A DNA stretch of 64,000 nt from assembly GCF_034087045.1 (NCBI RefSeq), contig NZ_CP139247.1, forward strand, positions 372,001 to 436,000. Direction: 5' to 3'. Below the pieces are notes generated by a model that was not told the origin of the DNA, ran no database searches, and worked only from the letters and a program-made list of their open reading frames with translations. This stretch comes from Chitinophaga sancti (lineage in GTDB: Bacteria; Bacteroidota; Bacteroidia; Chitinophagales; Chitinophagaceae). The translations under genes and the position numbers were made by a program. Every line of letters begins with the position of its first letter. Position 1 is the stretch's first letter. Shown piece by piece: positions 1 through 64,000 of the stretch.

Positions 1-791
1 AATTAAAAGATGTGAACCGGCATTTAAAGATCATTGCTTCTTTTCCGGAATTAAAGAACATCCCCATTATTATAGGTGAATCCGATCCTGAAGGTTGTGC
101 GGCTTGTGGAATGAAAACAGATCCGCAGAATGCTTATAGAAATGGAACGATGTATTCAAGTTATACGGCGGCTTCGATTGCACGTATCATTGAGTTAAAT
201 GACAGTTATGGCACAAATATCATTGGTGCGGTGAACTGGTCTTTTGAATTTGAGAATCAACCCTGGTTTTATGGTTTCAGAGAATTGGCGACAAATGGTG
301 TGGATAAACCTGTATTGAATGTGTTTCGGATGATGGGTATGATGTCAGGTACCAGGCTAGCCATTACTGGTGATGTAGCATATGATGCGCAATCTATTAT
401 GACGAATGGTGTAAGAGGTGATAAAACAGATGTGAATGCGCTGGCTGCTGCTTCCAAAACAGCTACGACTATTTTATTATGGAATTATCATGATGATGAT
501 ATTACCACGGGAGTATCAACAGTGGAATTAACTATTCAAAATATCCCTGGTAAAAAAGCGACACTTCATCATTATCGGATCGATCAGGAGCATAGTAATT
601 CATATGAGGTGTGGAAGAAAATGGGATCACCGGCATCACCGACTCCGGCACAGTATACTACGCTGGAAAAGGCTGGTCAATTGGCTTTACTGAATGCACC
701 TGAGAAAATTAAAATCACAAATGGTATTTACAAACTAAAAATAAACCTGCCAAGACAAGCGGTGTCACTGATTAAAATTACTTACGAGTAA
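1..791 (+). CDS. GH39-like beta-xylosidase/glycosidase, C-terminal part
   Basis: The frame is open from the window edge, so the start lies upstream and only the last ~262 residues are visible. The segment around IIIGESDPEGCAAC fits the strand that carries the catalytic Glu in GH39 (clan GH-A) enzymes, followed by VNWSFEF and WFYGFRELATNG, which close the barrel. The remaining ~130 residues look like the beta-sandwich domain that follows the barrel. GH39 enzymes remove xylose or related sugars from the ends of oligosaccharides. The stop at 789-791 overlaps the end of a truncated reading frame on the other strand. Family call is from motif memory; substrate is not resolved. Confidence 0.7.
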   Translation, partial: LKDVNRHLKIIASFPELKNIPIIIGESDPEGCAACGMKTDPQNAYRNGTMYSSYTAASIARIIELNDSYGTNIIGAVNWSFEFENQPWFYGFRELATNGVDKPVLNVFRMMGMMSGTRLAITGDVAYDAQSIMTNGVRGDKTDVNALAAASKTATTILLWNYHDDDITTGVSTVELTIQNIPGKKATLHHYRIDQEHSNSYEVWKKMGSPASPTPAQYTTLEKAGQLALLNAPEKIKITNGIYKLKINLPRQAVSLIKITYE

Positions 792-1025
792 TTGAACAAA
801 GATATTCGGTGAATTCTTCTCCGCCCAACCCGGCGCTGAGAGATAACGACTATCCGGTTGCAGCAACAATTTGCCGGAAGCACTATCCGTTTTCCTATAC
901 CTAAAATCAGGTGCATACGATGGTGTAATTATCAGTTTGCTTCTATCCTCCATGGTATACAAACCTGTCTGGGCAAAGCTATTCAAGCTACAGCATATTG
1001 CACAAACCATCAGGTAGTTTCCCAT
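765..1025 (-). pseudogene. N-terminal fragment of a secreted esterase-like protein
   Basis: Encodes 86 residues beginning with an ATG and a plausible signal peptide (MGNYLMVCAICC to NSFAQ). The following stretch (GLYTMEDRSKLIITPS, then SAPGWAEKNSP) resembles the small beta-rich N-terminal domain that precedes the catalytic domain in some Bacteroidota alpha/beta hydrolases and serine hydrolases. The frame then stops inside the end of the GH39 gene on the opposite strand, and no catalytic domain follows. I read it as a gene fragment left by a deletion. A genuine short secreted protein is the alternative. Confidence 0.45.
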
Positions 1026-1036
1026 ATTCTAAATAT

Positions 1037-1072
1037 AAAATAAAGGAGATCATTACAGATCCCCTTTATTTT
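1037..1072 (-). terminator. Intrinsic terminator overlapping the end of the alpha/beta hydrolase gene
   Basis: Hairpin with arms AAAATAAAGGAGATC and GATCCCCTTTATTTT around a 6-nt loop (ATTACA); one internal mismatch. The arms carry A/T tracts on both sides, so it could work in both directions. The last codons and stop of the hydrolase gene (1053) lie inside the stem. Confidence 0.7.
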
Positions 1073-1934
1073 CAATCTTTCCTTGTGTTAATTCTTTTTC
1101 TGCTTCCTGCCACACGGTATCCTGCGGATAAAACGCACTTCTCAGGTACGCCCACGTCAATTGCTGTACTGCCGCCACTCTTGCAGGATTCTCATCCGAT
1201 GTCTCCGTTACAAGATAACCAGAAATACCACCCAATAAATGTTCTCCACCATATAATACTGCCAGTGATTTAGGCCCCGGACTCAATGTATATGGATCCG
1301 TAAACCAATCCCAACCACGCACTGTCAATGGTGAAATATCTTTATCACCAGCCACTACCAATGTAGGCTTTTTCATTCCACTAAAATCAGGATTCATAAA
1401 CGAATAATGCGTCGCTGCAAACTCACTCAGATCTTTACCACCATTTCCACCGGCACACAACAATATGCCCACCTGAATACGCGCATCAGACATATCTATA
1501 TCTTCTCCTATTACGCGCATGCCCAGTAACATCCCTGTGGTTTGCGCACCAAATGAATGTCCTACCGCTGCAATACGCGTTGTATCTACGCGCTCACTCA
1601 AACCAGGCACCACACCAATAATATCATCAATATGATCCAGCACCTGTTTCATATCAGCTACCCGAATTTTCCAGATATCAGGCGTACGCACATCATCCGG
1701 GCTCAAACCTATTCTTTTCGAATCCAGGAAACTGGGTTGTATTACCACAAATCCCCTCGCCGCCCAATAATTGACAAGCGGTGTGTATCCATCCAATGAA
1801 TTACCATAACCATGTGCAAACAAAATAATGGGAAGGTGGTTACCTTTGATTGGAGCCGAAATCCGTACCTGTAAATCTAAACCACGTGCTGGTGCAGAAA
1901 GCACAACAGGACTAACTGAAATAACTTGTTCCAT
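1053..1934 (-). CDS. Alpha/beta hydrolase, chlorophyllase/dienelactone-hydrolase type
   Basis: A 293-residue soluble protein without signal peptide. It shows the oxyanion-hole strand PIILFAHGYGNS (~35-47), the nucleophile elbow VGHSFGAQT (Ser ~130), an Asp strand VVAGDKDISPL (~195-205) and a His in YGGEHLLGG (~230). This order and length match the chlorophyllase/PET-hydrolase-like branch, which cleaves carboxylic esters. Natural substrate unknown. It is followed by its own terminator, so it seems monocistronic. The start ATG at 1934 has no good alternative upstream. Confidence 0.8.
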   Translation of the reverse strand: MEQVISVSPVVLSAPARGLDLQVRISAPIKGNHLPIILFAHGYGNSLDGYTPLVNYWAARGFVVIQPSFLDSKRIGLSPDDVRTPDIWKIRVADMKQVLDHIDDIIGVVPGLSERVDTTRIAAVGHSFGAQTTGMLLGMRVIGEDIDMSDARIQVGILLCAGGNGGKDLSEFAATHYSFMNPDFSGMKKPTLVVAGDKDISPLTVRGWDWFTDPYTLSPGPKSLAVLYGGEHLLGGISGYLVTETSDENPARVAAVQQLTWAYLRSAFYPQDTVWQEAEKELTQGKIENKGDL

Positions 1935-1990
1935 GAGCTTTTTTTTTACAAAGCTCCGTCGAAAATACCCACGCCAATAATGACAATCAA

Positions 1991-2345
1991 ACCAATCATT
2001 AAGATTTTCAAACCTATTGCAAAATGCCTGCTGATCTGTATGAATATACCAACTAAGCTAACCAAACAAAAACGATCTACTACTTCCCCTTTGCAAAATA
2101 CCTACTGCGCCACATCAATACCTTACCCAAGCTAACCAAACAAAAACTACCTACTACTTCCCCTTTGCAAAATACCTCCTGCGCCACATCAATACCTTAC
2201 CCAAGCTAACCAAACAAAAACTACCCACTACTTCCCCTTTGCAAAATACCTCCTACGCCACATCAATACCTCACCCAAGCTAACCAAACAAAAACGAGCC
2301 ACTACTTCCCCTTTGCAAAATGACTCCTCACTCTCGTCAACGTCT
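1991..2345. repeat. 74-bp tandem repeat array merging into the 3' end of a Crp-like gene
   Basis: Units beginning GCTAACCAAACAAAAA start at 2057, 2131, 2205 and 2279, exactly 74 bp apart. Three units are nearly identical; a degenerate unit precedes them (from ~1991), and the unit starting at 2279 runs into the last ~15 codons and stop of the Crp-like gene (stop at 2302-2304). The shared block ACTTCCCCTTTGCAAAAT encodes the gene's last residues FAKGK on the minus strand, so the array appears to be copies of the gene's own 3' end. Confidence 0.9.
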
Positions 2346-2907
2346 CTCTTGACATCCCTAAATACGAAGCGACCATATGCAATGGCACCCTGTTAAAAAT
2401 ATCCGGGTACTCCTCCACAAATGCCTGATACCGCTCTTCCGGCGTCGCACTGATCTGTTTATAAATCCTTTGCTGACTCGCATTATAACTATTCGTCTGC
2501 AACCGATCCACTAAAGGTTTCAGTAAAGGAACCTGCTCCAACAAAAGCAAAAACGACGCCTTCGACACTATCACCAACTCACTCTCCTCCAACGCCTGTA
2601 TATTAAACTGCGCCGGCGTACCATTACTATAACTCTCATTATCCGTAATCCACCAATCCTTAATTACAAACTTGAATGTATGCTCATTCCCCTCGTCATC
2701 CAACCGATAAGATCGCAAACACCCACTCACCACAAACGCACTAAACCTACACACCTCTCCCTCCTGCAATAAAAACTCCTTCTTTTTTAAACCCCTGGAA
2801 ACACAATGCGCCTCCATGAACTCCAACTCCTGCGGAGTCAAATTGATCTTATCACTAAAATATGCAGCCAGCGCACTAAACATCTTATCAATAAAATTTT
2901 GCGTCAA
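2302..2907 (-). CDS. Crp/Fnr-type transcriptional regulator
   Basis: 201 residues. Residues ~20-120 form a cyclic-nucleotide-binding beta-roll (KEFLLQEGEVCRFSAFVVSGCLR), and the C-terminal ~45 residues hold a helix-turn-helix (VASYLGMSRETLTRVRSH). The ligand pocket lacks the classical cAMP-contacting RxS pattern and there are no Fnr cysteines, so the signal is unknown; this is common in Bacteroidota. Transcribed divergently from the crotonase at 2965, with ~57 bp between them, which suggests but does not prove that it controls that gene. The 3' end has been duplicated in tandem downstream. Confidence 0.85.
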   Translation of the reverse strand: MTQNFIDKMFSALAAYFSDKINLTPQELEFMEAHCVSRGLKKKEFLLQEGEVCRFSAFVVSGCLRSYRLDDEGNEHTFKFVIKDWWITDNESYSNGTPAQFNIQALEESELVIVSKASFLLLLEQVPLLKPLVDRLQTNSYNASQQRIYKQISATPEERYQAFVEEYPDIFNRVPLHMVASYLGMSRETLTRVRSHFAKGK

Positions 2908-2964
2908 ATGACTTTTTTTCCCCTTCCCGCGACAATGACCTTTGCTTCATAAAATTAACAAATC

Positions 2965-3771
2965 ATGGATAAATTGAATGTAGACATCAGGAATGGAGTA
3001 GCTTTCGCATCTATCAATAACCCGCCCATGAACGTGCTGGATGCCCCGCTCATGATCTCCCTGGCACAATTCGTCGCCACTATGCAGGAGGACAAAACCG
3101 TACAGGTCATCGTATTCCAAAGCGCAGATCCCGACTATTTCATCGCCCATGGAGACATGAATTACATCGTCAATCCCGCTTCCTTTGCCGACCTGGCCAC
3201 CCCTGAAATGTTGCAGGCGCCGATCAATCCCATGCAACAACTACATGAACAGATCCGCCAGCTGCCACAGGTGACCATGGCTATCATTGACGGCTATGTA
3301 CGTGGCGGGGGCAATGAACTGGCCCTTGCCTGCGACATGCGTTTTGCCTCCCTTGAAAAAGCGCGTTTTGCTCAACCAGAAACCTTAATGGGTATCATCC
3401 CCGGTGGTGGCGGCACCCAATACCTGACCAGGTTGATCGGCAGAGCACGTGCATTGGAGGTCATTCTCAGCGGAGAATTATTAGATGGGCAACAGGCAGA
3501 AAAATATGGCCTAGTTAATCGTGCATTGCCACAGGCTACCCTACATAATTACGTCAATACCCTCGCCACCCGCATCGCCAACCTCCCTGAAGATGTCGCG
3601 GCATCAGCTGTAAAAGCGATCGATGCAAACGATTTGGCCATAGAAAACCAGCTATGCATGAGCCTCTTCACCAGACCTGTTACCTTAGCACGCACCAAAG
3701 CCGCCATGGAGGCCGGTGCCCAGACACGTGAAGGCGAGAAAGACCTGGAAGGGCTGCTACATAAACTGTAA
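2965..3771 (+). CDS. Enoyl-CoA hydratase/isomerase (crotonase) family protein
   Basis: 268 residues. The first oxyanion-hole loop is FIAHGDMNYI (~53-62) and the second is YVRGGGNELALACDMRFAS (~112-130), followed by PETLMGIIPGGGGTQYL, which holds the Glu and the Gly-rich loop typical of the fold. The C-terminal helices continue to the end. The family acts on acyl-CoA thioesters (hydration, isomerisation, cleavage); the unusual AHGD in place of the common AGAD makes the exact reaction uncertain. Divergent from a Crp-like regulator, and possibly its target. Confidence 0.85.
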   Translation: MDKLNVDIRNGVAFASINNPPMNVLDAPLMISLAQFVATMQEDKTVQVIVFQSADPDYFIAHGDMNYIVNPASFADLATPEMLQAPINPMQQLHEQIRQLPQVTMAIIDGYVRGGGNELALACDMRFASLEKARFAQPETLMGIIPGGGGTQYLTRLIGRARALEVILSGELLDGQQAEKYGLVNRALPQATLHNYVNTLATRIANLPEDVAASAVKAIDANDLAIENQLCMSLFTRPVTLARTKAAMEAGAQTREGEKDLEGLLHKL

Positions 3772-3776
3772 TATAC

Positions 3777-3784
3777 TATCTTTG
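3777..3784 (+). promoter_or_regulatory. Bacteroidota -7 promoter element
   Basis: TATCTTTG matches the TAnnTTTG -7 consensus and lies 29 bp before the start codon at 3814. No convincing TTTG/TTG is present 19-21 bp upstream, so only the -7 half is supported. Confidence 0.5.
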
Positions 3785-3813
3785 CGAACAGATCCCTTAC
3801 AACTGATTCGTAA

Positions 3814-4908
3814 ATGAAATACGTCATAACTGTAGCACTTCTTTTAGCCCAGGTCACACTAGCATATGCCCAATATCCCGGAGACAATGGTAATCCTGTA
3901 CCAGACGAAGATGGTCCCACAATAAGAGTTATCAAACTGGAATCCAGCATCCCCGTGCATCAGTTTGCTATGCCGGTAAAAAATATAGAAGTCATTGCCA
4001 TTGCAGATGACAGCACAAACCTGGGTATCTCAAGGAACAGGTACCGTGCAATCAACACCGTATCTGTTCCTGATAAACCTTTGCAGGAATACCTACAGGG
4101 GTATATCAGCAAAAAATATGGAGATCAGTACCAGCAGAATAAAGGTCAATACCTACTCTGCCTGGTACAGCTTCTCCGGATTAATGATCATCGTAGTGCT
4201 CCTGAACGGTCATATGTACGTATCAAAGGAGCTACTTTTTTATCGCCGGATAATCAGCAATTCCAACTCTCCTGTCAGTTCGATACCACACTGGTAGATG
4301 CTGACAAACATGCCAGCCGCGACCATAGCTGGAATATGGCCAGAGCCATTGATATGTTCATGACGGCTGCTGACAAACAAAAGGTATCAGGTACGCCTCA
4401 TTCCAGGCAGGAAATTATGAAAATAGCCTGGGAACGTTATCAACAACCCATTTATACGGCCAACCATTATACAGACGGTGTGTATATGAGTTACAGGGAG
4501 TTTTTAAAAAATGCTCCTGCTGTGAATAATTTTACCATAAAGATGGAACGTAACAAAGCCATCGTATATCATATCCATGACGATAGCAGTCGAAATGTGA
4601 TTCCCGATCCATGGGGTATTTGTTACAAAGGACAATTATTCAGGTGTAAATGGAATAACTTTATCCCACTGAAACGTCATGGATTGGCATTTGATATTGC
4701 AGACAGGGATACAATCGTATACCTGAAAGTCACAGGTGGCCAAATTGTCGATGCCGCAGCAGCTGGAGGTTTGCTCGGTGTTCTTCTTTTAAAAGCGAAG
4801 GACCAAACTGATGGCCGGGAAAATTACTTTGTCACGTATCAGCAAGACCTGCTCGATCGTCCATATGCTGGTATGATAGATCCGTTCACAGGAGAATTGA
4901 TGTTCTGA
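3814..4908 (+). CDS. Secreted protein of unknown function
   Basis: 364 residues with a clear signal peptide ending in AYAQ (SPase I site, ~residue 19). I do not recognise the mature domain. It is mixed alpha/beta, lacks transmembrane segments except a Gly/Ala-rich stretch near residue 315 (DAAAAGGLLGVLLLKAK) that may be a short hydrophobic helix, and ends GMIDPFTGELMF. The stop is 5 bp before a Crp-like gene on the same strand, so the two are probably co-transcribed. Its own promoter may be the TATCTTTG at 3777. Confidence 0.7.
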   Translation: MKYVITVALLLAQVTLAYAQYPGDNGNPVPDEDGPTIRVIKLESSIPVHQFAMPVKNIEVIAIADDSTNLGISRNRYRAINTVSVPDKPLQEYLQGYISKKYGDQYQQNKGQYLLCLVQLLRINDHRSAPERSYVRIKGATFLSPDNQQFQLSCQFDTTLVDADKHASRDHSWNMARAIDMFMTAADKQKVSGTPHSRQEIMKIAWERYQQPIYTANHYTDGVYMSYREFLKNAPAVNNFTIKMERNKAIVYHIHDDSSRNVIPDPWGICYKGQLFRCKWNNFIPLKRHGLAFDIADRDTIVYLKVTGGQIVDAAAAGGLLGVLLLKAKDQTDGRENYFVTYQQDLLDRPYAGMIDPFTGELMF

Positions 4909-4913
4909 AAATT

Positions 4914-5471
4914 ATGCAATTTCTCAGAGACCATATAGAAAAAACGCTACCGCTCACAGGTGAAGAATTTTCATTTGTGCAGACACTCTTTACCACTAAA
5001 AAGTATAAGAAACATCAATACCTTATACAGGAAGGGGAGGAGGTAAAGTATTGTTACCTGGTCATTTCCGGCCTGTTAAAACTGGTATATAATGATGACA
5101 ACGGGAAAGACCATATTGTCTCTTTCGCTATGGAAGACTGGTGGGAAAGCGACTACTATGCATTTTATACACAGTCGGTTGCCACTATGTCTTTAGAATG
5201 TATAGAAGATACAGAAGTCTACTGTTTCTCCTTCGAAAATTATAAAAAGCTTTGTACGGAACTTCCTAAAATGGAACGTTTTTTCCTGCAGAAATCTACC
5301 TTTGGTTTTCTGGCAGCACAGCGCCGTATTCTCTCCCTGCTTACGTCTAATGCCAAAGAGCGGTATGAGCAGCTGCTCAAACAACATCCGTCCCTGTTAC
5401 AGCGGGTTCCTAAAAGTTTGCTGGCAGCCTACCTGGGGGTATCCAGGGAAACCCTGAGCAGGTTGGTGTGA
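4914..5471 (+). CDS. Crp/Fnr-type transcriptional regulator (second paralogue)
   Basis: 185 residues, paralogous to the regulator at 2302-2907 in architecture: cNMP-binding beta-roll (KHQYLIQEGEEVKYCYLVISG) and C-terminal HTH (LLAAYLGVSRETLSRLV). It ends right after the recognition helix, about seven residues earlier than the paralogue, so the C-terminus may have been clipped. No cAMP-pocket signature. Starts 5 bp after the secreted protein gene. The intergenic region downstream is filled with a 33-bp tandem array, as also happens at the end of the paralogue. Confidence 0.85.
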   Translation: MQFLRDHIEKTLPLTGEEFSFVQTLFTTKKYKKHQYLIQEGEEVKYCYLVISGLLKLVYNDDNGKDHIVSFAMEDWWESDYYAFYTQSVATMSLECIEDTEVYCFSFENYKKLCTELPKMERFFLQKSTFGFLAAQRRILSLLTSNAKERYEQLLKQHPSLLQRVPKSLLAAYLGVSRETLSRLV

Positions 5472-5507
5472 CGTAGCTCAATGGATAATCGCTGGATTGG
5501 TACAATC

Positions 5508-5712
5508 TACCTTACTTGTAATAGCCCGTTTGGTATACCACATCTCACTTGTAATAGCCCGCTTGGCATACCATACCTTACTTGTAATAGCCCGCTTGGC
5601 ATACCATATCTCACTTGTAATAGCCCGCTTGGCATACCATACCTCACTTGTAATAGCCCACTTGGCATACCATACCTCACTGTTTATAGCCTGCTTTGTG
5701 TGACATACCTCA
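5508..5712. repeat. 33-bp tandem repeat array
   Basis: The block CTTGTAATAGCCC recurs at 5515, 5548, 5581, 5614 and 5647, exactly 33 bp apart, with a degenerate sixth unit at ~5680. There are no variable spacers. Because 33 is divisible by three, the array is open in more than one frame (an 11-residue repeat such as LTCNSPLGIPY), but this is a by-product of the period; I see no ribosome site or homologue that would support translation. Confidence 0.9.
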
Positions 5713-5771
5713 CAGCATAATAGTGAGGTACATCAAGGGCTAATTCCCCCCTTTACCCTCACCTTTGCCTC

Positions 5772-6161
5772 ATGGAAACAAGAAGCATCAATCCCTGGAC
5801 CTGGCAGGACGAACGTAGTTATTCCCAGGCAATAGAAGTAAAGAACGCCACCAGCACCCTATACTGTGCAGGACAGGCAGCCGTATTCCCGGATGGCACC
5901 TCCAGCAATGAGGATATGAAAAGCCAGTTGCTCCACGCCATCGCCAACCTGGAACAGGTGATTGCAACAGCCGGCTATTCACCCAAAGGTATTGTCAGAT
6001 TAAACATCTACACAACCTCCTCAGCAGACCTCTGGCCCCACTTCCCCCTACTACAGGCGTGGATTGAAAAACATGGCATCCGGCAGGCGACCACCCTCAT
6101 GGAAGTAAGATCTCTTTTCGAAACATTGCAGGTAGAACTGGAAGCTACAGTAGTAAAATAA
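5772..6161 (+). CDS. RidA-family (YjgF/YER057c/UK114) protein
   Basis: 129 residues, standard length. The substrate-binding Arg is in GIVRLNIYTTS and the conserved Glu lies in the C-terminal strands (LMEVRSLFETLQVELEATVV). Many RidA proteins hydrolyse reactive enamine/imine intermediates from PLP enzymes; divergent members act in other pathways, so the role is not fixed. The start ATG at 5772 follows CACCTTTG with only four bases between, a -7-like element so close that the transcript would have almost no leader. Confidence 0.85.
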   Translation: METRSINPWTWQDERSYSQAIEVKNATSTLYCAGQAAVFPDGTSSNEDMKSQLLHAIANLEQVIATAGYSPKGIVRLNIYTTSSADLWPHFPLLQAWIEKHGIRQATTLMEVRSLFETLQVELEATVVK

Positions 6162-6164
6162 TCC

Positions 6165-6172
6165 TAATTTTG
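6165..6172 (+). promoter_or_regulatory. Possible -7 element right before a start codon
   Basis: TAATTTTG is a perfect TAnnTTTG match ending 5 bp before the ATG at 6178. If used, transcription would begin at or next to the start codon. No clear -33 element; may be coincidence in an A/T-rich gap. Confidence 0.3.
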
Positions 6173-6177
6173 TGCCC

Positions 6178-6792
6178 ATGAGTTATTATATCCGTATTCT
6201 GGGCACACAAGACCCGGACATTCATCTCGACGATATTTCAGAAGAGCTGGACGCAGAAGCACTGTCAGCTCAATTTGGGGTGCTCAAAAATGAGAAACCG
6301 GAGAAATGGTCAGTGTTTGAATTGAAAAATGAAAAGGGGAAACTGCTGGCGACAGTAGAGAGAAATCCTGTCACAACCGAAGGCATTGGCAGGGAAGAAT
6401 TGGATGAATTCAAACAGAGCATCCTCGAATTCCAACCGGCATCAGCAGCCAAGTGGCTGAATGAATTCTTTGATAGCGTGAAGGTGATATATGCGATTGA
6501 GTTACTACCAATCAGTATGGAGGCGGAGAACTATCATATCATAACCACTACACAGGGTATTATCTGGGAACAGGTAAATGGTATTCTGCAGGCGGATGAA
6601 GAAGGATTTACAAATGAAGAAGGATATCATATACTCTGGCAGTTTCCGGATGATGCAGATGGCGAATGGAATTGTGCGGTTTTGAATGCAGAAGGGAAAT
6701 GGGAGAATTTTAATATGGACCTGGCGGATGAGAAACAAAGAGAAGCATTTAAAGCAGGCAAGGTACCAGAAGGTGCGAAAAAGGTGAAATAA
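6178..6792 (+). CDS. Protein of unknown function
   Basis: 204 residues from the ATG at 6178 (a GTG two codons upstream overlaps a promoter-like element and is less likely). No signal peptide or membrane segment. Acidic, with a start like SYYIRILGTQDPDI and an internal repeat feel: two alpha/beta halves, the second containing YHIITTTQGIIWEQVNG and YHILWQFPDDADGEW. I do not recognise the family. Directly follows RidA by 16 bp, so it may share its transcript. Confidence 0.65.
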   Translation: MSYYIRILGTQDPDIHLDDISEELDAEALSAQFGVLKNEKPEKWSVFELKNEKGKLLATVERNPVTTEGIGREELDEFKQSILEFQPASAAKWLNEFFDSVKVIYAIELLPISMEAENYHIITTTQGIIWEQVNGILQADEEGFTNEEGYHILWQFPDDADGEWNCAVLNAEGKWENFNMDLADEKQREAFKAGKVPEGAKKVK

Positions 6793-6795
6793 CTT

Positions 6796-6978
6796 TTACC
6801 AGGGATCCCACATTTATTCCTGATAAGTCCGGATGGAAAAGTGGTATTACAGAAATCAGGATCTGAAGCGGACTATAACGAAATAGAAAAAGTTCTGAAT
6901 GATGCGCTATCAATTGACACATGGCATGCTTTTTCCGGTACAATTATTATGAATCTGAAGCGGACTATAACGAAATAG
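6796..6978 (+). pseudogene. Remnant of a thioredoxin-fold (redoxin/TlpA-like) protein
   Basis: Read without a start codon, the frame gives LPGIPHLFLISPDGKVV, then SGSEADYNEIEKVL. The IPHLFLISPDGKVV stretch is the cis-Pro strand and following beta-hairpin of redoxin/TlpA proteins, and the rest is the final helix. The N-terminal domain with the CxxC site is absent, so this is a C-terminal remnant. Its last helix (SEADYNEIEKVL) is part of the 92-bp unit that has been repeated three times. Confidence 0.6.
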
Positions 6979-7137
6979 AAAAAGTCCTGGATGATGCGCT
7001 ATCAAGTGACACATGGCATACTTTTTCCGGTACAATTATTATGAATCAGAAGCGGACTATAACGAAATAGAAAAAGTTCTGGATGATGCGCTATCAATTG
7101 ACACATGGCATACTTTTTCCGGTACAATTATTATGAA
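6862..7137. repeat. 92-bp tandem repeat, three copies, forming the leader of the CHAD gene
   Basis: Units starting TCTGAAGCGGACTATAACG (third: TCAGAAGCGG) begin at 6862, 6954 and 7046, exactly 92 bp apart with only a few substitutions. The unit starts in the redoxin remnant and ends with GGTACAATTATTATGAA; in the last copy this ATG (7133) is the start of the CHAD gene. The array therefore duplicates whatever promoter or leader signals precede that gene. Confidence 0.9.
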
Positions 7138-7849
7138 AAAGAAACGTGTGCTAAAAACCATTGGCCGGTATTACAAACGACTCGACAAAAAGAGCCGGCA
7201 AATGCCACCTGCATACGACCCGGAAATTATTCACAAATTCAGGACAAACTATAAAAAACTAAAAGCTTTTCTACATATGATTCAGCTTCCCGGTATACCC
7301 GGGAAACTGAAAGATTTTTATCACCAGCTCGGTACACTACGCGACCTGCAATTACAGGAGCAGTATACAAAACACGATGCCCGACATTTACCCACTTATA
7401 GAAAGATAATACACAAGAAGGCAGAACAATGTAAGGACCAATTGCATCACTCACTTGCTAAGAAACCAGTGCGAAAAGCGGGTAAAAAAACACTGAAAGC
7501 TGTAAAAACCGGTTTCAGCCATAAAACTTATCAAAAGTATTTAGCCGGGAAAACCATTGCCATGCAGCAAATGCTGCACCCCACATCCTTTAGTGACAAT
7601 GACCTGCATACCATCAGGAAAACCTTCAAGGAATTATCAAATAATAACCAGCTTCACAGTTCTACATTACAGGATAGACTTGGCGACTACCAGGATAAAT
7701 GTAATGCACTCCGGTTACTCAGAAAATACCGTCCCGCTGAACTGAGTGACAAAGAAGCACAGTATCTTCAACACAAAGAGGAAATATTGGTGAACGAAAA
7801 GAAAAGGATGAAAGCCTGGTTAGCCCGGGCGTTAAAAACAATTTCCTAA
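7133..7849 (+). CDS. CHAD domain protein
   Basis: 238 residues, all-helical and strongly basic. The CHAD signature HKFRTNYKKLKAFLHM (~30-45) and a second His-containing helix DLHTIRKTFKELSNNN (~160) line up with the conserved His/Lys/Arg faces that bind polyphosphate in this family. I chose ATG 7133 (MKKKRVLKTIGRYYK); an in-frame extension to 7013 only translates the upstream 92-bp repeats. Many CHAD proteins bind polyphosphate granules. No CYTH partner is nearby. Confidence 0.8.
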   Translation: MKKKRVLKTIGRYYKRLDKKSRQMPPAYDPEIIHKFRTNYKKLKAFLHMIQLPGIPGKLKDFYHQLGTLRDLQLQEQYTKHDARHLPTYRKIIHKKAEQCKDQLHHSLAKKPVRKAGKKTLKAVKTGFSHKTYQKYLAGKTIAMQQMLHPTSFSDNDLHTIRKTFKELSNNNQLHSSTLQDRLGDYQDKCNALRLLRKYRPAELSDKEAQYLQHKEEILVNEKKRMKAWLARALKTIS

Positions 7850-7895
7850 TGGCACCCCATTTGATATAGCTAAATAACTAACAGTAAGATTAATT

Positions 7896-9392
7896 ATGGG
7901 AAACGATAGCTTGTACCCCTACCAGGAACGGGACCTCAATATACTATTTGATAAACTCACACATGCATCCAAAGGTTATAGGATCCTTTATCAGCTACCA
8001 ACAGGCGGTGGTAAAACAAGGATCTTCTCAGAGATAGCAAAGTGGTATGTCACGAACTTTAACAGACAGGTGATGGTTCTTACGCACCGGACAGAACTCT
8101 GTAAACAGACAGCTGCTACGCTGACAAAAATTGGTATCAAAAATAAAGTGATCAATAGCACTGTCAAACAATTGCGTAAACGGGAGGAACATGCCTGTTA
8201 TGTCGCAATGGTCGAAACGTTGCGTAACCGTCTGAAACAGGGTATGATTAATCCGGCGTCTGTTGGTCTGGTGATAATTGATGAAGCACATCACAATGCA
8301 TTCCAAAAACTGTTGAATAAGTTCCCACGTGCCATTGTAGTGGGTGTCACAGCTACCCCACTGAGTTCTAATGCAGACTTGCCAATGAACAAAACCTACC
8401 AGGAACTGATAGTAGGTGAAAGCATAACCGGTCTCATCAAACAGGGGTATCTGGCAAAACCTGTCAACTGGAGATACGACGTGGAACTGAATTCATTAAA
8501 AACAGGTATATATGGGGATTTCACCATCAGCACTTCGGATGAATTATATTCATCCAATGCGATGTTGGAATTATTGCTGCATGTATATGAAACACATTCG
8601 AAGCATAAAAAGACCCTGATCTTTAACAATGGTATCTTCACATCGAGGAATGTGTACAAATTATTTAAAGATGCAGGTTATCCTATCAAACACCTGGATA
8701 ACCGTCATTCTCCTGCGGAGCGCGAGGAGATATTGAAATGGTTCAAAAAGACGAAAGGAGCAATCCTTACATCTGTCTCGATATTGACCACTGGATTTGA
8801 CGAACCTGGTATACAAACCGTCATCCTCAATCGCGCAACGACTTCATTGACACTCTATCACCAGATGATTGGACGTGGTTCAAGAAGGTTACCCAAAAAG
8901 AAAAACTTCAACATCATTGATCTTGGTAATAACATTGATCGTTTTGGAGAATGGCAGGCGCCGATGGACTGGCAGCTGATATTTGAAAGGCCGGAAGCGT
9001 ATATGGAGAGTATGCATTACTTATCCACAAATGAGGCACGGGTGATTTCATCTGATCTGCGGGCTAAATTTCCCAATACATTACAGCTGTCTTTTGATAT
9101 ACAGGAGGCGCATCAGCGTGTAGTAGATGCAGGGCAAAAGCCATTGACAGTGATCAGAGATGCGATCAGGCAACATGCGATGATGTGTATAGAAAATAGT
9201 GATACGATATCACAGGCGCTGGAGCTGGTGGAAGTATTGGATCAGGAAATACAATGGAGGGTGAAGCAATATGGGAAATGCCTGGGAAGGGTGACGAGGA
9301 ATTATACAGATTGGTTAGTGGCGGATTATAAAGAAAGGTTAAAAACATTGATACAGAAAGTGATGCAGAAAGGGAAGCCCAAAGCGGCGTAA
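7896..9392 (+). CDS. DEAD/DEAH-box SF2 helicase (SSL2/COG1061 type)
   Basis: 498 residues. N-terminal Q-like motif YPYQERDL, Walker A PTGGGKTR (~40), motif Ia VLTHRTELC, DEAH box VIIDEAHHNA (~125), motif III GVTATPLS, and in the second RecA domain TLIFNNGIFTS, VSILTTGFDEP and the arginine-finger motif HQMIGRGSRR (~335). A helical C-terminal tail of ~130 residues follows. These are stand-alone ATP-dependent helicases found in many Bacteroidota; cellular role not established. No nuclease domain or defence partner is attached, though the gene sits in a repeat-rich stretch. Confidence 0.9.
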   Translation: MGNDSLYPYQERDLNILFDKLTHASKGYRILYQLPTGGGKTRIFSEIAKWYVTNFNRQVMVLTHRTELCKQTAATLTKIGIKNKVINSTVKQLRKREEHACYVAMVETLRNRLKQGMINPASVGLVIIDEAHHNAFQKLLNKFPRAIVVGVTATPLSSNADLPMNKTYQELIVGESITGLIKQGYLAKPVNWRYDVELNSLKTGIYGDFTISTSDELYSSNAMLELLLHVYETHSKHKKTLIFNNGIFTSRNVYKLFKDAGYPIKHLDNRHSPAEREEILKWFKKTKGAILTSVSILTTGFDEPGIQTVILNRATTSLTLYHQMIGRGSRRLPKKKNFNIIDLGNNIDRFGEWQAPMDWQLIFERPEAYMESMHYLSTNEARVISSDLRAKFPNTLQLSFDIQEAHQRVVDAGQKPLTVIRDAIRQHAMMCIENSDTISQALELVEVLDQEIQWRVKQYGKCLGRVTRNYTDWLVADYKERLKTLIQKVMQKGKPKAA

Positions 9393-9424
9393 TATCTCAG
9401 GGAGAGATACTACGCCTTATAGGA

Positions 9425-9665
9425 ACGCTTAAAAATCTTGTACTTTTTTTACTGCTGATTAAATCTTGCTTACTTTGGTTACTGCTGATCAAATCCCGTA
9501 CTATTATTACTGCCGATCAAATCTCGTGCTATCTTTATTGCTGATCAAATCTTGTACTATCGTTACCGCTGATTAAATCTTGTACTATCATTACTGCTGA
9601 TCAAATCTCGTACTATCGTTACTGCTGATCGAATCACCCACTGTTCCTAACGCTGATAAAGTTGC
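9425..9665. repeat. 28-bp tandem repeat array ending in a flavin reductase stop codon
   Basis: The block GCTGATCAAATC recurs at 9454, 9484, then 9512, 9540, 9568, 9596, 9624 and, as GCTGATAAAG, at 9652: period 28 bp after a first interval of 30. About eight units, no spacers, so not a CRISPR. The final unit contains the last codons and stop (TAG at 9647-9649 on the minus strand) of the flavin reductase gene. Confidence 0.9.
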
Positions 9666-10273
9666 TCCGGCACCTGCGCCAATGTAGATGCATGTACCTT
9701 TTCGCCCAATCCATACAACTCCTGAAAACTCATGATCATCGGCCGCCATTTATCCGGATCCACCCGATCCGGCATATCTTCATACCTGATATCTTCCTGC
9801 AGATGCACCCGTTGAATTTCCAACTCCATCGTCAACACATTTATCCTCTCTCCCGTCAGCGGATCCACACTCACCAATGTCGCTTCCAGATGTACCGGAC
9901 ATTCTTCAATTCTCATGGCCTGCACACAATCAGCTGCCAACGGGGTAAACCCTGATCTGCCAAATTTATCCGGTTCATACACATACCCTTTTATTAACTT
10001 CCCTGGCGGCACAGGATAAGTCCCCGTAGTCAATGCTAAACGATTCACCTGTGCGGCTTGCTCAACCGAAGGCAGGTTCAATACACACTCTTTTGTACGC
10101 AGCAGGTTTTCAGTCGTTTTAGAGCTGGCAGCAATGCCGATCATACAGCGATACCCTAACCAGAAGATAGACGATATAGGAGCGAGATTATACGTTTCAT
10201 CTTCATTCACAGTGCTGACTACCACAACTGGTGTACCGAAGTAAAGAATGGACGGATGACTTATGTAGTGCAT
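9647..10273 (-). CDS. Flavin reductase-like, FMN-binding split-barrel protein
   Basis: 208 residues from the ATG at 10273 (MHYISHPSILYFGTPVVVVST). The frame stays open upstream but that part runs into the opposite-strand gene and has no homologous look. The split-barrel pattern PVVVVSTVNEDETYNLAPISSIFWLGYRCMIG with a later NLLRTKECVLNLPS fits the flavin-reductase-like/DUF447-type family, which binds FMN and reduces flavin or acts on small substrates. C-terminal residues are duplicated in the 28-bp array downstream. Convergent with the helicase gene. Confidence 0.75.
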   Translation of the reverse strand: MHYISHPSILYFGTPVVVVSTVNEDETYNLAPISSIFWLGYRCMIGIAASSKTTENLLRTKECVLNLPSVEQAAQVNRLALTTGTYPVPPGKLIKGYVYEPDKFGRSGFTPLAADCVQAMRIEECPVHLEATLVSVDPLTGERINVLTMELEIQRVHLQEDIRYEDMPDRVDPDKWRPMIMSFQELYGLGEKVHASTLAQVPEQLYQR

Positions 10274-10370
10274 AAATATTTGATTGTGATAGCAAAGCTG
10301 ACAAAATTTGATGACAGCAAAAATCCGGTTCTTGCGAAATATGAAGTTTTTGTACCTTTCATATTTTTCT

Positions 10371-10937
10371 ATGAAAAATATAATCCTACACCCATCCCAA
10401 TACCAGGAAGAACGCGCAAACGACTGGATAAATAGATTCTTTGGTTTATTATTTGGAATAACATTTCTTATTAGTATTCCCCTGGTCTTCTGGACAATAA
10501 GTATTTTCTGGACGACTTTGATTAATGGATATTGCTTATTCCTGCTTGCATTGTTTATAGGTTTCTCAGTTACGATCCTGTTCAGGAAGCGGATAGATTT
10601 ATCTTCCAGCAAACATAACTTACCACGTGGAGTGCAATTGATTTTGTTTTGTGTGTTTAATAGTTTTTCCTTTGGTACGATCATTATATTTTTCATACTA
10701 TGGGGAAATCAGGCATGTGGGGGGCGTTCACATACAACCATGAAGTTAGTAGTGACCTCCTTTGGGCATACCAGGCCGACAAGAAATAATGATCCGGTAC
10801 CGTTTGTGGAGGCGATGTATAAGAATAAAAGAGTTGGAAAGTATTATCCACGATATGCAGATGTGGAGCATGTGGATAGTTTAAAGGTCAGCGTGATGAA
10901 TGGATGGTTGGGATATGAGGTAGTGGTGGTGGAATAA
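10371..10937 (+). CDS. Small membrane protein of unknown function
   Basis: 188 residues from ATG 10371 (MKNIILHPSQYQEERAND). Three likely membrane helices: FFGLLFGITFLISIPLVFW, TLINGYCLFLLALFIGFSVTI and LILFCVFNSFSFGTIIIFFIL, followed by a soluble tail of ~65 residues with GHTRPTRNNDP. An earlier in-frame ATG at 10308 would add 21 residues, but a promoter-like TTG-N18-TACCTTTC (10332-10360) lies between the two, so I prefer the later start. Family not recognised. Confidence 0.55.
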   Translation: MKNIILHPSQYQEERANDWINRFFGLLFGITFLISIPLVFWTISIFWTTLINGYCLFLLALFIGFSVTILFRKRIDLSSSKHNLPRGVQLILFCVFNSFSFGTIIIFFILWGNQACGGRSHTTMKLVVTSFGHTRPTRNNDPVPFVEAMYKNKRVGKYYPRYADVEHVDSLKVSVMNGWLGYEVVVVE

Positions 10938-10939
10938 AT

Positions 10940-11611
10940 TTAATTATTCTCAAGTTGTAGATACTTGTTTAAACTCCAGGAGTAAAAATCCAAATTTTCT
11001 CTTGGAATAAAAAAGCCTTTGATGCTGTTGAGGTTGCGGATACAGATTTGGATATGATTTTTCTCACGTATACCAGCACCTTTAAAAGCAGGTCCGCCCT
11101 CAATGAATGCACAACGTACAGAGTCAAACATTTTGAGATCGCTCATACCATGTATTCCTATATCATTTTTGTAATTTTTAAAAATTACGGCATGCATATA
11201 TTCAATAACTGCACAATCGAGCTCCCTTAATAACTTATCTTTATGTACATCACGGGCAATATTTCTATTAACTGGCAATGGCTTGCCAATTTCGTTATAT
11301 ATCTTTTCCATCGCATAATAATAAGTCGTGAGCATTTCAATATGACCGGAGTCTAAAAAATCACAACAGTGACCAAGATCAATTACTGCCCCAACGACAG
11401 CAGGCTCTTTGAACCTTCCTTGTTTTACCTTCTGCACGGCCCATTCACGGGCTCTGGCAAAATTATTCTCCCAGAAATAAAAGCCATGACCAAGCCAGTC
11501 ATGAGGTTCTTCACTGATCTTAATAATCTGTGGATGATGAACCAATGCATGGCATGTGGATTTATCACAACCGTGAAATCCAATTACTAAGTTGGACCTA
11601 TTACTATACAT
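10940..11611 (-). CDS. Putative ADP-ribosyltransferase-like toxin
   Basis: 223 residues, soluble. Three features suggest an ADP-ribosyltransferase (PARP/diphtheria-toxin-like H-Y-E) fold: an N-terminal strand VIGFHGCDKS (~9-18) with the His, a second strand WLGHGFYFWENN (~39-50) with the Tyr, and a late strand IREKNHIQICIRN (~183-195) that could supply the third catalytic position (Glu or Gln). Family assignment is by pattern, not search. The gene starts 12 bp after a 77-codon gene on the same strand, in the order antitoxin-toxin. An enzymatic toxin modifying a host target is the working idea; a stand-alone phage-defence ART is an alternative. Confidence 0.5.
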   Translation of the reverse strand: MYSNRSNLVIGFHGCDKSTCHALVHHPQIIKISEEPHDWLGHGFYFWENNFARAREWAVQKVKQGRFKEPAVVGAVIDLGHCCDFLDSGHIEMLTTYYYAMEKIYNEIGKPLPVNRNIARDVHKDKLLRELDCAVIEYMHAVIFKNYKNDIGIHGMSDLKMFDSVRCAFIEGGPAFKGAGIREKNHIQICIRNLNSIKGFFIPRENLDFYSWSLNKYLQLENN

Positions 11612-11623
11612 AATAAAAAATGA

Positions 11624-11857
11624 TTAAAATGTTTCGGAAGTGTCAGTAGCAGTGGCTACAGTAGTGGAATTAGCTGCGGAATTGGCTGTGTTTGCGGCTA
11701 TCGCCCTCGCCAAATGTTGGTAGTGTTTCGTAAAGTTCCCATCCTTATCAAGATGGCCAGCACGCTGTAATGAAAGCAGTGCTTCTTCCCTGGTTATACC
11801 ATTTTTCAGGATTCTTTCCGCCAAACTTTTCAAACGTTGGATATCTTGTGTGTTCAT
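11624..11857 (-). CDS. Small protein, putative antitoxin of the ART-like gene
   Basis: 77 residues. The first 50 form short helices (RLKSLAERILKNG, then TREEALLSLQRAG) and a conserved-looking turn LDKDGNFTKHYQHLA; the last 27 are Ala/Thr/Ser-rich and probably disordered. It precedes the ART-like gene by 12 bp and both share one promoter with a palindrome between the -33 and -7 elements, as expected of an autoregulated toxin-antitoxin operon. No DNA-binding fold is obvious from sequence, so the antitoxin role is inference from arrangement. Confidence 0.5.
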   Translation of the reverse strand: MNTQDIQRLKSLAERILKNGITREEALLSLQRAGHLDKDGNFTKHYQHLARAIAANTANSAANSTTVATATDTSETF

Positions 11858-11892
11858 GATATAAAGTTAGGATTTTCGCTTAAAAAAACAAA

Positions 11893-11923
11893 CAAAATTA
11901 TTTCATAATAATCTGATTATCAA
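11893..11923 (-). promoter_or_regulatory. Promoter and palindromic operator of the putative toxin-antitoxin operon
   Basis: On the minus strand a TTG (11923-11921) is followed after 20 bp by TAATTTTG (11900-11893), a perfect Bacteroidota -7 element, 36 bp before the start codon at 11857. The spacer contains the palindrome ATAAT-CTG-ATTAT (11908-11920), a good candidate operator. Confidence 0.6.
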
Positions 11924-11953
11924 TATAATAACAAAAAGAAAACAATACAACAA

Positions 11954-11987
11954 AAAAGCCCCATAGCATTACTGCTATGGGGCTTTT
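11954..11987 (-). terminator. Strong intrinsic terminator
   Basis: Perfect 15-bp stem AAAAGCCCCATAGCA / TGCTATGGGGCTTTT with loop TTAC. It sits just after the stop of the lipoprotein gene (12001) and the A-tract at 11952-11957 gives a U-run on the minus transcript. Confidence 0.85.
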
Positions 11988-12000
11988 CAAATGCATTTCA

Positions 12001-12555
12001 TTACTCAACAACCACCGTCACTTCATTCACCTTCGTCAACCCACTCACACCTTCTCCCTGATACACTACCTTGTAAGTACCCGGATGAGTGATATTGTAC
12101 CCTGTCAGCAAGTCAATCTCAGCAGACACATTTCCTTTTGCAGCTACTTTAATATAAGCATCTGCCGGCGGAGGCGTCACTCTCTTCGCCATCACCCCCT
12201 TGTACTGTACAGCCTCGCCTTTGCTGTCAGTCACTTCAAAGAAAGAATTCATAAACCTTTGTTCAAACGGCGTATGCCATTTACAAAATTCCTGTTCCTT
12301 GTCAGAAGGGTTGTTTACAGTAAATTTCAGCAGGATAGGTTTGCCTGCCTTTACCTTCTCAGGTGCAGACATTACAGTTTGCAGTACAGAAGCGGCGCTC
12401 GTATCGGCCGTTACAGGTTCAGCTACGGCAGCAGTGCTATCCTGTGCCTGTTGGGTAGTGTCATTGTGTGCACTTTGTGCATTTTGGGACTGCTGGCATG
12501 CAGTGAAAGAAAGAATGGACAGACCAACCGCCATTGTAAAAAACTGGTTTTTCAT
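12001..12555 (-). CDS. Lipoprotein with a domain like the N-terminal domain of M35-type peptidases
   Basis: 184 residues. Lipobox LSFTAC (Cys ~20), then a ~45-residue Gln/Thr/Ala linker. The folded part (~60-184) contains LLKFTVNNPSDKEQEF, KWHTPFE, FEVTDSKGEAVQYKG and AEIDLLTGYNITHPGTYKV. This succession strongly recalls the Ig-like domain that precedes the catalytic domain in M35 (deuterolysin/peptidyl-Lys) metallopeptidases. No HExxH or other catalytic motif is present, so this is a stand-alone version anchored in a membrane. Possible role: partner or inhibitor of a peptidase (inference). Followed by a strong terminator; starts 9 bp after the neighbouring membrane protein gene ends. Confidence 0.65.
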   Translation of the reverse strand: MKNQFFTMAVGLSILSFTACQQSQNAQSAHNDTTQQAQDSTAAVAEPVTADTSAASVLQTVMSAPEKVKAGKPILLKFTVNNPSDKEQEFCKWHTPFEQRFMNSFFEVTDSKGEAVQYKGVMAKRVTPPPADAYIKVAAKGNVSAEIDLLTGYNITHPGTYKVVYQGEGVSGLTKVNEVTVVVE

Positions 12556-12564
12556 TTAGATCAA

Positions 12565-12990
12565 TTATGCCGGGAAATTAGTTCTTTTAAACACAAGAAT
12601 ATACTTCCTGAAGAAATACTTCCATGGCATTGCAATAATCGGCAATGGCACCAGGGCGAAAACCATTATCATTTCTGTAGCCGGTGAATCCATTAAATGA
12701 CCAGCCATCCATAACGGATACGCCACTATGATCAGCCAGATAGACTTGTACAGAATTTCAAGCATCACAATGGCCAGCATGCTGAGTGGCTGAAAAATAC
12801 CGAAGAATGACAATAAAGAATAAGATGCCCAGATAGAAAAGTTCATTGCCTCCGCCGGATCCCATGGCCCCTTATGTGTAAAAATAAAGGTCCATGCATC
12901 CTTTCCAAGGAATGCGAACATCAGGACATACAATAGTCTTAACAAATAAATTTTGTAAATGGGAACTCCTTCCCAACGAGAATTTGACAT
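12565..12990 (-). CDS. Small membrane protein of unknown function
   Basis: 141 residues with about four membrane helices: LLRLLYVLMFAFLG, NFSIWASYSLLSFFGIFQPLS, MLAIVMLEILYKSIWLIIVAY and MIMVFALVPLPIIAMPW. Looks like a compact inner-membrane protein; I cannot name the family. It lies directly upstream of the lipoprotein gene (9-bp gap, same strand) and probably shares its transcript. Confidence 0.65.
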   Translation of the reverse strand: MSNSRWEGVPIYKIYLLRLLYVLMFAFLGKDAWTFIFTHKGPWDPAEAMNFSIWASYSLLSFFGIFQPLSMLAIVMLEILYKSIWLIIVAYPLWMAGHLMDSPATEMIMVFALVPLPIIAMPWKYFFRKYILVFKRTNFPA

Positions 12991-13015
12991 GCTACAAGTA
13001 TAGGGTTATGGAAAA

Positions 13016-13372
13016 TTAAGACTGTTGAAAAACAATACATACAGTGGTAGGATCTAACACGGCAAACTCTTTCAATCCCCACGGTTGTTGTTTGATGTAG
13101 TTCAGATTCGGATGTAAAATAGAAGGTCGTCTTGACTTAATATCCGCATAAATCGCCTCAATATCATCAGTAACTATTCTGATTTCAGGTCTGCTGTCTT
13201 TGATTGCCAGCTCAGGTTCTACCATCAATTGAAAGGTCGCATTGTCCCTACTCACGATATACAATACCTCATCATGGTAGCCTAATTTAAATCCAAGTCC
13301 ATCAATAAAAAAATCCAGTGCCTGCTGGATATCTGCATAAAATATTTTGGGTAATATGGCGGTGAGACTCAT
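13016..13372 (-). CDS. VOC/glyoxalase superfamily protein
   Basis: 118 residues from ATG 13372 (MSLTAILPKIFYADIQQALDFF). A longer in-frame start adds 28 residues without family resemblance. The pattern of strand-helix pairs ILPKIFYADIQQALDFFIDGLGF and IRIVTDDIEAIYADIKSRRP with the final strand FAVLDPTTVCIVFQQ is typical of a single VOC module. Metal ligands usual for glyoxalase I/dioxygenases are not clearly conserved (no early His), so a binding or resistance-type role is as likely as catalysis. Confidence 0.75.
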   Translation of the reverse strand: MSLTAILPKIFYADIQQALDFFIDGLGFKLGYHDEVLYIVSRDNATFQLMVEPELAIKDSRPEIRIVTDDIEAIYADIKSRRPSILHPNLNYIKQQPWGLKEFAVLDPTTVCIVFQQS

Positions 13373-13552
13373 AATGCTAACATTTACATTTTTAGGAACT
13401 GGTCTACAATATAACCCATTATTTCTAATGAGCTGGCGTTTATAAAACAATTGCACCTAGCCCGCTATCGATAAGATGAATAGAACCTTTTAGTTTTGAT
13501 TATGATGGAAAAATCATAATTATCTCAAAACTTTATGAAGGCTAATAATCAC

Positions 13553-13945
13553 CTACCTGGTAACACTCATCGGCTTTTCAAACTTTGCCGCATTAAAAAT
13601 CCGCTCTCTATGCTGCAATCCCCAATCCGCCAGCCCATCTGTCAGCTCCTTCAAACTTTTCCCATATTGTGAGATCTTATAAGTAACTGTTACCGGCTGA
13701 CTCTCCGACACCTCTCTGATAATAAGTCCATTTATCTCCAGGTCCTTCAACTCCCTGCTCAACACTTTCCCCGCTATCCCATTCAAATCTTTCAACAACT
13801 CTGAATACCGCATAGGTCTATAACAAAGATGTGAAATCAACACAAGCGTCCATTTACCTCTCAGGATATGCAGGGTATCATCAATTGCCCGGACCTTTCT
13901 CATACATTCAGTGAATGTTGGAGAATCTAAGTTTTCATTTTCCAT
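13553..13945 (-). CDS. HxlR-family winged-helix regulator
   Basis: 130 residues from ATG 13945. The HxlR pattern is clear: CMRKVRAIDDTLHILRGKWTLVL, RPMRYSELLKDLNGIAGKVLSRELKDLE (recognition helix) and the wing VTVTYKISQYGK. Such regulators often sense reactive electrophiles or redox changes through a Cys near the N-terminus; here a Cys is present in FTECMRKV. Divergent from a nitroreductase-like gene, which it probably controls through the GTNAC-N6-GTNAC sites between them. Confidence 0.88.
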   Translation of the reverse strand: MENENLDSPTFTECMRKVRAIDDTLHILRGKWTLVLISHLCYRPMRYSELLKDLNGIAGKVLSRELKDLEINGLIIREVSESQPVTVTYKISQYGKSLKELTDGLADWGLQHRERIFNAAKFEKPMSVTR

Positions 13946-13955
13946 ATACAAGTTG

Positions 13956-14026
13956 GTTACTTTTTTGTCACTAAGGTTACCCGTATGTCACCACCATCGG
14001 GCACCCTAAAGTTACTTATTTACACC
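13956..14026. promoter_or_regulatory. HxlR operator-like sites, GTNAC-N6-GTNAC
   Basis: GTTAC-N6-GTCAC occurs at 13956-13971 and again at 13987-13976 spacing, i.e. 13976-13991, 20 bp apart. A third, degenerate copy starts with GTTAC at 14011 and overlaps the -33 region of the nitroreductase promoter. Half sites one helical turn apart fit a dimeric winged-helix protein. The same motif recurs at 23787-23834 beside another HxlR gene. Confidence 0.55.
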
Positions 14027-14035
14027 AAGTGAATT

Positions 14036-14043
14036 TACTTTTG
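14036..14043 (+). promoter_or_regulatory. -7 element of the nitroreductase-like gene
   Basis: TACTTTTG matches TAnnTTTG and lies 17 bp before the start codon at 14061. The -33 part is not evident and is overlapped by a GTTAC motif. Confidence 0.5.
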
Positions 14044-14060
14044 TTGAAAATTGGAATAAC

Positions 14061-14759
14061 ATGAGTTTACTTGAAGATTTAAAGTGGCGCTATGCCACCA
14101 AAAAGATGAATGGCACAAAAGTCCCTCAGGAAAAATTAGACTACATCCTGGAAGCTGCCCGTTTGGCACCTTCTTCTTCCGGTTTACAGCAGTATAAAAT
14201 GATCGTCATTTCTGACAAGGCGTTGCTGGAAAAAATACAAAGTATCGCTTACAATCAAACCCAGATTATAGATTGTTCACATTTACTGGTCTGGATCGCA
14301 TGGGATGGGTATAGTGATGAACGGATCACCGGTGTATTCAATGCTATGATGGATGAGCGTGGTTTACCGCACGACACAATGGATAGCTATAAGAGCGTGA
14401 TCTTAAATATGTACGAGGCGAAAGGACAGGAATGGCAGGCTCATCATGCAGCAAAGCAAAGTTATATCTCTTTTGCAATGGCAATTGCTGCGGCTGCGGA
14501 GCAGAAGGTGGATGCTACGCCTATGGAAGGGTTCATTCCCGAGAAACTGGATGAGTTGTTGAATTTAAAGGGAAGCGGGTATAAGAGTACGGTGATATTG
14601 CCGCTGGGATATAGGGAAACGGAGAATGACTGGTTGGTGAATATGAAAAAAGTGCGCACTCCTAAAGAAGTGTTTATTACTGAAATGACGATTGCAGATG
14701 TGGCGGAATTGGCAGAGACTGCGGCAGGATTGGATCTGAATACGATTATAAAGAAGTAA
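14061..14759 (+). CDS. Nitroreductase-family NAD(P)H oxidoreductase
   Basis: 232 residues. Typical N-terminus SLLEDLKWRYATKKMNGTKVP (~2-22), then ILEAARLAPSSSGLQQYK, the FMN-phosphate-binding segment. Later FAMAIAAAAEQKVDATPMEGF and VILPLGYRETENDW match the dimer core and the final FMN-contact region. The family reduces nitro compounds, quinones or enals with FMN. Divergent from HxlR, a common pairing in which the regulator responds to electrophiles that the enzyme detoxifies. Confidence 0.88.
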   Translation: MSLLEDLKWRYATKKMNGTKVPQEKLDYILEAARLAPSSSGLQQYKMIVISDKALLEKIQSIAYNQTQIIDCSHLLVWIAWDGYSDERITGVFNAMMDERGLPHDTMDSYKSVILNMYEAKGQEWQAHHAAKQSYISFAMAIAAAAEQKVDATPMEGFIPEKLDELLNLKGSGYKSTVILPLGYRETENDWLVNMKKVRTPKEVFITEMTIADVAELAETAAGLDLNTIIKK

Positions 14760-14761
14760 TG

Positions 14762-14796
14762 AAAAGAGCGTGTATCAAAAGAAACACGCTCTTTTT
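14762..14796 (+). terminator. Intrinsic terminator after the nitroreductase gene
   Basis: Stem AAAAGAGCGTGT / ACACGCTCTTTT with a 10-nt loop and a T-run, starting 2 bp after the stop. A near-identical hairpin follows the dioxygenase gene at 48476. Confidence 0.85.
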
Positions 14797-14951
14797 ATTC
14801 AGATACCTGATGGAGCCAGGTTTCTATTTATTCGATTCTCAGAGGTTTTATTTCATTTATGATACAACTTCATTTTATTTAACCAATTTGTACACAACTC
14901 CAATTCAATTACCTCTCCAAACCGCCATTAAAAGATCCATTCATCACCTCC

Positions 14952-16523
14952 TTATTTAATCAACTCATACACCGGCAACCTATCCAACGCCACCACCTGC
15001 TCAATCGTCTTAGGCCCCTTAAACACCTCCCCTTTATCACTCCTCCATTTCCCCTTCGGCAACACAACAGACTGCTTTCCATCCTTCGCCATCACAGGCG
15101 CCACCAAATACTTATCACCCAACATAAACTCCCCCTTCACTTCAGCAAACCCCTGCCCGGGAAACTCATACTCCATACTCCTCACAATAGGCTCCCCATT
15201 GAATGCCGACGCCTTCGCCAATTGTATGATATAAGGTGTATATTTCTCCCTGATCTCCACCGTCTTCTTCACAATTGCTAAATGCTCCTGACTCAAAACC
15301 CTCCATGGCGCCACCGAAAACTGCATCATCGGCATCAAAGCCGAACACTGTGCCGAACGCACTACCAACTCCTCATCCAATTTATCTCTTCCTATAAAAG
15401 ATCCATATTCACCTCCACCAATCATATCCGGACAAGTAAAATTATACCCCAACAACCCTGCAAGCGTAATATGCGGAATCAGTTTCTGTAAATCCACCCA
15501 TGTATGTTGTTTATCTCTTAATCGCTGCACCAATGGCTCTCCCCCCATCTTCCACATAGCACGGTATTCATTCAAAGCATATCCCAATCCAATCTCACCC
15601 CACAACTGACTATGATCATTAGGTATCGCCTTCGCATAAGAAACAGCATCAGCAGGATAAAAATCAGCATCCCCTGCGTCAAACTTAAATCCATCCAGGT
15701 GATAGGTATGCACCATATAATCCAGTCTTCCCTTAAACCATTCCTTCGCTGACGGATTAGTAAAATCCAACACAGCACTATACCCATTCCACCATGTCAG
15801 GATAGCTGTGGTATCAGCCTTCTTATTCAGTAACAGCTTTTTACTTTGCAACTCTCTGAATACTTCAGTATCAGGAGAAATGAAAGGGCTTATCCACAAC
15901 ATCACCTTAAAACCCATTTTGTGCAGGCTATCGATCATCGCGGTGGCATTCTCAAATCTATCTTTTCTAAAATCGAACCGACCATAATAGTCACCCCAGT
16001 TATCATCAATCATCAACACACCAGCCGGAAAACCATTCGCGATAATCGCCTTTGCATATGCAAGAATGTCAGCCTGATTTTGATTGTACACCAGTTCAAT
16101 CCATGTGTTATATTGAGGTCTGGACAATAACAGGGTATCAGGCAATTTTCCTTTTGCAGGAAAATGTTTCTTAGCAGCATTCGCAAAAGCTTCTTTTAAA
16201 TTATGTCCCAGAGAGTCCAGCTCCACAGGTGCTGCGGCATTTGTGATTTCCAGCACATCTCCTTTCACTGTAAAGGTAAATGGGCCATCACTCCAAATAT
16301 ATCTTCCACCGGTAGATAATAACAAAGGAGCAGCCTGATTACCACCCGTATTAGCAAACAGGTTAAATGTATACCCGTCTTTAACCGGCATTTGCTGACC
16401 TTCGGTCACAGCGCCACCATACCAGCGTTCGCCATTTTTAATTTGTATAGACTCAGTTTGTGCATACGAGCACTTGCAGATAGCAATAATTAGAATAGTT
16501 GATAATACTTTTCCCCAGGGCAT
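14952..16523 (-). CDS. Secreted glycoside hydrolase family 31 enzyme
   Basis: 523 residues with a signal peptide ending in CSYAQ. After a beta-sandwich of ~130 residues, the barrel shows ADILAYAKAIIANGFPAG, MIDDNWGDYYGRFDF, GFKVMLWISPFISPD, then HLDGFKFDAGDADF with the catalytic nucleophile Asp (~267), and an acid/base region around GYNFTCPDMIGGG. GH31 enzymes act on alpha-glucosides, alpha-xylosides or alpha-galactosides; the substrate is not clear. The C-terminal sandwich is short, so the protein is smaller than typical alpha-glucosidases. A LacI-type palindrome lies in the upstream gap. Confidence 0.88.
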   Translation of the reverse strand: MPWGKVLSTILIIAICKCSYAQTESIQIKNGERWYGGAVTEGQQMPVKDGYTFNLFANTGGNQAAPLLLSTGGRYIWSDGPFTFTVKGDVLEITNAAAPVELDSLGHNLKEAFANAAKKHFPAKGKLPDTLLLSRPQYNTWIELVYNQNQADILAYAKAIIANGFPAGVLMIDDNWGDYYGRFDFRKDRFENATAMIDSLHKMGFKVMLWISPFISPDTEVFRELQSKKLLLNKKADTTAILTWWNGYSAVLDFTNPSAKEWFKGRLDYMVHTYHLDGFKFDAGDADFYPADAVSYAKAIPNDHSQLWGEIGLGYALNEYRAMWKMGGEPLVQRLRDKQHTWVDLQKLIPHITLAGLLGYNFTCPDMIGGGEYGSFIGRDKLDEELVVRSAQCSALMPMMQFSVAPWRVLSQEHLAIVKKTVEIREKYTPYIIQLAKASAFNGEPIVRSMEYEFPGQGFAEVKGEFMLGDKYLVAPVMAKDGKQSVVLPKGKWRSDKGEVFKGPKTIEQVVALDRLPVYELIK

Positions 16524-16578
16524 GATTTTGGTCGTTTTACTTTTCTAAAATAGCGTTATTTAAGGAGAGTGTGGTTAC

Positions 16579-16590
16579 GCAACCGGTTGT
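16579..16590. promoter_or_regulatory. LacI/GalR-type operator-like palindrome
   Basis: GCAACCGGTTGT contains the perfect 10-bp palindrome CAACCGGTTG with a central CG, the form bound by many LacI-family repressors. It lies between the divergent GH31 and HAD genes. No LacI-family gene is in the window. Confidence 0.4.
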
Positions 16591-16603
16591 GTGAATTTTA
16601 AAG

Positions 16604-16611
16604 TATATTTG
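16604..16611 (+). promoter_or_regulatory. -7 element upstream of the HAD-family gene
   Basis: TATATTTG matches TAnnTTTG, 16 bp before the ATG at 16628; no proper -33 element at the expected spacing. Confidence 0.4.
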
Positions 16612-16627
16612 GTAAATGCGCTAACCT

Positions 16628-17221
16628 ATGCCAGACAAATCAGACAAGCTGCTAGTACTTGATCTTGACGAGACATTGATACATGCCACTTCTTTGCCAT
16701 TGGCTGTGCCCTCTGATTTCCTGTTTGATTCATATCATGTGTATAGGCGTCCCGGGCTTGAGCAGTTTCTTTTAAACATATCCCAACATTTTACATTAGG
16801 CGTATGGAGTTCTGCATCTGATGAATATGTGGAAGAGATTGTGAAAACGATCACACCTGATGCAATTGAATGGTTCCTGATATGGGGGAGAAGCAGGTGT
16901 ACGATAAAACGGGATTATAACTTAGATAATTACTACTTCGAAAAGAAGTTGGAGAAAGTGAAGAATAAAGGTTTTAAATTAGAACAGGTCATTATTGTGG
17001 ATGACTCGCCGGAGAAGGCAAGGAGTAATTATGGAAATGCGGTGTATATAAAGCCATTTGAAGGGAATAGGGAGGATGATGAGTTTTTGGCTTTACAAGG
17101 CGTCAAACTTCTTTTTCATCGGGTTGGGTTTATTATTTGTCAATCATATAAGCTATCATACATATCACCCCACTCAGCACTTCTATCCTTCACCACACAA
17201 TGCTTCAAATGTATCCGATAA
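16628..17221 (+). CDS. HAD-superfamily phosphatase, FCP1/NIF-like, altered C-terminus
   Basis: 197 residues. Motif I LLVLDLDETLIHA (nucleophile and general acid Asp), VYRRPGLEQFLLNI, motif II GVWSSAS, and motif III VIIVDDSPEKARSNYGNAVYI match the NLI-interacting-factor/FCP1-like phosphatase fold. After REDDEFLAL (~residue 156) homologues normally continue for ~25 residues ending in an EKRGW-like tail; here the frame instead reads into QGVKLLFHRVGF and foreign-looking sequence. The last ~80 bp overlap the convergent gene at 17140. I infer a rearrangement at ~17095; catalytic residues are intact. Confidence 0.75.
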   Translation: MPDKSDKLLVLDLDETLIHATSLPLAVPSDFLFDSYHVYRRPGLEQFLLNISQHFTLGVWSSASDEYVEEIVKTITPDAIEWFLIWGRSRCTIKRDYNLDNYYFEKKLEKVKNKGFKLEQVIIVDDSPEKARSNYGNAVYIKPFEGNREDDEFLALQGVKLLFHRVGFIICQSYKLSYISPHSALLSFTTQCFKCIR

Positions 17222-17859
17222 TATTTTTCTAATACTGCAAAAATTATATCTGAAATTAATTCCTGTGCTTCCTTCAATGGCATTGGATTTTCAATATCCT
17301 CCTGCCTGGCAGTTTGTAAAAAACGAACCAATGTTGCTAATGGAAAATCTAACCCATCCAATTTTGATTTGACAAGGTCAAATGCCTGATGCATTTGCTT
17401 AAAATCCATTCCATGACTAAGCACCAATAATAAATCTCTTATAAAAACCTCAGAAGGCACTAATTTAAGAATATGCGCCATCGGGTTTTCTTCATCTTCT
17501 ATCATTGGTTTATAAACAGAAAAATCAATACTAAGGGTTGTAGGAATATTATTAAACCGTTGAAGATGTACAGTTCCAAATGTATTCATATCAATCACCG
17601 TCGTCAGGTTAACCTTATCCACACTCTCCTTATTTTCAAAGAGTAAATAGGACAATCCATCTATAAACCGCACTAACTGACGGGCTTGTACATTCACCTT
17701 TTCATCCGGCGTAGCCATTAAATATTCAGAACTAAATAGATACAGGGGTTGACCGTCATTGAAGAGACACCATATCCTAAAGCCCTTATCTACAAGGACT
17801 TCCGTTAATCCAACTATGAAATTATTAGCATAATCTATTTCAAATGCCCAATTTGCCAT
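17140..17859 (-). CDS. Protein of unknown function
   Basis: 239 residues, no signal peptide or membrane segment, rich in helices toward the C-terminus (FIRDLLLVLSHGMDFKQMHQ, then LKEAQELISDIIFAVLEKYY). Starts MANWAFEIDYANNFIVGLTE. Its end overlaps the altered 3' end of the HAD gene. It is divergent from another unrecognised gene (18028) with a 170-bp A/T-rich gap. The pair may have arrived together; no function can be named. Confidence 0.65.
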   Translation of the reverse strand: MANWAFEIDYANNFIVGLTEVLVDKGFRIWCLFNDGQPLYLFSSEYLMATPDEKVNVQARQLVRFIDGLSYLLFENKESVDKVNLTTVIDMNTFGTVHLQRFNNIPTTLSIDFSVYKPMIEDEENPMAHILKLVPSEVFIRDLLLVLSHGMDFKQMHQAFDLVKSKLDGLDFPLATLVRFLQTARQEDIENPMPLKEAQELISDIIFAVLEKYYRIHLKHCVVKDRSAEWGDMYDSLYD

Positions 17860-18027
17860 TCAATTGAATTAATTATTATTATCTCAAATGTAACCTTATA
17901 AAAACACAAATGCTATCACAAATTTATATTACAAGAAGAGTAATGGCTACAGCTTACGTAATCGCAATATTATATACCCTTAATCACTTTTTTATTACCT
18001 TGCCTATTCTTTGATTTTTAATTATCT

Positions 18028-18831
18028 ATGGCGCTCATTAATTTCAAACTCAGACATCCGGATAATATCTTTCCATGGGGCGATGCTCCCGATACAAGCA
18101 TGCATTGGTTTGGACTCACGGATGGTGAATATTGGCTTGATCTAAATAAAGCCACTCTGTACGAATATACAAACGAAGTGCTATCAGGCGATGTGAATGC
18201 CTCTCACTATGTAGATTACCAAATAATCCGGTTAATCGAAGATTGGACAAGCATATTTGAATCTATTGCTGAACCTATCCCTGATGCCTTTTACGCAATT
18301 GCCCGGAATAATGATCATTTATACAAGTTTTATGGCGCAGTCCAAAAATGGTTAGATAATTTGTCGGAAGACCCTTCAATTGATATAGATACCTATTACG
18401 ATCGCTACGATAAGACGATCGAATGGATATATAGCAGAACACTTACTGCTATGCACTTAACAAGCGGACCGGGTATTAGTTTTTTTAGAAACAGGAATAA
18501 TATTTCCATTGTCTGGAAAGCAGACCATCAAACAGAGAATAATATTCCTGTATGGACGGCTCAAAACGGAGAAATTGAAATGGAATACGAAATGTTCATC
18601 CATGAGATAGAAGATTTTGGAAATCGCTTCTTTCAAGCAATGGATACGCAGGTTCAGATAGCAGTAGAAAAAGATTGGGGCACTACACATATTAATAAAG
18701 AGCGGTTAATACAAGAACAGCAGGAAAGAAAGGATGAATTTCAAAAGAAGTTGGCAGTGTTGAAAAGCGAGCCTACTAAACACACAGATTGGGATTTAAT
18801 AAATTCTCTGATAACGAAAATGTTCAGTTAA
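18028..18831 (+). CDS. Protein of unknown function, resembling DUF5984
   Basis: 267 residues. The N-terminal pattern INFKLRHPDNIFPWG, MHWFGLTDGEYWLDL and YVDYQIIRLIEDW strongly recalls the DUF5984 family as I remember it; the function of that family is unknown to me. The rest is helical, ending with a likely coiled coil (INKERLIQEQQERKDEFQKK). Cytosolic. DUF assignment needs a profile search. Confidence 0.6.
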   Translation: MALINFKLRHPDNIFPWGDAPDTSMHWFGLTDGEYWLDLNKATLYEYTNEVLSGDVNASHYVDYQIIRLIEDWTSIFESIAEPIPDAFYAIARNNDHLYKFYGAVQKWLDNLSEDPSIDIDTYYDRYDKTIEWIYSRTLTAMHLTSGPGISFFRNRNNISIVWKADHQTENNIPVWTAQNGEIEMEYEMFIHEIEDFGNRFFQAMDTQVQIAVEKDWGTTHINKERLIQEQQERKDEFQKKLAVLKSEPTKHTDWDLINSLITKMFS

Positions 18832-18995
18832 AAAAGCTAATTGCCAGAATAGAATAACAAACAGTCGCTAATTAAACATGTTGATCTTAATCCCTTGTAG
18901 GGATAAAAATGCAATAATGCTTATATAGCCATTATGCGCACGATTAAGAACAAGCATGCACGTGCATAAGACTTGTAGTCCGGATGGAGAGCGTA

Positions 18996-19766
18996 TTATT
19001 CATCCAGGTAATGCGTGATAATTTTACTAATAGTATCTGCTTTATTAAAAACCATTAAATGCCCTCCACCCTTAATGCGAAACTCAGGATGCACAAGCCT
19101 GCTGGTTATTACTCTATCGGCCGTACCGTGTATTTGAATAGTTCTGTCAGGTGGAACTTTATTATCCCAATAAGCAATGCTTTTTAGTGCCCAACGAAAA
19201 AAAGGCACATCTGTTTGCGCCAATAAATTCGTTAATGTCTTTTTATCATTTGGGGACTGGGCACCAAAATACCGGTAGCTGAGAAAATTAGCACGTTTTA
19301 TTAATGGACCGGGAATGATTCGATATAACCCCAATTTCATAAAAAAATACTGTACCCTGTTCAATTCATACTTTGTTTTGACGGAAGAGATCAAAACCAT
19401 TTTATCAATCTTTATCTGCTTGGATACTTCCACAGCAACGATGCCTCCAAAAGAAAGCCCGATAATATCCGGGTTATCTACTGTGATCTGGCTCTTTATT
19501 CTACCAGCGTATTCCCTGATTGATTCAGAGGGCAACGCAGGAATCCAGTTTATGTAGACGATGTGATATCCCGGAAGTTTCAGGTTCATAAATATACTAG
19601 AGTCCGCCCCTATACCACTAAAAAGATAAACAGTTTTTTGTAGGTTTTTTGCCGTATCCTGTGGCGTTTGAGCCCCAGCCAGGAGGCTGCTGAACATACA
19701 TAAAATCCCAAAAACCACTTTCACACTTTGCGTTATAGACTTCTTCACTTCTTGCTTAATAGCCAT
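18996..19766 (-). CDS. Secreted alpha/beta hydrolase
   Basis: 256 residues with an N-terminal signal peptide after a basic stretch (VVFGILCMFSSLLAGAQ). Core motifs: VYLFSGIGADSSIF (oxyanion strand), nucleophile elbow IIGLSFGGIVA (Ser ~105), acid strand IQIHGTADRVI (Asp) and the catalytic His in KGGGHLMVF (~237). An alpha/beta hydrolase of the esterase/lipase class exported to the periplasm or envelope. Substrate unknown. A perfect 11-bp inverted repeat lies upstream (19781-19900). Confidence 0.75.
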   Translation of the reverse strand: MAIKQEVKKSITQSVKVVFGILCMFSSLLAGAQTPQDTAKNLQKTVYLFSGIGADSSIFMNLKLPGYHIVYINWIPALPSESIREYAGRIKSQITVDNPDIIGLSFGGIVAVEVSKQIKIDKMVLISSVKTKYELNRVQYFFMKLGLYRIIPGPLIKRANFLSYRYFGAQSPNDKKTLTNLLAQTDVPFFRWALKSIAYWDNKVPPDRTIQIHGTADRVITSRLVHPEFRIKGGGHLMVFNKADTISKIITHYLDE

Positions 19767-19780
19767 TTTTTAACATAATA

Positions 19781-19900
19781 GTTTGCGATAACAGGAGCCC
19801 CCCGCTGAAAAGCATTACCTATGGCAAGTATAATACCATTTCTCATTTAGGCCCCATTCTAAGAGCGATCAAACCAGATAAAATTCATTTTATCGCAAAC
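19781..19900. repeat. 120-bp segment bounded by perfect 11-bp inverted repeats
   Basis: GTTTGCGATAA (19781-19791) and its exact reverse complement TTATCGCAAAC (19890-19900) enclose ~98 bp without a coding frame. It could be a miniature transposable element or a pair of regulator sites. No target-site duplication is visible at the ends. This also accounts for the gene-free gap 19767-20088. Confidence 0.45.
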
Positions 19901-20088
19901 AGGCCTACCCTTAGACTGCCAAATCACCATTGGAAACAAATATAACTGGCAACGATATATTTAGCACCCGCAGATAAACACATAGCCGCCCCGGTGATGA
20001 ACATTCATCATTAATATAGCCTTTATGTTAGCATTCCTTTTAACTACAACGCAATTTAGTAAACGTTTCAAAAGTCGAATAATGCAAA

Positions 20089-21285
20089 CTACATTTTATT
20101 GTCCCTGACGAAATATCCATATTTAAAAAGTTCGTCAAAAATTCCTTTAAAATAATATTTTAACAGATCCTTCCTGTTGAGAGAGGTATTTGTAAAAAGA
20201 ATCACCGCTACATCGCGGGAAAGATCTGACAGCATTTCTGTCTTCACACCCGGATCTGTTCCACCATAACCTATCTTCGTCCCCCCATCTTTCGTCGTCC
20301 AGAATAGTCCCTCATTCTTGGTCAGTGGATTAATATTTTCAGGTTTATCAATAGCTGTAAACTGCATTTTTTGCATCTGCTCTATACTTGCCTGCTTAAG
20401 CATGCGATGGCCGTTATATACCCCACCATTTAATAGTGCAATAAAATATTTGGACAATGCGGATACTGAGGTGCGCACCCCACCATCAGGATAAGTGGGA
20501 AGTCCGTAAAATGGAATCACTTTTAAAGAGTCGCCTTCTTTGTCATAATGCTTAGAATATTTTGACAGATCAATTTCTGTTTGAAACCATCCGGTATTCT
20601 TCATCCCTAATGGTTTAAAAATATGATTCTTACTATATTCATTTAAGGGTTCTCCCGTTACCTGCTCTACAATATACCCCGCCAATGCAGTGGCAATATT
20701 TGAATATTCCCAATAGGTTCCTGGTCTTTGGTTTAAAAAATTCCCGCTGGAATAATATTTACCTTTCGGATCAAAATAGTTTTTTAAGAAATCGCCCAGG
20801 TGCTCAGGACTATCTCCTCCATAATGGTAGGCATTGCTGTAGATGGGCTCCCTATCAGTAATGCCGGAGGTATGTGTTGCCAGGTGTCTCAATGTGATCT
20901 TTTCATCAGGGAAATTGGGGTTGATGACCCTGAAAGGTAAATAGGTGTTGATATCCTCATCAAGGGATAACTTACCTTCTTCCTGCGCTTTCATGACACA
21001 CACACCGGTAAACGTTTTCGAGATAGATGCGATGTTCATGATTGTATTTGGCGTAAAGGGGATTTTTTTATCCTGGTCAGCATATCCGTAGCCTTTCATC
21101 CAAACCACCTGCTTATTTACGATTACAGCAGCACCCACCCCTACCATGCCGGCCTGATCCATGTTACTAATAATGATGCTATCCAGTTCTCTTGCTTTCA
21201 CATTTTGCTGTCCTACTGCCTGTTGGGTAAACAGTGTTGGGATATAAAAAAGGACGAATGCAATCAATCTTTTCCCTGTGTTCAT
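20089..21285 (-). CDS. Serine hydrolase, class C beta-lactamase/esterase family
   Basis: 398 residues with a signal peptide ending in FTQQAVGQQ. Nucleophile motif NIASISKTFTG (S-x-x-K, ~85), second motif YWEYSNIATALAG (Y-x-N, ~195) and a GYGGTDPG segment near residue 345 in place of the KTG triad. Members include peptidases, esterases and beta-lactamase-like enzymes; drug hydrolysis cannot be claimed from this. Divergent from a LytS/LytTR two-component pair with ~260 bp between them. Confidence 0.88.
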   Translation of the reverse strand: MNTGKRLIAFVLFYIPTLFTQQAVGQQNVKARELDSIIISNMDQAGMVGVGAAVIVNKQVVWMKGYGYADQDKKIPFTPNTIMNIASISKTFTGVCVMKAQEEGKLSLDEDINTYLPFRVINPNFPDEKITLRHLATHTSGITDREPIYSNAYHYGGDSPEHLGDFLKNYFDPKGKYYSSGNFLNQRPGTYWEYSNIATALAGYIVEQVTGEPLNEYSKNHIFKPLGMKNTGWFQTEIDLSKYSKHYDKEGDSLKVIPFYGLPTYPDGGVRTSVSALSKYFIALLNGGVYNGHRMLKQASIEQMQKMQFTAIDKPENINPLTKNEGLFWTTKDGGTKIGYGGTDPGVKTEMLSDLSRDVAVILFTNTSLNRKDLLKYYFKGIFDELFKYGYFVRDNKM

Positions 21286-21548
21286 TTTTTGTTTTTTTGT
21301 CTATTATATTTATCCCGCTCAAATGATACATTTCTCACTTGCAGTGGTATTGATTATTTAAGATAAATATCTAACCTATACGGAAATGATATCGTAGATA
21401 TAGGAATGCGATAAGATGACAAATAGACATTTTCGGATGTTATTCAGTTTATATATGCATTTTTGAAGTGATTAACATCTAAAATTCCAGGTTCATCGAC
21501 AGGAGGGTTTTAAACAATCTAACATTCGTATATTAACAATTGTTTGTC

Positions 21549-22631
21549 ATGGCATTAATAGAAAGGATTGTACAATTTAATTCTGCACACCGCGTCCTGA
21601 GCCATTTGCTATTCTGGGCGGCGGTCACCATCATATTTCTGAACAGGTATGATTTGGTTGAATATAAAGAACCTGGGCATATCTTTTACAGGCATGTCTA
21701 TTACATGTCCTTTATGATCCTGTCTTCCTATTTTGTAGCTTACCTGATTATACCGGCATTCATTGCTGGCAGGAGTTATTTATCGATACTGATTTTTTTC
21801 CTGGCGGGCAGTTATATTATATGTGTCGCATCCAGGGCCACAGTGGTCTATTGGCTGGAGCCGCTCATCAGGGTACCGCCTTTTGGGCAGGAGTCCCTTT
21901 GGGATATCATGACAGATTTTCCAAAATTGTTTGTGCATTATTTCGCACAGACCTTTTCCGCAGCGTGGGTGTTTGCCCTGATGAAATTGATCAAAGATCA
22001 ATATATAGTGCAACAACGCAGCCTGGTTTTGGAAAAGGAAAAGGTACAGTCAGAATTAAATGTGTTAAAAGCTCAGCTCAATCCGCATTTCCTATTCAAT
22101 ACATTGAATAATATTTACTCCCTGTCCCTCATAAATTCTCCAATCACTTCGAAATCTATTGCCGGCCTTTCAGAGATCCTTGACCACGTATTGTATAAAT
22201 GTAATAAGAAGTATGTGCCCATAAGTGAAGAGATCAACCTTATCAATAACTATATTGACCTTGAAAAATTAAGGTATAATGACCGTCTTCAGGTAAATTT
22301 TAAGTACTCAATAGATGAAGATGCAATGGTCGTACCCCTGGTGCTGTTATCACTCGTAGAAAACTCTTTTAAGCATGGAGCAGGAGAAAATATAGGGAAA
22401 CCTGTTATTGATATAGATCTTAGTTTACGGGAAGGAAATTTTCATTTCAGGGTTTCCAATGGCTTTTTACCGGAGCCTGGCGAAAATAAAACAGATAGGA
22501 TCGGACTGGTTAATATCCGGAAACAGCTTGATTTACTTTATGGAGACAGGTACCAACTACAGGTAAATACTGAAGATAATATTTATGTAGTTGTATTGAG
22601 TATTCATCTCAATGGTAATGAAGTACAATAA
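21549..22631 (+). CDS. LytS-type sensor histidine kinase (His_kinase PF06580)
   Basis: 360 residues from ATG 21549 (a TTG three codons earlier is less likely). Four membrane helices in the first ~150 residues (e.g. LSHLLFWAAVTIIFLN and YLSILIFFLAGSYIICV), a coiled linker, the phospho-acceptor region QLNPHFLFNTLNNIYSL (His ~180), and a GHKL ATPase with N-box LSLVENSFKHGAG and G-box DRIGLVNIRKQLDLLYG. Followed 10 bp later by a LytTR response regulator, its evident partner. Confidence 0.92.
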   Translation: MALIERIVQFNSAHRVLSHLLFWAAVTIIFLNRYDLVEYKEPGHIFYRHVYYMSFMILSSYFVAYLIIPAFIAGRSYLSILIFFLAGSYIICVASRATVVYWLEPLIRVPPFGQESLWDIMTDFPKLFVHYFAQTFSAAWVFALMKLIKDQYIVQQRSLVLEKEKVQSELNVLKAQLNPHFLFNTLNNIYSLSLINSPITSKSIAGLSEILDHVLYKCNKKYVPISEEINLINNYIDLEKLRYNDRLQVNFKYSIDEDAMVVPLVLLSLVENSFKHGAGENIGKPVIDIDLSLREGNFHFRVSNGFLPEPGENKTDRIGLVNIRKQLDLLYGDRYQLQVNTEDNIYVVVLSIHLNGNEVQ

Positions 22632-22641
22632 AAATAATCGT

Positions 22642-23343
22642 ATGAAAATAAAGTGCCTTTTAGTTGATGACGAGCCATTGGCCATACAATTAATCCAGAA
22701 CCATATTTCGCAGCTGGATGGTTTTGAAGTAGTGGGCACCTGTTCTAATGCAGTGCAGGCGATGGAGGTATTAAGGTCGACGACTATCGACCTGCTTTTT
22801 CTCGATATAAAGATGCCAAAGATTACCGGGCTTTCATTCCTCAGAGCTTTGCAGGATCCTCCTGCTGTAATAATTACTACTGCGTACCGCGAATATGCAG
22901 TGGAAGGATATGAGCTGGATCTGGTAGATTATTTATTGAAGCCTATCACCTTCGAAAGGTTCATCAAGGCTATTGACCGCTTTTTAAGAATAAAATCGCC
23001 CGTGCAGCAACCAGCACCAGTAATGGGATACAACGACATGGTCATGCATATCCGGGCTCAAGGTAAGATACATAGAATCCAGATCGATGAGATTATTTAT
23101 GTGGAAAGCATAAAGGATTATATAGTCATTCATTTTGCAGATAAAAAAATTACAGCCAAATATAAATTTGGGGATTTTGAAAAGGAATTGACAGGCAAAC
23201 CCTTCCTTCGTATTCACCGTTCCTTCCTGGTGAACATAAATAGAATTACTGCTTTTACTGCGAACGATATTGAGGTTGGCGGAACTGAAATACCTATTGG
23301 GGCGAGCTATAAAGAATATGTTTCAAAAATGTTGTCGCAATAA
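22642..23343 (+). CDS. LytTR-family response regulator
   Basis: 233 residues from ATG 22642. Receiver domain (~1-120): acidic pair LVDDEPLA, phospho-Asp in LLFLDIKMPKITG (~55), Lys in YLLKPITFERF. C-terminal LytTR DNA-binding domain (~135-233): IDEIIYVESIKDYIVIHF and FLRIHRSFLVNINRI. It pairs with the kinase just upstream. The serine hydrolase on the other side of the kinase is a plausible but unproven target. Confidence 0.92.
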   Translation: MKIKCLLVDDEPLAIQLIQNHISQLDGFEVVGTCSNAVQAMEVLRSTTIDLLFLDIKMPKITGLSFLRALQDPPAVIITTAYREYAVEGYELDLVDYLLKPITFERFIKAIDRFLRIKSPVQQPAPVMGYNDMVMHIRAQGKIHRIQIDEIIYVESIKDYIVIHFADKKITAKYKFGDFEKELTGKPFLRIHRSFLVNINRITAFTANDIEVGGTEIPIGASYKEYVSKMLSQ

Positions 23344-23409
23344 CTGCTTGTAGGAAAACGGTACATCAATTTAAATGGCTGCAGGATCCACCCCAAATCG
23401 TACATTAGC

Positions 23410-23784
23410 TTAAACCTGGATCGTCTTTTGATGCACTTTAATACTATCCTTATACCTGGTAATCGCATCATGCATTTGCCCACCTAATTCTGTCATAGCC
23501 ATTAAAACCGGAATAACCGTTTTGCCAATCTCACTTAGCTCATATTCTACACGCGGTGGTTTTTCGTTATAGCTATGTCGCAAAATCAATCCGTCATCCT
23601 CTAATTCCTTGAGCTGTTCAGTCAATATCTTTCGCGATATATCCGGTATTTGTACTGCCAGCTTTCCAAAACGGACAGCACCATTTACCAGCCGGCCCAG
23701 AATAATTGGCTTCCACTTTCCCCCTAAATAGGTCATCGTGTGAACGATCGGGCAGGTTGATGTATGTTCTTTAAATTTCTTCAT
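23410..23784 (-). CDS. HxlR-family winged-helix regulator (second)
   Basis: 124 residues. STCPIVHTMTYLGGKWKPIIL contains the Cys used for redox/electrophile sensing in many HxlR proteins; VRFGKLAVQIPDISRKILTEQLKELE is the recognition region and PRVEYELSEIGKTV the wing. Divergent from an SDR at 23937. A GTTAC-N6-GTGAC motif begins 3 bp upstream of the start codon. Confidence 0.9.
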   Translation of the reverse strand: MKKFKEHTSTCPIVHTMTYLGGKWKPIILGRLVNGAVRFGKLAVQIPDISRKILTEQLKELEDDGLILRHSYNEKPPRVEYELSEIGKTVIPVLMAMTELGGQMHDAITRYKDSIKVHQKTIQV

Positions 23785-23786
23785 TG

Positions 23787-23834
23787 GTTACATGAATGTG
23801 ACCACTTTTGGCCTTTTAGTTACATGAACGTTAC
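23787..23834. promoter_or_regulatory. HxlR operator-like sites, GTNAC-N6-GTNAC
   Basis: GTTAC-N6-GTGAC at 23787-23802 and GTTAC-N6-GTTAC at 23819-23834, 32 bp apart, both with ATGAA in the spacer. Same half sites and spacing as at 13956-13991 beside the other HxlR gene. Confidence 0.55.
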
Positions 23835-23936
23835 CACCTATTCATATTGTGAGAATGAATAGAAGCAACCGTTTTAGTTACTTTATGAAACTAATTTAAA
23901 TCAAAGCTAACAATAAGGGAATTTAAAAAAAATAGC

Positions 23937-24734
23937 ATGAAAAGTAAACCAACAATTGATACGGTATTAGCGGGCAAAATAGCACTGGTAACCGGCGGAA
24001 CAAAAGGAATTGGGAAAGCCGTGGTGAAAAGACTTGAGCAGGCAGGTGCAACTGTTATCGTCACAGCCCGTAACCAACCGGAAGACCCCGATGTAACATA
24101 TACATTTATTCCGGCAGACCTATCGCGGGCTGAAGAGGTGAGCAAAGTAGCTAATATTATTGATCAGCAATTTGGACGGATAGATATCATCATCAATAAC
24201 ATGGGGGCAAACGTGTATCCGGGTGGAGGATTCAGTACATTGACGGATGAACATTGGGACCAGGCCCTGCAGGTTAATTTGCTTGCTTCAGTCCGGCTGG
24301 ACCGGGCTTTGTTACCCACAATGCTGGCGCAGAAAAGTGGTGTGATCATTCACATATCCTCTACCAGCAGCCAGTTCCCAATATGGGAGTCGACGATGGC
24401 TTATAGTGTTGCAAAGTCTGCATTGAATACTTATAGTAAAGCATTGGCAACAGAGGTAGCTGGTAAAGGGGTAAGGGTAGTAACCGTATCTCCCGGTTTA
24501 AATAAAACGGAGGCGATGACTACCTTTTTGGAAGATTATGCAAAACAAAGCAATATCAGTGTGGAGGAAATGACGGGGAAGCTTTTTGAAAGGTTGGGGG
24601 GTGTACCCATGGGAAGGATGGCAGCGCCGGAGGAAACGGCGGAGTTGATCTACTTTCTTGTTTCACCTGCAGCTTCTTATATCAGCGGAACGAATTTAAT
24701 TATAGATGGAGGGAATTTCCCGGTGGTGAAATGA
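23937..24734 (+). CDS. Short-chain dehydrogenase/reductase (SDR)
   Basis: 265 residues. Cofactor motif ALVTGGTKGIGKAV (~18-31), NNMGANVYPG for the NAG-like motif, catalytic Ser in HISSTSSQF and Tyr/Lys in AYSVAKSALN (~160), and the C-terminal YISGTNLIIDGGNF typical of classical SDRs with a tetramer interface. NAD(P)-dependent alcohol/ketone chemistry, substrate unknown. Probably controlled by the divergent HxlR. Confidence 0.92.
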   Translation: MKSKPTIDTVLAGKIALVTGGTKGIGKAVVKRLEQAGATVIVTARNQPEDPDVTYTFIPADLSRAEEVSKVANIIDQQFGRIDIIINNMGANVYPGGGFSTLTDEHWDQALQVNLLASVRLDRALLPTMLAQKSGVIIHISSTSSQFPIWESTMAYSVAKSALNTYSKALATEVAGKGVRVVTVSPGLNKTEAMTTFLEDYAKQSNISVEEMTGKLFERLGGVPMGRMAAPEETAELIYFLVSPAASYISGTNLIIDGGNFPVVK

Positions 24735-24789
24735 TGGGGTTGTTATTTTAACTTTATCCATTAAGTTACTATTCGTTGTCATTCTAAAG

Positions 24790-24837
24790 AAGAAATGGTA
24801 TAACTAAGTATTCTCTGACTTAGTTATACCATTTCTT
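24790..24837. terminator. Long perfect hairpin between convergent genes (SDR and lipase)
   Basis: Perfect 19-bp arms AAGAAATGGTATAACTAAG / CTTAGTTATACCATTTCTT with a 10-nt loop. It can act as a two-way terminator. It is followed at once by GTCGGGGTGA, the start of the dispersed repeat seen at 26792 and 33637; the hairpin at 26741 is a near copy. Confidence 0.75.
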
Positions 24838-24855
24838 TTGTCGGGGTGACCATTA

Positions 24856-25821
24856 TCAAACTCTACATCTTGCGTCATCACCGGCGCTGATGATGTTGGG
24901 GTTATAATTACCATCAAGTTTCTCCAGTAGATACATATAAACGGGTAGTTGGTGTGCACAACCAAATCCGGTATTAGGATCGTGGTTTACATTGTGATCA
25001 CCTGTTGAATCAATCTCGAAACCACCAGTGACGTGTGTATAGATATTGTTGTTATCTACAAGCCACACTGGAAGGTTAGGAACTTTATCTTCTGCATTAT
25101 AGATACGAACGCATTCAGCGATGGTACTGCTAGCAGAAGAAGTAAATTTCTTGTCACCTGTCATGGGCGATGCAAAGGTACAGAGGCTAAGATTAAGCCT
25201 TTTCCCTAGCGTCAAAGTGGCGACTGCAGCAAAATAGGTAGCCACTGCAGCACCCAAACTATGCCCTGTTACGGTTACCCGTTGTTGGCCCGCTCCGCTC
25301 AAATATTTACCCAGATCGGTTGCAAGTTTGCTTAACGAAACGGGAGTAATGGGGTTTGCATCCTCTGGTAGGGATACAATCCTGCCTGTTTCAAAAATTT
25401 TGTAAAAGCCTTGTGGTACCTGGGCCTGGTTATTATACTCCCTAAATGGGACTGGAATAATATCCTCATCTGCTAAGGATTCAAATTGGTTTTGCGTACC
25501 TCGAATGGCTATCACATAATTTTTAGTCATCTTATGCTGTGCGATAAAACCAAAATAGGACCAGATATTTAAAAACTTGTCTTTTTCTGGTATCTGTATA
25601 TTATACAGTATTCTGTATTTGTTGAGAAATGCCGGATTTAACAACAGGGCATAGGTAGGGTCCGCACATATGTCTTTATATGCATCCAGGGAAGGATTGG
25701 GATCTGGGTCTCCCCCCTTCTTCATCGCCTTTTTGTTAATACCGACCGCTATGGCGACGTAGCCACATATAGAGGTGGCTTCAGAATAGGAAATTGCTGC
25801 TGATTTTAATTGAGGTTCCAT
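24856..25821 (-). CDS. Class 3 lipase family protein
   Basis: 321 residues, no signal peptide. Lipase_3 pattern: YVIAIRGTQNQFESL (lid/oxyanion strand), nucleophile elbow VTVTGHSLGAAVATYF (Ser ~190), Asp in VRIYNAEDKVPNLP and His in CAHQLPVYMYLLEKL (~295), so the triad is complete. Hydrolyses acylglycerols or related esters. It stands at the border of the accessory stretch with an A/T-richer neighbourhood; a lipase of this type without a signal peptide might be exported by a secretion system, for example as an effector, but no such system or marker domain is seen. Confidence 0.82.
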   Translation of the reverse strand: MEPQLKSAAISYSEATSICGYVAIAVGINKKAMKKGGDPDPNPSLDAYKDICADPTYALLLNPAFLNKYRILYNIQIPEKDKFLNIWSYFGFIAQHKMTKNYVIAIRGTQNQFESLADEDIIPVPFREYNNQAQVPQGFYKIFETGRIVSLPEDANPITPVSLSKLATDLGKYLSGAGQQRVTVTGHSLGAAVATYFAAVATLTLGKRLNLSLCTFASPMTGDKKFTSSASSTIAECVRIYNAEDKVPNLPVWLVDNNNIYTHVTGGFEIDSTGDHNVNHDPNTGFGCAHQLPVYMYLLEKLDGNYNPNIISAGDDARCRV

Positions 25822-25994
25822 AGAATGTAATTATTAGAAGTGAAGAATGAAATACTTATTGATGTAAAACATCTATTTTGTGGTATATAAAGAGATGTAT
25901 AACATTTATCTTTAGATATAGTTCAACTAACTACTTTTTTTCAATTGAACCACCGGGAGTTCGGTATAAGGCTCCTAGCCCATCACTCAAATAA

Positions 25995-26459
25995 ATGTTA
26001 GACCAAACAAATGATTTCAAATGGAAAATATTTAAAAATGACATTAGATGTTTTGCCATTGTAAATATTGACGTGTCACCCAATTTATCCGGCCGAAATG
26101 AAATAAAAGAAAATTATTCCGGGAAGGGGTTTTATAGCCAGGGTTATATAGAAGAGGTCCCCGAATTTGGCTATCAATCCTGGAAACTTGCAGCAATAAA
26201 GGGTTTGGAATTTGCCTTTTCCTTAGTTGATACCAATTGGACAGTACAGATAAATAAAATAGAGGGGCGTGCCGTTACAGACACAAACCCGACCGTAGTA
26301 GGTTATACAATAATGATGTCATTCTTTGACAAAATAGGGTTTCAGCTGGACATTGAACAGATTGGTATTTTTGAAGATTTTGTTTCAAAAAGTTGGGCCA
26401 AACCGTATAAAGAACTCATCCCTGACTTTTTGAACCTGACATTTACGGAATATAAATGA
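25995..26459 (+). CDS. Small protein of unknown function
   Basis: 154 residues, acidic and cytosolic, beginning MLDQTNDFKWKIFKNDIRC. Alternating strands and helices (GKGFYSQGYIEEVPEFGY, FDKIGFQLDIEQIGIFEDF), single domain. Divergent from the class 3 lipase, 173 bp away. Size, charge and position would suit an immunity-type protein for a neighbouring effector, but that is only a guess; family not recognised. Confidence 0.6.
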   Translation: MLDQTNDFKWKIFKNDIRCFAIVNIDVSPNLSGRNEIKENYSGKGFYSQGYIEEVPEFGYQSWKLAAIKGLEFAFSLVDTNWTVQINKIEGRAVTDTNPTVVGYTIMMSFFDKIGFQLDIEQIGIFEDFVSKSWAKPYKELIPDFLNLTFTEYK

Positions 26460-26740
26460 AACTGAAAATTATAAATAACCCAATAAACCTATTACAGGAT
26501 GTAGCATTTATTGTGGCGAACAAACCCTTTTCTGTGAGTTTAAAAAAGGCACTGAAGATGCAAAGGAAAAACTTAATTATTGTATATGACCGAAGAAGAA
26601 TTTAATTAATCGTACTGTCTTGGATGGGTTCCCTTTAACCGTTGAATATTACTCCCCCCTTGGACTTTCGATGGACCCAATTAAATGTATTTTATGTCTG
26701 TTCGAAATCAGAAATAGGAAAATGAAATTATTTAATACAA

Positions 26741-26784
26741 AAAATGGTATAACTAAGCATTCCCTGATTTAATTATACCATTTT
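26741..26784. terminator. Hairpin, near copy of the one at 24790
   Basis: Arms AAAATGGTATAACTAA and TTAATTATACCATTTT (one mismatch) around a GCATTCCCTGA-type loop. It ends 7 bp before repeat copy B. Confidence 0.6.
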
Positions 26785-26791
26785 GTACATT

Positions 26792-26819
26792 GTCGGGGTG
26801 AGCCGACACTTTTCCAACT
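26792..26819 (-). repeat. Dispersed repeat, copy B (GTCGGG-N15-[TC]CAACT type)
   Basis: 28-bp core differing from copy E at 33637 by one base. It contains the small dyad GTCGG/CCGAC. In minus orientation the end reads ...CCCCGAC followed by a hairpin, like the 3' ends of the tRNA-Pro genes in this region. Confidence 0.7.
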
Positions 26820-26970
26820 ATTTTATAGCAGATTTGAGCAATACTATATAGTACATGGAAAAGAGAGGCAGGTTACAACTTATTATAATTTATAAATTGA
26901 TTTTAAACACCATACAACCTATTGCTAATTAGTTTTTTAACTGTAACTTTCAAACCTCAATATTCCATCT

Positions 26971-28455
26971 ATGAAATGTTTGTTTCTGATCCCTGTATTT
27001 TTGTTTTTGGGCATGGTTGCCTTTGGGCAAATAAAAGTCACCTCTCAGGGGCCAATATTTTCGAACGACGATAATCCTGGCATACAAAGAGTGTTACTTA
27101 TGAAAAATGGCCAGACGTTTTATCTCTGTCTGAGTAAAGAATCATTGGTCGTTAGAATTTACTCTTCAAAGTTTACGGTAAAAGCTAACAAGAAATTATC
27201 TCCCCGTCTTGGTAAGGCATCCAGCTTTAAGATCAAAGGCCTATATGATATGAATGGAGATGTCATTCTATTGGTGAGTGCCGTGGTGGAGCACCAGTTA
27301 AAGTTGCAAAGAGTGATCATTGATGGTAATACAGGGGCTTTAAAGGACCAGAGTATTATTGGTGAGCTAGAGAAGGTGTCTTATTTCAAACTGGGTGGTG
27401 TGGCCTTTGGCGATGTGCCTGATCCAGATTTCTTTTCAGAAGAAATGCCGGAAGGGAATGGGTATGCGGTAGTGGCCATGAATAGTTTTCAGCCAGACAG
27501 AAGCAAGCGTATCGTTGTTTCTATATATGGTATAGATAACAAGGAGCTTAGCCATGCATTTTACAAATCTCCGGAGGAGAGGTATAAGTATATGCAATAC
27601 TTAGGTATGGCCCCTATGGAGAAGAATAAGCTAGGGATACTGGCTTATGGTTATAATACAGCATCCTCAGGTGGCAAAGAGTGTGAGTTGATATATGGAA
27701 CGCTTACTACAGGTGATACAACGCTGGAAATAGATAAACTGGGCACTTCCAAAAGAGCCTCTTCTTTTTCGATAGCGAGTTATAATGCATTGTCGAAAAA
27801 GATGTTGGTTGTAGAAAAGGTGGATAAGGAAGGATATACATCAACGGTAGTAGATCCTTATAATAAGACTGCTATTACAAAGATGAAGCTGAATAAGGAG
27901 CGGAACGATCTTCCAAGGAATATTTTTCCAAATGAAGATGGCTCCTTTACTATTCTGTATGAAGAATATGAGTTTTTTACAAATAATGGTCCTATCGTTA
28001 ATTCCAGTCATTCACATTATGGAGACTTTTCCGTGAGTCTTATATCAAAAGATTGCACGCAGGAAATAGCAAATTATACTGTCCCCAGGAATTTCTGGCC
28101 CAGGCCGGGGAAAGATTTCCCATTGCCAGTACTAGCTGGTTATCTGAGTGCGGGCGAAAATAATTACCTGCTTCTAAATGATGATGCTGATAATGTAGAG
28201 CGTGTACAATCAGGCAAAAGAGTACATAAAGTAACCACGATGGATGATTGGAATGGATATTATTACACCCTGATCGGGAAGGATGAAGTGCCGAAGGTGG
28301 CTTCTCTTTTTGGAGAACCGGATGAAAAGCGGGAACATACTATGGGGGCTTATGCAGCTAGTGATTATAGAAAAGAAACAGGAATGTACGTAATAGTGAA
28401 ACTAGAGCAGAGAGGGAAGGATACGAACTGGCGAATGGTATGGATGAAACCATAA
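26971..28455 (+). CDS. Large secreted protein of unknown function
   Basis: 494 residues with signal peptide (FLIPVFLFLGMVAFGQ). The mature part is beta-rich with repeated strand patterns such as GLYDMNGDVILLVSAVV and EDGSFTILYEEYEFFTNNG, suggesting a beta-propeller-like or repeated-blade fold. No lipobox and no T9SS tail is visible, so probably periplasmic. Family not recognised. Lies between repeat copies B and C. Confidence 0.7.
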   Translation: MKCLFLIPVFLFLGMVAFGQIKVTSQGPIFSNDDNPGIQRVLLMKNGQTFYLCLSKESLVVRIYSSKFTVKANKKLSPRLGKASSFKIKGLYDMNGDVILLVSAVVEHQLKLQRVIIDGNTGALKDQSIIGELEKVSYFKLGGVAFGDVPDPDFFSEEMPEGNGYAVVAMNSFQPDRSKRIVVSIYGIDNKELSHAFYKSPEERYKYMQYLGMAPMEKNKLGILAYGYNTASSGGKECELIYGTLTTGDTTLEIDKLGTSKRASSFSIASYNALSKKMLVVEKVDKEGYTSTVVDPYNKTAITKMKLNKERNDLPRNIFPNEDGSFTILYEEYEFFTNNGPIVNSSHSHYGDFSVSLISKDCTQEIANYTVPRNFWPRPGKDFPLPVLAGYLSAGENNYLLLNDDADNVERVQSGKRVHKVTTMDDWNGYYYTLIGKDEVPKVASLFGEPDEKREHTMGAYAASDYRKETGMYVIVKLEQRGKDTNWRMVWMKP

Positions 28456-28517
28456 ATTGAAAAGGCGGTTTCATTCGTTAAAATGATATAATGCATTAAT
28501 TTGATAATTACTTGTTT

Positions 28518-28572
28518 GTGAGTTATTCCCTGAGTAATATTTATACATAAATTGACTCAGGGAATAGCTCAC
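28518..28572 (+). terminator. Hairpin after the secreted protein gene
   Basis: 18-bp arms GTGAGTTATTCCCTGAGT / ACTCAGGGAATAGCTCAC (one mismatch) with a 19-nt A/T-rich loop, 63 bp after the stop at 28455. Confidence 0.55.
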
Positions 28573-28606
28573 ATAATAACTTGATATTCTTTGATAGAAC
28601 AAAAAC

Positions 28607-28636
28607 AAAAAAGGAGACCAATTGATCTCCTTTTTT
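28607..28636. terminator. Strong hairpin next to repeat copy C
   Basis: Arms AAAAAAGGAGA / TCTCCTTTTTT. The tRNA-Pro gene at 36708 has a closely similar terminator (AAAAAGGAGATCAA / TTGATCTCCTTTTT) at the same relative place and in the same orientation. Confidence 0.8.
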
Positions 28637-28645
28637 CCGGTTTTT

Positions 28646-28708
28646 GTCGGGAAGGATGGACAATTGTCGAACTCGTTTATTGAAGAATTATTGAAAATCA
28701 ATGAATAG
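28646..28708 (-). repeat. Dispersed repeat, copy C
   Basis: The first 28 bp (GTCGGG-N15-TCGAACT) are identical to copy D at 30882, and similarity continues through GATTATTGAAAATCAA-like sequence to ~28708. The minus-strand view is GTTCGA...CCCGAC, then a short gap, then the AGGAGA terminator. Confidence 0.75.
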
Positions 28709-28775
28709 TATGCGTTAAATTCGTAGCATCTTTCCAATGTGCAAAAGGTAAATACAGGAAGAATGAATACATCTG

Positions 28776-29243
28776 CTATTGGATAACGAACTCTCCGACT
28801 TCAACTTTTTTAAACAAATTGATATCTTTTTCAAAATCGTCTGACCATAAAAAAGTTATTAAATATTTTCCCTTGTTTACTTTGTAATCGAAACAAATAT
28901 GTGGATTCATCTTTTTCGGATTCCAGGTAATTACCTTAGTTCCATTGCCCCTTAATTTAAACATTGTAACGCCGGCAAACTCTTTACAATCAGGATTTAG
29001 AATGTCAAATACCTGTATATACCATTCTTTCTTCGCTTCAAAGTAAGAATACAGTTCGATGGCCTCTATAAATATTTCACGGGTAAGATTATTCTTCAGA
29101 CAAAATTGAATAACTTCTCCTTTTTTGTATGACTTTTTCATCCCGGTAACGGAAACGGCATCCACAATGCTATCTTTCGCCTGGGCAGATACTTCAATAC
29201 CCTTCATACATAACATCATTGAGATCACTATAAAAATTTTCAT
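28776..29243 (-). CDS. Small secreted protein of unknown function
   Basis: 155 residues with a signal peptide (IFIVISMMLCMKGIEVSAQ). The mature part looks like a single Ig-like beta sandwich: KKGEVIQFCLKNNLTREIFIEA, WYIQVFDILNP, ICFDYKVNKGKYLITFLW. Such domains resemble BsuPI-type or envelope accessory domains, but I cannot place it. It lies downstream of the decayed reverse transcriptase on the same strand. Confidence 0.65.
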   Translation of the reverse strand: MKIFIVISMMLCMKGIEVSAQAKDSIVDAVSVTGMKKSYKKGEVIQFCLKNNLTREIFIEAIELYSYFEAKKEWYIQVFDILNPDCKEFAGVTMFKLRGNGTKVITWNPKKMNPHICFDYKVNKGKYLITFLWSDDFEKDINLFKKVEVGEFVIQ

Positions 29244-29387
29244 TATTTACTTTTTTTTAGATTATATAGTCCATTACTATTGCCTTAATGAGAAGCTGGC
29301 TGTTATTTAGGTGGGTCCTCTTTATAAGTACCTCCATTTGTGGATTGCTCCGGACTACTATAACGTACGACCACTTTAATGTCCTTC

Positions 29388-30180
29388 TCATTTGGATTGT
29401 TTTTCCTGTATTCTATAGCATATCAAATAGACCGGTTTCACATTCGTGACACCCGGCGGAATACCCTTTATGTGAGTCATGAAAGTAGAAGTCTGTTCGT
29501 CCCAGTGTATTAGTACCTTTTCTGGTTCCAACCTAGCCCTAAAATTACCCCAACTATGTCTGAAATCCTTGCTATTGTCTGATCTTCATCTACCCACATA
29601 ACACCCACTGTTTCGATCCCTCCCTCTTTAGTAGGTGTCAGCGAATAACCAAGAGCATCCTTCACCGCCTTGGGATGTCTATCACGCGTTTTTTCGTTGA
29701 TCAGTTTCGCCAGTGTTTCTAATCTTTCTGGTCTTTTGAATAATTTCATTTCCTGAATCTTTTCCATTACCTTATTCTTAGACTTTTGGCTCATCGCTGG
29801 TAATGTTAGTAATAAGATACCATTTTTAGTTGGCACTAATCCTGGTCGAAAACTGTACCCAAGAAAATCAAAGCTAACTGGCCGCTTTGTCTGAATCATT
29901 TTGTTATTAGGACTTATGCAGAAGACTATCTTGGTCTTTTCAGGACTAAGGTATAGTTGACATGCACTCATCCTTTCTGCGATTTTGCCTTGTATGTAAA
30001 TTGCCTGAAGCTCGCTTTTACAATGTATAATGATATCATCACAGTATTGGAATTGCAAATGGTTACCTTTCAATTTCAGTATAGATGTGATAGCAATTTT
30101 TGTGAAGAGAAACAGTATTTTTATAAGAAAGTTTAGTAGTCTTTTGTCAAAGACGATTTGTTTTAGCTTTAATAAATAAG
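29388..30180 (-). pseudogene. Decayed group II intron reverse transcriptase fused to an unrelated gene tail
   Basis: The minus-strand frame 30073-29510 (no proper start; open but meaningless upstream to ~30180) holds QFQYCDDIIIHCKSE, the RT active-site region with YCDD instead of YADD, LSPEKTKIVFC, FDFLGYSFRPG and the maturase-like LFKRPERLETLAKLINEK. The RT palm motifs 0-4 and the En domain are missing. After LINEK the sequence changes character (RDRHPKAVKDALGYS, VGVMWVDED) and then, in another frame, continues NSKDFRHSWGNFRARLEPEK, IHWDEQTSTFM and IPPGVTNVKPVYLICYR to a stop at 29388. So an RT fragment abuts a frameshifted C-terminal gene fragment. Both are dead. Confidence 0.65.
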
Positions 30181-30181
30181 T

Positions 30182-30715
30182 ATGATTCAGCCTAATGAGT
30201 TAAAGATAATAGTTCATGATAAGAAAATATGTTCTATTGAGAAAAATCCTCCTGAGGTAATATCCCGGGAATTTTTAAGAGATCTTGTGCAGGAGTATTT
30301 TACCATTACGAATACATTAGTAGTTACATGTTTTGTGTTTAAGAGTCCTGATTGGGCTATCAAAGAAAGAATAAATACATTAATAGACTCTTTAAGAGCC
30401 ACCCCATATAAAAAAGATAAATCTGATTTTGGACTGTATTGGAAGATTGATATTCATCAGTTGGAAGAGATCCTTCAGCTTTGTATGGAGCTTTGGAGCT
30501 GTTATGAATTTGTAGGACTTGATTTCTTTTCAATTTCCGATCAGGAGGAGTTTGATAGGTTTATAACATTTAAAGGCTATCGGGGAGAGCTGCTGGAGAA
30601 CTTTAACGGTTATGCAGTGATTTATATTAAAGATGATGCTTATGAGAAGACGGTAGGTGTATTGAAAAGCCCCACATTAAGGTATCCTGATTGGTATTAT
30701 GAAATAAAACAGTAA
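30182..30715 (+). CDS. Protein of unknown function
   Basis: 177 residues, cytosolic, mixed alpha/beta: LKIIVHDKKICSIEKNPP, LVVTCFVFKSPDWAIKERI, ELWSCYEFVGLDFFSIS and FNGYAVIYIKDDAYEKTVG. It starts immediately next to the RT remnant on the opposite strand and has an intact frame. No family recognised; the low GC suggests recent arrival with the rest of the island. Confidence 0.6.
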   Translation: MIQPNELKIIVHDKKICSIEKNPPEVISREFLRDLVQEYFTITNTLVVTCFVFKSPDWAIKERINTLIDSLRATPYKKDKSDFGLYWKIDIHQLEEILQLCMELWSCYEFVGLDFFSISDQEEFDRFITFKGYRGELLENFNGYAVIYIKDDAYEKTVGVLKSPTLRYPDWYYEIKQ

Positions 30716-30848
30716 CGAGGTCGTAAATAGGTAAGGTCTGAGTAATCAGACTTTAACGGGTAAGAAATAACTGGGCTTAAATTTATTTCGAACTATTAAT
30801 GTATTGATCTTCAATAAATCAGCAAGGAAATAATATACTCTAAATAAC

Positions 30849-30880
30849 AAAACCTGCTCTGGTAGCAGGCTTTATTATTT
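30849..30880. terminator. Hairpin next to repeat copy D
   Basis: Stem CCTGCT / AGCAGG with loop CTGGT, flanked by AAAA and TTTATTATTTT, ending just before repeat copy D at 30882. The surrounding gap 30716-31178 contains no gene. Confidence 0.6.
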
Positions 30881-30881
30881 T

Positions 30882-30938
30882 GTCGGGAAGGATGGACAAT
30901 TGTCGAACTTTTTCATGGAAAGATTATTGAAAATCAAC
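30882..30938 (-). repeat. Dispersed repeat, copy D
   Basis: First 28 bp identical to copy C at 28646; similarity extends through GATTATTGAAAATCAACGAAT. Same orientation as copies B, C, E and all three tRNA-Pro genes. Confidence 0.75.
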
Positions 30939-31178
30939 GAATGGCGTTACATAATAAATTGATATTTGAGTTTAAAGACTGCACTCAAAAACTGCCATTG
31001 TAAAAAACACCATCTCTGCCCCTATTTTACAAACGAGGGAAAAACCTACCTGAAAGCCAGGTATTCCTAAATCATCGAATGAAGATTCACTAAATCTCTG
31101 TAAATTAGATTACTGTACTGCATTTTTACTTTCGCATTGATAAAATTAAATTATCAACTTATTTTAAAGTAATGTCGA

Positions 31179-33065
31179 ATGAAAAGTGGAGCAAATGGAA
31201 TCTCATCGATTGAAAAATTTTTGAAAATCGAAATTCATAAAAAGAAAGAATTCCAGGATATTTTAGAACTGGTCGCCAGTTTGTGTGGAAAGCCTGTAGC
31301 TCTAATTGCTTTACTGGACGATGATTTTAATTGGTTAAAAGTTAAGCCTGGGTCAGATTTGGCAGTAATACCCCAGAAGACCTCTTACAACAATTATATA
31401 ATTGATAAAGAGAATTTGTTAATAGTTCCAGATACTACAGTAGACAATAGCTTTAAGACTAATCCCCTGGTAAGCTCAGAACCCTATATTAGATTTTATG
31501 CAGGTGTACCAATTGTTATTAAAAATGGGATTAAACTAGGTACCTTATGTATTTACGATACTAAGCCCAACTGGATAGATGAAAAGCAGCAAGAAACACT
31601 TAAATTATTCGCGCGCCAGGTTTCTTGCCTACTGGAGTTGGAGTTGGGTTATAAAGAACTTCAGTATCATATAGCGGAAAAAGATGCAAAAAACAATGCA
31701 CTGATGAAAGTAGCGCGGCTGCAATCACATCAAATCAGGCAACCGCTTACAACAATTATGAGTTTGATTAGCCTGTTTAAAGACGAATATCCTGATGTAG
31801 ATCGTGAATGGTTAAGAATGTTTGAGCGGGCTACCAATAAATTTGACATAAAAATCAAGGAAATTGTTGCTGAATCTATTGCTGTGAGGGACCTAAGAGC
31901 AATCCGTTTTAATAAAATGGTAGAAGAGATCGATGATTACGCAATACTACTGCTGGACAAAAATGGCAAGGTGGAAAACTGGAACAAAGGCGCTGAAAAG
32001 ATAAAAGGATATACTGCTGATGAGATCATTGGCAAACATTTCAGTGTTTTTTATTCTGAATACGATCAAAATAATCTCCGTCCACAAAGATTACTAAGCC
32101 AAGCCGAAAAAAGAGGAGTAGCCAAAGATGAGGGATGGCGTATAAGAAAAGATGGATCGAGATTTTGGGGAAGTATAATTATAACAGCCATACACGACGA
32201 TTACGGAGAAGTAATAGGTTTCACGAAAGTAACACGCGATCTTACTGATATCATGGATACCAGAGATGCTCTTTGTGCATCAGAAGAACTATCGAAATAC
32301 TTACTACTGCAAACTCAAAATTCTGTGTCCATTGGTGGCTGGGAGCTAAATATTGAGACTAACATTCTTCAATGGACAGCTATCACAAAGAGTATACATG
32401 GAGTTGATCCACAATATGTTCCTGAATTGGAAAGCGCAATCAATTTTTACAAACAGGGTTATAGCAGAGATAGTATTAAAAGAGCTGTAGAATTGGCTAC
32501 TTCAGAAGGTATCTCTTGGGACTTAGAGCTGCAGATAGTAACAGCACAGGGAAATGAAAAATGGGTCAGGGCGACAGGAAGCTCTAACTATAAAGACGGT
32601 GTATGTACTAAAATATATGGTACTTTCCAGGACATTGATGAACGTAAACGAGAAAAGATTGAAACTTCAAGATCGCAAAAGCTATTCGAAGATATTTTGA
32701 ACGCACCTAAAGGTATAGGAGTCTTCGCTATCGACATAAATGGAATCGTTACAGTCTTTAATAAAGGAGCCGAAATAATGCTTGGTTATACAGCAGATGA
32801 AGTAATAGGCAAACAATCTCTTGGACTGTTTTTATCTTACCCGGATAAAATAAAACGAGAAAAGAGGTCCGACATTAAGCTTGAAGGGATTGAGTCAACG
32901 CCCAAAATACTGGAAATGACGTTCACCGAACTACGGAATTGGACTTATGTAAGAAAGGATAGTAGCGAAATACAAATAAAATCAAATTTTACACCACTGA
33001 GAGACTCTAACGACAGTATTTATGGATACCTTGGTATTGCTATAGCACCCGGCTGGCACATTTAG
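31179..33065 (+). CDS. GAF-PAS multidomain sensor without a kinase ATPase domain
   Basis: 628 residues, cytosolic. GAF domain (~10-155: LIALLDDDFNWLKVKPG, YAGVPIVIKNGIKLGTLCIY), then an H-box-like helix RLQSHQIRQPLTTIMSL (~185-200) resembling HisKA, then PAS 1 (DDYAILLLDKNGKVENWNKG, IGFTKVTRDLTD), PAS 2 (GGWELNIETNILQW, IYGTFQDIDERKR) and PAS 3 (GVFAIDINGIVTVFNKG), ending GYLGIAIAPGWHI where a linker to HATPase_c would normally follow (DITE-type ending). No HATPase domain. So it is either a truncated hybrid kinase or a stand-alone sensor. The 3' end lies ~170 bp from tRNA-Pro copy 1. Confidence 0.8.
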   Translation: MKSGANGISSIEKFLKIEIHKKKEFQDILELVASLCGKPVALIALLDDDFNWLKVKPGSDLAVIPQKTSYNNYIIDKENLLIVPDTTVDNSFKTNPLVSSEPYIRFYAGVPIVIKNGIKLGTLCIYDTKPNWIDEKQQETLKLFARQVSCLLELELGYKELQYHIAEKDAKNNALMKVARLQSHQIRQPLTTIMSLISLFKDEYPDVDREWLRMFERATNKFDIKIKEIVAESIAVRDLRAIRFNKMVEEIDDYAILLLDKNGKVENWNKGAEKIKGYTADEIIGKHFSVFYSEYDQNNLRPQRLLSQAEKRGVAKDEGWRIRKDGSRFWGSIIITAIHDDYGEVIGFTKVTRDLTDIMDTRDALCASEELSKYLLLQTQNSVSIGGWELNIETNILQWTAITKSIHGVDPQYVPELESAINFYKQGYSRDSIKRAVELATSEGISWDLELQIVTAQGNEKWVRATGSSNYKDGVCTKIYGTFQDIDERKREKIETSRSQKLFEDILNAPKGIGVFAIDINGIVTVFNKGAEIMLGYTADEVIGKQSLGLFLSYPDKIKREKRSDIKLEGIESTPKILEMTFTELRNWTYVRKDSSEIQIKSNFTPLRDSNDSIYGYLGIAIAPGWHI

Positions 33066-33236
33066 CAAGATATTAAATAAAATCACATAGAAAGGCGGGA
33101 TAAACAAATTGGTGCTTTGTTTTTAGGGACTATAAAAAAATAACTCTGAATTAAGGGGACTACACCGCCCAAAACACAAGAGGCTCGTAAAACCTATGTT
33201 CTACTTGCCTCTTAAAATCCTTTGATATTAATTCTG

Positions 33237-33311
33237 TCGGGACGGCAAGATTTGAACTTGCGACCTCCTGCTCCCAAAGCAGGCGCGATAACCAGACTAC
33301 GCTACGCCCTG
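33237..33311 (-). tRNA. tRNA-Pro(UGG), slightly degraded copy 1
   Basis: 75 nt on the minus strand with anticodon loop TTTGGGA (anticodon TGG), D-arm GCGTAG...CTGG, T-loop TTCAAAT. It differs from the other two copies at four positions; one creates an A-C mismatch at acceptor pair 2-71, and T-loop position 57 is A. It may be a pseudogene or a weak gene. CCA is not encoded. A weak AAGAGGC/GCCTCTT dyad follows on the minus strand. Confidence 0.75.
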
Positions 33312-33327
33312 TAAAATACCCCATCAA

Positions 33328-33489
33328 TCATGAAGTTGCTTCTTTGAACAAGCAGGAGTAATCCTCAGGAATAACCGGATCAACTGGTTTCTCCTGATCT
33401 ATGTTTCTTGCTAACCAATTATACCTCTCTCTCCAAAGTTCTAAAATGTCAACTCTATTTTTTTTCAAAAATTCTGTAAGGAAATTCAT
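33328..33489 (-). CDS. Possible 53-residue small protein next to tRNA-Pro
   Basis: An intact frame from ATG 33489 to TGA 33328, with GGAG 5 bp before the ATG: MNFLTEFLKKNRVDILELW, then RERYNWLARNIDQEKPVDP and a short tail ending KEATS. It looks like one amphipathic helix and a Pro-rich tail, resembling the first helices of globin/RsbR-like sensor domains (weak). Could be a remnant of a longer gene cut at the tRNA. Confidence 0.3.
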   Translation of the reverse strand: MNFLTEFLKKNRVDILELWRERYNWLARNIDQEKPVDPVIPEDYSCLFKEATS

Positions 33490-33636
33490 TTTTCTCCGAC
33501 CAATAAGGAAAACGCTTTAATGATGTCTCAGACTAAAATATTCAAATCAATTTACCTCATAGCAATCCATCCTTTTACATTGGGAGCTTTCAAAAAAGGT
33601 GGACTTATACATTTCCTGATCTCCTTTTTCCAATTC

Positions 33637-33664
33637 GTCGGGGTGAGCCGACACTTTTCGAACT
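33637..33664 (-). repeat. Dispersed repeat, copy E
   Basis: 28-bp core, one base different from copy B at 26792. It lies in the otherwise gene-free gap 33490-33857; sequence after it (TTTTTAATAGAAGAAC) is like that after copies C and D. No hairpin as strong as at the other copies directly precedes it. Confidence 0.7.
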
Positions 33665-33857
33665 TTTTAATAGAAGAACTAAATATATTGGCCAATACTT
33701 TTTAAAGTCTAAGCAGGAGTTCCTTACTATTAAAATACATAATACTACCTGGCCGTAGCCTGACCTTTTGAACAAAGTATATTCGGACGTTTAAACAAAG
33801 CTATCCAAAAGCAGCTGTGCTATTTTTGTTCCATCAAACAAATTAAAAATTTAAAAA

Positions 33858-34853
33858 ATGGAACAAACAAATTACAACGGAGCATTACAGCATTCAATAG
33901 GATCAGGCTTCAACGCCACCTCAACAACAAGTGATGTGATCAAAGGTATTGACCTCACAGGAAAAATTGCCATTGTAACAGGGGGGAATACTGGCATTGG
34001 TTTAGAAACGACAAAAACACTGGCTGCTGCAGGAGCTACGGTTATTGTGCCTGCAAGAGATACAGCAAAAGCAAAGAAAAATCTGGCATCTGTTGTCAAT
34101 GTAGAAATTGAACCCATGGACCTGATGGATCCGGCATCGATCGATGCATTTGCCGAAAAGTTTTTGGCTTCGGGTCGCCCCCTTCATTTACTTATCAATA
34201 ATGCAGGTATTATGTGGGTGCCACTGCGTAAAGACAGTCGTGGTATTGAATCACAGTTAGCCACCAATTACCTGGCACAATTTCAACTAACCGCACGGCT
34301 TTGGCATGCACTAAAAAAAGCCGGCGGCGCCAGAGTGATCAACGTATCCTCACATGGTCATCAATTCGCCCCTTTCAATTTTGAGGACCCTAATTTTCTC
34401 AACCGTGAATACGAAACCCTGCAGGCGTATGGCCAATCAAAAACTGCCACCAATTTATTTGCGGTTGAATTAGACAATCTTGCCAAAGACTATAATGTAA
34501 GAGCATATTCATTGCACCCGGGTTCTATTGGTGGAACTGAATTAGGAAGAGAGGCACCACTGGAGCTGTTTCAAAACATGGGTTTTTGTGATGCAGAAGG
34601 CAATCTTTTACCAGAAGTAGCCGCCTCGTTAAAGACGATCCCACAGGGTGCAGCCACTACGGTTTGGTGTGCCACGAGTGCTTTATTAAATAACATAGGA
34701 GGGGTGTACTGCGAAGATGCAGACGTCGCCGAATTGACTGCCGACTCCTCCATGCCGACTGGCGTAAATCCCTATTCATTAGGTAAAGCCAACGCCAAAC
34801 GCCTATGGGCATTAAGCGAAGAAATGACCGGCATTACTTTCCGCATTATTTAA
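33858..34853 (+). CDS. SDR-family oxidoreductase (retinol-dehydrogenase/WWOX-like type)
   Basis: 331 residues. Cofactor motif AIVTGGNTGIGLETTKTL (~37-54), LLINNAGIMWVPL, catalytic Ser in VINVSSHGHQF, and YGQSKTATNLFAVEL with Tyr/Lys (~194). The longer C-terminal part with a substrate loop is typical of the retinol-dehydrogenase-like SDR branch. It is followed 19 bp later by another SDR and then an AraC regulator, so the three may form one locus. Confidence 0.9.
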   Translation: MEQTNYNGALQHSIGSGFNATSTTSDVIKGIDLTGKIAIVTGGNTGIGLETTKTLAAAGATVIVPARDTAKAKKNLASVVNVEIEPMDLMDPASIDAFAEKFLASGRPLHLLINNAGIMWVPLRKDSRGIESQLATNYLAQFQLTARLWHALKKAGGARVINVSSHGHQFAPFNFEDPNFLNREYETLQAYGQSKTATNLFAVELDNLAKDYNVRAYSLHPGSIGGTELGREAPLELFQNMGFCDAEGNLLPEVAASLKTIPQGAATTVWCATSALLNNIGGVYCEDADVAELTADSSMPTGVNPYSLGKANAKRLWALSEEMTGITFRII

Positions 34854-34872
34854 TCCACTTAAAAAAAATTAA

Positions 34873-35601
34873 ATGATAAATTTAAAAAACAAAGTAGCCG
34901 TTATTACCGGTGGTAACAGTGGCATCGGGTATGCCACCGCAAAAGCGCTTAATGAAAAAGGCGTAACGGTCATCATCACCGGTAGAAGAAAAGAAGCGAT
35001 TGAAAAGGCAGCCTCAACACTCAATGTAAGTGGGGTGGTGGCTGACCAATCCAACTTGTCCGACATTGACATGCTGGTTTCGGAAGTGAAAGCGAAATTT
35101 GGCAAAGTAGATATTTTACTTATCAATGCGGGCATTACAAAATTGGCCCCAATTGAATCGATGACTGAAAATGTGTTTGACGAAATAATGAATGTAAATT
35201 TCAAAGGGGCTTATTTTACACTGAGTAAACTTATTCCCATTTTAAATGATAACGCATCGGTGATATTTTTATCGTCAACATCTGCAACCATTTCTCCGCA
35301 AAGCGCATCGGTATATGCAGCAAGTAAATCTGCCATCAATGCTGTTATGAAAATTGCAGCCCTTGAATTGGCTTCCCGTAAAATTCGTGTGAATGCAGTT
35401 AGCCCCGGACCTGTTGCTACTGAAATCATGAATAAAATAGGACTGGATGCTACGCTTGAGGAGCAACTCATTGGTAGTATCCCACTATCAAGATTAGGGA
35501 AGGCCAATGAAGTAGCCAATTTGATAACCTATTTATCGGGCGACGAATCTTCATTTATTACAGGGGCAAATTTCGTAATTGATGGTGGTCAATCCATATA
35601 A
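34873..35601 (+). CDS. Classical SDR oxidoreductase
   Basis: 242 residues, standard length. AVITGGNSGIGYATAKAL (~8-25), LINAGITKLAPI, Ser in VIFLSSTSATIS, YAASKSAINAVMKIAALEL (Tyr/Lys ~152-156), and FITGANFVIDGGQ at the C-terminus. Co-oriented with the preceding SDR (19-bp gap). NAD(P)-dependent; substrate unknown. Confidence 0.92.
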   Translation: MINLKNKVAVITGGNSGIGYATAKALNEKGVTVIITGRRKEAIEKAASTLNVSGVVADQSNLSDIDMLVSEVKAKFGKVDILLINAGITKLAPIESMTENVFDEIMNVNFKGAYFTLSKLIPILNDNASVIFLSSTSATISPQSASVYAASKSAINAVMKIAALELASRKIRVNAVSPGPVATEIMNKIGLDATLEEQLIGSIPLSRLGKANEVANLITYLSGDESSFITGANFVIDGGQSI

Positions 35602-35676
35602 ATGATTATCATGATTATTTCTATTTTTGTATTCATAATTACCCGTCTGAACGAAAGACAATCAAAAAAATAAGAT

Positions 35677-36480
35677 ATGGAATATCAGGCAAAATATATA
35701 ACCGAGGATATTAAACTCTCTTGTTACGAAGACAAGTTTTTTAAATCAGATATTATGTTTGACCATCATATGCTCATTTGGTTTATTTCGGGAGAGACCA
35801 AGATCGTACAGTCAGATGCGACTTACTTTTTTAAAAAAGGCGATATATTTTTGATACCCAGAAATCAACTGGCAACCATCATAAATTATCCCAAAGACGG
35901 GCAGCCCCACAAAACTGTGGTGATGCACTTGTCAACCAAAAGGCTTAGCGAATTTTACGTCAACCTGCCTGTAAAACCTAAAGCCTCAGAATCGCAGAAA
36001 ATATATACATTCAACCACCATCCACTGCTTGAAAGTTGTTTGGCGTCCCTGATCCCGTACTTTGAAATGAAAGAACTTCCCGAAAATATTGCATCATTGA
36101 AAATTACAGAAGCCATCAGTATCCTCAGGGCGATAGACAAAGGGATAGACAACGTGTTGGCGAACTTTGAAGAACCCGGGAAAATAGATCTGGCAGACTA
36201 TATGGAAAAGAATTTTATGTTCAACCTGCCATTAGAAAAATTCGGTTATCTAACGGGTCGTAGCTTAACAACTTTCAAACGGGATTTTAGTAAACAATTC
36301 AACACTACACCTCAGCGCTGGCTTACGCAAAAGCGATTGGAACTGGCACACTATCATTTTGTTGAAAAGAAAAAGAAACCTATTGACGTGTACTACGAAG
36401 TTGGTTTTGAAAACTTATCGCACTTTTCCTATGCATTCAAAAAACATTTTGGGTACTCACCGACCCACCTGGTTGGATGA
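35677..36480 (+). CDS. AraC-family transcriptional regulator
   Basis: 267 residues. N-terminal cupin-like ligand domain (MLIWFISGETKIVQS, KKGDIFLIPRNQLAT), then the double HTH: FNLPLEKFGYLTGRSLTTFKRDF (~190-212) and PIDVYYEVGFENLSHFSYAFKKHFGYSP (~235-262), the AraC/XylS signature. Located downstream of the two SDRs, probably their regulator. The block SDR-SDR-AraC lies between tRNA-Pro copies 1 and 2. Confidence 0.9.
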   Translation: MEYQAKYITEDIKLSCYEDKFFKSDIMFDHHMLIWFISGETKIVQSDATYFFKKGDIFLIPRNQLATIINYPKDGQPHKTVVMHLSTKRLSEFYVNLPVKPKASESQKIYTFNHHPLLESCLASLIPYFEMKELPENIASLKITEAISILRAIDKGIDNVLANFEEPGKIDLADYMEKNFMFNLPLEKFGYLTGRSLTTFKRDFSKQFNTTPQRWLTQKRLELAHYHFVEKKKKPIDVYYEVGFENLSHFSYAFKKHFGYSPTHLVG

Positions 36481-36671
36481 TAGTAATCTTAGCAAGAAAA
36501 TAGGGCTGTTGGGTTCAAAATAGCCCTCCTGTCAAGCGATAATAAAAGAGCATACCGGCAGGTGTCCTTCTTCCAAAACAAAATAGCACCGTGGAAAATG
36601 CTAATTGGGATTAACCGGCTATTGTTCTCTGTGATAGAACAATAAACCGTAGAAACTTTCGCCCAAAAACA

Positions 36672-36703
36672 AAAAAGGAGATCAATTACTTGATCTCCTT
36701 TTT
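36672..36703 (-). terminator. Terminator of tRNA-Pro copy 2
   Basis: Perfect stem AAAAAGGAGATCAA / TTGATCTCCTTTTT with loop TTAC, 4 bp after the tRNA 3' end on the minus strand. Confidence 0.9.
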
Positions 36704-36707
36704 CCGG

Positions 36708-36782
36708 TCGGGGCGGCAAGATTCGAACTTGCGACCTCCTGCTCCCAAAGCAGGCGCGATAACCGGACTACGCTACGCCCCG
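36708..36782 (-). tRNA. tRNA-Pro(UGG), copy 2
   Basis: 75 nt on the minus strand. Acceptor CGGGGCG/CGCCCCG with discriminator A, anticodon stem CCTGC/GCAGG around TTTGGGA (anticodon TGG), T-arm GCAAG-TTCGAAT-CTTGC. All stems pair. Sequence is identical to copy 3 at 39628. CCA is not encoded. Terminator follows directly. Confidence 0.95.
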
Positions 36783-36814
36783 TTTCCGCTCACTATTTTT
36801 CGTAGTTGGGAGTG

Positions 36815-36822
36815 CAAAAATA
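36815..36822 (-). promoter_or_regulatory. -7 element of tRNA-Pro copy 2
   Basis: On the minus strand TATTTTTG (TAnnTTTG), ~33 bp before the tRNA 5' end. The stretch between it and the tRNA (GCACTCCCAACTACGAA...) is related to that in front of copy 3, showing the promoter was duplicated with the tRNA. Confidence 0.55.
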
Positions 36823-36914
36823 ATAACCTTTTTTCAAGTTGCTAAACTTTTTTTCAAAAAAATGCATTTGCCCACCTAAAATCGTCATTTATGACAACAC
36901 ATATCCGGGTTTTA

Positions 36915-37613
36915 TCACTTCAAATACTTGTTTAATTCTTCCACTAACAGGTAAACAGTGGTGCATGGGCATTGGTCTGAGTAATTCCGATCCCCCCGAT
37001 AAGCTTCATGAAGACGTCTGGCACGACGAATTGCAAGTTCCTGTGAAGCCCCATTTAATCCTTGATGACGATCGTAATGTCCTTTACAAAACGCTTTTGC
37101 TTTTGCCTCATTATGAAAGCTATCCAGTTCCCATCTATCTTTTAGAATTGTATATAAATCCCGTCGGTTTACATTCGCGTGAAGCTCAACATAATGAAGC
37201 GCAAACCAGCGTTCAAAAGCATCATTTGAGCATGCCACTTTCAGGCCATTATCCTGCGCTCTTGTAATCGAGCTATTGAAATCGTTTGGCTGAGTTGAAG
37301 CTTCGTCTGGTTTAACATCATAATCAAAAACACACCAAATCTCGCGTCCTGCATGTTCCTCCTCTTGTTGCATTTTTAATGCATAATCTACAAGGGAATT
37401 TTTGGAATTCTACCCTCCAATTATTAAAACAGTTTTAGAAGGAACAAGAAAGCCTTGAAAGTAAAATGGCTCAGTATTCTCCCCTTCACAAATGATTAGA
37501 AATGTTTTGTTTTTATCAATTTGCTCCTCTTTATAAGCATTGCCCCCGATAAAATTAATTGAACGAAGATATGCCTCATTAGCCCGGGCCTTGCTGGGTT
37601 TATTATATCCCAT
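36915..37613 (-). pseudogene. rloB: RloB (AbiLii-like) protein interrupted by an in-frame TAG
   Basis: One frame of 232 codons broken by TAG at 37412-37410. The first part (67 codons) ends KTFLIICEGENTEPFYF...VLIIGG; after the stop the same frame continues NSKNSLVDYALKMQQEEEH, WCVFDYDVKPDE and CSNDAFERWFALHY to 36915. EGENTE and FDYD are the Glu and DxD of the Toprim-like RloB fold, and the FERW region is also family-typical. So a single amber codon splits an otherwise complete protein. It overlaps the rloA gene by 11 bp (coupled). AbiL (AbiLi/AbiLii) causes abortive infection in Lactococcus. Either inactivated by mutation, a sequencing error, or a suppressed stop. Confidence 0.8.
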
Positions 37614-38928
37614 CCTGATCAGATTTATGCTTAACTACCCAATCAATTTTGTCCAGATAAGGTATAGCAGAATAAGAACCGTTCAAGTATTCTTTATCAT
37701 AAGAGGCATCTTTTCTAACCCCTTTATATTCTATTAGATTAGTTAAAGTACTAATGCCATACTTATCTTTATTTACAAAACAAATTTGATCCCTCCTCAG
37801 CTTTGCCCGTTTTAACAGACTTGCATCATGAGTTACAAAAATTAATTGTGCATGCCTGGGATTAGTTTCAGAATTATTGAAGAGCTCAACAATCTTTAAT
37901 GTCAGATTAGGATGAAAGCGCGCGTCAAACTCGTCTATAATAATGATTCTTCCCTCCCATAGAGCTTCTAATATAAGCGCACCAACACTAAATAGTTTCG
38001 CAGTTCCTTCAGATTCCCATTCCCCGAAAGGAACGATAATCTTATCAACTACCTCTCCTTCTTCGTTAAATTTGGAATGAACAGAAAAAAGACTGACCGG
38101 CTTTCTTTTATTGCCGTCCATGGAAGTACTGATTTCCTTTTTCATTTCCAATTCAACTAAATGTTCTGGTAATTCAGCTATTTCCAAATCTTCAATCCCT
38201 GTATCTGCCGCCCTTAACAGACTTTTAATAGCTTCCTTCTGCTGCTCGTCACCTTCAACCATGGCTGTCATCGCATATTTTAATGCAGAGTCATCATAAA
38301 CTCCATCAACTGCCATAATTCTACGTATATCATCCCGAATGCCACCTAAAAATTTATTTCCCGAAAGCGCTGCTGCAGTCAGAAAAAGAGAATCAGTTCG
38401 AAAAAGCTCACTATCTCCACTTTGGGCCTGCTTAATAAAATTATCCATTGCCGGCAACTCCTTTTCATTGATATTCATGCCTTCAGGAGTTCGCATAAAT
38501 ATTTCTGCCTGATGCTCGCCTGTTCCTGAATACAGCCACTCATAGGTGACCTTACCACTCAAAATTTGAAAGCCGTAGCGGTAAACTATACTTTTGTGCA
38601 ACATGATATATTGGAAAAATACAGGTTGGTCATCCCAGTTTGAAAGTAACTGAAAGCGATCATTCCATAAACCCTTTGGAATACCTTCTACAGCAACCGA
38701 TCTGCTAACCATAAAACAAAAAGCAGCCATTGCTTTGGCAAGATTACTCTTCCCACTGGCATTACTCCCAAAAATCGCCTTCGATTTCAATAGTCGTAAC
38801 GACTGTTCCTCAAAAACATGCCCTTCTTCTAATCCACTATCATTACTACGCAAGGGAGTGGCTTCAAGGCTAAATTTTTGAAGATCTCTGAAAGACCGGA
38901 AATTCCCAAAGTGAAATTCTATAAACAT
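37603..38928 (-). CDS. rloA: RloA/AbiLi-like AAA ATPase of a phage-defence pair
   Basis: 441 residues, ABC-type ATPase of the AAA_15/AAA_21 (COG1106) group. N-terminal FIEFHFGNFRSFRDL, Walker A FGSNASGKSNLAKAM (~53-67), an inserted helical region, Walker B IIIIDEFDARFHPNL (~335) and a His switch in LIFVTHDASLLKRA. With RloB it forms the pair known as AbiL and seen near restriction loci as RloA/RloB; OLD-like logic (ATPase senses, Toprim partner acts) is expected. Ends 11 bp inside rloB. Flanked by two identical tRNA-Pro genes. Confidence 0.87.
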   Translation of the reverse strand: MFIEFHFGNFRSFRDLQKFSLEATPLRSNDSGLEEGHVFEEQSLRLLKSKAIFGSNASGKSNLAKAMAAFCFMVSRSVAVEGIPKGLWNDRFQLLSNWDDQPVFFQYIMLHKSIVYRYGFQILSGKVTYEWLYSGTGEHQAEIFMRTPEGMNINEKELPAMDNFIKQAQSGDSELFRTDSLFLTAAALSGNKFLGGIRDDIRRIMAVDGVYDDSALKYAMTAMVEGDEQQKEAIKSLLRAADTGIEDLEIAELPEHLVELEMKKEISTSMDGNKRKPVSLFSVHSKFNEEGEVVDKIIVPFGEWESEGTAKLFSVGALILEALWEGRIIIIDEFDARFHPNLTLKIVELFNNSETNPRHAQLIFVTHDASLLKRAKLRRDQICFVNKDKYGISTLTNLIEYKGVRKDASYDKEYLNGSYSAIPYLDKIDWVVKHKSDQDGI

Positions 38929-39592
38929 GAAACAAATCTACCTTATTTATTTGTGAAAAAATCACAAATGGTAGTTTTAAGGTCTTGAAAAGCTATTCTT
39001 TTAACCAATTCCCCCCCTCACCCTTATTTTCAAGAGTTGAGGATAAATTGATTTAAAAGAAACGTTCTTTCATTCTTAACAATACAGAATTTGAAATAGA
39101 AAATGAGGAAATGCTGGTTAACAGTTCAATCTTTAAAAATTATCAGATTATGCCGTAGCCTACCTTGTTGTATTGCAAAAAATTATCTCAACTTATGAAA
39201 GTCTTCTCTTATTTCGGAATTACCTTCGAACTAACCTCGCTGCCTTGAATATGGTTATAAAGTTTCGCGTTGCTTCCCATTATCTCAAATAAAAGATGGA
39301 TTACATTTCAGGTCAAACTATACAAAGGTCTTCTTTACAACTCAGACTATCATCTGCCAAGAAACCTGTTCGAACTTTTCAGAACATATAGATTTGGTAC
39401 TGGATTTATCGATGCCTCTCTACAGCATGGCGTTCTAGCTCCGTGAAGGCTAAAGAACAGCTTCAAAAAAATCGTATTCCCGGATGGAATTTTCTATAGT
39501 TTGGGAAATAGGGCATTTCGAACTGAGAAGGTAAATAGCGTGTTCGCTATAATTGCAGGCCTGAACAGCGTTTCAGAGGGGGACAAAATAAA
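38929..39592. other. Gene-free stretch of ~660 bp
   Basis: I see no intact gene, RNA or clear repeat here. It includes the upstream region of rloA and A/T-rich sequence that may be decayed; short frames lack ribosome sites and family resemblance. Confidence 0.5.
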
Positions 39593-39618
39593 ACAGGGTA
39601 GTATTTCTACTACCCTGT
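39593..39618 (-). terminator. Terminator of tRNA-Pro copy 3
   Basis: Perfect stem ACAGGGTAGTA / TACTACCCTGT with loop TTTC, then a T-rich run on the minus strand; 9 bp after the tRNA. Confidence 0.9.
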
Positions 39619-39627
39619 CTGTTCAAG

Positions 39628-39702
39628 TCGGGGCGGCAAGATTCGAACTTGCGACCTCCTGCTCCCAAAGCAGGCGCGATAACCGGACTACGCTACGCCC
39701 CG
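39628..39702 (-). tRNA. tRNA-Pro(UGG), copy 3
   Basis: 75 nt, identical to copy 2 at 36708, all stems intact, anticodon TGG. It has the best promoter of the three copies and is probably the ancestral gene. Confidence 0.95.
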
Positions 39703-39751
39703 CGATCCTTTTTCTCTCTTTCCTCACTACCATTCTTCGTCGTTGGGGATG

Positions 39752-39782
39752 CAAAGATAGGATTTGTTCAATTCATTCCAAA
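39752..39782 (-). promoter_or_regulatory. Complete Bacteroidota promoter of tRNA-Pro copy 3
   Basis: On the minus strand TTTG (39782-39779), 19 bp spacer, TATCTTTG (39759-39752): an exact match to the TTTG-N19-TAnnTTTG consensus, ~50 bp before the tRNA. Confidence 0.75.
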
Positions 39783-39872
39783 TATTTTTTAAAAAATCTT
39801 GCGAAAATCTTTCCGCCCCCTATTTTTCACCCCTATTTTTCCAGGGTTTTCTATACTGTTTGTTCGAATCTC

Positions 39873-39979
39873 CTATACTCATTCTATACTCTTTCTATAC
39901 TCATTCTATACTATTTCTATACTCGTTCTATACTCGTTCTTCGCCGCTAGTTCGTCGCTAGTTCGCTGCTTGTTCGCTT
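39873..39979. repeat. 11-bp tandem repeat array
   Basis: CTATACTCRTT-type units start at 39873, 39884, 39895, 39906, 39917 and 39928 (period 11), then change to TCGCTAGTTCG-type units of the same period to ~39979. Located between tRNA-Pro copy 3 and the GH2 gene. Confidence 0.85.
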
Positions 39980-40027
39980 AAAACCTTTCCCCAATTTTTT
40001 ATATTTTTACCCCAATCCTGTGAAAAA

Positions 40028-42502
40028 ATGAATGCCAAACTATTCCTCCGCCACCTATTCCTATCCACCTGTCTCCTGACAGCCGCCGCCGCCTTTGGTC
40101 AAAAACCGGAAGCCATCCGCCTTACCCAAAGAGAAATCCGCTTCGACAACAACTGGCTCTTCCAAAAGGACTCCCTAAAAAAGACCGTCCAGCTACCTCA
40201 CGACTGGAGCATCGAAGACCTCCCTCATCAAAACGACTCTACCATCATAGGGCCTTTCTACAAATACAGCCCCAATAAAGAACAAGGCGCCTACACGGTA
40301 GGCGGCACCGCCTGGTACAGGAAATCGTTTACCCTCCCTGAACTTAACGGCCACCTGCTCCACATCCACTTCGACGGCGTTTACATGAACAGCGAAGTAT
40401 GGATCAATGGCCACCTCCTCGGCAATCACCATTATGGCTATACTCCCTTTACCTACGACCTGACTCCCTACCTCTCTCCAGCAGGAAAAGTCAATACCAT
40501 CGAGGTACAAGTTAAAAACGAAGGTCTCAACTCCCGCTGGTACACCGGCTCCGGCATCTACCGCCATGTATACCTGGTCTATTTACCAGCACTACACCTG
40601 GATGTGGAAAACATCGCTATCACCACAAAACAGGATGCAATCGAGGACATAAAAAACACTATTCAGGATTCCAATTCCATCATCCCCCCCACAAAAGCAA
40701 CAACTCAATACACCACAAAAACTACAGGTCAGGACGCCAATATTATTTTCCCCACCACCAACCCTACATTCCAGGCTACCATCCAGGTCAATACCACCAT
40801 CCCCGAAGGTACCCACCTTCACCTCCGCCTACTCGACACCACCAATACCGTCGTAGCTGAATCAAATACCAACACTATCACCATCAATAACCCACAACTT
40901 TGGTCACCAAACCGCCCTTATCGTTATAAAACCGAAATAACCCTCCAAAAAGACAATACACCCCTCGATAAAGTCATTATTCCAACCGGTATCAGAGAAG
41001 TCAAAATTGACCCTAAAATTGGCCTTTTAATCAATGGTACCCGCACTCTCCTCAGAGGTGCCAACATCCACCACGACAATGGCCTCCTCGGTGCCGCCGC
41101 CTTTGATCGTGCCGAAGAAAGGAAAATCGTGCTGCTGAAAGAAAATGGTTTCAACGCCATCCGTACCAGCCATAATCCTCCCTCTCCCAAATTCCTGGAA
41201 GTGTGTGACAGCCTCGGTATGCTCGTCATCGACGAAGCCTTCGATACCTGGGAAGATGAAAAAACACCTTTCGACTACTCCCGTTACTTCCGCGACAATC
41301 ATACTAAAGACCTCGAATCCATGATTCGTCGCGACAGAAACCACCCCTCCATCATTATGTGGAGCATTGGGAATGAAATCCCTGAAAGAGCAGAATTCAG
41401 AGGCCTCCTTCTTACCAAAGAACTCAGCGCTACCATCAAATCACTCGATACTACCCGCCTCATCACCGCCGCTTTCAACAACTTTGGCCGTGGCTCCCTC
41501 AAATGGGAAGATGCAGATGCACCCCTCGCTCTCCTGGATGTGGCTGGGTATAACTACCTCTGGGGCAATTATTACCTCGATAAAAAGAGAGTACCCAACC
41601 GTATCATGGTGGGCACTGAAAGCACCGTGCAGGATTTACAAAATGCCTGGAATCATGTAGAAGGGTTAAACTGGATCATCGGTGATTTTGCCTGGGCAGG
41701 CATGGACTACCTTGGAGAAGCCGGTATCGGACACACCATTCACGGTGATAAAGACAGCGCACGCCTTACCTGGCCATGGTTCAATGCATGGTGCGGCGAC
41801 CTCGATATTACAGGCGAGAAAAAACCACAATCATTTTACAGAGATGTAGTATGGAGAAGGAGCCCTATCGAAATACTCGTACACTCACCAGATACAACCA
41901 AAGAAAAAACCAGTTTCTGGGGATGGCCGGATGAACTCCCTCGCTGGTCATATCCTGAACACCTGAGAAAACCTTTGAAAGTGAGAGTCTTTACCCGTGC
42001 CAAATATGTAAAATTTGAGCAAAACGGAGAAGTGCTGGCGACTAAAGAAACGGCTACTGACCTGACAGCTACTTTCGATGTACTGGTGAAACCCGGAACC
42101 ATCGTAGCCAATGCACTGGATAGAAATAGAAAGCCGATAGGAATGAGGTACCTCGTATCTACCTCCGAACCTGCCGCCATTGCGTTAGGTGCTGATACTA
42201 CCACCATTCAGGCAGACCCTGAATCGCTTTCCTATATCAATGTAGCGATAATGGACGCTGAAGGGAATGTAGTACCTTATGCCGACCTGAAATTAAATAT
42301 CAGGATCTCAGGACCGGCTGTGCTTGCAGGAGCAGGAAGTGGGTGTCCAAATAGAATGGCCAGTTTTCAGCAGCCAACACTTACCACCTTTAGGGGGAAA
42401 GGATTGATTATCCTGCGGAATACCGGCCATGCTGGAAAGATTAAAGTAGAAGTAACCGGTGATCACTTGAAAACAGGATATATCACCGTGAAAGTAAAAT
42501 AG
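40028..42502 (+). CDS. Secreted GH2 beta-galactosidase-like enzyme
   Basis: 824 residues. Signal peptide to AAAAFGQ. Sugar-binding jelly roll (RFDNNWLFQKDS, LPHDWSIEDLP, GTAWYRKSF, ~35-180), Ig-like domain with a Thr/Asn/Gln-rich insertion (~205-245), then the barrel: acid/base in MWSIGNEIPER (Glu ~448) and nucleophile in MVGTESTVQD (~535), followed by the C-terminal DUF4982-like and Ig-like domains. Length and order match Bacteroidota GH2 enzymes. Acts on beta-galactosides or related beta-linked sugars. Confidence 0.92.
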   Translation: MNAKLFLRHLFLSTCLLTAAAAFGQKPEAIRLTQREIRFDNNWLFQKDSLKKTVQLPHDWSIEDLPHQNDSTIIGPFYKYSPNKEQGAYTVGGTAWYRKSFTLPELNGHLLHIHFDGVYMNSEVWINGHLLGNHHYGYTPFTYDLTPYLSPAGKVNTIEVQVKNEGLNSRWYTGSGIYRHVYLVYLPALHLDVENIAITTKQDAIEDIKNTIQDSNSIIPPTKATTQYTTKTTGQDANIIFPTTNPTFQATIQVNTTIPEGTHLHLRLLDTTNTVVAESNTNTITINNPQLWSPNRPYRYKTEITLQKDNTPLDKVIIPTGIREVKIDPKIGLLINGTRTLLRGANIHHDNGLLGAAAFDRAEERKIVLLKENGFNAIRTSHNPPSPKFLEVCDSLGMLVIDEAFDTWEDEKTPFDYSRYFRDNHTKDLESMIRRDRNHPSIIMWSIGNEIPERAEFRGLLLTKELSATIKSLDTTRLITAAFNNFGRGSLKWEDADAPLALLDVAGYNYLWGNYYLDKKRVPNRIMVGTESTVQDLQNAWNHVEGLNWIIGDFAWAGMDYLGEAGIGHTIHGDKDSARLTWPWFNAWCGDLDITGEKKPQSFYRDVVWRRSPIEILVHSPDTTKEKTSFWGWPDELPRWSYPEHLRKPLKVRVFTRAKYVKFEQNGEVLATKETATDLTATFDVLVKPGTIVANALDRNRKPIGMRYLVSTSEPAAIALGADTTTIQADPESLSYINVAIMDAEGNVVPYADLKLNIRISGPAVLAGAGSGCPNRMASFQQPTLTTFRGKGLIILRNTGHAGKIKVEVTGDHLKTGYITVKVK

Positions 42503-42677
42503 AATAAAGTAAAGTAGAAATAGAAAGCAATCGTGAATGCATAACTTAAAGTTACCAGATAGTCGATAAGTCGATAAGGCAATTAGAAACTGATCCAATA
42601 ACCTCACCTACATCTTATCACCTAAGCTATAATTCAATCTGTAATCGATTTAATCCATAACATTAAATACCTGATCC

Positions 42678-43922
42678 CTAATGTATCACTATCGCATCAT
42701 CCCCCTCATGCATCACTATCGGATGCTTAATCTGCCTGCGCCCTATCACCAACACCACCACCGACATCACCGCTGTACCTGCCATAATCATCACCATCGG
42801 CAACGCCGTATGACTATCAAACAAACTCACCCCCACTGACGCCAACGCACCTATTCCCATCTGCGTAGCCCCCATCAACGCCGCCGCACTACCCGCATGC
42901 TTCTTAAAAGGTGCGATAGACAATGCCGACGTATTTGGATTCGCAAAACCCACACAACTCAAAAATATAAATAACAACCCTATCACCTGCGGTAACTGAT
43001 ACCAACCCTGGTATTCTCCCACCAAAAACAATATCCCCGTCAATGCCTGCGCAATCACCGCCACCTTTACCACCTGATCACTTCTATAACGACGCAGCAC
43101 CCAACTGTTTACCTGGCTAGACCCAATCAACCCCACCGATAACCCCGCAAAGATCCATCCATACACCGTCTTATCCAGGTGAAAGATCTCCATAAACACC
43201 ACCGGCGAACCCGATACATAAGCAAACAATCCCGCAAATGCAAACGACCCCGACAAAGTATAAGTATAAAACTGTGGCTCTTTAATCACTACCAGAAAAT
43301 TGCTAATTATCGGCCCCGGCTTTAAAGACATATTCACATCCGGCTCATAACTCTCCGGCAATAAAAATATACTCGCCAATAATACCAACACCCCCAATCC
43401 ACCTAATATTATAAACACCGCATGCCATCCCAATGCCAACGTTACATAACCACCCACTGTAGGCGCAATCATTGGAGAAGCCCCTACTACCAGCATCAAC
43501 AATGCAAATACCCTCGCATTCTGTTCCACCGGAAACAAATCCCTCACCATCGCAATCGCAGCTACTGCCGCTGCACAACTACCAATAGCCTGGAAGAAAC
43601 GTAATATCACCAACCCCTGCAGACTATGCACACATGTACATCCTGCAGATGCTAAAATGTAAAGGCAAAGCCCAAAATACAGCGGCTTCTTCCGACCAAA
43701 ACGATCTAAAAGTGGTCCGTACAATAACTGTCCGGCAGAGATACCGATAAAATAACTGGATAAGGAAAGGCCAACTTCTGCGGTAGTCACCCCCAGGTCT
43801 TTTGCAATGGAGTCAAAGCCTGGAAGATACATATCAATAGAGAAGGGTCCTAATGCTGTCAGTGATCCTAAAATAAAAATAAGAAGGGATTTCCCGCGCG
43901 ACGAGGATTCCGATGTTTGCAT
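42678..43922 (-). CDS. Bcr/CflA-family MFS drug-efflux transporter
   Basis: 414 residues, 12 membrane helices. MFS signature A appears as GPLLDRFGRKKPLYFG between TM2 and TM3; the start LGSLTALGPFSIDMYLPGF is the hallmark of the Bcr/CflA (DHA1) group with the acidic residue in TM1. Proton-driven export of small molecules; substrate unknown. A terminator lies upstream (43963), separating it from the next gene. Confidence 0.92.
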   Translation of the reverse strand: MQTSESSSRGKSLLIFILGSLTALGPFSIDMYLPGFDSIAKDLGVTTAEVGLSLSSYFIGISAGQLLYGPLLDRFGRKKPLYFGLCLYILASAGCTCVHSLQGLVILRFFQAIGSCAAAVAAIAMVRDLFPVEQNARVFALLMLVVGASPMIAPTVGGYVTLALGWHAVFIILGGLGVLVLLASIFLLPESYEPDVNMSLKPGPIISNFLVVIKEPQFYTYTLSGSFAFAGLFAYVSGSPVVFMEIFHLDKTVYGWIFAGLSVGLIGSSQVNSWVLRRYRSDQVVKVAVIAQALTGILFLVGEYQGWYQLPQVIGLLFIFLSCVGFANPNTSALSIAPFKKHAGSAAALMGATQMGIGALASVGVSLFDSHTALPMVMIMAGTAVMSVVVLVIGRRQIKHPIVMHEGDDAIVIH

Positions 43923-43962
43923 AGCTCGTGATTAATTCACGAAATTAACCTGCTTTCAGCGA

Positions 43963-43996
43963 AAAAAAGCTTTTACATTATGGTAAAAGCTTTTTT
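43963..43996 (-). terminator. Intrinsic terminator
   Basis: Perfect stem AAAAAAGCTTTTAC / GTAAAAGCTTTTTT with loop ATTATG, 41 bp after the stop of the lipoprotein gene at 44037. Confidence 0.8.
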
Positions 43997-44036
43997 AAAT
44001 TAAAAATGAAAATATTTAAAGTGGATGAACGCTCTC

Positions 44037-44768
44037 TTACTTAAAAAAACCGCCCGCCGTGGTCATCTTCTCTACCCATATCCCACACCCCTTCGGCAAC
44101 ACAAACTCACTCACCCCCACTCTATTCACCCTCGGATTCCAATCATACGTATACCCCATCCTCGTCCATGGATAATGCGCGCCACCCGGTGCCAGTGGCT
44201 GAAAGTAAGATGAAATAATATACCCGTTAAACCACGCCTTATACTCCTCCGATACACCAGCTGACAATACCGGACCCGCATGTGTCGTCGTCACATCCGG
44301 ATTACCCGCAGGTCTATACAACTTACCCGCCGGTACCCATACCTGTGCGATATACTTATTGCCATTCACTGGCGGTAACCCCAGCATCTGGCTCAAACGC
44401 AACAACGTATCTGAAGTTGGTGAAAACGTACTTCCCAACCTGTACTTCATCTGGTTGGGAATGAATAACCACATCTCTCCCCAACTATTGTTGATCGAAT
44501 CTCCGGGAGGAAAGCTATTAGGATACTTCATAAAAGTACCCATCAACACATACTGCTGTCCGTTAATCGTTTTCCACTGTAGTACAGGATTCCCTGCAGT
44601 GATCGTCTGCAGCGTGTCGATTGTTTTAGTGGTGTCTGCGATCATCGCCTGGTTAATGGACCTGTTATAAACTTTGTCCAACGGCTCGTTGCTACCATAC
44701 CCATCCCGGGTGGTTCTACAGGCAACCGCCAATAGGGCGATCAGCATCAAATTGCGAAAGGTCTTCAT
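44037..44768 (-). CDS. Lipoprotein of unknown function
   Basis: 243 residues from ATG 44768 (MKTFRNLMLIALLAVAC); an in-frame ATG 12 codons upstream would spoil the signal peptide. Lipobox LAVAC (Cys ~17). Mature part is beta-rich: VLQWKTINGQQYVLMGTF, GEMWLFIPNQMKYRLG, KYIAQVWVPAGKLYRPAG and a C-terminal MGYTYDWNPRVNRVGVSEFV. Family not recognised. Probably faces the periplasm or the surface. Confidence 0.65.
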   Translation of the reverse strand: MKTFRNLMLIALLAVACRTTRDGYGSNEPLDKVYNRSINQAMIADTTKTIDTLQTITAGNPVLQWKTINGQQYVLMGTFMKYPNSFPPGDSINNSWGEMWLFIPNQMKYRLGSTFSPTSDTLLRLSQMLGLPPVNGNKYIAQVWVPAGKLYRPAGNPDVTTTHAGPVLSAGVSEEYKAWFNGYIISSYFQPLAPGGAHYPWTRMGYTYDWNPRVNRVGVSEFVLPKGCGIWVEKMTTAGGFFK

Positions 44769-44859
44769 GTCGGGGTGTAATTTAGTCAAAGTTAACATCC
44801 TCAAATGGGATATTGTTCACTTTGCCACATTTATATGTAGGTCAACTAGTTACACAAAA

Positions 44860-44883
44860 AAGGCTGTCGTAACTGACAGCCTT
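44860..44883 (-). terminator. Intrinsic terminator of the dehydrogenase gene
   Basis: Stem AAGGCTGTC / GACAGCCTT, loop GTAACT, with an A-tract at 44855-44861 that gives a U-run on the minus transcript; 6 bp after the stop at 44889. Confidence 0.8.
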
Positions 44884-44888
44884 CTCAT

Positions 44889-45731
44889 TTATGCTAAATA
44901 CTTCAATATCGCAATCATATCCTCATCTCCCAATCCCTCCTTCACCGCACCCTCCAACGCCTTATTCAATGTCACTCCTGCCGGCGTATCCATTCCCTGC
45001 GCTATCGCCAACCTGATATCCTTCGCCAACAACTTCAATGCAAACGCTGGTGCAAAATTTCCATTAATAATCCCCGGCGTCTTTATCTTCGTAATACCAC
45101 TCCCTACAGCACCTTCATTAATCAGCGGTAACAACTTATCAGGCCCTATACCATGCTTTTGAGCAAATATCACCGCCTCTGCCAATCCCTGCACTGTAAT
45201 TCCCAGAAACGCATTGATGGCCAGTTTCGCATAGTTCCCCGCACCATTATCCCCCAACAACGTAGCCGACTTACCCAAACTATCAAATACCGGTTTCGCC
45301 CTTTCAAAATCCGCCTCATTCCCACCTACCAATATTATCAACTGACGATCTTCCGCAGGTTTTACACTCCCGGATACAGGCGCATCCAGATAAGCAATTC
45401 CCTTTTCTCTGACACGAGCCGCCATTGCCCTCGTTGTATCCGGAGATACCGTACTCATATCAATCGCCAGTAATCCATCAGCTAACGGTGCTGCCAGCAA
45501 CTGATCCCAGATCTCCTGCAACGCCGCATCATCCGACACCATCGTAATAACACAATCTACATCCTTCACAAGTTCCGCCGGTGTTGCAGCTACCGTCACA
45601 CCAGTTTCCTTTGCAAATTCATTTGCCTTTGCTACCGTGCGGTTATACACCTTCACATCAAATCCTGCCTTTACCAGGTTCTTCACCATAGGTTTACCCA
45701 TGTTACCGAGTCCTGCCCATCCTATTTTCAT
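44889..45731 (-). CDS. NAD(P)-dependent beta-hydroxyacid dehydrogenase (HIBADH/GarR-like)
   Basis: 280 residues. Rossmann motif IGWAGLGNMGKPMVKNL (~3-19), substrate loop YLDAPVSGSVKPAE (Ser/Gly ~120), catalytic Lys in NGAGNYAKLAINAFLG (~172) and the final KLLAKDIRLAIAQG. Members oxidise 3-hydroxyisobutyrate, tartronate semialdehyde or related substrates, or reduce imines; specificity unclear. Followed by a terminator. Confidence 0.9.
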   Translation of the reverse strand: MKIGWAGLGNMGKPMVKNLVKAGFDVKVYNRTVAKANEFAKETGVTVAATPAELVKDVDCVITMVSDDAALQEIWDQLLAAPLADGLLAIDMSTVSPDTTRAMAARVREKGIAYLDAPVSGSVKPAEDRQLIILVGGNEADFERAKPVFDSLGKSATLLGDNGAGNYAKLAINAFLGITVQGLAEAVIFAQKHGIGPDKLLPLINEGAVGSGITKIKTPGIINGNFAPAFALKLLAKDIRLAIAQGMDTPAGVTLNKALEGAVKEGLGDEDMIAILKYLA

Positions 45732-45775
45732 AATACCAGTTTAAAAAAAATGCCGCAAAAATTTGCGACATTAAG

Positions 45776-46132
45776 TTACTGTGCAATTTTTAAAGCGGGG
45801 ATATTTTCTTCAGGAAGTTGGAATACATTTCCTTTCAACTGTTGGCACAAACTATCTAATTCAGCTACCACTGCATCTTTTGTTTTGTTATAACACGCCA
45901 GGTCTACGTCCTTTGTTTTTTCCAGCACAAAGTAATATTGTTTTACATTCCCGAATGTCTCTAATAAGATCGTGGAGACATGAGGGTCCCTGCCCTGTCG
46001 AAGGTTAGAGATTTGCCTGGCAGTAAGTAGTGATGCCACATCCATCAACATCATACGCAGTTCGAAACTACTGTTCGCATCGCGGTAATGTTCTGCCGCT
46101 ATCCGTTCTTTTATCTGCAGGATCTCTATCAT
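45776..46132 (-). CDS. Small helical protein of unknown function
   Basis: 118 residues, no signal peptide, nearly all helix: MIEILQIKERIAAEHYRDA, ELRMMLMDVASLLTARQ, VSTILLETFGNVKQYYFVL, VAELDSLCQQLKGN. Looks like a small helical bundle. Located 44 bp upstream of the dehydrogenase on the same strand, so it may be in the same transcript. Not recognised. Confidence 0.6.
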   Translation of the reverse strand: MIEILQIKERIAAEHYRDANSSFELRMMLMDVASLLTARQISNLRQGRDPHVSTILLETFGNVKQYYFVLEKTKDVDLACYNKTKDAVVAELDSLCQQLKGNVFQLPEENIPALKIAQ

Positions 46133-46283
46133 AGTACATATGTATAAAAAATACCATTAGTTCAATTTTCAAACCAGGCACTATTTAGATACAATATTAA
46201 CATAATACAAACAAATACCACAAAACAAAGAAAATATTACACAATACCGTGGAGGAGATTCTCCACAATTTGGGGGCATAAAA

Positions 46284-46317
46284 AAACGCTTTTGCCCCCT
46301 AAAAGACAAAAGCGTTT
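46284..46317 (-). terminator. Intrinsic terminator of dps
   Basis: Stem AAACGCTTTTG / CAAAAGCGTTT with a 12-nt loop; 18 bp after the stop at 46335. The U-run on the minus transcript comes from the A-tract at 46279-46286. Confidence 0.85.
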
Positions 46318-46334
46318 AACATAATTAATTTCAC

Positions 46335-46805
46335 TTATTTCAAATAAGAACGCAGGAACCATGCCCACTCCTCATGCTCCTTCAATACCCCTGTCAGGAA
46401 ATCTGCGGTACCCGTATCCTTATACTCATCCTCCACCTTCTCTATATTCGCACGCACGCCACGAATAAGCGTCTCATGGTCATCCAGCAAATTCTTAATC
46501 TGGGTATTCTGATCATTCGTATAATCCCCTTCCTGCAGGTTAGCCAGTTTCAGGTAATCTGCCAGGCGGCCTTCGGCATAATGTCCAATCTTACGTACAC
46601 GCTCCGCTACCCCATCAATCGTTTCTGCCAGTTCTGTGTACAGTCTTTCATACAACTTATGCAACTCCATAAAACTTGGACTCTCGATGTTCCAATGGTA
46701 ATTGCGTGTCTTCGCAAATAACACCTGTTCATCTGCCAGTAATTGATTTAAGATAAGGGCAACAGCCTGCGTGTTCTTTTCGCTGATTCCAATATTAGCT
46801 TTCAT
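46335..46805 (-). CDS. dps: Dps-family ferritin-like DNA-protection protein
   Basis: 156 residues. Ferroxidase ligands at the dimer interface appear in RNYHWNIESPSFMELHKLYE (His ~40) and the following helix ELAETIDGVAERVR (Asp/Glu ~67-71); the C-terminal helix ends EWAWFLRSYLK. Dodecameric Dps oxidises and stores iron and protects DNA in oxidative stress or starvation. The conserved W-helix pattern makes the call firm. A 100-residue gene lies 18 bp upstream on the same strand. Confidence 0.93.
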   Translation of the reverse strand: MKANIGISEKNTQAVALILNQLLADEQVLFAKTRNYHWNIESPSFMELHKLYERLYTELAETIDGVAERVRKIGHYAEGRLADYLKLANLQEGDYTNDQNTQIKNLLDDHETLIRGVRANIEKVEDEYKDTGTADFLTGVLKEHEEWAWFLRSYLK

Positions 46806-46823
46806 ATCAAAATTGTTTATATT

Positions 46824-47126
46824 TTACTTAATCCTTAATTTTTGTAGCATTTCTGTTGTAAGAGTATCCGCTGATGGACCATAGCCCGATACCAGTATAC
46901 CTTTCAGGCCATTTTTACACTCAATAGCATATACCGCTGCCTCGTCCGACGGATCCGAATTACCCTCATACCGGTACACATCCACGATACTGAAATCATC
47001 CACATGAATCTTATCTTCCGACGATACGATATAATTGTCTTCCAGATTAAAATCAATAGTAAAGCCTTTTTTCTTCAAAGCGGCAATAGCATTGGTAACA
47101 GTATCATAATGCAATTGGTGTTCCAT
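46824..47126 (-). CDS. Small conserved protein, often annotated as PRPP-synthetase-like
   Basis: 100 residues: YDTVTNAIAALKKKGFTIDF, then FSIVDVYRYEGNSDPSDEA and AVYAIECKNGLKGILVSGYG. I recognise this as a short stand-alone family in Bacteroidota that databases sometimes label phosphoribosylpyrophosphate synthetase, although it is far too short and lacks the PRPP-binding loop; true function unknown. Same strand and 18 bp upstream of dps, suggesting a stress-linked role. Confidence 0.7.
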   Translation of the reverse strand: MEHQLHYDTVTNAIAALKKKGFTIDFNLEDNYIVSSEDKIHVDDFSIVDVYRYEGNSDPSDEAAVYAIECKNGLKGILVSGYGPSADTLTTEMLQKLRIK

Positions 47127-47710
47127 AAATTAAATATTTAACAAAGTGAGCATATTCACATTCTTCCGCAGGAGCAGGGGATACTTTCAAACAGTATGCT
47201 ATATTAAGCATTTTTGTCCAAACACAGAAGGCCGCTCCTTGACAGAAACGGCCAATTACAATCAAGCTCCACTGTATGAATAAAGGAAGGAATGAACATT
47301 TTTCCATTGAAACAAAGCTAACTCCCTAAACAGCTACTGTCAATTGACAAAACATATTATCTGTTGTACTTTTCGTGGGTACAACCTAAATTCTCACCTT
47401 TAGTGACCACCCCGCCAATATTCACCTCTCATTACAAACCAATAATCAGGTTTCACCACATAAAATCATTACCCGCATTTTTTCAGATAATGCACTGCGA
47501 TTTATAAAGACTTATTTTATATAAAATCGCCCTTAGACCAGTTAAGAATCCGAAAGTTTAATCTTAACCGGTTACTTTTTTTTAACGTAAAAAAGACCTT
47601 TTATTTTACCTCAACAATCCTACTCTTTACCGACAAAACTCGCTTCCAATCACGATTGTAGATACATTTACAAAAGCGACCAACACAAATATTTAATTAA
47701 ACATCGTGCC
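47127..47710. other. Gene-free stretch of ~580 bp
   Basis: A/T-rich upstream region shared by the divergent small gene (47126) and dioxygenase (47711). A weak dyad GGCCG/CGGCC lies near 47229-47251. I see no gene or clear promoter consensus. Confidence 0.5.
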
Positions 47711-48466
47711 ATGGAAAGAAAAATCTTCTTGAAAAACACCCTCGCTGCTTTAGGTTTAGCAGCCGTTGCCCCACTGGCAGTATCGTCCTGCGGAAAAGAC
47801 ACAGATACGACTACCAGCACAGACGGTACTACCACTGACAGCACCACTACCAACACTGGTAGTACAACTACATCCTGCACTGTTACAGACACTGAAACAG
47901 CAGGACCATATCCTACCAAAACCCCATCTTCCTATGTAAGAAGTAACATTGTCGATGGTCAATCCGGTGTACCACTCACTGTGAAAATTACCATCGCCAA
48001 TACAAATAACAGTTGTGCAGCACTCTCCGGTGCACTGGTAGATATATGGCATTGCACCGCTGTGGGCTACTACTCTGAATATGTAGTAAACCCCGGTGGT
48101 GGATATTCCAGTGTTGACTATACCTCTTCTCACTTTCTGAGAGGACGTCAAACAACCGATTCCAGCGGATTAGTTACTTTCACCAGTATCTTCCCAGGTT
48201 GGTATTCAGGCAGAGCGCCACACATCCATGTGCATGTGTACAATAGCAGCGGTACATCTCTGCTCATCACCCAGATCGCGTTCCCAACTGATGTTTGTAA
48301 CACGGTGTACACCACTGCTACTGACTACATAGCTCACGGTACACAGGATACATCCAACACCTCCGATACGATATTCAGTGACTCCCTTACCAATGAACTC
48401 GCTACTGTAACAGGTAGTGTCTCGGCCGGCTATACACTGACTCACACTATCTACGTCGCGGCATAA
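47711..48466 (+). CDS. Intradiol ring-cleavage dioxygenase-like lipoprotein
   Basis: 251 residues. N-terminal RKIFLKNTLAALGLAAVAP with lipobox VSSC (Cys ~27) and a Thr/Asp/Ser linker (~30-55). The catalytic fold shows TETAGPYPT, DIWHCTAVGYYSEY (first Tyr ligand), FLRGRQTTDSSGLVTF and IFPGWYSGRAPHIHVHV, which carries the second Tyr and both His ligands of the non-haem Fe(III). All four ligands of protocatechuate/catechol dioxygenases are thus present. Secreted members occur in Bacteroidota; natural substrate unknown. Confidence 0.85.
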   Translation: MERKIFLKNTLAALGLAAVAPLAVSSCGKDTDTTTSTDGTTTDSTTTNTGSTTTSCTVTDTETAGPYPTKTPSSYVRSNIVDGQSGVPLTVKITIANTNNSCAALSGALVDIWHCTAVGYYSEYVVNPGGGYSSVDYTSSHFLRGRQTTDSSGLVTFTSIFPGWYSGRAPHIHVHVYNSSGTSLLITQIAFPTDVCNTVYTTATDYIAHGTQDTSNTSDTIFSDSLTNELATVTGSVSAGYTLTHTIYVAA

Positions 48467-48475
48467 ATTCATGGT

Positions 48476-48510
48476 AAGAGCGTGTATCAAAAAAAGATGC
48501 ACGCTCTTTT
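48476..48510 (+). terminator. Intrinsic terminator after the dioxygenase gene
   Basis: Stem AAGAGCGTG / CACGCTCTT with a 15-nt A-rich loop and TTTT; near copy of the hairpin at 14762. Confidence 0.8.
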
Positions 48511-48545
48511 CAATAAAGATACCTCCGCTCATAACTACAGGAACA

Positions 48546-49040
48546 ATGAAATCCATCCGCCTCATATATCGCAAACTCATCGACGCATCGAATACCAAAC
48601 CATGGGATCAAATGCTCTTCGAAGGCTCGTGGTATGAATACCTGCTACAGGCACAAACATTCAATCCCGAAAAAAAGTACAACACCTTCGCTGAACTTAT
48701 CGCCAACGTACCCAATGCAGACAGGATCCACTTTCTCGTTACACCTGCCATCATCGGCTACCTCAAACAACTGAATGGGAGAGTACCTGATATCACCAAC
48801 AGCATTGGTAAAACGTTTTTACCATTCAAAAATTTCAAGTTCGAAATCGTCAACTCTGACATCACAGATAAAAAGAAACACCAGGTAGCAGTGAACTTCA
48901 TTTCTGAACCGCTCATCTGGCATGATACTATCGGCAACCAGCTGCTGGTCACTATTAACAACGAACCGGAGAATGGTGAAACGCTCACAGAAATGTTCAC
49001 CATGCAACCATTCTTAAGTATTTATTCTATTCAATCATGA
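48546..49040 (+). CDS. Protein of unknown function upstream of a pirin-like gene
   Basis: 164 residues from ATG 48546 (MKSIRLIYRKLIDASNTKPW). Cytosolic, mixed alpha/beta, with FAELIANVPNADRIHFLVT and KHQVAVNFISEPLIWHDTIG. Its stop overlaps the next start (ATGA at 49037), so the two are translationally coupled. Family not recognised; likely works with the pirin-like protein. Confidence 0.65.
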   Translation: MKSIRLIYRKLIDASNTKPWDQMLFEGSWYEYLLQAQTFNPEKKYNTFAELIANVPNADRIHFLVTPAIIGYLKQLNGRVPDITNSIGKTFLPFKNFKFEIVNSDITDKKKHQVAVNFISEPLIWHDTIGNQLLVTINNEPENGETLTEMFTMQPFLSIYSIQS

Positions 49041-49717
49041 TACCACAATCAAAAGGAAAAATGTACCTGTCTGATGAACGCGGCTACAACGAAATGCCTT
49101 GGTTCCGTACATACAATACATTCAACTTCGGCAGGTATTTCAATGAACACAAACAACCGTTTGGTGCACTCTATGTACTGAATGAAGATGTATTAGCTGG
49201 TGGCAATGGTTTTCGCATGGAAATCGAAACAGCTTCTGACATTATACTGCTACCCATTGTAGGCGCCATCACCTTCTCTACTGATGACGGACATAATGGT
49301 TTGCTGGAAGCGGGGCAGGTAGAGGTGCTCCACCTCATACGGGGTACTTCATTCGAAGTACGTAATCCATACGAAAATGACTTAGTGAAGTTCCTGCAAT
49401 TATGGATCAAAGCCCCAACAGCAACGTCAGCTACATTGACCACTTTTGACCTCAGCCATAAAGATCAGTTGCACACACTCATAAGTAATGACACCTATTC
49501 ATTGTCTATCGGAAAATTTAATGGCAGGGCTGAAACCAACTACCCACTAAAAGATAAGTCCAAAGGGGTATTCGTATTTAATATAGAAGGGGCTTTTGAA
49601 GTGCAGTACAGACTGCTGCATAATGGCGACGGGCTTGCTTTGTGGGATGTAGATGCAATAGAAATGGAGGCGTTGTCGAGTGATGCCATCATCCTGCTAC
49701 TGGAAGTCGCTATGTAA
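49037..49717 (+). CDS. Pirin/quercetinase-like cupin protein
   Basis: 226 residues. YLSDERGYNEMPWFRTYNTFNFG matches the N-terminal signature of pirin-like bicupins; the first cupin continues FGALYVLNEDVLAGG and the second has YSLSIGKFNGRAETNYPL. The His/Glu metal ligands usual in pirins are only partly visible (MEIETASDIILLP in place of the PHRD-type motif), so metal binding and quercetinase activity are doubtful. Start codon overlaps the previous stop. Confidence 0.75.
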   Translation: MIPQSKGKMYLSDERGYNEMPWFRTYNTFNFGRYFNEHKQPFGALYVLNEDVLAGGNGFRMEIETASDIILLPIVGAITFSTDDGHNGLLEAGQVEVLHLIRGTSFEVRNPYENDLVKFLQLWIKAPTATSATLTTFDLSHKDQLHTLISNDTYSLSIGKFNGRAETNYPLKDKSKGVFVFNIEGAFEVQYRLLHNGDGLALWDVDAIEMEALSSDAIILLLEVAM

Positions 49718-49722
49718 AAAAA

Positions 49723-49750
49723 GCCCCGGGTAATCAGTCCGGGGCCGCAT
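49723..49750 (+). terminator. Intrinsic terminator after the pirin-like gene
   Basis: GC-rich stem GCCCCGG / CCGGGGC with a 9-nt loop, 6 bp after the stop, then CGCATTTT. Confidence 0.75.
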
Positions 49751-49964
49751 TTTCATCACTCTTCCAATTTACCATCTTCATAAGGAGGTCTTGTTTACGC
49801 ATACCTATTTCCTACCCTATAGTATGAGAAGAATGTTCACTAAGATAAAATATTGTTTATCACTGACTGATGATGCGAATCAGCAAATGCTGTGATAGTC
49901 GTAAGGCACTAAAATAACCGCTACAGCCTCTTCACGTGATTCGAATATACGGTAGTCAAAGCCA

Positions 49965-52325
49965 CTAATTTATTCGTTCCCGTTCTTCTTTTACCCCGCC
50001 CTCCTTATGGCTTTGTTTCGTCCCACCAAATGCCCTGAAATAAGTGAGCTTCATCACCGGAAAATAACTGGACTCCGCACTATACACCACTTTCGATTTT
50101 AAATCATGCGCCTCCTCTGTTAACTCCCCAAAAGAAAATGGAATATGCATACTGGAAAATATATCCTCTACCGCAAACTGCAAAGTACCCTTCCCAATCT
50201 CTTTCTTCACTCCTACATTCGCTTCTCCAAAACTTCCAACCTTTTTAGACCCATCATAAGAAGCCCCCCAGTAAAAACCGGACAATTCACCAGACCATCC
50301 TTTTTGAAATTTAAATTGTTCACTGTAATTCACATTCCACGTAAAGTATCCTTTCTCTGCCGGTTTCCGGGTATAATCTAATTTAAATTGCCTGTAGGCG
50401 GCCAGCAGACTGTAATTCATACTCCACCACTCAGTCACCTTTACTGGTATACCTGCCTGAAACACCAGGTTATTCTGCCACAACATATTTTGTGAAGACA
50501 CTATCAGCACAGTACTATCCGGTGTCTCTGTCAACTGCCAGCGCACGATAGGATGATCATCTCTACTGGCTAAGATCGAAAATGAATAACCTTTATAATT
50601 GTACCCTATTTTAAAAATATTTGTAATAGTAGGTATCAACGAAGGATTGCCTGATTCATAAGAATTAGGCCCTGTATAAGATTTATAAGAAGCCAGATCT
50701 GTATAAGCTGGCCGGGTGATTCGCTTATTGTACGTGATAAACAATTCATGTCCGCCCGGAAATGTTTTATTATAAGCAAGTGCAGGAAACAGTTTCCCCA
50801 TCTTACGAACAGTTGTCAGCCGCGTATCGGCATATTCATACCTGCTACCCACTGTCAATGCAGTCGTAGAATCCAGCTGCCATTTTAAGGAAGCATAGCC
50901 CGCCCCGATTATTTCTCTCATCACCCCATCGTTCGTTGCATCCTTACCAGTTACATATTCACCATCTACCAGGCTTTTAATACCCGATGCACTTTCTGTA
51001 CGGTTATAACTACCTTTCACACCTGCTTCCAGCTTTAATTTATCATTGAGCTGCGCTTTATAATCCAGCTTCACCACACCTACCCGTATCAATGTATGTG
51101 CATAACCTTCCTGTATCGGTGCAAACAAGGTATCGTTATTCCCAATCTCTTCTCCTTTCAGATTTACAAATGAATTCATTGCTTTGCTGGGGCGATCCAT
51201 GGTATAGCGCAGGTAACCCAGACTCAAATTCAGGTGCTTCCCCTCCACATAAAAATCCGCAATCGTATTCTTCCATTTCATGTATTCATTGACATTTACA
51301 TGATTGTATAAGATAGAATCAGGCAATACATTAAACATGCCGGTATTGATATTATGCAGATGCGTTTTACTATATCCAAACAGCAAACTGCCGCCCATAT
51401 GTTTAGAATCAAAACCTACTCTGGCAGTATGACTGTTCTCCACTGGCTGCATCACACCTGTTACATCAGAATAGGTCAGCCCTCCATATAAAGGTTCTAC
51501 AGATGTGCCGGTCGCATGCCAGTCCGCATTACTCCTGTTATGATTATAACTATAGGAACCATACCACTTATTATATCCCAGTTGTACACTCGTACCTGCT
51601 TTCTCTCCCCACCCATAACCCGCAGTAGCGCTCACACTACCATTCAAACCGACATTGCTGTTCTTCTTTAAAACAATATTGATAATGCCGCCATCACCTT
51701 CTGCATCATAACCTGCACCCGGTGTAGTGAGCAATTCGATCTTTTCCACATCATCCGCCCGCATTCCTCTCAGCAAAGCTACTACCTGTGTTATGGGCAT
51801 ACGCAACAACTTTCCATTCAGCATGACCATCACACTACTTTTTCCATTCATAGAAATACTATTATTTCTATGATCGATGATAATACCCGGTGCACGTTCC
51901 AGCACCTCCAATGCCGCACTGCCTTTGGAGAGGATGCTGCTTTCTACATTCACTACTATCCCCTGTTCCTGTTGCTGATAAAGTGGTTTCGTACCACGCA
52001 CCACCACTTCTCCCAATTGCCGGCGGTTAGTCTGCAATACCTGTACACCTACATTTCTGGGGCCATCCAGGGGTAGATTTACACTTTCGTACCCAATCAC
52101 ATTTATCCTGAGCACATATTGTCCAGCTGGCACTTTATCAATCAGAAAACCGCCCTGTTCATCGGAGACGGCTCCTTTAAAAATACTGCTATCTGCAGCT
52201 TTCAATATGATGACATTCGCAAAAGGAACCGGCGCCCCCTGCATATCCTGTAGTTTGCCACTGACCTGCGCCATGGCAGGCGAGCAAATTGCGATGATAT
52301 AGCAAATTAGAAAAAGGCGTTTCAT
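49965..52325 (-). CDS. Outer-membrane beta-barrel receptor (TonB-dependent-like, OMP_b-brl_3 type)
   Basis: 786 residues from ATG 52325 (MKRLFLICYIIAICSPAMAQ, signal peptide). Carboxypeptidase-regulatory-like domain (GKLQDMQGAPVPFANVIIL, DEQGGFLIDKVPAGQYVL, ~22-100), plug domain with VLERAPGIIIDHRNNSISM and VEKIELLTTPGAGYDAEG (~115-220), then a long barrel rich in aromatic strand ends. This family transports or senses ligands at the outer membrane without a SusD partner. Divergent from a LytS-like kinase at 52512. Confidence 0.88.
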   Translation of the reverse strand: MKRLFLICYIIAICSPAMAQVSGKLQDMQGAPVPFANVIILKAADSSIFKGAVSDEQGGFLIDKVPAGQYVLRINVIGYESVNLPLDGPRNVGVQVLQTNRRQLGEVVVRGTKPLYQQQEQGIVVNVESSILSKGSAALEVLERAPGIIIDHRNNSISMNGKSSVMVMLNGKLLRMPITQVVALLRGMRADDVEKIELLTTPGAGYDAEGDGGIINIVLKKNSNVGLNGSVSATAGYGWGEKAGTSVQLGYNKWYGSYSYNHNRSNADWHATGTSVEPLYGGLTYSDVTGVMQPVENSHTARVGFDSKHMGGSLLFGYSKTHLHNINTGMFNVLPDSILYNHVNVNEYMKWKNTIADFYVEGKHLNLSLGYLRYTMDRPSKAMNSFVNLKGEEIGNNDTLFAPIQEGYAHTLIRVGVVKLDYKAQLNDKLKLEAGVKGSYNRTESASGIKSLVDGEYVTGKDATNDGVMREIIGAGYASLKWQLDSTTALTVGSRYEYADTRLTTVRKMGKLFPALAYNKTFPGGHELFITYNKRITRPAYTDLASYKSYTGPNSYESGNPSLIPTITNIFKIGYNYKGYSFSILASRDDHPIVRWQLTETPDSTVLIVSSQNMLWQNNLVFQAGIPVKVTEWWSMNYSLLAAYRQFKLDYTRKPAEKGYFTWNVNYSEQFKFQKGWSGELSGFYWGASYDGSKKVGSFGEANVGVKKEIGKGTLQFAVEDIFSSMHIPFSFGELTEEAHDLKSKVVYSAESSYFPVMKLTYFRAFGGTKQSHKEGGVKEERERIN

Positions 52326-52511
52326 AATGCTTGTTTTCAGCAAAAGAATCTAAATTCCTTTCCTTCAAAAAAAGCGTATGACCACCCGTCGTAAATAATT
52401 GATGAAATACCCCACACCCGTTCATGTACAACCAGGTGCATTTGACCATTTTCCCGTGTTATTTCATATAATTATATCCACTGCCACAGCGTATTTTCGT
52501 AAATTAGGAAA

Positions 52512-53567
52512 ATGGAAAAGCATTGGCTATTTCGTTACAGACTCTACCATCTGCCATTCTGGGTAATGTATCATTACGCCTGGTGGGTAGTGTCTTATGG
52601 CGATCCGCTCAAAGCAGCCAATACCATCCTGTTCACCCCTCATGCCGTAGAGTTCGCCTTCTACGTCGTTTTTCAGGCAGTGGCAGTATATTTCAATTTG
52701 TATTACCTCATTCCTCAATTTCTTCAGAAAGGGAAATACCAGGCATACATGGGCTACCTGTTGCTTACACTCGTAACCGCTACACTGTGTATAGTAGGAG
52801 GGTATTATCTCATTCCCACTCCCAGTGATCTTTGCTTCTTTGGATTTGTTGGCAAAGCCCTGCCCAGTACCATAGCAAGTATGACCCTGGCCATGAGTAT
52901 CAAACTGGCCAAACACTGGATGCGAACAAAAGAACGCCAGCAATTATTAGAAAAAGAAAAACTGGAAACAGAATTGCAGTTTCTGCGCAATCAGTTTAAT
53001 CCACATTTCTTATTCAATAGTATTAACTCTATCTTCTTCCTGATCCATAAAAAGCCGGATGTAGCAAGTGCTTCCCTGGCCAAATTCTCTGAGTTACTGC
53101 GGCATCAACTCTATGAATGTAATGATCCCCACATTCCACTCGATAAGGAAATAACTTTCCTGGAAAACTTTATTGAACTGGAAAAATTAAGACAGAATAA
53201 AAGCACCCGCATACAAGTGCATTTTACTGACAAACCTGTTGCGCATATTTCAATTGCACCATTTATATTGATGACATTTATTGAAAATGCATTTAAACAT
53301 GTATCAGGTCAGGATGCAAACTGGATCAATATTCACCTGGAAATAGAGGAAGATCAACTACTTTTCGGGGTCAGCAACAGTACGACAAACAAGGAATCCA
53401 GTCAATACAGCGGTATAGGATTACGGAATGTAAGAAGAAGACTGGACCTGGTATACCCTGGCCAATACCAATTAGATATCCAGGAAATACCAGGCAATTT
53501 CACCATCCAGTTACAACTCAACGTTGGCGGCGGTAATATAATGGAGATACTCTCACTTGCCATTTAA
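52512..53567 (+). CDS. LytS-type sensor histidine kinase without a neighbouring regulator
   Basis: 351 residues. Membrane helices in the first ~130 residues (HLPFWVMYHYAWWVVSYG, VEFAFYVVFQAVAVYFNLYY, AYMGYLLLTLVTATLCIVG), phospho-acceptor region RNQFNPHFLFNSINSIFFL (His ~169), N-box LMTFIENAFKHVSG and G-box YSGIGLRNVRRRLDLVYP. The expected LytTR response regulator is absent; the frame ends GGGNIMEILSLAI and a terminator follows. It must use a distant partner or is a leftover. Divergent from the outer-membrane receptor. Confidence 0.88.
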   Translation: MEKHWLFRYRLYHLPFWVMYHYAWWVVSYGDPLKAANTILFTPHAVEFAFYVVFQAVAVYFNLYYLIPQFLQKGKYQAYMGYLLLTLVTATLCIVGGYYLIPTPSDLCFFGFVGKALPSTIASMTLAMSIKLAKHWMRTKERQQLLEKEKLETELQFLRNQFNPHFLFNSINSIFFLIHKKPDVASASLAKFSELLRHQLYECNDPHIPLDKEITFLENFIELEKLRQNKSTRIQVHFTDKPVAHISIAPFILMTFIENAFKHVSGQDANWINIHLEIEEDQLLFGVSNSTTNKESSQYSGIGLRNVRRRLDLVYPGQYQLDIQEIPGNFTIQLQLNVGGGNIMEILSLAI

Positions 53568-53656
53568 ATTGCCGGTTAAAATAAGAGACATTATTAAATC
53601 CACTCACGGCTACACATCGTTCCCGGTGGAAAATGCCTGCCGCAGGCACCCTCCCG

Positions 53657-53695
53657 AAAAAAATGGCTTCCGACATTGGTGGAAGCTGTTTTTTT
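53657..53695 (+). terminator. Intrinsic terminator after the LytS-like kinase
   Basis: Stem GGCTTCC / GGAAGCT(G) flanked by A7 and T7, loop GACATTGGT; 90 bp after the kinase stop. Confidence 0.8.
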
Positions 53696-53740
53696 CGCAA
53701 TGAGATTATTATCTTGTTGTCCATATAAAACCAACACGAT

Positions 53741-55240
53741 ATGAGGGTATTGATTCTACTGTTATGTTTAAACTATTTTCAACTATCTGCGCAACAAAAG
53801 AACTTCCCCATCACCAGCTACGGCGCCAAAGGTGATGGTAAAACCAACAATACCACTCCCATCCAGGAAGCTATCGACAAAGCAGCTGCCGCTGGCGGCG
53901 GTACAGTAGTCGTACCAGCCGGGAAGTTCGTAACCGGTGTCATCACCCTTAAATCCGGCGTCACCCTGCACCTGGCGCCCAACTCCTTCCTCCTCGCAAC
54001 CACCAGCCGTAAGGATTATGGTCCAGCCAAAGCCTCTGCCCTGATCGTTGCCAACAACCAACAAAACATCGGTATCACAGGGAAAGGGACTATCGATGGA
54101 CAAGGAGAACTGCTCCTGAAAGACATCTTTGACATGCTAAAAAAGGGTACACTAAAAGATAAAGAATGGCAGCGTTACAACGAATGGGGACAAATGCGAC
54201 CTGAAGAAAACAACCGTCCAAAGCTGATTGCATTCACAAACTGCCAGCAGGTAACGGTGAAAAATGTCACCATCCTAAATGGTCTCTGCTGGATACAGGA
54301 CTATGTAAGTTGTACAGACATGATCTTCGACAGCATCAAAGTGATCAGCAATACCTTCCTGAATAATGACGGCATTGACCTGGTAGACTGCAAAAATGTA
54401 AAGCTTACCAATAGCAGCTTTGACGTAGCCGATGACGGTATTTGCCTGAAATCGCACGATACCGCAGGACTTTGTGAGAACATCTACATCGCCAATTGTA
54501 AAGTACGTTCCAGCGCCAGTGGGTTCAAAATGGGCACCGCCTCCTGGGGAGGATTTAAAAACATCACTGTAAAAAATATTTATGTATACAACACCTTCCG
54601 CTCTGCTATCGCCATTGAAACAGTAGATGGCGGAATTGTGGAAAACATTGACATCAGCAATATAACAGCAAAGAATACTGGTAATGCCATCTTCCTTCGC
54701 CTGGGCAAGCGCCAGGCAAAGCGTGAACCCGGTACCCTCAGCAAAGTGCGTATCTCTGATGTAAAAGTGGAGATCCCTGCTACCAAACCAGATGCAGGAT
54801 ATAATATGGAAGGGCCAAGAGAGCTTTTTGAACATAACACTTTCCCTGCCGGCATCTATGGCATACCCGGTCATAACATACAGGATGTAACTTTGGAAAA
54901 TATAGATATCACCTACACTGAGAAATCCAGCATGGCAGTAGCGAATATCAATGTAGATTCATTACATCGTATTCCTGAAGCGATCAGCGATTATCCTGAA
55001 TTCTCCATGTTTAGGGAATTGCCGGCATGGGGTTTTTATGTGAGACATGCGGATGGTATTACTTTCAAAAATGTAAAACTGAGCTATACAGGAGAGGAAT
55101 TCCGTACAGCTTGTATTTTTGATGATGTAAATGGATTGAAACTGGAAAAGGTGAAAATAAACAAAGCAGCTTCCAGGCCGCTGGTTATATTAAATAATGT
55201 AAAGGATCCGGTAGTAGACGATCCGACCCTGATTAAATAA
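53741..55240 (+). CDS. Secreted GH28 polygalacturonase-like enzyme
   Basis: 499 residues with a signal peptide ending in LSAQ. Right-handed beta-helix start FPITSYGAKGDGKTNNTTPI (~25-45), catalytic region NTFLNNDGIDLVDC (first Asp, ~210), VADDGICLKSHDT (second Asp pair, ~232) and RSAIAIETVDGG in the RIK position. Hydrolyses galacturonan or rhamnogalacturonan linkages. The Lys of the usual RIK motif is replaced, typical of exo- or rhamnogalacturonan-acting branches. IS110-type element follows. Confidence 0.9.
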   Translation: MRVLILLLCLNYFQLSAQQKNFPITSYGAKGDGKTNNTTPIQEAIDKAAAAGGGTVVVPAGKFVTGVITLKSGVTLHLAPNSFLLATTSRKDYGPAKASALIVANNQQNIGITGKGTIDGQGELLLKDIFDMLKKGTLKDKEWQRYNEWGQMRPEENNRPKLIAFTNCQQVTVKNVTILNGLCWIQDYVSCTDMIFDSIKVISNTFLNNDGIDLVDCKNVKLTNSSFDVADDGICLKSHDTAGLCENIYIANCKVRSSASGFKMGTASWGGFKNITVKNIYVYNTFRSAIAIETVDGGIVENIDISNITAKNTGNAIFLRLGKRQAKREPGTLSKVRISDVKVEIPATKPDAGYNMEGPRELFEHNTFPAGIYGIPGHNIQDVTLENIDITYTEKSSMAVANINVDSLHRIPEAISDYPEFSMFRELPAWGFYVRHADGITFKNVKLSYTGEEFRTACIFDDVNGLKLEKVKINKAASRPLVILNNVKDPVVDDPTLIK

Positions 55241-55254
55241 TAAGCGGAAGAATA

Positions 55255-55402
55255 AAAAACGTAATACCATCGGGTGCCCGAATAAAACATTCATGAAAAA
55301 GGGGATTCACCAACGGGTAATGAAAACCATTTTCAAAGAAAACCCTCATGAACCGAATTCACAAACGACTATGAAAATGGTGGTACCTTCGACAAAAGTA
55401 CT
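55255..55402 (+). ncRNA. Candidate bridge-RNA region of the IS110 element
   Basis: In the IS110 subgroup a structured bridge RNA encoded in the leader guides target choice. This leader has several dyads, the clearest being TGGTGGTAC / GTACTACCA (55376-55405, G-T pair allowed) that overlaps the start codon, plus CGGGTGCCCG near 55270. RNA structure and guide loops were not computed. Confidence 0.4.
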
Positions 55403-55405
55403 ACC

Positions 55406-56635
55406 ATGGAACAATCACATATCAGTTTTGAACAGGTTGTGAGTCGTGGCTGTGGCCTCGATGTTCACCAGGAGAATGTAGTAGCTACCATCAGGGGTGA
55501 TAATTTGCAGGAACAAACCCGCACTTTTAGCACCTTCACAAGTTCACTTAAGGACCTGGTAGCCTGGTTGGAAGAATCGGGCATTACACATGTCGCAATG
55601 GAGAGCACGGGTGTTTACTGGAAGCCTGTTTTTAATATACTAGAACCTCACTTTGAACTTATTTTGGTCAATGCCCGGCATATTAAATATGTGCCGGGTC
55701 ATAAGACTGATCGTAATGACAGTGCCTGGATTGCAAAATTATTGCTAAGCGGGCTACTAAAAGGAAGTTTTATTCCACCCCAATACACTCGTGAATTACG
55801 GGAATTGTACCGATACAAACGTAAAGTAATAGGCCAACGCTCCAGTGAATATAACCGATTACAGAACATTTTAGAGACTGCCAATATCAAATTGAGCAGC
55901 GTTGTCAGTGATGTGTTCGGCATAAGCGGCTGGTCAATGATCTCTGCTATTATTGATGGAGAACAGGATCCCATGATATTGGCCAATCTGGCCAAAGGTA
56001 GGCTCAAAATCAAGAAGCAAGAACTTATTCTTGCTTTAGAAGGTAATCTTAATGAGCATCACCGTTTTATGCTCAACCTGTCTAAAGCTGCTATCTTACA
56101 GCTAAATGAACTGCTTTGTCAGGTAGATAACCGTATTGATCAGTACTTAAGAAAATGGGAAGAAGAAGTAAAATTACTTCAGACTATTCCCGGAGTACAA
56201 AAACAAACAGCTACAGCCATCTTAGCCGAAATAGGTACAGATATGCATGCCTTCCCAAATCAGCATCATTTAGCCAGTTGGTGTGGCTTATGTCCGGGTA
56301 ATAATGAAAGTGCCGGAAAAAAGAAAAGTGAACGTATCAATCATGGCAACAGTTCTCTTAAAACAGCACTGGTGGAGGCGGCCTGGGCCGCTGTACATAC
56401 AAAGGAATCTTATCTGAAAAGAAGATATTACTCTTTAAGTGTGCGAAGAGGTAAAAAACGTGCTCTTATCGCCATTGCACACAAAATCCTCATTGCCACT
56501 TATTTTATACTCAAAAATAGAGTGCCATATATGGAACCGGATAATCAGGAGTGGCTTAAAAAAAGAAAGCAGGCGCAGATAAATAATTATCTCAGGCGCC
56601 TGCGCGAGCTTGAGGCATTACCCCCATCTCAATAA
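55406..56635 (+). CDS. IS110-family transposase (bridge recombinase type)
   Basis: 409 residues, full length. N-terminal RuvC-like domain: Asp in RGCGLDVHQENVVATI (~19), Glu in AMESTGVYWKPV (~67), Asp pair in GHKTDRNDSAWIA (~108). Coiled middle. C-terminal transposase domain IPGVQKQTATAILAEIG, LASWCGLCPGNNESAGKKKS (Ser of the NES(A)G segment is the candidate nucleophile) and KRRYYSLSVRRGKKRALIAI. Appears intact and potentially active. Confidence 0.95.
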   Translation: MEQSHISFEQVVSRGCGLDVHQENVVATIRGDNLQEQTRTFSTFTSSLKDLVAWLEESGITHVAMESTGVYWKPVFNILEPHFELILVNARHIKYVPGHKTDRNDSAWIAKLLLSGLLKGSFIPPQYTRELRELYRYKRKVIGQRSSEYNRLQNILETANIKLSSVVSDVFGISGWSMISAIIDGEQDPMILANLAKGRLKIKKQELILALEGNLNEHHRFMLNLSKAAILQLNELLCQVDNRIDQYLRKWEEEVKLLQTIPGVQKQTATAILAEIGTDMHAFPNQHHLASWCGLCPGNNESAGKKKSERINHGNSSLKTALVEAAWAAVHTKESYLKRRYYSLSVRRGKKRALIAIAHKILIATYFILKNRVPYMEPDNQEWLKKRKQAQINNYLRRLRELEALPPSQ

Positions 56636-56801
56636 GATTACTAAGTTACAAAAATCGACCTCTTATTGGTGCTTTTTAAGCCTGTAAAGAAAACTGATTT
56701 AAGACTCTAAGTACAAACGATTGTTGCTATAAGCACGAAATGAAAATTTTAAGCATATAGAGTCATATCAAAATTATGACACAGACTAACTATTTTCAAT
56801 G

Positions 56802-56839
56802 AAAAAAGGGGGTATATCAAAAAGTACACCCCCTTTTTT
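56802..56839 (-). terminator. Intrinsic terminator
   Basis: Perfect stem AAAAAAGGGGGT / ACCCCCTTTTTT with a 14-nt loop, overlapping the stop of the unknown gene at 56838. Confidence 0.88.
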
Positions 56840-57518
56840 ATAAAATAAATTCCTGTAATCGTTGTCTCGTCACCGTCTGGTTGCCCCAATAAAAAGCATC
56901 CACCTCGTTCAATCTGGCCATACCCGCATCTGATTGCGCGGCCAACCAACCCACAAATTCGGCTTTAGAGGTAAATGACAGCACCTTATCATCCATAATC
57001 CCATCCCACAAACCACCATAATAATAAACCCCATTCCGGTATTCCAACCCCATTCCACAATAATCCCGGTGGCCAAACCCAAAACTAGCTGTCTGCAACC
57101 GTTCTGCCACCTTTTCTGCCAATTCCACCCCATAGCATTCCGTCTTGCTTTCCAGCAGGCGGCGCCAGTTTTGCTGCTGTACCCTGGCCTCCTGATCTCT
57201 TTGTCGTTGCACCTGCAGCGCTTCCTGTTGGAGGCGGCCCTTGCTCACCTGTTTATATACAAATTGATCCATGACCAAATCTGCCTGTACGATCAATCCG
57301 CCCAGTTCCGGCTCCTGGAATACGTATTTGGAAACCAGGGTATCCAATTTCTTATCTGTAGGCCATATCAATACCGGCTTTCCGTCAGTTCTTATCCCAT
57401 TCATGGATAATAATGCCGGCGCCTGAAACCTGATACTTCCCCGAACACAATGATATTTCTCCAGTACTACCCGGAGCTGATGGTCTATGGCTGATTGTAA
57501 TTCTTCTCTGGACGTCAT
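56838..57518 (-). CDS. Protein of unknown function with a coiled coil
   Basis: 226 residues, cytosolic. N-terminal part begins TSREELQSAIDHQLRVVLEK; the centre (~115-150) is a Gln/Arg-rich coiled coil (LQQEALQVQRQRDQEARVQQ); the C-terminal part has GHRDYCGMGLEYRNGVYYYG and WGNQTVTRQRLQEFIL, a compact alpha/beta domain. Not recognised. Ends on a strong terminator. Confidence 0.65.
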   Translation of the reverse strand: MTSREELQSAIDHQLRVVLEKYHCVRGSIRFQAPALLSMNGIRTDGKPVLIWPTDKKLDTLVSKYVFQEPELGGLIVQADLVMDQFVYKQVSKGRLQQEALQVQRQRDQEARVQQQNWRRLLESKTECYGVELAEKVAERLQTASFGFGHRDYCGMGLEYRNGVYYYGGLWDGIMDDKVLSFTSKAEFVGWLAAQSDAGMARLNEVDAFYWGNQTVTRQRLQEFIL

Positions 57519-57660
57519 TAGGATGGCTTTACGAACTCGGCAACAATTTACACTATCTCAAATAAAAATGATTATCAACCAGTTTTTCTTTTTATTAAGA
57601 AAACAGGTACAGCAATACCCTGTCATATTTAAAAATTAAACAATACCTCAGATTAGTATA

Positions 57661-58485
57661 CTATAAAAGTATCAACTCATTTTTTTCCTCATCATAAAAC
57701 AGTCCCAGGTCACATAATTCATAATCCGGACGCCCATGCCACTTTATGATATCAAATTGTAAGTCTGCTAATATTCGTCTGATCTCACGGATGCAGGTAT
57801 CTCCATCTCCCTTCCTCTTTTCTGCTAATGACAGGAACGATACGTCCTCCACTTTCCCCTTTTCATTCACACAAATTTCATATCCTGCCGGCAGGCAACC
57901 ACATGCCATCAATTTTTTCAAGTCCGATTGTCTGAACAGTTTCACCAGGGTATCTTTTACTGCATTTCTATCCATCCGCCGAATACCATTGAACACAGGA
58001 AAATAATTGGTGACATTCTTTTGCTCATGTACTTTTCCATTCACCAACTCAAACATTTTCTCCTTCTCATAAATACAATTGTAAAAAGGGTCCATTCTTA
58101 ACAACCGGCCATCAGGTACCCAAAGGGTTCCTGTGAACCAATAAGCGGCTACTTTCCCATCTTTATAATCGTCACAGAAAGTCTCCCTGAGAATCTGATC
58201 ACTATGTTTATAATCCATCAATCCTACCAGGTACATATTACCGTCAATAATCTGCCAGATGCGCCGATAGCCACCCACCAGATAGAGGATGTTTTTTTCA
58301 TACCTGAAATGTTCCAGCCAGTGATCCAACCTGCCAAGTGTACCGGCGTCAAGGTTGACCAATGGACGCGCAGGGATATGAATACTATCCTTACCAAGGA
58401 TGAGTATATCGCCCGGGGGTATGCTTGCATAACTGGATGTAACACCCGGCAAAAGTAGTGAGAGTAAGAATGCGAATTTTTTCAT
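57661..58485 (-). CDS. Secreted protein of unknown function
   Basis: 274 residues from ATG 58485 (MKKFAFLLSLLLPGVTSSYA, signal peptide). Contains ILYLVGGYRRIWQIIDGNMY and FTGTLWVPDGRLLRMD, and near the C-terminus CVNEKGKVEDVSFLSLAEK, a strand pattern like TonB C-terminal domains. Periplasmic or surface-exposed. Family not recognised. Confidence 0.65.
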   Translation of the reverse strand: MKKFAFLLSLLLPGVTSSYASIPPGDILILGKDSIHIPARPLVNLDAGTLGRLDHWLEHFRYEKNILYLVGGYRRIWQIIDGNMYLVGLMDYKHSDQILRETFCDDYKDGKVAAYWFTGTLWVPDGRLLRMDPFYNCIYEKEKMFELVNGKVHEQKNVTNYFPVFNGIRRMDRNAVKDTLVKLFRQSDLKKLMACGCLPAGYEICVNEKGKVEDVSFLSLAEKRKGDGDTCIREIRRILADLQFDIIKWHGRPDYELCDLGLFYDEEKNELILL

Positions 58486-58658
58486 TGACCACATGCATGG
58501 TCTAACATTTCTATTGTCTTTTTGTTCAGGAAGGCGTATGAGGGATGGCTTTTTATGGCAGAACTACCTCCCAACAAAGAGGGTTTATCATTAATCGATG
58601 AAGCTCCTGAGAAACGCATAAAATAGAATCTGGCTCCACCAGGTATCCAAATTAAAAA

Positions 58659-58686
58659 AGGGTGTATCTAATTTATGATACACCCT
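58659..58686 (-). terminator. Intrinsic terminator of msrB
   Basis: Perfect stem AGGGTGTATC / GATACACCCT, loop TAATTTAT, with A6 on the downstream (minus) side; 25 bp after the msrB stop. Confidence 0.88.
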
Positions 58687-58710
58687 CCTATATTTTTATC
58701 TGACCATTTG

Positions 58711-59226
58711 TCAGTGACCATCCGGGTCAAAATCCAGGGAAACTGAGTTCATACAGAATCGCTTTCCTGTAGGTGCAGGTCCGTCGTCAAAGATGTGGCC
58801 TAAATGTGAGTTACATCTTGCACATTCCACCTCTATACGTTGCATACCGTAGGAGTTATCTTCTTTATAGATCACGCTGTTAGGGCGGTCTGCTTCAAAG
58901 AAACTCGGCCAACCGCAGCTGCTGGCGAACTTAGCGTCGGAGCGGAAGAGTTTATTCCCGCAAACTGCGCAGTAGTAAGTTCCTTTGGTATCTGCATCCC
59001 AGTATTTACCGGTGAAAGCCCTTTCTGTAGCTTGTTCTCTGGCTACGGCATATAAGTCCGCAGGCAGGATCTTCTTCCATTCCGCATTGCTGACATTCAA
59101 ATGGGTAGTGTCTGTGCGCGAGTAGTATGGGTTATGCATATCTGATTTGTTTTTACTTTGCTGGGCGCGACCGGTACAGCTGAAAAGCGTACACAGGAGC
59201 ATACTCAGGTATAATGCGTTTCTCAT
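58711..59226 (-). CDS. msrB: Peptide methionine-(R)-S-oxide reductase, secreted
   Basis: 171 residues from ATG 59226; a 33-residue in-frame extension is not homologous. N-terminal MRNALYLSMLLCTLFSC looks like a lipoprotein or export signal. MsrB motifs: two zinc Cys pairs in YYCAVCGN and VECARCNSHLGHIF, SCGWPSFFEA, and catalytic Cys in KRFCMNSVSLDF (~160). Reduces methionine-R-sulfoxide in envelope proteins. Confidence 0.92.
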   Translation of the reverse strand: MRNALYLSMLLCTLFSCTGRAQQSKNKSDMHNPYYSRTDTTHLNVSNAEWKKILPADLYAVAREQATERAFTGKYWDADTKGTYYCAVCGNKLFRSDAKFASSCGWPSFFEADRPNSVIYKEDNSYGMQRIEVECARCNSHLGHIFDDGPAPTGKRFCMNSVSLDFDPDGH

Positions 59227-59392
59227 TATTATAGTATTATACTTATAATAACGAAATTCGGACCAAATAAGATTGCATGACATTTTTGCCTGGTCAGCAC
59301 GCTTCCAATGGTAGTCGTGTTCCATATCTCCCCATAATTGGGCAAAATTATGCCATGCGGGAAGAAATTGCTTCTAAAAATGGGAATATAGT

Positions 59393-60361
59393 TTACGCAA
59401 CCGGGAAAATTAAGGTCTCATAGAGGAGCTTCCCTTCGTGATTGATCACCTTTACATTCAGTTTATCTATTGCGACGGAGAAGTACATAAACCCATAATC
59501 TGCCGCCTGAAAGCGGCTGTAAGGCAATCCATCCCTGACAGGAGTGACTTCAGAACCGGCTCCGGAAATGAAATGATGGGTGACACCGCTACTCTTCAGG
59601 TGCTGGAGGGAGTGATCGTGACCGGAGAGGTATATGTTCACTTTATGCTTTTCTAAAACCTCTTCCAATGTCTTACGAATTCCCAATGTATCATAATTTG
59701 TAGTCCGTGGTCCTGCAGTATACATAGGATGATGACCTACCACGATCTTCCAGCGTACATCTTTGTCAGCAGCAGCCAGGGTCTGGTTGATCCATTCCAG
59801 TTGTTTTTCGGGATGTTGTCCTTTTACATGCGGGCCATATTCAGGGTTATCATAAAATTCGGGCAACAGAGGATTCGTATCAATAAAGAGCATTAATACC
59901 TTACCATCCTTGCCTACAGCAAACTCTTTGGAATAATAACGTGCCGGCATCTTCCACCGGCGGCTGATGTTGGTATATCGTACCTGGGCATCAGGATCAG
60001 ATTTATAATCATGATTGCCCAGGATAGGATACCAATCCCACTGAAGGGAGAAATCTGTATAGACGTTTTCAAAGGAATAGTGAAACAAGGGATCGTGCTC
60101 ACTAATTACACCAGAGGGATAAAAGTTATCGCCGGTGGAGATAATAAATTGATTGGGGTGTTCGGTAGCCCACTTGCCCATCTGACGGGCTACGTGTAAC
60201 TGATGATCGGCGCCATTGCGGCCCCAGTCGCCAATGGCGAGGAATTGTAAAGGGTAAGATGCTGCCGGAACTTCTATGTTTGCGTAGGTACTTAAAGACG
60301 AAAGCACCGAAGTACTTAATACACTAAAAGCTGTTTGTTTAAAAAAGGTTCTTCTTTTCAT
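59393..60361 (-). CDS. Purple acid phosphatase/TRAP-like metallophosphoesterase
   Basis: 322 residues. Twin-Arg-like MKRRTFFKQTAFSVLSTSV signal. Metal ligands: FLAIGDWGRNG (~42), FIISTGDNFYPSG (~75), PILGNHDYKS (~112), IVVGHHPMYTAGP (~215) and LSGHDHSLQHL (~248), the GDxG/GDxxY/GNHD/VxxH/GHxH set of purple acid phosphatases, closest in order to mammalian ACP5. Hydrolyses phosphomonoesters in the periplasm. Lies just downstream of susD, but a terminator separates them. Confidence 0.9.
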   Translation of the reverse strand: MKRRTFFKQTAFSVLSTSVLSSLSTYANIEVPAASYPLQFLAIGDWGRNGADHQLHVARQMGKWATEHPNQFIISTGDNFYPSGVISEHDPLFHYSFENVYTDFSLQWDWYPILGNHDYKSDPDAQVRYTNISRRWKMPARYYSKEFAVGKDGKVLMLFIDTNPLLPEFYDNPEYGPHVKGQHPEKQLEWINQTLAAADKDVRWKIVVGHHPMYTAGPRTTNYDTLGIRKTLEEVLEKHKVNIYLSGHDHSLQHLKSSGVTHHFISGAGSEVTPVRDGLPYSRFQAADYGFMYFSVAIDKLNVKVINHEGKLLYETLIFPVA

Positions 60362-60373
60362 TCAATCACATTT

Positions 60374-60406
60374 AAAAAAAATGCCGGCCATGTGATGGCC
60401 GGCATT
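60374..60406 (-). terminator. Intrinsic terminator after susD
   Basis: Perfect stem AATGCCGGCCA / TGGCCGGCATT with loop TGTGA and A7 (60374-60380) giving a U-run on the minus transcript. Confidence 0.9.
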
Positions 60407-60412
60407 CATATA

Positions 60413-61921
60413 TCAATACCCTGTGTTCTGCACTAAATTTGCATTCAACACCATCTCTGTAGCAGGAATGGGGAACAATCTTCTAAAAGTACCCTCACCA
60501 CCGATCTTAAAGCCCCACGCATCTTCCCACTTACCATAACGGATCAGGTCATTCCTTCTCCAACCTTCCCATGCCAGCTCACGACCTCTCTCATCCAAAA
60601 TATCCTGCAGGGTGATCGAAGTCACCGTAGGTGCACTCACCCTTGCACGCACTTTATTAAACAACTCCACGGCTGTAGTGGTACTACCACCACCGCGCAA
60701 CAGCGCTTCCGCCTGCATCAGGTACACATCCGCCAGCCGCAGTACAGGAATGTCATTGTTCTGATAACGGCTCACTGCATTCGGATCAGGATAAAACTTG
60801 ATAGACCTTGCACCACAGGAAACACCATTCACCTCCGCACCCACATTCATAGTCGCCGCATCTGTCAATGTAATTTCACGGGTCAGGTTCAGCTGATAAC
60901 TACCATTCTTCACTGCATTGCCTGCAAAATCATATTGTAAACCCGATAACCAGGTCGTATCTCTTGCATCACCTGTTAAACTAAACAGGTCAAAGAACTC
61001 AGGTGAAGTACACATGGCATTACTAGGACTGAAATTAAGCCCGTATTTCGCCTTCAATGTACCATGCAGTGTATAACGGGTAAAATAGTTACCCTGTGCT
61101 TTATTGGCGTCAAATACCGCTACAAAGATAGTTTCATTGTTAGCTGTATTATCCGGGCTAAACAGGTCCATATAACTCTTTTCCAATGACAATCCTGATT
61201 CACTCATGATCTTATTCCCATAAGTAACCGCATCATCGTACCTTGCCGTACCTGTATAATATTCCGCATTCAGGTACAGCTTCTGCAACAATGCATACGC
61301 CATCCACAAAGTAGGTCGTCCGTAATATTCCAGTGTCACAGTAGCAGGCGCACCCAATCCCGGCACTGCCGCCAGCAATTCACTTTCGATATAGTCAAAC
61401 ACTTCTGCACGGGTAGACTGGGTAGGGCTCTCTGTACTACCATAAGTGGTGATCGGTACATTGCCATACAAGTCCATCATATAGAAGTAAAACAAAGCAC
61501 GCATCGTACGGATCTCTGCCGTAAACTGTGTACGCAGTGCACTGGAATCTGCTTTTGACAACAGGTTCAATACCCGGTTACATTCAGAGATACCACTGTA
61601 TCCCCAGTTCCATGGGGCATCCAGGTCAGAAGACGTCCAGGTATGTTTGTGCAACTTGATGTAACTGCCATTGTCATAATAGCTACCATTCCTGTTTGGA
61701 ATCATCGCCTCATCGGTAGACAATTCAATCACTCTCCAGAAGTCAACCGCAAAAGACTGACTTGACATCTTTTGGTATACAGAACCAGTCGCCGCCACAT
61801 AGCCTTCCTGTGTATTTGGAATAGTGGTCAGTTGTGATTCAACAGGCACATCCAGGTTGGTACATCCTGCTGCAGCCATCATCAGCGTAGCGGAAATAGC
61901 GATATATAATAATGCTTTCAT
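60413..61921 (-). CDS. SusD/RagB-family nutrient-binding lipoprotein
   Basis: 502 residues. Lipobox AAAGC (Cys ~20), then VPVESQLTTIPNTQEGYVAA. Helical TPR-like core (IRTMRALFYFYMMDLYGNVP, ~120-140) and the C-terminal RagB part IPVLRLADVYLMQAEALLRG and LDERGRELAWEGWRRNDLIR (~455-475). Binds an oligosaccharide or other ligand on the cell surface and caps the SusC channel. SusC ends 14 bp upstream on the same strand. Confidence 0.95.
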   Translation of the reverse strand: MKALLYIAISATLMMAAAGCTNLDVPVESQLTTIPNTQEGYVAATGSVYQKMSSQSFAVDFWRVIELSTDEAMIPNRNGSYYDNGSYIKLHKHTWTSSDLDAPWNWGYSGISECNRVLNLLSKADSSALRTQFTAEIRTMRALFYFYMMDLYGNVPITTYGSTESPTQSTRAEVFDYIESELLAAVPGLGAPATVTLEYYGRPTLWMAYALLQKLYLNAEYYTGTARYDDAVTYGNKIMSESGLSLEKSYMDLFSPDNTANNETIFVAVFDANKAQGNYFTRYTLHGTLKAKYGLNFSPSNAMCTSPEFFDLFSLTGDARDTTWLSGLQYDFAGNAVKNGSYQLNLTREITLTDAATMNVGAEVNGVSCGARSIKFYPDPNAVSRYQNNDIPVLRLADVYLMQAEALLRGGGSTTTAVELFNKVRARVSAPTVTSITLQDILDERGRELAWEGWRRNDLIRYGKWEDAWGFKIGGEGTFRRLFPIPATEMVLNANLVQNTGY

Positions 61922-61935
61922 TCTTCAGTGTAATT

Positions 61936-64000
61936 TTAAAATGTAACATTCAATCCCAGCAGGAACGTACGGGTTTTAGGATAGTAACTACGGTTGTCAA
62001 TGCCCGGTGTCTGGCCAGACACGTTGATTTCAGGATCTATCCCTTTGTATTTTGTAATGATGAACAGGTTATTGCCCGAAGCATACACACGCAACTGATA
62101 GTTCTTTTTTGTAGCAAATGAATACCCCAGTGTAGCATTGTCCAGTCGCAGGTAAGAACCACTCTCTACATAACGGCTGGAAATGAAATGATCCTTATCG
62201 TCCTTGATAGATTCTGATAATGTACTTACGGGTACATTGGTGGTATTGGCATAAATAGGTGCATTCATATCAGCACGGGTAGCATTCAGAATCTGGTTGC
62301 CATACACCCCGCGTACAAAGATGTTGAGGTCGAACTGGCCATAACGGAAAGTATTGTTCCAGCCATAGATTAACTTAGGTTGTGCAGAACCGGTGACACG
62401 GAAATTCGTAAATGCAGTACTATCTGTAGACACCGTACCATCAGCGGCTACGAAAGTAGACCTACCATCTGCATCTTTACCCGCATATTGCAGGGTATAG
62501 AAAGAACCCAATGGCTTTCCTTCTTTAATGATCTGGTAACCACTGATACCTGATTGTCCACGTGCACTGAATGCAGCTGTGTAAAACTGCGATGCACTAA
62601 ACAGGTCGTTGGAGATAGAAGTGATTTTATTCACATTGTGTGCGAGGGTGACGGATGATGTCCAGCTGAACTTACCTGTCTTTACAGGTGTCGTGCTCAG
62701 TGCCAGTTCAATACCCTTATTGCTCATGGCACCCACATTCGCGGTCATTGTGCTATAAGGATATTGTGTAGTAGATACCGTGTAATCGCCAATCAGATCA
62801 GTCGTACGCTTGTCATACACATCCACACTACCACTCAGTTTATTGCCGAACAATACGAAATCCACACCTACGTTCATCGTAGCGGTACGCTCCCATTTCA
62901 GATCAGGATTATCATTTTGTATAGGTGTCAGGGAATTGATCCATTCGCCATTATAATAGAAGTAAGAAGAACCGCTACCATAGATCAAACGGGAAGTGTA
63001 AGCATTGAAGCCGGTAGAATTCCCCACCACACCATAACCAGCACGTACCTTCAATACATTCACAAAATTCACATCTTTCATAAAACGTTCATTGTGGATA
63101 TTCCAACCCACGGATGCAGAAGGGAAATAGCCCCAGCGATTATTCGTACCAAATGCAGAAGAACCATCACGACGCAGAGATCCCTGGAACAGGAAGCGAC
63201 CATCATAATCATAAAAGGCCCTGCCATAAAAAGAGATCAGTCGCAGGGTAGACACATAGATATCCCCATAGTTGACAGTCGTACCGTTACCCTGCCCCAG
63301 GTTATTCCACTTCAGATCGTCAGATACAAAGTTATAACCACTCACCTGGTAGCCATCGCCATTGCGATCTTCCTGCCAGCTATAACCACCCAGCAATTTA
63401 ATGCCGTGCTTACCGAATCTTCTTTCATAAGTAGCGAATGATTCCAGTACTTTCTTGGTATTGGACACATTCGTACGCTGTGCATACCCTGTATAATCCT
63501 GTGCCAGCATAGAAGAACTGTTATAATACAGATCTGTATCATTGCGCTGTTTCTGGTAAGAAACAGAGGTGGTAAAATCCAGTCCCTTCAGGATATTCAC
63601 AGTTGCAATACCATTTATCAACAGGATGTTTGACTTGCTGTGAATGGTATTATCATTGATCAGCGCTACCGGGTTATAATAACCACTGGTACCGGTAGTA
63701 CGTGTTCTGTCTTCATAATAGCTACCATCTGCATTCTTCACAGGTACAGTAGGCATATAAGTAAGCATGTTGCTCAGCACCTGAGAAGGGATCTGCTTAC
63801 CATTAGTGATACTGTTGGTCACATTCATATCCAGCTTCAGCCGATCCTTAAAAGCACGATGCTGTACATTGGTACGGATCACCAGTCGATCCATAGCAGA
63901 TCCTTTGATGATACCTTCATTGTTCAGGTAGTTCACACTCACACCATAAGAAGATTGTTGATTGCTACCACTGAAAGCCAGGTTATGGTTGTGAGAAAAA
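61936..64000 (-). CDS. SusC/RagA TonB-linked outer-membrane protein, N-terminus off the window
   Basis: The frame is open through the right edge (…FSHNHNLAFSGSNQQSSYG), so the start, signal peptide, CarboxypepD-like and plug domains lie beyond. The visible ~687 residues are the barrel with GGYSWQEDRNG, GRAFYDYDGRFLFQGSLRRDG, GYFPSASVGWNIHNE and the conserved C-terminal YYPKTRTFLLGLNVTF. Pairs with SusD. Substrate unknown. Confidence 0.95.
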   Translation of the reverse strand, partial: FSHNHNLAFSGSNQQSSYGVSVNYLNNEGIIKGSAMDRLVIRTNVQHRAFKDRLKLDMNVTNSITNGKQIPSQVLSNMLTYMPTVPVKNADGSYYEDRTRTTGTSGYYNPVALINDNTIHSKSNILLINGIATVNILKGLDFTTSVSYQKQRNDTDLYYNSSSMLAQDYTGYAQRTNVSNTKKVLESFATYERRFGKHGIKLLGGYSWQEDRNGDGYQVSGYNFVSDDLKWNNLGQGNGTTVNYGDIYVSTLRLISFYGRAFYDYDGRFLFQGSLRRDGSSAFGTNNRWGYFPSASVGWNIHNERFMKDVNFVNVLKVRAGYGVVGNSTGFNAYTSRLIYGSGSSYFYYNGEWINSLTPIQNDNPDLKWERTATMNVGVDFVLFGNKLSGSVDVYDKRTTDLIGDYTVSTTQYPYSTMTANVGAMSNKGIELALSTTPVKTGKFSWTSSVTLAHNVNKITSISNDLFSASQFYTAAFSARGQSGISGYQIIKEGKPLGSFYTLQYAGKDADGRSTFVAADGTVSTDSTAFTNFRVTGSAQPKLIYGWNNTFRYGQFDLNIFVRGVYGNQILNATRADMNAPIYANTTNVPVSTLSESIKDDKDHFISSRYVESGSYLRLDNATLGYSFATKKNYQLRVYASGNNLFIITKYKGIDPEINVSGQTPGIDNRSYYPKTRTFLLGLNVTF

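Follow-up and report, generated by a model that had tools for sequence, protein, structure and literature searches.

A tRNA-Pro(TGG) gene as the probable attachment site of serine-recombinase islands in Chitinophaga sancti

Two identical tRNA-Pro(TGG) genes enclose the defense gene pair rloA-rloB within a 64,000-nucleotide stretch of the Chitinophaga sancti genome (NZ_CP139247.1, positions 372,001 to 436,000; hereafter the window). Our analysis makes it highly probable that islands mobilised by large serine recombinases (LSRs) attach at tRNA-Pro(TGG), and that arrays of such islands grow behind the tRNA. Four kinds of evidence were read from the DNA sequence: a remnant of an LSR gene; a short S site, judged by how it recurs, its strand and what it encodes; cassette borders that coincide with S sites or with the ends of tRNAs; and LSR genes that overlap tRNA genes.

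Features of the window (window coordinates):
26792..26832, minus strand: S1, read as attR
26971..28455, plus strand: gene for a 494-aa protein in the S1-S2 cassette; the same unit occurs in genome G014 with other neighbours
28646..28686, minus strand: S2, read as attR
30882..30922, minus strand: S3, read as attR
31179..33065, plus strand: GAF/PAS protein gene; related G014 DNA lies at the other tRNA-Pro locus
33236..33311, minus strand: t1, third tRNA-Pro(TGG) copy, without the promoter block of t2 and t3
33328..33489, minus strand: 53-aa ORF between S4 and t1
33637..33677, minus strand: S4, read as attR; its antisense encodes a conserved peptide
33858..36480, plus strand: genes for an AraC-family regulator and two short-chain dehydrogenases (SDR), carried as cargo from t2 to S4
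36672..36703, minus strand: terminator-like inverted repeat directly after t2
36706..36782, minus strand: t2, tRNA-Pro(TGG) (ARAGORN), same sequence as t3
36783..36916, minus strand: t2 promoter block, common to genomes G086 and G014
36915..37373, minus strand: downstream part of rloB (PF13707, PADLOC AbiLii)
37603..38928, minus strand: rloA, AAA_21/AbiLi ATPase (PF13304, PADLOC AbiLi)
39416..39620, plus strand: remnant of an LSR gene 3' end, reading toward t3
39627..39702, minus strand: t3, tRNA-Pro(TGG) (ARAGORN), attB/attL-type, with a promoter-like block upstream

We propose that an LSR gene would lie at the tRNA-side end of an island and point at the tRNA, its 3' end running antisense over the tRNA 3' end. 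The far end would be an S site (attR), made of the displaced 3' piece of the tRNA and an antisense-coded LSR tail, and integration would swap this S-encoded tail for the tRNA-antisense one. Recombination itself presumably passes through circular forms, in which LSR body and tail would be rejoined. The newest island would enter at the tRNA while older ones are pushed outward, and the outcome would be an array of small cassettes, mostly without a recombinase. The rloAB slot may be a decayed island comprising t3, the LSR remnant, rloA, an interrupted rloB and the older, promoter-bearing t2.

The tRNA copies and the rloAB slot

The original prediction described an identical, directly oriented tRNA-Pro pair with partly shared upstream promoter sequence flanking an AbiL-like RloA/RloB pair, and in these respects it was borne out. 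Both tRNAs lie on the minus strand and are identical over 75-76 bp, an identity not due to chance given an E of 2.6e-39 within the window; a promoter-like stretch upstream is partly shared, and the proteins match PF13304/AbiLi and PF13707/AbiLii. The two tRNAs are spaced 2920 bp start to start, and t1, on the same strand, is 96% identical over 74 bp. The gene pair resembles the AbiL type (PADLOC AbiLi/AbiLii) in joining an ATPase to RloB; it differs in that rloA is open over 441 aa whereas the rloB frame is broken in the window genome by an in-frame stop at 37410-37412. A solved-structure search with RloA returned no match.

Comparison with relatives placed the homology breaks at tRNA ends. 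Homology to G086 and G014 ends at the 3' end of t3 (39627), and homology to G086 ends at the 3' end of t2 (36707). In addition, G086 carries a single tRNA where the window has t2-[AraC,SDR,SDR]-t1. These observations support insertion aimed at the tRNA. The suggestion that t2 is the regenerated end of an rloAB element is not supported, because the promoter-plus-t2 block at 36707-36916 is also present in G086, which lacks rloAB. In that genome the slot holds another defense-type pair at almost equal spacing, 3124 bp versus 2920 bp in the window; this comes close to the case named in advance as evidence against tRNA-targeted insertion, namely both tRNAs at the same spacing without rloAB, except that the slot has other cargo. 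The original interpretation is partly supported. In three close relatives this one slot carries an AbiL-type pair, PsyrTA with an AbiL-type pair, or a HEC-01 pair, and the left-hand tRNA (t2) is kept beside the other cargoes (PsyrTA with RloAB; the HEC-01 pair). Arrays anchored at tRNAs are a marked place for finding defense genes.

Adjacent tRNA-Pro(TGG) pairs numbered 36, in 34 of 79 Chitinophaga genomes including the present one; in all 36 the two members point the same way, with start-to-start distances from 152 bp to 87 kb. Four genomes have pairs only 152-172 bp apart. The promoter block of t2 is missing from the second copy there, and these pairs may therefore be separate duplications, distinct from t3/t2.

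Such close pairs fit an account in which ordinary duplication gave two promoter-bearing tRNAs and rloAB entered by homologous recombination or by chance, without a site-specific recombinase. So do the t2 promoter block, common whatever the cargo, and the right-hand side of the rloAB unit, where the S-site search found no S site between rloB and t2. At the left border the LSR remnant against t3 counts against this account, as do homology that stops where the tRNA ends (3' side) and the intact LSRs beside the same tRNA in relatives; we judge it unlikely. Simple tandem duplication, our first idea, was demoted to second choice by the remnant and the break points. Tandem copying followed by insertion, which the original prediction had offered as an equally simple view, fits the t3/t2 pair better.

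Serine recombinase genes at tRNAs

The interval between t3 and t2 had been described as holding only rloA-rloB and ~660 gene-free bp, with no integrase. The gene pair is indeed there, but the lack of an integrase is not supported: the 660-700 bp contain the LSR 3' remnant, and three other species have an intact LSR directly beside this tRNA. When LSRs with the tRNA part trimmed off were used as queries, the remnant was recovered as two linked pieces (E 6e-13, 699-bp search space), the best scoring 53.9 bits, whereas the highest score among 200 mononucleotide shuffles was 25.4 bits. The same test was applied to four left ends in the window: t3 has a recognisable remnant, and t2, t1 and S4 score no differently from shuffles. 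Furthermore, the remnant region (39368-39635) shares DNA similarity with an S-adjacent stretch of G014.

G034, G029 and G069 each have an intact LSR frame beside tRNA-Pro(TGG) that reads toward the tRNA and overlaps its 3' end in antisense. The LSRs at this tRNA in relatives carry Resolvase and Recombinase domains, whereas the window has a remnant only, and their profile similarity in the PDB is to the serine integrases A118, TP901-1 and PhiC31. The predicted LSR structure was weak (pTM 0.38, tail below 60 pLDDT), and no conclusion rests on it. Among 30 Chitinophaga loci, 15 have an LSR frame running over a tRNA in antisense, although in two the fit is loose (a 783-aa frame extending ~700 nt past the tRNA, and a 5-nt overlap). 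In a public scan the same arrangement was observed at 66 of 80 LSR loci, counting one (L285) that reaches the tRNA only with its stop codon; the other 14 frames stop short of any tRNA, and a tRNA within 400 bp of the LSR ORF start was found in 0/80. At one scanned locus, L233 of Chitinophaga japonensis DSM 13484, the tRNA overlapped by the LSR is tRNA-Pro(TGG). These 80 are the best of 458 confirmed relatives and the query contained tRNA-overlapping tails, so the sample may favour overlapping loci. Codon phase at the tRNA end was uniform in only 50 of the 66, with tRNA ends perhaps called 1-2 nt off. For many LSRs the tRNA target is plainly marked.

C. sancti itself has four PF07508 matches (E<=0.001): one at an Asp tRNA, one at a Ser tRNA, a 300-aa frame close to a Lys tRNA, and a fragment. 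None is an intact LSR at tRNA-Pro, and the window array is therefore probably immobile at present.

The array could instead have been built by tyrosine integrases, the recombinases of most tRNA islands described so far, with the LSR remnant incidental. An integrase gene does lie downstream of tRNA-Pro in G002 (L053) and near tRNA-Pro in G033 (L073), and G081 holds an integrase fragment (L108); yet among 3411 ORFs from the 93 sources searched these three were the only matches outside the seed loci, and inspection showed LSR frames running into the tRNA end in register with the S peptides described below. We consider this origin very improbable. None of the genome's 12 PF00589 matches falls inside the window and a local ORF search there was also empty; these searches gave no good candidate for a tyrosine integrase acting in trans.

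S sites and the antisense peptide

Four S sites of 41 bp each lie between small cassettes in the window, and 97 were found in 1.94 Mb of sequence examined. The S model was built from sequence on its own matches, and some of the lowest-scoring sites (E up to 0.08) could have arisen by chance; the regions searched were mostly picked for tRNA-Pro or a model match. The strand of the S site equals that of the upstream tRNA in 65/65 cases with such a tRNA in the region; a plain regular expression gave 17 forward and 0 reverse hits in 41 sources, and one reverse hit (L090) in 20 further sources. A hairpin with a T-run follows S in 45/97 cases versus 20/970, and LSR remnants follow it in 8/97, all antisense, compared to 0/96 control stretches. 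S-site 3' ends track tRNA type, being CCCGAC at Pro and CCCGC at Asp and Ser.

The S1-S2 cassette (26792-28690) is 95.6% identical to its G014 counterpart, and homology stops 0 and 4 bp from the S sites in both genomes. In form this cassette may correspond to a cis-mobilizable element, with putative att sites at both ends and no integrase; the rloAB unit lacks an S site at its right end.

Read in antisense, S encodes a conserved peptide whose third codon positions are less conserved (0.39 vs 0.85 and 0.72 bits), a difference reached by 164 of 20000 column permutations. Our earlier view of S sites as integron-like DNA sites was revised once this pattern appeared; an IntI-type tyrosine recombinase, an integron trait, is absent from the window array. 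We take the S peptide, from its sequence relations, to be an LSR C-terminal tail. A 165-aa open frame in C. sancti (L135; 701787-702281) ends in the S peptide and aligns with residues 404-563 of the 572-residue LSR L211 (E 3e-16, 30% identity), with no Pfam recombinase match. Among the matches listed, no complete gene ending in the S peptide was found and the open frames are mostly shorter than 80 aa; three matches (E 0.06-0.72) lie in frames of greater length, 177, 510 and 863 aa.

Flavobacterium LSRs show a related pattern. L288 and L279 are 98.4% identical over residues 1-511, and L276 and L269 96.0% over 1-528, before different tails begin; each pair diverges where the tRNA begins, one tail being tRNA antisense and the other not. 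A likeness of the non-tRNA tail to the S peptide of Chitinophaga is visible only by eye; the S-peptide profile leaves this tail undetected (L276 at E 3.6). No tRNA-Arg was present beside L276, L288 or L289 in the flanking DNA retrieved.

That S sites are instead some other conserved element, a small-peptide gene or RNA signal standing by chance between genes behind tRNAs, accords with the antisense peptide being their most regular feature and with the short open frames, but it is the least probable reading, given that some cassette boundaries coincide with S sites, that S 3' ends follow tRNA type and that one LSR-like frame terminates with the S peptide.

Accounts of LSR direction usually invoke a separate directionality factor. 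With tRNA-Pro(TGG) as an LSR attachment site, the recombinase's own C terminus would change upon integration. We tentatively raise the possibility, somewhat short of an even chance, that the LSR has its own direction switch: an LSR made from the circle, with the far-end tail, would integrate, and one made from the integrated copy, with a tRNA-antisense tail, would behave differently. A larger circle could take any S site of an array as its far end, so every passenger cassette would retain a working tail; if true, the switch would explain why tail codons are preserved in cassettes without a recombinase.

Relation to described islands

We regard the window array, on sequence grounds, as a new variant of LSR islands such as the Dehalococcoides ssrA islands and SCC. 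In the ssrA island account (PMC3146451), a far-end tail fragment for the recombinase DsiB was only proposed, and the idea was left open in 2011; here a codon-constrained far-end tail is seen, many tRNA genes in Bacteroidota are involved, and most cassettes are seen without an LSR. Natural LSRs with near-identical bodies and either tail now make the DsiB idea testable. The ssrA-like extension of an LSR 3' end over the attL RNA gene is seen in relatives, while the window remnant ends at t3; displaced 3' fragments in tandem array are represented by S1-S4. The same source describes cis-mobilizable elements and accretion, which our integrase-free, putatively att-flanked tandem units may resemble, their mobility here being putative.

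SCC/ECC with CcrAB (PMC6222049) are likewise islands of a serine recombinase, sited at a single gene's 3' end with att remnants; their target is rlmH, here it is a tRNA gene. Islander tRNA islands (PMC4383910) share the restored tRNA 3' end and the displaced far-end fragment, but differ in recombinase family, tyrosine integrases. Among the papers listed by our search of openly available literature outside bioRxiv, PMC12884075 included, none described LSR arrays of Bacteroidota that overlap tRNAs. In tRNA-dependent lysogeny (PMC10865867), the integrases are phage tyrosine integrases, unlike here; the element-borne tRNA gene, which lies next to a tRNA attB and has a promoter of its own, is a possible parallel to t2.

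tRNA-Pro copies and the intervals between them

On sequence grounds, this locus of the 8.3-Mb, single-contig host genome is best read as a decayed representative of the tRNA-anchored large serine recombinase (LSR) islands, a family that we see in Chitinophaga and, judging by where the LSRs lie, in many other genera, nearly all Bacteroidota by record titles. Two identical tRNA-Pro(TGG) genes in direct orientation, as originally predicted, were confirmed over 75-76 bp of identity (t2 and t3). A third copy, t1, carries mismatches that look like decay, and four further sites (S1-S4) are read as attR sites between small cassettes.

39627-39702, minus strand, t3, tRNA-Pro
36706-36782, minus strand, t2, tRNA-Pro
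33236-33311, minus strand (as t2 and t3), t1, tRNA-Pro without the promoter block
33637-33677, S4, 41-bp pattern with an end resembling the tRNA 3' end
30882-30922, S3, same pattern and end
28646-28686, S2, same pattern and end
26792-26832, S1, same pattern and end

Between t3 and a GH2-type gene lies an 11-bp-spaced repeat in seven overlapping copies (39851-39949).

Homology breaks were placed using the closest two relatives among the genomes compared, G086 and G014. In both, right-flank homology stopped where t3 has its 3' end (39627). In G086, it restarted at 36916, covered the t2 promoter and t2, broke at 36707 and restarted at 33312, at the start of t1; thus, G086 has a single tRNA in place of t2, the dehydrogenase/AraC module and t1. 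Either this is an empty site for the module, or recombination between tRNA copies has deleted sequence here. In the interval between t3 and t2, which holds rloA-rloB in the window (rloB being interrupted), G086 retains both tRNAs, 3.1 kb apart, around a HEC-01-type ATPase and DUF4276 pair, and G014 carries PsyrTA, one S site and RloAB with both frames split (ORFs at 6708-5386 and 5077-4691 of locus L039). Because the cargo differs, t2 is independent of rloAB, and the original prediction that a defence element left the second tRNA copy on entry was not borne out: G086 has both tRNAs at 3.1-kb spacing around other cargo.

Across 79 genomes of the genus, our own included, at least one copy with ≥85% identity to the query tRNA was found in 73 (one in 37, two in 33 and three in 3), and the remaining 6 contained only more distant matches. 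The 36 adjacent pairs, from 34 genomes, all shared the same orientation, their start positions lying between 152 bp and 87 kb apart, and both members had equal rounded identity to the query in 33 pairs. Copies lay on separate contigs in two of the two-copy genomes.

Large serine recombinases at tRNA genes

A search with PF07508 yielded 45 matches in 13 of 14 genomes tested, four of them in the window genome. Intact LSR frames adjoin tRNA-Pro(TGG) in three relatives (G034, G029 and G069) and tRNA-Asp and tRNA-Ser in the window genome; the frames at tRNAs point toward the tRNA and enter or cross it in antisense. Overlap was clear in 13 of 30 loci examined from these matches and loose in two more, and four of the non-overlapping loci were copies of one G026 element. 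This LSR occurs with equal match score at four places, all near contig ends (L202, L215, L224 and L231), in whose sequence no tRNA was found beside it.

When GTDB species genomes were scanned with four LSRs that overlap tRNAs, at least 458 relatives were confirmed, and the best 80 were kept. Among these 80, the frame ran over a tRNA in antisense in 66 (one by the stop codon only), one lay near a tRNA and 13 had none, although the query tails are themselves tRNA antisense and may favour such loci. Nineteen anticodons were represented, none of the 80 had a tRNA within 400 bp of the LSR start, and these best relatives came from many genera, nearly all Bacteroidota by record titles.

In the window, LSRs cut before their tRNA part detected a gene remnant at 39416-39620. 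Its best piece reached 53.9 bits, against a maximum of 25.4 bits in 200 shuffles, and two linked pieces together had E = 6e-13 in a 699-bp search space. For t2, t1 and S4, nothing at the left end exceeded the shuffles. At the DNA level, the stretch resembles one in G014 (75.6% over 270 bp) that adjoins an S site, not a tRNA.

Two relatives have a tyrosine integrase downstream of this tRNA-Pro (L053, 6145-7344; L073, 7454-8686), which is therefore also used by a second kind of element.

S sites and the putative recombinase tail

At an E-value cutoff of 0.05, a model built from 20 S sites hit 61 of 79 genomes. Its weaker matches were concentrated around genes for tRNA-Asp and tRNA-Ser, and there the site ends in CCCGC. 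We collected 97 sites from 92 regions (1.94 Mb), many picked for tRNA-Pro or model hits. The site lay on the strand of the upstream tRNA in all 65 cases with one in the region; 29 were in tRNA-less regions and 3 lacked an upstream tRNA. With a cruder regular expression, all 17 matches in 41 sources were forward and none reverse, and another 20 sources contained one reverse match. In L071 (tRNA-oriented 9738-10050), three almost identical fragments of the tRNA-Pro 3' end, plus a related fourth, stand in tandem behind the tRNA, about 100 bp apart, and look like bare attachment remnants.

In antisense, S sites encode the peptide G-Q/H-x-S-N-x-F-I/V-E/D-E/D-L-x-K-I, whose start frame is, by inspection, that of LSR entry into the tRNA. 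Information was 0.39 bits at third codon positions versus 0.85 and 0.72 at the others, and pairwise changes, the pairs not being independent, numbered 2254 versus 1272 and 1473; 164 of 20000 column permutations reached the codon-position difference. The peptide also ends a 165-aa frame in the window genome that resembles residues 404-563 of the 572-residue LSR L211 (30% identity, E = 3e-16).

Two pairs of Flavobacterium LSRs have closely similar bodies but different tails: L288 and L279 are 98.4% identical up to residue 511, and L276 and L269 are 96.0% identical up to residue 528. Past the split, one member of each pair continues as tRNA-Arg antisense, and the other has an alternative tail, with no tRNA-Arg in the adjoining DNA examined. 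The alternative motif looks like the S peptide, although the S-peptide profile did not detect it. According to the published account of Dehalococcoides ssrA islands (PMC3146451), dsiB overlaps attL and may be fully functional only as part of the circle or when a neighbouring island contains the 3' fragment that it lacks. The S tail would be a fragment of that kind.

Cassettes and their cargo

Some of the cassettes act as units. Between S1 and S2, the cassette is 95.6% identical to its G014 match, which has different neighbours, and in both genomes the homology ends 0 and 4 bp off the S sites. DNA carrying the PAS gene by S3 has its relative (88.7%) at the other tRNA-Pro locus of G014, with just one of the two ends near S (1 bp away), and a 5.1-kb G014 block ending 32 bp beyond an S site matches DNA elsewhere in the window genome at 99.0%. 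Other homology blocks between these genomes end far from any mark.

PADLOC, run on ten hand-picked slot proteins and hence no measure of enrichment, gave five strong matches (HEC-01A, HEC-01B, PsyrA, PsyrT and PDC-S02), two weaker and three none. Elsewhere in the window, we observed a weak PADLOC match to PD-T4-9_A at 10940-11611 (E 7e-7), a short reverse-transcriptase match at 29510-30073 (PF00078, E 4e-7) that is probably a remnant, and an ORF at 55406-56635 recognised by eye as resembling an IS110-type transposase.
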